From positions 1-21,347 of the forward strand of contig CAIYYW010000215.1 in NCBI GenBank assembly GCA_903930515.1: a stretch of DNA of 21,347 bases, read 5' to 3'. The position numbers and the translations under genes were made by a program. Shown here piece by piece: positions 1-21,347 of the stretch. Below the pieces are notes generated by a model. The model was given only the letters and a program-made list of their open reading frames with translations, ran no database searches and was not told the DNA's origin. Source of the stretch: an uncultured delta proteobacterium (GTDB lineage: Bacteria > RBG-13-61-14 > DRUE01). Positions within the stretch are counted from its first letter, which is position 1; each line of letters begins with the position of its first letter.

Positions 1-398
1 ATTTTCCCCTCCTAATTTTTAGGCTCCTCTAGCAAATTTGTGTGAGAAGCACCGGGGGTCAGGTCTAAGGTTTGAATTTAAGGTCATGCTTGATCCCTTG
101 GCTTCAGCCTCAGGCCTGAAGAGTTTGCCCGGTTTTTTTAAGATTTTATCGTCCCGCCCCATTCTGTCTGTTCCCTCCTGAATTCGCCCCAACCGCCTGA
201 CCTTTTAACTGCACGGATATTGGAGCACATATTAAAGATGCGGTCAAGTCCGGAGCAGGGGTTAGTGGGTAGTGGTCAGTGGTTAGTGAAATTTCCCAAT
301 TTCCGAATTCCAAGCCTTGCATCCCGAATTCTCAGCGTTCTCTGCGACTCTGCGGTGAAGACGGATTGTATCGCGCCTTCCTCCTTCGTCCCGTTCAA

Positions 399-426
399 CG
401 CAGGCAAGAGTGCCTGCGGCCCCTAG
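399..426 (+). repeat. Hairpin element, AGAG loop, copy 1
   Basis: A perfect 8-bp stem CGCAGGCA / TGCCTGCG (399-406 and 411-418) closes an AGAG tetraloop and is followed by G-CCCC-TAG. A second copy at 14444-14470 has the same loop and tail, but its stem differs by paired (compensatory) changes. No U-tract follows, so it is not a classical terminator. Confidence 0.75.
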
Positions 427-433
427 AAAAATG

Positions 434-460
434 TTCGGCGGACAAGAAAGACGCTCGCAC
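434..460 (-). repeat. REP-like GTGCGAGCG element, copy 1
   Basis: On the minus strand this reads GTGCGAGCGTCTTTCTTGTC then CGCCGAA. The GTGCGAGCG-N-CTTT head is shared with 14471-14494 and, as ATGCGAGCG, with 14742-14762. The CTTGTCCGCCGAA end recurs at 14724-14736. The head resembles the GTGGGAGCGG-type head of Pseudomonas REP sequences, but no REP transposase gene is in the window. Confidence 0.5.
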
Positions 461-514
461 ATCAATCGGGAATCATGATTCTCCCAAACCCAAACCCCCA
501 ACCCCCAATTAAAG

Positions 515-543
515 TTGACGGGAGGGAGCGGTTAGGCTAGATT
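515..543 (+). promoter_or_regulatory. Predicted sigma70-type promoter of the DUF502-ROK-acyl-CoA synthetase operon
   Basis: TTGACG (515-520), a 17-nt spacer and TAGATT (538-543) match a housekeeping-type promoter. The -10 box ends only 7 nt before the ATG at 551, which would put transcription start at or beside the start codon. GGGGG at 546-550 touches the ATG, too close for a normal Shine-Dalgarno. The mRNA may therefore be leaderless. Confidence 0.5.
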
Positions 544-550
544 TTGGGGG

Positions 551-1225
551 ATGTGGACTCGGATAAAGAACCTGTTCAAGAAATATTTCCTGACCGGCTT
601 TCTGATATTGCTGCCGGGGATCGTGACCTTGATGGTCGTCTATTGGCTGGCGCGGTGGATCGCGGGGCTGCTCAGCTTTGGCATCATCCCGACCCTGATC
701 AACAGCTATATGCCGCTGCCGGAAAAGCCGGAAGTGCTGCACCGGCTGATTGAAGCGGGTCTGCAAACGGTTGATTTTATCCTCGGGCTGGTTATACTGC
801 TGATTATCACTCTGGCCACCGGCGCCTTTGCCCGGACTTATTTTCTGCGCAAGGCCGGGGGGTTTGCCGAGCGTCTCCTTGCTCAGATCCCGGGCGCGGG
901 TTTTATTTACAACGCCACCCGCGAGCTCTTGAACAGCATCTTCAGCGACCAAGACAAGAAGTTCAGCCGGGTGGTTTTGACCGAGTATCCGAGCAAGGGG
1001 AGCTGGGTGATCGGGCTGGTGAGCGGGAACAGCGGGGAGTTGTTTGACCGGGCGGTTGGGGAAAAGATGGTGAACATCTTCATTCCCACCACCCCCAACC
1101 CGACCAACGGCTTCTTGCTGGTGGTCCCGGAAAGTTCAATCAAGGAATTGGATTTAAGCGTGCCGGAGGCGTTCAAGATGGTAATTTCAGGCGGGATGAC
1201 CGAGATTAAAGGGAAGTCAAGATAA
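551..1225 (+). CDS. DUF502 family membrane protein
   Basis: A 224-residue integral membrane protein of the DUF502 family, which also includes the plant COV (CONTINUOUS VASCULAR RING) proteins. The biochemical role is unknown. Two hydrophobic segments are visible (about residues 13-35 and 74-96), followed by a soluble C-terminal part. Family hallmarks are the FIPTTPNPTNGFLLVVP motif (177-193) and the ending LDLSVPEAFKMVISGG (200-215). Length is typical. The ATG at 551 has no good Shine-Dalgarno and lies 7 nt after a predicted -10 box. It is the first gene of an operon: the ROK kinase begins 19 nt downstream with a GGAGG ribosome-binding site. Family assignment is firm; function is open. Confidence 0.9.
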   Translation: MWTRIKNLFKKYFLTGFLILLPGIVTLMVVYWLARWIAGLLSFGIIPTLINSYMPLPEKPEVLHRLIEAGLQTVDFILGLVILLIITLATGAFARTYFLRKAGGFAERLLAQIPGAGFIYNATRELLNSIFSDQDKKFSRVVLTEYPSKGSWVIGLVSGNSGELFDRAVGEKMVNIFIPTTPNPTNGFLLVVPESSIKELDLSVPEAFKMVISGGMTEIKGKSR

Positions 1226-1244
1226 ATTAGTTGGAGGTTTTAGT

Positions 1245-2204
1245 ATGTATCTGGCAGGACTGGATATTGGAGCGACCAAGACCAAGATTATTATTTTCAC
1301 TGAGCAGGGCAAGGTGATCAGCCGGGAGAAGATTTTGACCGATAGTTTTAACCGGGTGGAACCGATTATTGAGAAGTCCTGCGCGCAGATTGAGCGGATG
1401 CTGAAGGACCAGGGGATCCGGAGATCAGAGTTGGGGGCGCTGGGGGTTGGCTTGGCCGGACAGTTGGACCCGGAGACCGGCTATGTTGACAACTCTCCGA
1501 ACCTGAAATGGTTCGGGGTCAATTTCGGGAAAAAATTTGAGAAACGGATCAAGAGAAAAATCCGGCTGGCCAATGATGTTAACGCCGCGGCTTGGGGCGA
1601 GTTTGTTTACGGAGCGGCCAGGGGCAAGGGGTATCGGAACCTGGTCGCGGTTTTTCCCGGCTCCGGGATCGGCGGCGGGGTGGTCTGCAACGGCTGCCTG
1701 GTGGAAGGGGCGACCGGGACCGCGGCGGAAGTGGGCCATTTGATCTTCCGCGAGAACGGCTTGCTCTGCGACTGCGGGCATCGGGGCTGTCACGAGGCCT
1801 ATGCCGGCGGGGTGCCGATGGAGAACCGGATGCGGAAACTGGTCCGGGCGGGCAAGGGCAAGCTGGTTGATAAAATGGTCAACGGGGACCTTTCCAAAAT
1901 CAACACCCGCACCATCGCGGACGCGGCCCGGAAAGGGGATGCCTCGGCGAAGGAAGTCTGGAGCGACGCGGTGTCCAGTTTGAATGTTTTATGCGCGAAC
2001 CTGGTGAGCGTATTCAACCCGGAGGTGTTGGTCCTGGGCGGAGGGGTGATTGAAGGAAATCCGATCCTGGTCCCGACCATCCGCAATTATGTCAAGACCC
2101 ACGCGGTGGATTACAGCGCGAAAACGGTTAAGGTGGTGAAGAGCAACCTGGGCGGAGACGCCGTGGCCATGGGCGCGGCCGCGCTCGGTGCGTTTGAGGG
2201 ATAG
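1245..2204 (+). CDS. ROK family sugar kinase (glucokinase-like)
   Basis: A 319-residue ROK (repressor, ORF, kinase) family protein without the N-terminal DNA-binding domain of ROK repressors. It is therefore most likely a cytoplasmic ATP-dependent hexose or amino-sugar kinase. Visible motifs: phosphate-binding DIGATKTK (7-14); catalytic Asp111 in NDVNAAAWGE; a glycine-rich segment around GSGIGGG (139-145); EVGH with zinc-ligand His165; and the CDCGHRGCHE signature with Cys175, Cys177 and Cys182; then LGGGV near the C terminus. Glucokinase is the default guess, but N-acetylmannosamine, N-acetylglucosamine, fructose or allose kinases cannot be excluded. GGAGG lies just before the ATG, and the next gene starts 10 nt after the stop. 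Confidence 0.88.
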   Translation: MYLAGLDIGATKTKIIIFTEQGKVISREKILTDSFNRVEPIIEKSCAQIERMLKDQGIRRSELGALGVGLAGQLDPETGYVDNSPNLKWFGVNFGKKFEKRIKRKIRLANDVNAAAWGEFVYGAARGKGYRNLVAVFPGSGIGGGVVCNGCLVEGATGTAAEVGHLIFRENGLLCDCGHRGCHEAYAGGVPMENRMRKLVRAGKGKLVDKMVNGDLSKINTRTIADAARKGDASAKEVWSDAVSSLNVLCANLVSVFNPEVLVLGGGVIEGNPILVPTIRNYVKTHAVDYSAKTVKVVKSNLGGDAVAMGAAALGAFEG

Positions 2205-2214
2205 GAGGGAATTG

Positions 2215-4524
2215 ATGCCGGTGGATATTTCCAGATTCAATAATTTGTTTGAGCCCGAGTCCATCGCGATTATCGGCGCGAGCAATATTCCGGGCAAATG
2301 GGGATTCATTATGCCCATCAACATCGTGACCGCGGGATGGAAGGGCCGGATGTATTTCGTGAACCCGCGCGAGAAACACATTCAGGGATTCGCGGCGTAT
2401 CCGAGCGTGGACGCGCTTCCGGAGGCGGTGGATTTAATGATCGTGACCGTGCCCGCGAGCCAGGTCGGATCGGTAATGGAGCAGGCCGCTAAAAAAGGAG
2501 TCAAGAGCGCGGTGGTGGTCAGCTCGGGCTTTTCCGAGACCGGGGAGCAGGGTCGGAAGACGGAGGAGATGGTTTCCAAGATCGCCACCGATGCCGGGAT
2601 TTTGATGGTCGGCCCGAACACCATGGGCATTTGCTCTCCCCCCAATAAGCTCCACGCCATCGGCGCGGTGGTGATCCCGCCTCCCGGGCATATCGCGTTT
2701 TTGAGCCAGAGCGGAAATTTGGGGGTGCAGGTTCTGGGCTGGGCCGAGCGGGGCGGTCTTGGGATCAGCCGTTATATGTGCTCGGGCAACGAAGCTCAAT
2801 TGACCTGCGATTTGGCGCTGGAATATTTCGGCCAAGACCCGCTGACCAAGGTGGTGCTGCTTTATCTGGAAGGGATTGATTTCGGAGAGCGTTTTTTTGA
2901 AATCGCCAGCCGGGTGAGCCGGATCAAGCCGGTGGTGGCGCTCAAGGTGGGACAGACCGAGGCCGGGATCAAGGCGGCTGCCAGCCATTCCGGCGCCGTG
3001 GCCACTTCCCATCGGGTCTATCGGGCAATGGCCAAACAGTCCGGGATCATTGAGGCGCAGAACACCGAGGAGCTGATTGATCTGGCCCGCTGTTTCGGAA
3101 ACCTTCCGCTCCCGAAATCCAAGCGGGTCGGGATTATGACCCTCGGAGGCGGATGGGGAGTGGTGACCACCGATGTCTGCGCGCAGGAAGAACTGGAACT
3201 GCCGCAACTGTCTCCAGCCACCATGGACCGGATTGACCAGATCCTTCCCAGGTTCTGGAGCCACGGCAACCCGGTGGATATGGTCGGGATCGTCCAGCGC
3301 AAGGCCCATTTCGACATCCTGGAAGCGATGGTGAGCGACCCCAATTTTGACATCATCATCACCCTCGGATCCCTGCTTGGAGTCAAGATCGGACGGACCT
3401 CTTTCCTCTCCCGGATCCTCAAGGCCTTTAACCAGTTGGTCATCTTTTACAAATTCCGCACCTTCCGGTTCCTCTATTTCATCATCAAGGGGTATCGGCA
3501 GGCGCAAAAGGAATCCAAAAAACATATCTCAATCGGAAAGAGCGAGAAGAGCGGCGGGATCAACTTAAAGGAAAGCAAGGCCTGGGCCGATGTTGTGTTT
3601 GTCGGGCACATCAACCGCCTGATGAAATCAAGCGGAAAGCCGATCGTGCCGGTCGCCTTTGACCCGTCCACGGTGCCCGAGCTATATAAAAAATACGGCA
3701 TCGCCAGCTTCGGCATCCCGGAAAAAGCCGTGATGGCGGTGAAGAAAATGGCCGACTATCAGACCTTCCTCGCCCGCCGGAAGGAAATGGAGGAGCAGGA
3801 ATTTTACGAGCTGGTTCCCGAGGACATCGCCAAGGGAGCGGAATATTATTTGAAAGAACGGTCCGGGGCGATCAGCGAGTCCGAGGCCAAGGAACTCCTC
3901 CGCTATTACGGGATTTCCACGGCAAAAGAAAAAATCGCGGCCAACGCGGACCAGGCCGTTGCGTTCGCCGGGGAGATCGGCTTCCCGGTTGCGCTCAAGA
4001 TAGATTCGCGCGACATCCTTCATAAGACCGAGGCCAAGGCGGTCAAGCTGGGCTTGAAGAACGAGGATGAAGTGCGGGCCGGGTTCCAGGAAGTGATCAA
4101 GAACGCGCAAGCATATAAACCGGACGCCAAAATCAGCGGGGTGATCGTGGCCGAGATGGTTTCCGGCGGTGTGGAAGTGATGGTGGGGGTGAGCCGGGAC
4201 CCCGGCTTCGGACCGGTCCTGGTCCTGGGCATCGGCGGAATTTTTATAGAGGCCTTGGAAGATGTCTCAATGAGGCTGCTCCCGATCCACCGGATTGACG
4301 CGCTCCAGATGATTGACGAGTTGAAAGGCAAAAGATTATTGAAAGGCTTCCGCGGAAGACCGGCCGCGGATATTGAACAGCTGGTGGAAATAATGATCCG
4401 GGTCAGCCGGCTTGCTTATGACCAGTCCGACAAAATAATTGAAATGGACCTGAACCCGATTATGGTTCTGGCCAAAGGCAAAGGCGCCAAGGCCCTGGAC
4501 GCCCTGGTGGTCTTGAAAAAATAA
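2215..4524 (+). CDS. Acyl-CoA synthetase (NDP-forming), fused alpha-beta, with an internal insertion
   Basis: A 769-residue fusion of both subunits of the ADP-forming acetyl/acyl-CoA synthetase family: acyl-CoA + ADP + Pi = acid + CoA + ATP. Order: CoA-binding Rossmann domain (about 10-140, with IIGASNIPGKWG); succinyl-CoA-ligase-like domains (about 150-515) with phospho-histidine candidate His258 in ASHSG; and an ATP-grasp domain (about 550-769) with second His603 in ILHKTEA and the EMDLNPI end motif. The usual HK(T/S)(D/E)xGGV glycines are replaced by AKAV (607-610). Between DIIITLGS (379) and KPIVPV (475) lies roughly 55-60 residues more than usual, including a basic/aromatic stretch near 404-436. 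The ATG at 2215 has AGGAGG (2203-2208) 6 nt upstream, so it is preferred to GTG 2188, which overlaps the ROK gene. Substrate is not readable; acetate is only the default. Confidence 0.88.
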   Translation: MPVDISRFNNLFEPESIAIIGASNIPGKWGFIMPINIVTAGWKGRMYFVNPREKHIQGFAAYPSVDALPEAVDLMIVTVPASQVGSVMEQAAKKGVKSAVVVSSGFSETGEQGRKTEEMVSKIATDAGILMVGPNTMGICSPPNKLHAIGAVVIPPPGHIAFLSQSGNLGVQVLGWAERGGLGISRYMCSGNEAQLTCDLALEYFGQDPLTKVVLLYLEGIDFGERFFEIASRVSRIKPVVALKVGQTEAGIKAAASHSGAVATSHRVYRAMAKQSGIIEAQNTEELIDLARCFGNLPLPKSKRVGIMTLGGGWGVVTTDVCAQEELELPQLSPATMDRIDQILPRFWSHGNPVDMVGIVQRKAHFDILEAMVSDPNFDIIITLGSLLGVKIGRTSFLSRILKAFNQLVIFYKFRTFRFLYFIIKGYRQAQKESKKHISIGKSEKSGGINLKESKAWADVVFVGHINRLMKSSGKPIVPVAFDPSTVPELYKKYGIASFGIPEKAVMAVKKMADYQTFLARRKEMEEQEFYELVPEDIAKGAEYYLKERSGAISESEAKELLRYYGISTAKEKIAANADQAVAFAGEIGFPVALKIDSRDILHKTEAKAVKLGLKNEDEVRAGFQEVIKNAQAYKPDAKISGVIVAEMVSGGVEVMVGVSRDPGFGPVLVLGIGGIFIEALEDVSMRLLPIHRIDALQMIDELKGKRLLKGFRGRPAADIEQLVEIMIRVSRLAYDQSDKIIEMDLNPIMVLAKGKGAKALDALVVLKK

Positions 4525-4579
4525 TCCGATCTATTCAAAACCGAAGGCTTAAAAAAAGCCCCGGACAGGAGAATTGAAC

Positions 4580-6841
4580 ATGGCGAAACGGATTGGCGGC
4601 GGAAAATTTATTCTGACCATCGCGGGTATCGTAATCCTGATCGGGTGCGGGCGAGGCAATCGCGGGCATGATCGTTCCAGCCCCGAGTTATTCCAGCCTT
4701 CCGGGCCAAACGCGATTAGCGCTCCCGCCACCTGGAAGAAAGTCGGCCCGGGTTTCACCCATGCCTGCGCCATTGCCAAGACCGGCTCGCTCTGGTGCTG
4801 GGGGGATGATGAAAAGGGATCGCTCGGGGATGGTTTTACCGGCCTTCAATATTCGCAGAGTCAGCCCCATATTACCGATCCGGCCACCGACTGGAACACG
4901 ATCGTGAGCGGCAATCAGTTCTCGTGCGCCAAGAAAAGCAACGGCAATTTATATTGCTGGGGCAGAAATACCTTCGGCCAATTGGGCAACGGAACCACCG
5001 CGGACGCGGACGCGCCTGCGCTGGTGAATCCAGACACCGACTGGAAAAGCCTCGAGGTCGGGGCCGACACCATCTGCGCGGTCAAGAAATCGGGCAAACT
5101 GTATTGCTGGGGGAAAAACGAATTCAGCCAGGTGGGAGACGGGACCACCGCCGACCGCCATGTCCCGACCTGGGTCAAACCCGACACCGACTGGCGTCAG
5201 GTTTCGGTGGGAGATGCCCACGCCTGCGCGGTCAAGACCTCGGGCAAGCTCTATTGCTGGGGCGTCAACAATTACGGGCAACTCGGGGACGGGACCTCAT
5301 CCCCCTCCCCTGTCCCCAATCAGGTGGGTGTATCCACCCGGTGGAAATCAGTCTCGGTGGGCCTTGATCATAGTTGCGGCAAGCAAAACGACGGGGCGAT
5401 TTATTGCTGGGGAGACAACTACTTCGGCCAGGTCGGCATGGGCGATACCGCCCAGTTAGCTTTCTCTTCCCCCAAAAAAATCTCGGCCAAAGGCAAGTTT
5501 TCCTCGCTCTCCGCCGGCTCCCGCCACACCTGCGCTAAAAAGAGCGACGGGACCGTCTGGTGCTGGGGCATGAATGTCTTTTCGCAGGCCGGACCGGCCG
5601 CCAAAGCCGTCCTCGCCAAACCCGCCCGCTTGAGCGGGGCGACCAACTGGCTCGCGGTCTCGGCCGGCAAGTATTTCAATTGCGCGATCAATGCCAGCAA
5701 CCATCTCTACTGCTGGGGGATCAATGACCACGGCCAGATCGGCCAGGGTTACTTCGGGAACAAGAATTATCCGAGTCAGGAAACCATGGGCCAGGCATGG
5801 TCGGATTTGGCCACCGGCGAATACGCAAGCTGCGCGGTAAAAAGCGACGGCACGCTCTGGTGCGCCGGCAGCAATGATGTCGGACAGTTGGCCAATGACA
5901 CCGGCCTGCCCAGCCAGAGCTTCCTCCAGATCGGGAGCGCCGCGGACTGGACCGATACGCAAAGCGGCTGGCGGTTCAACTGCGGAAAGAGATCAGATAC
6001 CTCGCTTTGGTGCTGGGGATTTAACCAATATGGAACGCTCGGGGACGGGACCAATATCAGCCGGAGCGAGCCGGCCTTGGTTATGGGAGGCAAGGTCTGG
6101 TCCAGTTTTTCGGCCAACGGCGGCAACTCGGCCTGCGGCATCAAAGCCAATGGATCGCTCTGGTGCTGGGGTTCCAATTATTTCGGCTCGCTCGGGAACG
6201 GAAACAATTCCGACTCCAATACTCCGGTGCCGGAATCCACCATGGCCACCGACTGGCTCCAATTATCAGCCGGAGGGGCGCACACCTGCGCGGTCAAGAC
6301 CGGCCAGACTCTTTATTGCTGGGGCTGGAACGGCTATGGCCAGCTTGGGGATGGGACTTTCGCTGACCACAATGTTCCAACCAAAATCGGCTCAGACACT
6401 GACTGGAGCGCGGTTTCCTCCGGCAGGTCCCACTCCTGCGCCGTCAAGAGCGACGGCCGCTTATTTTGCTGGGGAAGTAACGGCTCCGGCCAGTTGGGAG
6501 ACGGGACCACCGCGGATTACCGGCCGGCCCCGACCGTGGTCGGCGGCGACACCAATTGGTCCAAAGTGAGCGCCGGCGGCTGGCACACCTGTGCGATCAA
6601 GACCAACGGAAGTCTGTATTGCTGGGGAGAGAATCTTTCCGGCCAGTTGGGCCTCGGCTACTGGGTTTCCCACAATACCCCGGTCCAAGTCGACGCCGGC
6701 GCCGGCTGGCTGAAAGTGGTCAGCGGATATGCGAGCACCTGCGGACTCTACACCACCGACTCGATTTTTTGCTGGGGAAGAAATCTGGGAAACCTGGCGG
6801 ATAATTCCGCCTGGGTGAGCAAACCCGTGCGAGTGCCCTGA
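4580..6841 (+). CDS. Secreted RCC1-repeat beta-propeller lipoprotein
   Basis: A 753-residue protein with an N-terminal signal peptide ending in an ILIGC lipobox, so likely a lipid-anchored envelope or surface protein. The rest is fourteen tandem RCC1/ATS1-type repeats of about 50 residues, each with a W...G..H.CA.K..G.LYCWG.N..GQLGDGT pattern; 14 blades would make two seven-bladed propellers. Every blade carries two cysteines at the same spacing (28 in total), suggesting one disulfide per blade. Blade 8 has CAG instead of CWG. ATG 4580 is preferred over TTG 4574 because AGGAG (4567-4571) sits 8 nt before the ATG. It lies 55 nt after the acyl-CoA synthetase and may be cotranscribed. Role is probably protein binding; no catalytic motif is seen. 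Confidence 0.88.
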   Translation: MAKRIGGGKFILTIAGIVILIGCGRGNRGHDRSSPELFQPSGPNAISAPATWKKVGPGFTHACAIAKTGSLWCWGDDEKGSLGDGFTGLQYSQSQPHITDPATDWNTIVSGNQFSCAKKSNGNLYCWGRNTFGQLGNGTTADADAPALVNPDTDWKSLEVGADTICAVKKSGKLYCWGKNEFSQVGDGTTADRHVPTWVKPDTDWRQVSVGDAHACAVKTSGKLYCWGVNNYGQLGDGTSSPSPVPNQVGVSTRWKSVSVGLDHSCGKQNDGAIYCWGDNYFGQVGMGDTAQLAFSSPKKISAKGKFSSLSAGSRHTCAKKSDGTVWCWGMNVFSQAGPAAKAVLAKPARLSGATNWLAVSAGKYFNCAINASNHLYCWGINDHGQIGQGYFGNKNYPSQETMGQAWSDLATGEYASCAVKSDGTLWCAGSNDVGQLANDTGLPSQSFLQIGSAADWTDTQSGWRFNCGKRSDTSLWCWGFNQYGTLGDGTNISRSEPALVMGGKVWSSFSANGGNSACGIKANGSLWCWGSNYFGSLGNGNNSDSNTPVPESTMATDWLQLSAGGAHTCAVKTGQTLYCWGWNGYGQLGDGTFADHNVPTKIGSDTDWSAVSSGRSHSCAVKSDGRLFCWGSNGSGQLGDGTTADYRPAPTVVGGDTNWSKVSAGGWHTCAIKTNGSLYCWGENLSGQLGLGYWVSHNTPVQVDAGAGWLKVVSGYASTCGLYTTDSIFCWGRNLGNLADNSAWVSKPVRVP

Positions 6842-6865
6842 AATGGCCTGACGATCCTTTGCCGA

Positions 6866-7642
6866 TTATTTTCTCAGCACGATCCCGACCGGGTCAATTT
6901 CCTCGTGCAGGATTCGGACTTCCTTTTCCGTGGGCGGTTCGGTGACTTCCAGTTTGTCCGAAACTTCAAAAGCAAACGAGCTGTTCGCCTTGGCATCCTC
7001 CAAATTCACTCCCCGGTGGAGGGAGATCAGATACATCCGCTTGGTGTCCGGATTGAAGCCATAGACCCCGAGTTGGGTGATCACCCGGTAAGGCCCGGTG
7101 TTCTTGGGCAAGCCTGCTTTTTCACGCGCGCCCGGCCCGGAAAGGTATCCGGGGGTGGTAAGGAAATCCACCTTTTCCACGAATTTCCGCTTGTCCTGGC
7201 GCATGATGATGATGGTTCGCTGGGAGAAAGAGCCGACATCGTTCGCTCCGCCCGACCCGGGCAGCCTGGTCTTATGCTCTTCATAGGGGCCGATCATAGT
7301 GGTGTTGATGTTTCCGTAAGGGTCAAGCTGGGCCGCGCCGAGAAAGCCGAAGTCAACATAGCCGGACTGGGAAGCGCTCATGACATCGTGCATGGAAGAG
7401 GCGGCGACTGCGCGGTGGAAAGTCCGGGAATCTCCGACCGAGATGGGGAGCACGGGCATTTGCGGCCCTAGTCCGCCCGCCTCAAAGATGATGAACAGTT
7501 CCGGGGCGTGGGTCTTCTGGGCGAGCATGGCCGCGATCATGGGCAGGCCGGTTCCCACAAAGACCGACTTCTTGTTCTCCAGGATTCTTGACGCGGTGCA
7601 GGCGAGCAATTCCGGTTCCGTGTATTTCATTTCCTTCGCCAT
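6866..7642 (-). CDS. CoA-transferase beta subunit (glutaconate CoA-transferase B type)
   Basis: A class I CoA-transferase beta subunit, 258 residues from ATG 7642. Glu54 of the Acidaminococcus glutaconate enzyme forms the enzyme-CoA thioester; the matching residue here is likely the Glu in IIFEAGG (residue 54 from this start). Family features are GTGLPMIAAMLAQ near the N terminus, VGDSRTFHRAV, and GFLGAAQLDPYGNINTT. Retaining this Glu favours a transferase over an IpdAB-type ring hydrolase, though substrate is unknown. AAGGAG (7656-7651) lies 8 nt before ATG 7642; an in-frame GTG at 7651 overlaps that ribosome site. The alpha subunit ends 1 nt upstream, indicating translational coupling. It converges with the RCC1 gene 24 nt away, with no clear terminator between. 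Confidence 0.85.
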   Translation of the reverse strand: MAKEMKYTEPELLACTASRILENKKSVFVGTGLPMIAAMLAQKTHAPELFIIFEAGGLGPQMPVLPISVGDSRTFHRAVAASSMHDVMSASQSGYVDFGFLGAAQLDPYGNINTTMIGPYEEHKTRLPGSGGANDVGSFSQRTIIIMRQDKRKFVEKVDFLTTPGYLSGPGAREKAGLPKNTGPYRVITQLGVYGFNPDTKRMYLISLHRGVNLEDAKANSSFAFEVSDKLEVTEPPTEKEVRILHEEIDPVGIVLRK

Positions 7643-7643
7643 C

Positions 7644-8672
7644 TCACTCACTCCTTTTCATCCAGGGCGCGGTCATCTGCTCCCTTAAATTCTCCACCCG
7701 TTTCAGGCGGTTCAACATTTTGATCCCGCCCGCCACTTCCAAATATTCCTCAAAATCGTTCACGCCGTACACATACTTGTCAAAATATTCCTTGACGCCC
7801 TCCTCGGACTTGCTCATCTTGAGCCAGGCGCCGATATGGTCTTCGTCAAAGAAATACAGGTAGGGCATCTGGCAGGGATGCGACCCGTAAGGCATCTCCA
7901 CCACCGCGTCCACATAGAAGAAGGGGATGGTGGTCTTCCAAGGCTCGTTCCTGATTTTATCGTTGTCAATTATTTCTTCGGTGGTGACGATCAGGGTCCG
8001 GGCGCAGCGGGCCAGTTCAAAGTCCTCAATGATGATCCCGTCAATCTGCGCGTTCCCGTGCATATCGCAGCGGTGGGTATGGATGAACGCCACATCCGGG
8101 TAAGCGGCCGGGACCAGGCAGATGGGCTTGCCGCTGAACGGGTCTTCAATCACCTTGGCCGAGCTGTGTTTGAAGGTGTCGGTCCCGAGCAGGTTCCGGG
8201 TCGGGATAAAGGGCACCCCCATCATTCCCGCCAGGAATCTCCACTGGTACCCGGCGTTGCTGGTCTCCGCAACCACCTTGCACCTGCCGGTCTCAACCGC
8301 GCGCCGTCCCGCCGGCGACAGACCCCGGAGTTCATGGCCGAAGCAATATGCCACTTCCACCCGGTCCACCACTCCCGAGCCGATCAAAATATCCAGATCA
8401 TGCACCGCGGTTTTTCCGGCCATAACCAGATGCCGTTTCTTCTGCCGAATCATCTCGTAAATGACCGACATGGAAACCCGGATATGACCGAACCCGCCGC
8501 TCGCGATGAAACTGCCGTCCTTGACAAATTGCGCCACCGCTTCCTTCGGCGTCATCCGTTTGTCTTTGAGTTCCCGCGATTTGTGCTCCAGGACCCATTC
8601 CCGGTTCTCGTCCGGGTCATGCCATCCCAGCAGTTCCCCTTTTCCCTCATCCAGAATCTTGGTCTTGCTCAT
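7644..8672 (-). CDS. CoA-transferase alpha subunit (glutaconate CoA-transferase A type)
   Basis: A 342-residue alpha subunit partner of the downstream beta subunit; together they would move CoA between carboxylic acids in the cytoplasm. The typical early segment DGSFIASGGFGHIRVSMSV (52-70) and a later AYPDVAFIHTHRCDMHGNAQ segment fit the glutaconate CoA-transferase A family, as does the length. An N-terminal tail of about 40 residues precedes the core. The ATG at 8672 is preceded by AGGAGG about 13 nt upstream, somewhat long spacing. A strong sigma70-like promoter with an inverted repeat lies upstream (8710-8739). Substrates could be glutaconate, 3-oxoacids or another acyl chain; the sequence does not decide. 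Confidence 0.85.
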   Translation of the reverse strand: MSKTKILDEGKGELLGWHDPDENREWVLEHKSRELKDKRMTPKEAVAQFVKDGSFIASGGFGHIRVSMSVIYEMIRQKKRHLVMAGKTAVHDLDILIGSGVVDRVEVAYCFGHELRGLSPAGRRAVETGRCKVVAETSNAGYQWRFLAGMMGVPFIPTRNLLGTDTFKHSSAKVIEDPFSGKPICLVPAAYPDVAFIHTHRCDMHGNAQIDGIIIEDFELARCARTLIVTTEEIIDNDKIRNEPWKTTIPFFYVDAVVEMPYGSHPCQMPYLYFFDEDHIGAWLKMSKSEEGVKEYFDKYVYGVNDFEEYLEVAGGIKMLNRLKRVENLREQMTAPWMKRSE

Positions 8673-8709
8673 TAACCCTACTGACCCTCCTTTACTGCTT
8701 AATGGAAAA

Positions 8710-8739
8710 ATATTAGACGCTTTGACCGTAAAATGTCAA
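8710..8739 (-). promoter_or_regulatory. Predicted sigma70 promoter of the CoA-transferase operon with overlapping inverted repeat
   Basis: On the minus strand TTGACA (8739-8734), an 18-nt spacer and TAATAT (8715-8710) form a near-consensus promoter about 38 nt before the ATG at 8672. An inverted repeat TTGAC-N8-GTCAA (8722-8739) overlaps the -35 box and could be a repressor operator; with 5-bp arms it could also be chance. Confidence 0.65.
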
Positions 8740-8844
8740 CCGGAAAAACGACGAACAAGGCAAACGCGGGGAAAGAGCAACGGGATTGTTCCCCCCTGCC
8801 CTTTTCCCGTTTCTCTCCTCGCTTCTGCAGGATGCCGCGGGAGT
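8740..8844. other. Spacer between ppiD and the CoA-transferase promoter
   Basis: This holds the 3' flank of ppiD. An AACGGGA/TCCCGTT inverted repeat (about 8780-8811) has a long loop and no U-tract, so I do not call a terminator. No gene is seen. Confidence 0.4.
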
Positions 8845-10788
8845 TCAATTGATTTGTTTGAAAATATCGTCCTTGATCTCGACCTTGCCTTTTTTCAGGT
8901 TTTCCAAATACCGGTCAAAGGTTTCCTGCTGCTTCTTCAAGAGCAGGGCTTGTTTCACCTCGTCCCGGTCTTTTTCAAACTTGGCCAGGTCCGCGGCCTT
9001 GACCGCCTTGAGCCGGAATACATAGACCCTTCCGGTCGTGGCATAAACATCCTGGGGAACAGGCTTGGTCATGGTCAGGTTGAAGACCAACTTGGTTAAA
9101 TCATCGGAAGAGCCGATCCCGGGCACGGTTTTGGAGCCGCGCTGGAAAAAATCGGTTTCCTTGAGCGGGGCGTTTTCCTTTTTGGACATTGCCGAGATCT
9201 CCGCATTCTTGCCCAGTTCCGACAAATCCTTGCGGCCGTCTTCCTTGGCTTTTGCCAGCCGGATTTCCGGCCGCAGCTTCCGGATGACCTTGGGCCTCGC
9301 CTCTTCCAAGGTCGCCGCGTGCGGGTCCTTGACTTCGGTCACTTCATATATATACAGATCATCAACCCCGGAGAAGACCTCGCTGATCTCTCCCTGGTTC
9401 ATATAAAAAGCCTCTTCCGTGATGTTGCGCGAGTCCGGGATTCCCTCCAGGCCGTTTTCCGCCTTTTTAAAAACTTCGCTGGTCTTCAGTTCCAATCCGT
9501 ATTTCTTGGCCGCATCCACCATCCCCTTTCCCAGGCAATCTTTCAGGACTTCCGCCGCCTTATCCTGGGCCGCAAGGTGCGCCTTGATCCGGACCATATC
9601 TTTTTGGATTAATTCCTTCACCTGCTCCAGCGGCTGGTATTCCGCCGGCTTCATTCCCTCCAGCTTGATGATATGGAAGCCGAACTGGGTCCGAACCGGA
9701 GTGCTGAATTCTCCCACCGGAAGCGCGTACCCGGCCTGCTCAAACGCCGGGACAAAACTGCCGCGCGAGGCCCAGCCCAAATCCCCCCCCTGTTCCGCCG
9801 AGTTGTCCTCTGAAAATTTCTTGGCGGTCTCCGCGAAATCCGCTCCCCCCAGCAACTCTCCCGCGACTTTTTCCGCCTGCTCCTTGGCCTTTTTCACATC
9901 CGCCTCCGGGGCGTCTTCCGCCGCCTTGATCAGGATGTGCCGGAAATGCGCCTGGGCCGGCTTGGTCTGGTAGCGGTCCTTGCTCTGGTCGTAATATTCC
10001 TTAAGCTCGGCATCGCTGACCGGGACATTTTTTTCAAACCCCGCGATCGGGAAGATGAAATAATGGATCGCGCGCGTTTCCGGCCAGTCAAAATCCTTGG
10101 GATGAGACTTATAGTAATCCTCAATCTCCTTGCCGGTCGGGTCCAGCTCGCCGTAGCGACCTTCGGCGTCAAGGGCAAAATATTCCAGGTTCAGTTCCTC
10201 ATAGGTCTTTCCATAATATTCCTTCACCTCGTCGGCGCTGACCTGAACCGGCGCCACGATCACATTGACCACCCGGCTCACCAGGAGCTGTTGCTTGACC
10301 TCGGCTTCAAATTGCTCCGGCGTGACCTGGAGCCGGTTGAGCATATTCTTATAGGTGGTCTGGTTAAAGGCCCCGGTCTGGTCCTGGAAATAGGGGATCT
10401 TGCCGATCTCAATGTTGATCTCCGCTTTGCTCACCTTGATCCCAAGCTTCTTCGCCTCCTGAGATAAAAGCGCCTGCCCCACCATCTCGTCCAAGACATC
10501 CTGCTTGAGCGCCCCCGTGTCCAGCATCTCCTCCGGAACCTCCCCGTACATCCGCTTCATCCGCTGAAACCAGGACTGCTTGGCCTGATCATAGGACCGG
10601 GAAAAATCCCGCGCCGAAATCGGATCCCCGTTCGCAACCGCCACCGCCTGCGAAGATTCCTCGGCTGGCTTCTCCTTCCACCAGTTCACCGACAAGATGC
10701 CGAAGCCTCCGAAAAAGGTCACCGCCACCGTGACATAGAACGCCTTCACCACCCAGGATTTGGAATGCTTTCTAAACCAGCTTAACAT
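8845..10788 (-). CDS. ppiD: PpiD-like periplasmic peptidyl-prolyl cis-trans isomerase / chaperone
   Basis: A 647-residue inner-membrane-anchored periplasmic foldase of the SurA/PpiD group, which helps newly exported envelope proteins fold. The N terminus is cytoplasmic and basic, followed by a single membrane segment (about 12-34). A SurA_N-type helical chaperone region spans about 45-190. A parvulin domain (about 279-379) has FRHILIKA, FSEDNSAEQGGDLGWASRGSFVPAFEQA and FGFHIIKLEG. The rest is alpha-helical with a possible degenerate second parvulin-like region. Length is near the usual 620-650. ATG 10788 has AAGGAG (10800-10795) 6 nt upstream. It is transcribed from its own predicted promoter, divergently from the antiporter. 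A surA-type periplasmic paralogue is the alternative, but the membrane anchor favours PpiD. Confidence 0.87.
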   Translation of the reverse strand: MLSWFRKHSKSWVVKAFYVTVAVTFFGGFGILSVNWWKEKPAEESSQAVAVANGDPISARDFSRSYDQAKQSWFQRMKRMYGEVPEEMLDTGALKQDVLDEMVGQALLSQEAKKLGIKVSKAEINIEIGKIPYFQDQTGAFNQTTYKNMLNRLQVTPEQFEAEVKQQLLVSRVVNVIVAPVQVSADEVKEYYGKTYEELNLEYFALDAEGRYGELDPTGKEIEDYYKSHPKDFDWPETRAIHYFIFPIAGFEKNVPVSDAELKEYYDQSKDRYQTKPAQAHFRHILIKAAEDAPEADVKKAKEQAEKVAGELLGGADFAETAKKFSEDNSAEQGGDLGWASRGSFVPAFEQAGYALPVGEFSTPVRTQFGFHIIKLEGMKPAEYQPLEQVKELIQKDMVRIKAHLAAQDKAAEVLKDCLGKGMVDAAKKYGLELKTSEVFKKAENGLEGIPDSRNITEEAFYMNQGEISEVFSGVDDLYIYEVTEVKDPHAATLEEARPKVIRKLRPEIRLAKAKEDGRKDLSELGKNAEISAMSKKENAPLKETDFFQRGSKTVPGIGSSDDLTKLVFNLTMTKPVPQDVYATTGRVYVFRLKAVKAADLAKFEKDRDEVKQALLLKKQQETFDRYLENLKKGKVEIKDDIFKQIN

Positions 10789-10805
10789 CCTTTGCTCCTT
10801 CCAAA

Positions 10806-10826
10806 GGACCGCGTTGATCGCGGCCC
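10806..10826 (-). promoter_or_regulatory. Hairpin in the ppiD 5' untranslated leader
   Basis: On the minus strand GGGCCGCG - ATCAA - CGCGGTCC forms an 8-bp stem with one G-U pair. It sits between the predicted transcription start (about 10832) and the AAGGAG ribosome site (10800-10795), about 5 nt from the latter. It could stabilise the mRNA or modulate ribosome access; the role is inference. Confidence 0.5.
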
Positions 10827-10838
10827 TTATTCCGGCTC

Positions 10839-10867
10839 ATATTACTTGCCAAATCCTGAAAAATCAA
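10839..10867 (-). promoter_or_regulatory. Predicted sigma70-type promoter of ppiD
   Basis: Minus-strand TTGATT (10867-10862), a 17-nt spacer and TAATAT (10844-10839) precede ppiD by about 50 nt and give a leader of about 44 nt. Confidence 0.6.
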
Positions 10868-10898
10868 CCGCCATACCCGCCAGACCCCCGACCCTCCT

Positions 10899-10927
10899 TT
10901 GACCGGCCCGGATAAATCTGATAAATA
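10899..10927 (+). promoter_or_regulatory. Predicted sigma70-type promoter of the antiporter gene
   Basis: TTGACC (10899-10904), a 17-nt spacer and TAAATA (10922-10927). The -10 box ends 6 nt before ATG 10934 and no Shine-Dalgarno lies between them, so a leaderless transcript is predicted. It diverges from the ppiD promoter within a 145-nt intergenic region. Confidence 0.5.
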
Positions 10928-10933
10928 TGCGGG

Positions 10934-12949
10934 ATGCCTTCCATTCAGACCGGACTGCTCAGCAATATCGTGATCATCATGGCCCTGGCCGTGGCCGTCC
11001 TGTTCATCTGCTTCCGGCTCCATATCCCGTCCATCGTCGGGTTCCTGATCACCGGGATCCTGGCAGGCCCCAGCGGGTTCCGATTGATCAAGCAGGTCAG
11101 CGAGGTCCAGACCCTGGCCGAAATCGGAGTGGTGTTCCTGCTCTTCACCATCGGCATTGAATTCTCCTTCCAGCGCCTGTCCCGACTCAAGCGCGCCGCA
11201 CTCCTGGGCGGCTCCCTCCAGATCGCTTTGACCACCCTCGCGGTTTTTTTCATTATGACCCGGCTCGGGTTCCGATCCAACCTCTCCATCTTCACCGGGT
11301 TCCTGATCTCGTTAAGCTCAACCGCCATCGTGCTCCGGACCTTGCAGGAAAAGGCCCAGGTGGAATCTCCGCACGGTGGGGCCGCCCTCGGGATCCTGAT
11401 CTTTCAGGACATCGCCGTGGTCCCGATGATGCTCCTGATCCCGCTCCTGGCCGGAGGCGATGCCCATCTCGGAAAATCCCTCCTGGTCCTGCTCGCCAAA
11501 GGAATCGGCATCGTCCTGATCGTGATCGTGGCCGCGGAATGGCTGGTCCCGCGAGTGCTTTTCCAGATCGCCCGGACCAAAAGCCCGGAGCTGTTTATGC
11601 TCAGCATCGTGGTGATCTGCTTGTCCACCGCCTGGCTCACATCCTCCCTCGGACTCTCCCTCGCCCTCGGAGCCTTCCTGGCCGGGCTGATCATCTCCGA
11701 GTCCGAATACAGCTTCCAGGCCCTCAGCAACATCTATCCCTTCCGCGATGTCTTCACCAGCTTCTTCTTCATCTCGGTCGGGATGCTGCTCAACCTTAAT
11801 TTCTTCTCCGAACATCTCGGTTGGACCCTGCTCTTCGTGATCCTGGTCCTGATGATCAAATTCAGCATCGCCGCAATCTCCGCGGCCCTCTTGGGATTCC
11901 CCTTCAGATCCTCCGTCCTGACCGGACTGTCCTTGAGCCAGGTCGGAGAATTTTCCTTCATCCTCGCCGGAGCCGCGCTCGGTTCCCAACTCCTGCCCGC
12001 GAACATCTATCAATATTTCCTCGCCATCTCCGTCCTCACAATGATCCTCACCCCTTGGATCATTGACTTATCGCCCCGGATCGCAGACCTGCTCGCCAAG
12101 CCGCTCCCGAAAAAACTTAGCCGGGGTTGGCATCGCTTCCCGGAATTGGAAGGGTTTGACGCCAGAAACCTTGCCGACCATTTGATCGCAATCGGGTACG
12201 GGATCAACGGGAAAAATGTCACCCGAGCCGCCCGGATCGCCGGGATCAAATATGTGATCATAGAAATGAACCCGGAAACCGTGCGCCGGGAAAAGGCCGG
12301 GGGGGAGAAAATATTTTACGGGGACGCCACCCAGGACGCGGTGCTCATCCACGCCGGGATCAAGGCCGCGCGCGTGGCCGTGATCGCGATTTCCGATCCT
12401 GTGGCCACCCGCCGGATCTGCTCAAACCTGCGCCGGCTCAACCCCAAAATCCATATCATCGCCCGCACCCGCTATGTCCAGGAAGTGAAGCCGCTGCATC
12501 AATTAGGAGCAGACGAGGTGGTCCCGGAGGAGTTTGAGACTGCGGTGGAAATATTCACCCGGGTGCTCAGGAAATATTTGATCCCGCATAACGAGATTGA
12601 AAAGTTCGTCGCCGAGATCCGCTCGGACAATTACGAGATGTTCCGGGGACTGGCCAAAAAGGAAATCACCTTTTCCGATTTGAAATTGAGCCTGGCCGAC
12701 CTGGAGATCAGGAACTTCCGAATCATACAGGGCGCGCCCGTGGACGGAAAAACCCTGGCACAGATGGAGCTTAGAAAAAAATACGGAGTCACCGTGCTCG
12801 CCATCGGACGCGATAACCAGATCCATTATAACCCCGACCCCGATGCCACCCTCCACGCCAATGACATCGTTATCCTCCTCGGAAAACCCGACCGCATCGC
12901 CGCAGCCCTGCCCCTGTTCATAAGCCAAGAACAAGCAAACAACGGTTAG
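10934..12949 (+). CDS. CPA2-type monovalent cation:proton antiporter with RCK (TrkA) domains, KefB/KefC-like
   Basis: A 671-residue inner-membrane antiporter of the CPA2 family, exchanging K+ or Na+ for H+. A membrane domain of 11-13 hydrophobic segments fills residues 10-375, with GILAGPSG (41-48), SLSSTAIVL (127-135), the QD motif in FQDIAVVP (157-164), Lys309 in a later helix, and SQVGEFSF (335-342). A cytoplasmic RCK_N/TrkA_N domain (about 413-545) has a GYGINGKNV nucleotide loop (421-429) and acidic Glu444 at the second strand end. A TrkA_C domain (about 580-660) follows, so nucleotide or ligand gating is likely. The ATG at 10934 has no Shine-Dalgarno; the predicted -10 box lies 6 nt upstream. 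The TAG stop (12947-12949) overlaps the tail of a hairpin repeat. Ion specificity is not readable. Confidence 0.88.
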   Translation: MPSIQTGLLSNIVIIMALAVAVLFICFRLHIPSIVGFLITGILAGPSGFRLIKQVSEVQTLAEIGVVFLLFTIGIEFSFQRLSRLKRAALLGGSLQIALTTLAVFFIMTRLGFRSNLSIFTGFLISLSSTAIVLRTLQEKAQVESPHGGAALGILIFQDIAVVPMMLLIPLLAGGDAHLGKSLLVLLAKGIGIVLIVIVAAEWLVPRVLFQIARTKSPELFMLSIVVICLSTAWLTSSLGLSLALGAFLAGLIISESEYSFQALSNIYPFRDVFTSFFFISVGMLLNLNFFSEHLGWTLLFVILVLMIKFSIAAISAALLGFPFRSSVLTGLSLSQVGEFSFILAGAALGSQLLPANIYQYFLAISVLTMILTPWIIDLSPRIADLLAKPLPKKLSRGWHRFPELEGFDARNLADHLIAIGYGINGKNVTRAARIAGIKYVIIEMNPETVRREKAGGEKIFYGDATQDAVLIHAGIKAARVAVIAISDPVATRRICSNLRRLNPKIHIIARTRYVQEVKPLHQLGADEVVPEEFETAVEIFTRVLRKYLIPHNEIEKFVAEIRSDNYEMFRGLAKKEITFSDLKLSLADLEIRNFRIIQGAPVDGKTLAQMELRKKYGVTVLAIGRDNQIHYNPDPDATLHANDIVILLGKPDRIAAALPLFISQEQANNG

Positions 12950-13086
12950 GGGCGCCGGACACGCGTCCGGCCTTCGTAGCCGTAATCTACTACTGCGGAG
13001 TAGGCTGTCCCACTCTTGTCAACGAACAATTAAGCTTCAATTCGTCTTCACCGCAGAGGCACAGAAGCCGCAGAGAATTATTTTTT
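12947..13086 (-). repeat. Intergenic mosaic repeat block 2
   Basis: Read on the minus strand, modules appear in the order: TTCTCTGCGGCTTCTGTGCC then CTGCGGTGAAGACG (about 13079-13037); a decayed GACAAGAGTG element (13024-13008); a CCGCAGTAGTAGATTACGGC module (about 12997-12978); and the GCCGGAC-GCGT-GTCCGGC hairpin with GCCCCTAAC tail (12971-12945). The first, second and third modules recur in block 3 in the opposite orientation. It fills most of the gap between the convergent antiporter and nuclease-like genes; no gene is seen in it. Confidence 0.65.
12948..12971 (-). repeat. Hairpin element with CCCCTA tail, copy 2 (GCGT loop)
   Basis: A perfect 7-bp stem GCCGGAC/GTCCGGC (12954-12971) closes a GCGT loop (minus strand) and is followed on that strand by G-CCCC-TAA, the same tail as the AGAG-loop hairpins. 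The tail overlaps the antiporter TAG stop codon. On the plus strand it may also act as a 3' mRNA-end structure for the antiporter, although no U-tract follows. Confidence 0.6.
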
Positions 13087-13114
13087 CCCGCCATTACGCT
13101 CCAAAATAAAAGGA

Positions 13115-13768
13115 TTATATTTCTTCTCGTATTTCTCCAAAGATCATTACTCCAGGATAGTGGTACTTTTCCCATTCGGCATATTTTATCTTATCCGCCC
13201 CCAATAAGTAATATGCCCAGAAATCAAACCTAAGCTCCGATGCCAGTTTTTTAATTTTCTTTTCCAGGCCAGCCTTTGAGATACGACCTTTGGGATCTTT
13301 CATCCATACTCCCACAAATATCAAAGCCATATAATACGATGGATTATCGTCTCTCATCTTTTTCAATTGCCCGAAAGCCTCGTCCCTCTTTTTCTGGATT
13401 TTGCGCTTTGATTCCTTATAATAGGTTTCGTCAAACGCAATCCATTCTTGTTTGGCTTCAATTAGAATATCCTGTTTTTTACTGAATTTGATCCAGATAT
13501 CCGCCCGGCTTATTCTTTTGGCCTTTTTACCTTCCCCCTTGGTATTATATTCTAAAACGGCAAGGTAATTTTTCCTGTGTCTTTTCATTCTCCCCACCGC
13601 CACCGCTAAATGACCAACCGTGGACATTTCGGTAGACCAATATGGAAGGTCTTTTTCTGATTGGATAAATTCATCATAATATACAAACATTTCATTGATG
13701 AGCCTTTTAAAATCTCCAAAAGTTTTTGCCCTATTGCTTTCCAGCCATTCAAATCTGCCACTTTTCAT
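13115..13768 (-). CDS. Uncharacterised protein with a possible PD-(D/E)XK nuclease core
   Basis: A 217-residue charged, Lys-rich cytoplasmic protein that I do not recognise by family. The segment RAD-IWIKFSKKQ-DILIEAKQ (88-107) has the spacing and beta-strand pattern of a PD-(D/E)XK nuclease core, with Asp90 and Glu104-x-Lys106. Glu47 in TEMSTVGHLA could be the upstream helix acid. No DNA-binding domain or partner methylase is seen. The Shine-Dalgarno is a perfect AAGGAGGT (13782-13775), encoded by the last Lys-Glu-Val codons of the upstream acetyltransferase, with 6 nt to the ATG; the two genes are 2 nt apart. The cassette is clearly A+T-richer than its neighbours and is flanked by repeat blocks, suggesting lateral acquisition. 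Coding status is confident; the nuclease call is tentative. Confidence 0.6.
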   Translation of the reverse strand: MKSGRFEWLESNRAKTFGDFKRLINEMFVYYDEFIQSEKDLPYWSTEMSTVGHLAVAVGRMKRHRKNYLAVLEYNTKGEGKKAKRISRADIWIKFSKKQDILIEAKQEWIAFDETYYKESKRKIQKKRDEAFGQLKKMRDDNPSYYMALIFVGVWMKDPKGRISKAGLEKKIKKLASELRFDFWAYYLLGADKIKYAEWEKYHYPGVMIFGEIREEI

Positions 13769-13770
13769 TT

Positions 13771-14253
13771 TTAAACCTCCTTGCTATAAACGATCTGGTC
13801 TTCCCCATGGTCATAATAGTCTTTGAAGACACCTTCTTTTTTAAATCCCTGCTTAAGGTAAAATCTCCGCGCGCCTCGATAGAAGCTCTTGCTACTGGTG
13901 TCCACATAAATTTTTCTCGCCGACTTTTCTCGAAGCTCCCTAAAAATATGACTCAAAAGTGCTTTGCCTATTCCCCGCCTCTGGTTCTTGCTTTCAACAT
14001 AAGTCCATCCTAGCCAGTAGATGCCACTATCCGAATAATCATCATAAAAGTATCCGGAAACTCCGATGATCATCTTTTTATCTTTTACAACAAAGACTCT
14101 ATCCCGTGGCCTATTTTTATCCTCAAAGTATCTCCGGTAATATTTTTCTGCATCCCGGCTATCTGAAGATCGCTGGCGGCCTATAACTTCCAAAATATAA
14201 TCTTTGTCCCGTGACCGAGATCTTAAGACTCTTATTTTATTTATAGCCACCAT
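13771..14253 (-). CDS. GNAT family N-acetyltransferase
   Basis: A 160-residue acetyl-CoA-dependent N-acetyltransferase. Motif A is seen as WTYVESKNQRRGIGKALLSHIF (83-104), with Q91-RRGIGK as the pyrophosphate loop; motif B follows as FYRGARRFYLKQGFKKEGV (124-142). Length is typical for a single GNAT domain. Substrate is unknown; Rim-like protein acetylation, small-molecule acetylation or a toxin role all remain possible. The ATG at 14253 lacks a clear ribosome-binding site and a GTG codon follows it directly, so the start is uncertain. It is the first gene of a two-gene A+T-rich cassette with the nuclease-like gene and overlaps that gene's ribosome site. Confidence 0.82.
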   Translation of the reverse strand: MVAINKIRVLRSRSRDKDYILEVIGRQRSSDSRDAEKYYRRYFEDKNRPRDRVFVVKDKKMIIGVSGYFYDDYSDSGIYWLGWTYVESKNQRRGIGKALLSHIFRELREKSARKIYVDTSSKSFYRGARRFYLKQGFKKEGVFKDYYDHGEDQIVYSKEV

Positions 14254-14443
14254 CTTGAAACCATCGGGGTCAGAATTGAGACAATTTTTGCGGATCGAGC
14301 CTTGATCGCCTTCAATCTCCTCCTCTTCCGATTCTTTCCCTATCCTCCCCGCTTTCAGGGGTTCGCAAATTTACTGCTTAAATTAACTGCTGTTTCAAAT
14401 TATGCCGGAATTTGGAAGGGGTGTCAAATGTCTGCGCTGGAAT

Positions 14444-14470
14444 CACAGACAAGAGTGTCTGTGCCCCTAA
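14444..14470 (+). repeat. Hairpin element, AGAG loop, copy 3
   Basis: A perfect 8-bp stem CACAGACA / TGTCTGTG (14444-14451 and 14456-14463) closes AGAG and is followed by CCCC-TAA. Against copy 1 (399-426) both sides of the stem change together: G-C to A-T at positions 2 and 6. This paired change is direct sequence evidence that the folded form is maintained. Confidence 0.75.
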
Positions 14471-14494
14471 TATCGCGGCTAAAGCCGCTCGCAC
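14471..14494 (-). repeat. REP-like hairpin element
   Basis: The minus strand reads GTGCGAG-CGGCTTTAGCCG-CGATA, a GCGGC/GCCGC stem with a short loop behind a GTGCGAG head. It resembles Pseudomonas-type REP units (GTGGGAGCGG...). Related heads occur at 434-460 and 14742-14762. A true REP system would need a RAYT transposase elsewhere in the genome. Confidence 0.5.
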
Positions 14495-14833
14495 ATTCAA
14501 AGGAAAAAAACTTTGCGTAGGACACTGCGTGTCCCTTTGCGCTCTTTGCGGTGAGAATGCATTATTTCGGGTTTCTCATTATCGCGCCTTCCGCCTTCGC
14601 CGTTTGTTCTCCGTAGCAGTAGCAGACTACGGCTAGTTGGAAGGATGAAACAGAATGTCCGCGAATGAGGAGGCTTCCGGCCTTCGCTATCATCCGTCGC
14701 TAAAGCTATGGATGACAAGAAGCTTCGGCGGACAAGTCGGGGGACAGGAAAGTCGCTCGCATCCCGCGAAATATGCGGGACTCGCTCCGCTCGCAAAAAA
14801 ATTAATTCTCTGCGGCCCCTGCGGCACTCTGAA

Positions 14834-15274
14834 TTATTGATCAATTTTATCAATTCTATTCTGGTGTCGGCCGGCCTCAAATATAGTGCTGAGCCAGGTT
14901 TCCACCAGTTCCTGAGCGAGTTCCTTGGCGGTCACCCTTGCGCCGATGCAGAGGATATTGGCGTTATTATGTGACTTGGCCATCCGGGCGGTAAAGTGGT
15001 CGTGGACTAATGCGGCACGGACTCCGGGGAATCGGTTGGCAGTGATGCACATCCCGATCCCGGACCCGCAGAGCAGAATCCCGAGCGGGACTTCTTCTTC
15101 GGCCACGGCCCTTGCCACTTTCTTGGCGTAATCCGGATAGTCCACCTTGTTTTTCCTACGCACCCCCATATCAATCACATTATGACCGCGCTTGAGCAAG
15201 AATTTCATCAGGTGCAACTTCAATTCCACCCCGGTATGATCCGAGGCAATGGCAATGTCAGGCTTATTGTCCAT
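14834..15274 (-). CDS. rpiB: Ribose-5-phosphate isomerase B
   Basis: A 146-residue cytoplasmic RpiB/LacAB-type isomerase that interconverts ribose 5-phosphate and ribulose 5-phosphate in the pentose phosphate pathway. Visible motifs: the SDHTG N-terminal loop with Asp12 and His13; the catalytic loop LLCGSGIGM with Cys69; ITANRFPGVRAALVHD with Asn80 and Arg81; SHNNANILCIGARV with His102; and the phosphate-binding end GRHQNRI with Arg136, His137 and Arg140. Length is typical. The ATG at 15274 has AGGAGGG about 8 nt upstream. It is the last gene of the minus-strand group beginning at 18062, 76 nt after the epimerase gene. An allose-6-phosphate isomerase activity is a family alternative. Confidence 0.93.
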   Translation of the reverse strand: MDNKPDIAIASDHTGVELKLHLMKFLLKRGHNVIDMGVRRKNKVDYPDYAKKVARAVAEEEVPLGILLCGSGIGMCITANRFPGVRAALVHDHFTARMAKSHNNANILCIGARVTAKELAQELVETWLSTIFEAGRHQNRIDKIDQ

Positions 15275-15290
15275 TTTTCAAACCCTCCTG

Positions 15291-15303
15291 CCGTTCAGCG
15301 TTT
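15291..15303. repeat. Short intergenic phrase shared with 18197-18209
   Basis: CCGTTCAGCGTTT occurs identically at 15291-15303 (before rpiB) and 18197-18209 (after the LPP20 gene), in similar T/C-rich contexts. It is probably another fragment of the dispersed intergenic sequence family; function is unknown. Confidence 0.4.
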
Positions 15304-15350
15304 TTCGTTTCTCGTTCCTCATTTACGAGCGCAATACCCTTGCCGCGCAT

Positions 15351-16355
15351 TTATCGTTTCGGGTTCAGCGCTTTCATCTTCCGGTACCATTCTACCGTAT
15401 TCCTGATCCCCTGTTCAAATCCGACCTTTGGTTTCCAGCCCAATTTTTCCCGGATCTTTTTGCCGGAAAAGACCAGGTCGTAAGAAGCGGCTTTGATCCG
15501 GTAGCGGGTGAGAATGGGCTCAGCCGGGAGCGGGAGTATTTTCCAGCAAAGCTCCATCCCCCCGGCAACGGTCCAGGCGATCGGGTAAGGCAGATTGAGC
15601 CAGGGCATTTTCGCGCCCAGTTCCCCGGCGATCAAGGTCACCAATTCCTTCCAGGTCGGCGCCACCCCGTCTTCAATGATGAACAGATCGTTCTTCGCCT
15701 CCGGATGCATAAGCGCCAGGCTCATCCCTTCGGCCAAATTCTCCACATAGCCGACGCAGATCCTTGACCTTCCGGAATTGACAAAGCCGAAACCGCCTTT
15801 CTCAATCGCCTCGGCCATCCGAAAGAAGCTGGTGGTGTCTTTGGGTCCGAACGGAAACATCGCCGGCCGGACAATCACATATTCCATCCCGGTTTTTCCG
15901 CAGACCGCGCGAAGCTTGTCCTCAGCCAGGATTTTGCTTCTTCCGTAAGCGAAATGCCCGCAGTCGCGCGGGAGAGTCTCATCTCCATTTAAAATGTTCC
16001 GGTAATGATGCACCGCGACCGAACTGGTCAGGAGCATCCGCTTGACCCCGGCGGAGGAGGCGGCTTGCGCGACCTTTTCCGTGCCGATGGAGTTGACATT
16101 GATAAAGCTGTCCCATTTCCCCCAGTCTTTGGCAATCGCCGCCAGATGGCATACCCGGTCGCAACCCTTGACCGCGGGCTTCAAACTTTCCGGATCTGTA
16201 ACATTCCCGTAAACCTTTTCCAGCTCCAGCCCGTCCAGATACCATTCCGGGGTTCCGGGAAGGATCAGCGCGCGGACCTGATGCCCCTGGCTGATCAATT
16301 TTTCGCAAAGGTTGCTGCCGATGAAACCATTCGCGCCGGTGACTAAAATTTTCAT
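15351..16355 (-). CDS. NAD(P)-dependent epimerase/dehydratase (extended SDR family)
   Basis: A 334-residue extended short-chain dehydrogenase/reductase. The nucleotide-binding motif is TGANGFIG with Gly7, Gly10 and Gly13. The catalytic set is Ser111/Ser112 in LTSSVAV and Tyr137-x3-Lys141 in HFAYGRSK. A 3-beta-HSD/NSDHL-like or nucleotide-sugar substrate is possible; the sequence does not decide. The C-terminal segment LGWKPKVGFEQGIRNTVEWYR is typical of the family. The ATG overlaps the stop of the upstream CPBP gene (ATGA, 16355-16352), so translation is coupled. The rpiB gene follows 76 nt downstream. Confidence 0.85.
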   Translation of the reverse strand: MKILVTGANGFIGSNLCEKLISQGHQVRALILPGTPEWYLDGLELEKVYGNVTDPESLKPAVKGCDRVCHLAAIAKDWGKWDSFINVNSIGTEKVAQAASSAGVKRMLLTSSVAVHHYRNILNGDETLPRDCGHFAYGRSKILAEDKLRAVCGKTGMEYVIVRPAMFPFGPKDTTSFFRMAEAIEKGGFGFVNSGRSRICVGYVENLAEGMSLALMHPEAKNDLFIIEDGVAPTWKELVTLIAGELGAKMPWLNLPYPIAWTVAGGMELCWKILPLPAEPILTRYRIKAASYDLVFSGKKIREKLGWKPKVGFEQGIRNTVEWYRKMKALNPKR

Positions 16356-17110
16356 TTCCAGAGTCCTCCTGAATGATACAAACAGAAAAAGTCGGTGCCC
16401 ATCCCTACGAACCAGTGGAACAAAAGCGGCCAGACGATGGACCGGGTCCGGAGCGCGATTGCCCCGAACACCAGCCCGGCCACAATCGCGGAAAGGGTTT
16501 CCATCTCCGGCTTGCCCACCACGATCACCGAGCCATTAAGATGCGCGGTCATCCCGATATGGATCAGGGTGCTGATCATCGTTTCAATCAGGATCGCGAC
16601 CCAGGCCCCGGTTTTGGGACGGAGGCCGAAGAGGAGGAATCCCCGGAACATAAATTCAAACCCGATGTAATAGGTGAGGTATGAAAGCTCCCAGAGGATG
16701 AACCAGGCGGGGCTTTTCCCGGCCAGCCGGCTGAGCGGATACTCGGCGATGAACTCCGGGTTCTTTCCCGTGAAATAAAGCGGCACAATCATCACCGCCA
16801 TCCCGAGCAAGAGGAATTTCAAACCGAATTTCCATTCGCCCAACCCCAGCCCGAAATCCTTGAACCGTTCCTTGAGCGGGAACTTGATCAGGAGCGCCGG
16901 GACGCAGAGCCAGAGGATAAACGCGGCGGCGTTCATATATGCGAATTCAAGGAAGTTGAGATATGGGGAATCCTTGAAGGAGGGGAAATGCAGGACAAAA
17001 AAGCTGTGATGCCCCTGGTATGCCCAGAGCGTGATCAGGACTATGCTCCCGATCCCGACGACGCCGGTTTTGAGGTCCATTTCCTTGAGATATTTTTTAA
17101 TTTCTTGCAT
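16352..17110 (-). CDS. CPBP family intramembrane protease-like membrane protein
   Basis: A 252-residue multi-pass protein with about seven hydrophobic segments, resembling the CPBP/CAAX-prenyl-protease-2 (ABI, M79-like) family. The first motif, normally EExxxR, reads FEFMFR (GFEFMFRGFLLFG), so the first Glu is Phe. The second-motif His is present in STLIHIG, without the usual Phe four residues earlier. The last motif has FHWFVG, with Gly in place of Asn. It may be a reduced or non-proteolytic member. ATG 17110 was chosen because a longer frame up to 17314 only shadows the upstream gene; GGGAGGG precedes it. It overlaps the upstream gene by 14 nt and the next gene by 4 nt, so the three are translationally coupled. 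Confidence 0.75.
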   Translation of the reverse strand: MQEIKKYLKEMDLKTGVVGIGSIVLITLWAYQGHHSFFVLHFPSFKDSPYLNFLEFAYMNAAAFILWLCVPALLIKFPLKERFKDFGLGLGEWKFGLKFLLLGMAVMIVPLYFTGKNPEFIAEYPLSRLAGKSPAWFILWELSYLTYYIGFEFMFRGFLLFGLRPKTGAWVAILIETMISTLIHIGMTAHLNGSVIVVGKPEMETLSAIVAGLVFGAIALRTRSIVWPLLFHWFVGMGTDFFCLYHSGGLWK

Positions 17111-18062
17111 CCAGCCCTCCCAGGATCGTTTCCACGATTTGCTTTTCTTCCGGGTCCAAAAATTTCGCCCGGCTTTTCGCGCGCTCCAGGTCCAATTGAT
17201 AATGGTTCTCCAGAAACGCCCGCTCGCAAAGCTCCAGGTAAATCTCAGAATTGAAATAGGCCTTAAGCCCCGGGCCCAGCGGATAGATCTGCTCGCCCGG
17301 CTTCCAGTCCTCATAACCGCGGCGGGCGGTGTTGACCAGGCCCCCGATCCGGATCGCCCAACTGATGACGGAAATGGGATACCCGGACAAATCGCGCAGG
17401 ATCGCCCGCATCTTGCCCTCCATCTCCGGGTTGAAAAACTTCATCCACTTCGCGTAAAAGAGCGCGCCGTGGAAATGCTCCGGGATGTCCAGAACCGCCT
17501 GCTTATGAGTGTCCTGCGCAAACTCCCCGATCAGCGGAACCACCTGGTTGAGCAGTCCCAGGCCGGGATACTTCTGATCCGGGAGCGGGGGCTTGGACCG
17601 GCTGAATTTTTGGAACGGGTTCTGGAGCAGGAGCCAGTCAATCCATAACATCGCCACGGTATCTGCGCTGAGCAGGTTTTCCAGCCGGTTATGGATCTTG
17701 CTGATGTTGTCCCGGATTTTGAACACGCCCTCGCGCAGCCGGAGTTCCAAAAGGATTTTGTTATAGACCGCCTCGCCGGTATGGACGATGATCCGGTGCT
17801 CAATCAGGCCGTCGCTGTCCACTTCCAGGATCAGCGGGTCAAACCCCATCTTGCGCAAGGTCGGCAGGACCTGGTTCCGCTCGAGCTTGGCCCGGATCTC
17901 GTCATTGTTGTATCGGCCCAGAAAAAGCGGGGCCGGAATTTTGGCCAGCTCCACCTGCAACTCCTCCGGGCTGATCTCCAAAGTCAAAACCGGTGCCCGG
18001 TCGTGTCCGTAGAACTCAAACCATTCCAGCTTCTGCGCCTTTCTTTTCAGCCGCTCCAGCAT
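17097..18062 (-). CDS. Uncharacterised 321-residue protein
   Basis: I do not recognise the family. It is a soluble-looking, charged protein without signal peptide or clear membrane helix. The N-terminal third mixes beta and alpha (EFYGHDRAPVLTLEISPEELQ). The middle has EHRIIVHTGEAVYNKILLELRLREG and a helix-rich stretch with a tryptophan cluster (ADTVAMLWIDWLLLQNP). The later part contains HFHGALFYAKWMKFFNP and YEDWKPGEQIYPLG. The coding frame is long and the gene overlaps the CPBP gene by 14 nt, so a linked role with that membrane protein is plausible. The ATG at 18062 has no Shine-Dalgarno and sits 8 nt after a predicted -10 box, suggesting a leaderless start. It heads the minus-strand group ending with rpiB. 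Confidence 0.75.
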   Translation of the reverse strand: MLERLKRKAQKLEWFEFYGHDRAPVLTLEISPEELQVELAKIPAPLFLGRYNNDEIRAKLERNQVLPTLRKMGFDPLILEVDSDGLIEHRIIVHTGEAVYNKILLELRLREGVFKIRDNISKIHNRLENLLSADTVAMLWIDWLLLQNPFQKFSRSKPPLPDQKYPGLGLLNQVVPLIGEFAQDTHKQAVLDIPEHFHGALFYAKWMKFFNPEMEGKMRAILRDLSGYPISVISWAIRIGGLVNTARRGYEDWKPGEQIYPLGPGLKAYFNSEIYLELCERAFLENHYQLDLERAKSRAKFLDPEEKQIVETILGGLDARN

Positions 18063-18070
18063 CGCCGGGG

Positions 18071-18099
18071 ATTATCCCAGATTACGCTTTTTAGTGCAA
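18071..18099 (-). promoter_or_regulatory. Predicted sigma70-type promoter of the 321-aa/CPBP/epimerase/rpiB group
   Basis: Minus-strand TTGCAC (18099-18094), a 17-nt spacer and GATAAT (18076-18071). The -10 box ends 8 nt before ATG 18062 and no Shine-Dalgarno lies between, so the transcript may begin at or near the start codon. Confidence 0.5.
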
Positions 18100-18134
18100 T
18101 TAGAATGAGCAGCGATTCTCGCGCGGTTGCCGCT

Positions 18135-18167
18135 AAAAAAAAGAGCAACGATAAAAATTCCCGTTGC
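18135..18167 (-). terminator. Intrinsic terminator after the WD40-LPP20 operon
   Basis: On the minus strand a GCAACG / CGTTGC stem (18167-18162 and 18150-18145) with an 11-nt loop is followed, after TC, by a run of eight T (18142-18135). It lies about 50 nt after the LPP20 stop codon and upstream of the next predicted promoter on that strand. Confidence 0.65.
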
Positions 18168-18218
18168 GCTTTCCTCGCTCCTCGCCCGCCTCGTTACCGT
18201 TCAGCGTTTGCCGCAATT

Positions 18219-18815
18219 TTATTTGCCGGCTTCTCTCCTTTTCAGCAGTTGCCGGTCCAGCTCTTCCATTGCCTGCTCCGGCTCCATCTTGAGGTCTTGG
18301 GCCCGGTCCGCGATCCGCTTTCCCATCGCCTGAGACACCGTATCAAAGCTTAGCCGGGCGAGGGAATAGGTTTCATCCGGCCCGGTCCAGTGGTCAATGA
18401 CCTGGATGCCGTAGCTCGCGATCTCAGTGGATTCCTTGCTGATCATTTCAATGAACTGTGCCGCTTCCAGACCGCTCATCCCGGCTTTTTCGCTCACCGC
18501 GGAACCGGCCACAAAGTCCTGGAAAAAACTCGCCGCGTAACCCTCAACCGCTTTGGCCAAATCCGCTTTCGCGCGCTCGTCCGCGGTTTTCATCCGCCGG
18601 GCCTGGTCCGGAATCCCGCGCGCGGACCCGCATCCGTAAAAGGAATTTTTTCCCGCATCCGCGAACGCTCCTTGGCATTTGACCACCCAGACCGGCTGGT
18701 CCTTGCTTCCGGACTTGCCTGATTGATCGGCAAGCCCAGGCTCTTTCTTGGCGCATCCCAAAGAAAACATCAGAATGGTTCCCGCAACGGTCAGCGCCGC
18801 CGATTTTAATTTCAT
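18219..18815 (-). CDS. LPP20-like lipoprotein
   Basis: A 198-residue secreted lipoprotein. The signal peptide MKLKSAALTVAGTILMFSLGC ends in a FSLGC lipobox with Cys21. The mature part resembles the LPP20 domain: PVWVVKCQGAF, then FYGCGSARG, then a helical ADERAKADLAKAVEGYAASF segment, and a final strand-rich WTGPDETYSLARLSFDTV. The function of such lipoproteins is unknown, probably envelope-structural. GGAGGG lies 7 nt before the ATG. It follows the WD40 lipoprotein gene by 55 nt on the same strand and is closed by an intrinsic terminator, so the two probably form an operon. Confidence 0.75.
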   Translation of the reverse strand: MKLKSAALTVAGTILMFSLGCAKKEPGLADQSGKSGSKDQPVWVVKCQGAFADAGKNSFYGCGSARGIPDQARRMKTADERAKADLAKAVEGYAASFFQDFVAGSAVSEKAGMSGLEAAQFIEMISKESTEIASYGIQVIDHWTGPDETYSLARLSFDTVSQAMGKRIADRAQDLKMEPEQAMEELDRQLLKRREAGK

Positions 18816-18870
18816 CCCGGTTCCCTCCGGATTGAGTTGGTCAATTATTCTTGATCTGTTCCGGATCCCC

Positions 18871-19890
18871 TTACGGCCCGAAAATTTTTATCTTGCCGTC
18901 ATCCATCCCGGCCACCAATTCCTTGCCGCCCGGGCTGAAATTCAGGACATTGATCTGCCCGCCCAAGCCGGTCAATTCCTTGATCTTTTCCCCGGTCTGG
19001 AAATTCCAGATGATAATTTTCGGGTCCCGGCCGCCGGAAGCGATCAGATTTCCGTCCGGACTCACCGCCATCCCATAAACCGGGCCCTGCTGTCCGAACA
19101 GCATATTCAGCGCCTTGCCTTCCGCGACATTCCAGATCCGGACCGAGCCGTCCAGGCTGGCCGAGACCAGAAGGTTTGAATCTTTGGGCGAAAAGGCCAG
19201 GGCGTTGATCCGCTGCTCGTGGCCGCTGAGGACTTTCACCTGGTCCCCGGTCTGGGGATTCCAGACCATAACCATCCGGTCACTCCCAGCCGAGGCCAGG
19301 TATTTCCCGTCCGGGCTGAAGGCCAGGGCGTTGATGAATTCCTGGTGCGCGTTGAACTTGCGGATCTGCTCCAGGTTCGAGTCCATCTTCCAGATCCTAA
19401 TCTCCCCGCCCGTGCACCAGCCGCTTGGCCCGACCTGACCGCAGTGACCGCTCGCCAGGGTCTGATCTTTGGACCAGGCCAGCCCCATCGCCGGGTCCGG
19501 GAAATCAAAGGCCGTGGTCTTGATCTCCAATGTTTTAGCGTCGTAAATCGCCAGAACCTTGTCCCGGGTGGCCCCGGCCAGATACTTCCCGTCCGGCGAA
19601 AAGGCCAGTGCCAGGAACTCCGAGTCGTGAAAACTCAATTCCTTTTTTACCGCGTAGCTCTGGAAATCCTGGACCAATAGTTTCCCCTTCATGTCGGAAG
19701 CGGCCAAAAGCTTGCCGTCCGGGCTAAGGGCCTGGCTCTCAATCCCGGAACTGTGATCGCTCAGGGTCTTCTTCTCCAAAACCTCACGCGCCCATTTTTC
19801 CGGGCTTAGCTTTCGATGGCATGAAAAGCCATTGGCCATAACCAATCCCAGCAAAATCCCCAAAACCCATTTCCTTCTGTTCAATTTCAT
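18871..19890 (-). CDS. WD40-repeat beta-propeller protein with lipoprotein-like signal
   Basis: A 339-residue protein with an N-terminal signal segment (KLNRRKWVLGILLGLVMANG) followed by FSC, an imperfect lipobox with Cys24. Seven WD40-type repeats are countable, most with the FSPDGKYLAS or similar turn and an IWN or VWN strand end; these would make one seven-bladed propeller exposed to the periplasm or surface. Repeat 3 carries a small Cys-containing insertion (GHCGQVGPSGWCTGGE). No enzymatic domain is attached, so a protein-interaction scaffold is likely. Weak GGGGG/CGGAG ribosome-site candidates precede ATG 19890. A strong extended -10 promoter lies about 40 nt upstream. Confidence 0.85.
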   Translation of the reverse strand: MKLNRRKWVLGILLGLVMANGFSCHRKLSPEKWAREVLEKKTLSDHSSGIESQALSPDGKLLAASDMKGKLLVQDFQSYAVKKELSFHDSEFLALAFSPDGKYLAGATRDKVLAIYDAKTLEIKTTAFDFPDPAMGLAWSKDQTLASGHCGQVGPSGWCTGGEIRIWKMDSNLEQIRKFNAHQEFINALAFSPDGKYLASAGSDRMVMVWNPQTGDQVKVLSGHEQRINALAFSPKDSNLLVSASLDGSVRIWNVAEGKALNMLFGQQGPVYGMAVSPDGNLIASGGRDPKIIIWNFQTGEKIKELTGLGGQINVLNFSPGGKELVAGMDDGKIKIFGP

Positions 19891-19929
19891 CTCCGCCCCC
19901 TTTAATTAAAATTAGGGTATCTCCTTCAT

Positions 19930-19938
19930 ATTATACCA
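19930..19938 (-). promoter_or_regulatory. Extended -10 promoter of the WD40-LPP20 operon
   Basis: Minus-strand TGG-TATAAT (19938-19930) is a perfect -10 hexamer with the extended TGn motif. No good -35 box is seen at the right distance, which is common for extended -10 promoters. The leader would be about 35 nt. Confidence 0.6.
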
Positions 19939-20147
19939 CTACTCCTATTGTTTTGATATTGAATCCCCCCTAAAAAGTTTCCTGAATTCCGCTCAGGCAC
20001 AAATTTAAAAGCCAGCCGGCCTGTGAGCAGTTGGGAACTGAGCAGCCGATGAGTCGCCACCGATTCCTTTGGACACGGAATTAGGGTAAATTGGGATTGA
20101 AGGGAGGGCGGTGGAATGAAGAGGGAAGAAATGAAGGGAAAAGGCGC
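19939..20147. other. Gene-free stretch between the WD40 promoter and the transposase remnant
   Basis: No supported gene. The right half is purine-rich low-complexity sequence (about 20095-20145). An open frame on the minus strand here (19926-20255) has no recognisable motif and overlaps the transposase fragment, so I read it as chance. Confidence 0.45.
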
Positions 20148-20345
20148 AATGGCGAGGCCGAACGCTTTTTCAGGACCTTTAAAGAACAGATTATCTACGG
20201 TCGAGTTTGCCGGACGGTGGAGGGAGTGGCCGTGGGTAAGTTCGTAGAACTGCATAGCCGAGAGTGGAGCATTGAACGGTTGAATGTTCTCAGCCCGAAA
20301 CAGGCCGGAGAAGGTCTATTGACAAGGTTGGCAAAATGCGCTTAA
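20148..20345 (+). pseudogene. C-terminal fragment of a DDE (integrase-core) transposase
   Basis: The translation from about 20148 reads NGEAERFFRTFKEQIIYG, then a RTVEGV helix, and later HSREWSIERLNVLSPKQA. This is the C-terminal end of the rve-type integrase core of IS transposases: the NGxxERFxRTxKEE helix with the last catalytic Glu region, then YNREWLIERLxxLSPxQA. The first two catalytic Asp and the DNA-binding domain are missing, with no recognisable upstream remainder and no start codon of its own. It is an old IS remnant. The IS family cannot be fixed from about 65 residues; IS3-like groups fit. Confidence 0.75.
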
Positions 20346-20376
20346 ATGATGTCAACGAAACCGGGCGCGGTACAAT
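20319..20376 (+). promoter_or_regulatory. Possible promoter(s) at the IS-remnant end reading into the glycosyltransferase gene
   Basis: TTGACA (20319-20324), an 18-nt spacer and TAAATG (20343-20348) lie at the end of the transposase fragment. A separate TACAAT (20371-20376) could be a -10 box for the GTG at 20399 but lacks a good -35. Either is tentative. Confidence 0.35.
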
Positions 20377-20398
20377 TATGATTGAGGGTTAGACGGGC

Positions 20399-21347
20399 GT
20401 GACTCAAGAGCGAATAAAAACTTTTTCCCTGTTTCTCATTTTGCTGGTTATCGCCTTTCCGCTTCGGATCTACAGGCTAAACCAGAGTCTCTGGTATGAC
20501 GAGATTGACACATTATATAATTTTATCAGGCGGGACTGGCTCACTATTTTAACCTGGATGCCTGTGCCCAACAATCATATTCTTTATTCTTTGCTGGCAA
20601 AAGCCGCCATCGCCATTTTCGGAGAGAAGGAGTGGAGTCTCAGATTGCCGGGCGTGATTATCGGCGGGCTGACTCCGGCGGTTTATTATTTGCTTTATCG
20701 AAAGCGAGTGGGTGATTTAACCGCATTTATAATCGGCATTTTTATTTCGCTCAGCTTCTGGGCGGTCTGGTTCAGCCAGGATGTCCGAGGATATTCCGGA
20801 ATGATTCTTTTTGCCGGGATGAGTCAGCTTTTGTATCTGAACTGGCTGGAAAATAGAACGCGCCGGCTTGCCGGGTTTTATATCATAATTTCTCTGGTTG
20901 CCTGCTATTCACATCTCTATTCCATTTTTGTCCTTTGCGCTCAGATCGCATATGGGTTTTTCAAGTGGATTATTAAAAGCAAGGAGGAGAAGCCGATTAT
21001 CTTTATTTTACCCGGGATTGCTTTAGTCCTCTCGCTTGCGCTTTATCTGCCGGTATTTTCCCAGCTGGTCGCCTATTCTCAAGCCGGGGGACGGGAGGCG
21101 GGAGACGGGTTTAAGGCTTTATCCCTATATCACTCCCTATACAGGATTCTTTTTGAAACTCATTTTATAAAATTGGATGTTATGCTCGGGATCTTTTTTA
21201 TCTTGGGGCTTTATCGTCTTTTCCGGACTTGGCCGGGGATGGCCTGGCTTAATCTTCTCGCGGGAATTTTCGTGCTGATTTTTTCTTTTGCTTTGCACGT
21301 GTTTTTTTATGCCCGGTTTATGGTGTTTCTCCTTCCCTTCTTTTTTC
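20399..21347 (+). CDS. Glycosyltransferase family 39 / ArnT-like membrane protein, cut by the window end
   Basis: Open from GTG 20399 to the right edge without a stop (316 codons visible). It is a multi-pass membrane protein of the PMT/GT39-GT83 (GT-C fold) group, which transfers sugars from polyprenyl-phosphate donors to lipids or proteins on the outer face of the inner membrane. The first helix (about 8-24) is followed by the signature loop SLWYDEIDTLY, with the acidic pair Asp-Glu (39-40) expected at the GT-C active site, then a segment ending EKEWSLRLPGVI, and FWAVWFSQDVRGYSGM later. Many hydrophobic segments follow. GAGGG at 20384-20388 is a possible ribosome site. The gene is A+T-richer than those to the left and lies just behind a transposase remnant, hinting at a laterally acquired glycan locus to the right. 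Donor and acceptor are unknown. Confidence 0.8.
   Translation, partial: MTQERIKTFSLFLILLVIAFPLRIYRLNQSLWYDEIDTLYNFIRRDWLTILTWMPVPNNHILYSLLAKAAIAIFGEKEWSLRLPGVIIGGLTPAVYYLLYRKRVGDLTAFIIGIFISLSFWAVWFSQDVRGYSGMILFAGMSQLLYLNWLENRTRRLAGFYIIISLVACYSHLYSIFVLCAQIAYGFFKWIIKSKEEKPIIFILPGIALVLSLALYLPVFSQLVAYSQAGGREAGDGFKALSLYHSLYRILFETHFIKLDVMLGIFFILGLYRLFRTWPGMAWLNLLAGIFVLIFSFALHVFFYARFMVFLLPFFF

Follow-up and report, generated by a model that had tools for sequence, protein, structure and literature searches.

We describe a family of roughly 110 short, tagged hairpins in the genome of an uncultured deltaproteobacterium, two of which lie in the 21,347-nucleotide stretch of DNA analysed here (the window). 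The best overall explanation, to which we assign a probability of roughly 85%, is that they are REP elements, probably spread by a RAYT transposase. Membership among the REPs is in our judgement highly probable, and movement by a RAYT probable.

Tagged hairpins dispersed over the genome

Copy 1 (395-426, minus strand) joins the tag CTAGGGGC to a perfect 8-bp stem, CGCAGGCA/TGCCTGCG, with the minus-strand loop CTCT; on the forward strand its hairpin (399-418) reads CGCAGGCA-AGAG-TGCCTGCG, then GCCCCTAG. It is intergenic, upstream of a DUF502 gene (551-1225), and scores 35.7 bits (E 1.1e-7) when the window is searched with the covariance model of the family. Copy 2 (14440-14471, minus strand; 44.8 bits, E 3.8e-10 in the same search) has the tag TTAGGGG, the perfect 8-bp stem CACAGACA/TGTCTGTG and again the minus-strand loop CTCT, its hairpin (14444-14463) reading CACAGACA-AGAG-TGTCTGTG and then CCCCTAA on the forward strand. 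It too is intergenic, between a GNAT gene (13771-14253, minus strand), named from a domain search, and a sugar-phosphate isomerase-like ORF (14834-15274, minus strand), named by eye from its sequence. Between the two perfect stems there are two differences, and at both the partner base has changed as well (G-C versus A-T), exactly as the preliminary description had it. That description read the elements backwards, however, because its CCCCTA tail is the 5' tag (TA)GGGG of the minus strand. Read on that strand, the element runs from tag to hairpin: (TA)GGGG, CTGGGG, TCGTGG or TCGTAG, then CGCAGACA-CTCY-TGTCTGCG. In the element, a 4-nt 5' tag precedes a perfect palindrome of 8 bp (core CAGACA/TGTCTG) whose 4-nt loop is CTCY.

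Perfect hairpins are not enriched in the window (7 observed versus 9.85 expected from Markov shuffles), and the case therefore rests on recurrence across the genome. A covariance model built from 29 own-genome copies finds 106 matches at E<=0.01, a number that rises to 123 at E<=1, and the copies are dispersed over 74 contigs. Pattern searches agree: RGACAAGAGTGTCY...CCCCTA (RGACAAGAGTGTCYN{0,4}CCCCTA) has 14 genome matches, and CAAGAGTGN{4,14}CCCCTA has 23, versus none for the reversed-pattern control in either case. Besides these whole-genome searches, we drew a sample of about 0.79 Mb of unmasked bases by contig, which is enriched, since one of its four contig sets was picked for known copies or Y1 genes, and which was not used for copy number. 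The commonest 12-mer of this sample is GACAAGAGTGTC, with 24 copies. Sample copies were chosen by tag and loop with no stem required, and their stems proved to be paired; the exceptions were truncated copies, plus a couple of matches due to chance.

Tags among 43 own-genome copies form a series, with GGGG in 26, GTGG in 9 and GTAG in 1. The copies are strongly biased to extragenic sites: only 10 of the 43 lie inside ORFs of at least 200 aa, versus the 82% expected from the share of the sampled genome that such ORFs cover (p about 4e-17).

Two further copies had been proposed for the window. A third hairpin does exist, at 12954-12971 on the plus strand (GCCGGAC-ACGC-GTCCGGC) within the 12948-12971 first reported, but its membership in the family is unproven and was not upheld. 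Its score of 15.7 bits (window E 0.028) is not significant genome-wide. It begins 4 bp past the stop of a KefC-like gene (10934-12949), and the "TAA" of its supposed tail overlaps the TAG stop codon of that gene (12947-12949), so that the shared tail is partly coincidence; it is possibly a chance hairpin. The decayed copy placed at 13008-13024 reduces to an 8-base match (13011-13018) scoring 6.4 bits (E 8.8). We reject it as indistinguishable from chance, and a chance match is what it likely is.

A second family of tagged palindromes, GTGCGAGCG-NNTTNN-GCGAT, lies next to each of the window copies and points the same way, in a layout resembling that of Pseudomonas REPs. One member, GTGCGAGCGGCTTTAGCCGCGATA (14471-14494, minus strand), directly abuts copy 2 to form a mosaic, and a degenerate GTGCGAGCG element, GTGCGAGCGTCTTTCTTGTCCGCCGAAC..., occupies 427-460 (minus strand) beside copy 1. 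There are 23 sites of GTGCGAGCG in the 0.79-Mb sample, mostly running on into a short palindrome. About 60 bp from copy 2, at 14520-14534, stands a further short palindrome with another loop, GGACACTGCGTGTCC.

Covarying stems and one-way arrays

Stems of the family covary. In the own-genome alignment, two-sided changes are seen in five of the eight stem pairs. Pairing holds in 97.8% of cells, a percentage biased upward because a few rows were picked with an eye to their pairing and because truncated copies were omitted. The covariation score is 0.444; shuffles gave 0.142, and sliding the partner gave no more than 0.176. Paired cells, cells changed on both sides and the covariation score all exceed every shuffle; the number of changed pairs was reached by 27 of 500 shuffles. 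Some stem pairs are G-U. Copies from other genomes, which took no part in model building, also covary, with 33 double-change cells when aligned by fitting to the model. The preliminary description had staked the idea of a dispersed, covarying hairpin family on the existence of further copies and of paired changes, and with 106 copies and paired changes at five of eight positions that idea has survived.

Neighbouring copies all point the same way: every one of the 17 pairs lying within 300 bp is head-to-tail, and none is inverted. At the junction TTGT|AGGGG a half-hairpin is joined directly to the next tag, giving 20-bp tandem arrays, and such junctions number 19 in the organism's own species, one in its sister and none in five other genomes. 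Arrays of half-hairpins, GGGGGCGGGACACTCTTGTA, were seen at five loci (L081, L103, L104, L106 and L108), often at contig ends, where assembly breaks. Same-way neighbours and half-hairpin arrays are unusual for REPs. It is conceivable, if unlikely, that the arrays (tag, 5' arm, loop and TGT, then AGGGG) record a distinct breakage and joining just past the hairpin apex. The agent might be a RAYT whose guide tag has shifted, or else a nuclease that cuts hairpins, for example SbcCD, and, if true, the process would yield one-way arrays in place of inverted REPINs. Either an enzyme or replication may have made the arrays.

Transposase genes between family hairpins

A covariance-model search over 60 genomes found, at E<=0.01, 82 copies in a genome of the same genus (G001), 27 in one of the same order (G002), 44 in a distant one (G056) and none in nearly all others. 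Among the copies shown for G056, most of the best-scoring ones carry the canonical GTAG tag. Among named genomes, the sole match to an exact 23-mer is contig 691 of the sister MAG "uncultured delta proteobacterium AlinenSedimentsD2_bin-1424".

Y1 transposases (PF01797) and hairpins were searched for separately and their positions then compared. The 2.8-Mb genome G055 has a single Y1 gene, and its only two model matches bracket that gene (G055:C5) in opposite orientation with GTAG tags; their stems are CACAGACA/TGTCTGTG, identical to that of window copy 2, and CACAGGCA/TGCCTGTG. At G001:C320 a gene (1290-1748) stands between model matches at 1247-1278 (plus strand) and 1766-1797 (minus strand), and its 152-aa protein scores 86.7 versus the cut-off of 80 for the NCBIfam model REP_Tyr_transpos (REP-associated tyrosine transposase). 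Similar two-sided flanks occur at G134:C131 and G018:C40, and a flank on one side only at G001:C487. A RAYT gene flanked by its REPs is called a REPtron (PMC3733652). That arrangement, a RAYT protein with family hairpins on both sides, is found at the four two-sided loci, in related as well as unrelated genomes. Of the proteins encoded there, those of G055 and G134 reach 60 bits, below the NCBIfam cut-off of 80. Furthermore, a generic scan found tagged perfect hairpins near most short-RAYT loci versus none of 14 long-Y1 loci.

In the organism's own assembly, which is 93.5% complete and in 401 contigs, no intact short RAYT was found. The only relative of the short class is a relic, a 73-aa frame (E 1.6e-5). 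Given this completeness, the number of contigs and the many copies at contig ends, either loss of the RAYT or a gap in the assembly may account for this. Around the own genome's four Y1 genes over cut-off, three long ones and one of 234 aa, no hairpin of the family lies closer than 1.5 kb, and we rejected these genes as cognate transposases for want of such flanks. The likely RAYT partner of the family resides in the sister genome.

Some RAYT domains lie in frame within much larger frames of 817-1399 aa, namely at L204/L188 (G055:C5), L203 (G134:C131), L207 (G049:C2) and L224 (G018:C27). Outside the RAYT domain these frames resemble Eco57I/PglX methylases, an anti-phage-type protein (DUF1156) or an SNF2 helicase, and all four host genes look like restriction/defence or helicase genes. 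Two of the four frames bear family hairpins at their edges. The literature searched offered nothing relevant on RAYTs that lie in frame within methyltransferase genes. Just upstream of the 234-aa Y1 gene, at L015:1894-1946 (G000:C94), is a hairpin with a 24-bp perfect stem containing GGGGACAG, which fits the GGGGWSAS motif reported for TIR-flanked tyrosine transposases (PMC3733652).

REP elements and competing explanations

Judged by its anatomy, the family is a probably new one among the REPs, a kind of miniature mobile DNA that is already known. Its tag, its hairpin and the hairpins flanking RAYT genes point to REP as the identity of a family that had been left unnamed; mobile palindromic units were aptly chosen as the nearest concept, and the statement that no named family matches gives way to REP anatomy and a transposase partner. 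The short perfect stem (8 bp), short loop (4 nt), high copy number (106) and predominantly extragenic location (10 of 43 versus 82%) expected of REPs are all present, and the tag is a GTAG-like tetranucleotide at family level, degenerate in the organism's own species. The GTAG-tagged REP superfamily with its 24 families (Di Nocera et al. 2013, PMC3733652) shares a 6-9 bp stem, a short loop, an unpaired tetranucleotide at one end, about 100 extragenic copies and RAYT partner genes flanked by repeats. It also includes degenerate tags (GYRG, GTRG, GTGG) and complementary stem variants. Unlike the superfamily as presented there, our family has a mostly GGGG tag in the own species and a CTCY/TTCY loop. 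Perfect palindromes and 3-4-nt loops are shared with REPtrons that have group 3 TnpAREP (Stenotrophomonas, Marinomonas; PMC8266576). Clusters within tens of bp and mosaics of two REP types recall REPINs and BIMEs (PMC3116915, PMC2817692), whose inverted or alternating order is, by contrast, absent from the 17 direct neighbour pairs.

The most likely mechanism is that these non-autonomous hairpins spread as folded single-stranded DNA through the action of a RAYT/TnpAREP, an HUH Y1 enzyme, and the copies in the own genome would have arisen in this way. What the enzyme recognises would be the tag together with the fold of the hairpin, whatever the precise bases of the stem, and stems would consequently drift in compensated pairs. 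Selection would then act on tag, fold and loop and leave the stems free to change in this paired way, the pattern that the alignment shows. TnpAREP is known to bind folded single-stranded REPs, those of group 3 included, with the tag playing the part that a guide sequence has in IS200/IS605 elements and specifying the cleavage dinucleotide; in one system a change from GTAG to GTGG shifted cleavage to CC (PMC8266576). By the same rule, the -GG tag found here predicts cleavage at CC.

Several observations count against RAYT-mobilised REPs, among them the lack of an intact short RAYT in the own genome, the GGGG tag of most own copies and the uniform head-to-tail order. The last of these, together with the missing cognate RAYT and arrays largely private to the own species (19 versus 1 versus 0), would suit amplification without any transposase, through recombination, slippage or template switching at hairpins only. 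Slippage accounts for local arrays but not for dispersal over 74 contigs, nor would it place inverted hairpins around RAYT genes at four loci, with a one-sided case at a fifth, and we regard this explanation as improbable. Slightly less improbable is that the hairpins are RNA-level elements, either terminators or stabilisers of mRNA 3' ends, kept by selection on transcripts, with copying incidental. Extragenic location, compensated stems and some G-U pairs would fit such a role, and a role at the mRNA level has been proposed for the REPs of other bacteria (PMC3733652). Yet a role in transcripts does not predict the conserved 5' tag, the tandem arrays or the association with RAYTs, and no Rfam family matches the window above its gathering score. 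Rho-independent termination in particular is rejected, because a terminator-like TTTT within 10 nt past the hairpin is rare, occurring in 4 of 43 copies on the tag strand and in none of 43 on the other. Chance or compositional hairpins might be suspected from the lack of any hairpin excess in the window and the weakness of the third and fourth copies, but the commonest 12-mer of the sample, GACAAGAGTGTC with its 24 copies, and the empty pattern controls make this a negligible prospect for the family; for copies 1 and 2, genome recurrence and those controls refute it.

As REP elements probably spread by a RAYT, the hairpins are for the most part an ordinary and well-precedented genome feature. 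The natural tag series GTAG, GTGG and GGGG on one conserved hairpin core makes the proposed RAYT rule that the tag selects the cut site directly testable. With this family, an uncultured deltaproteobacterial lineage gains a defined REP family together with a probable transposase in a sister genome.
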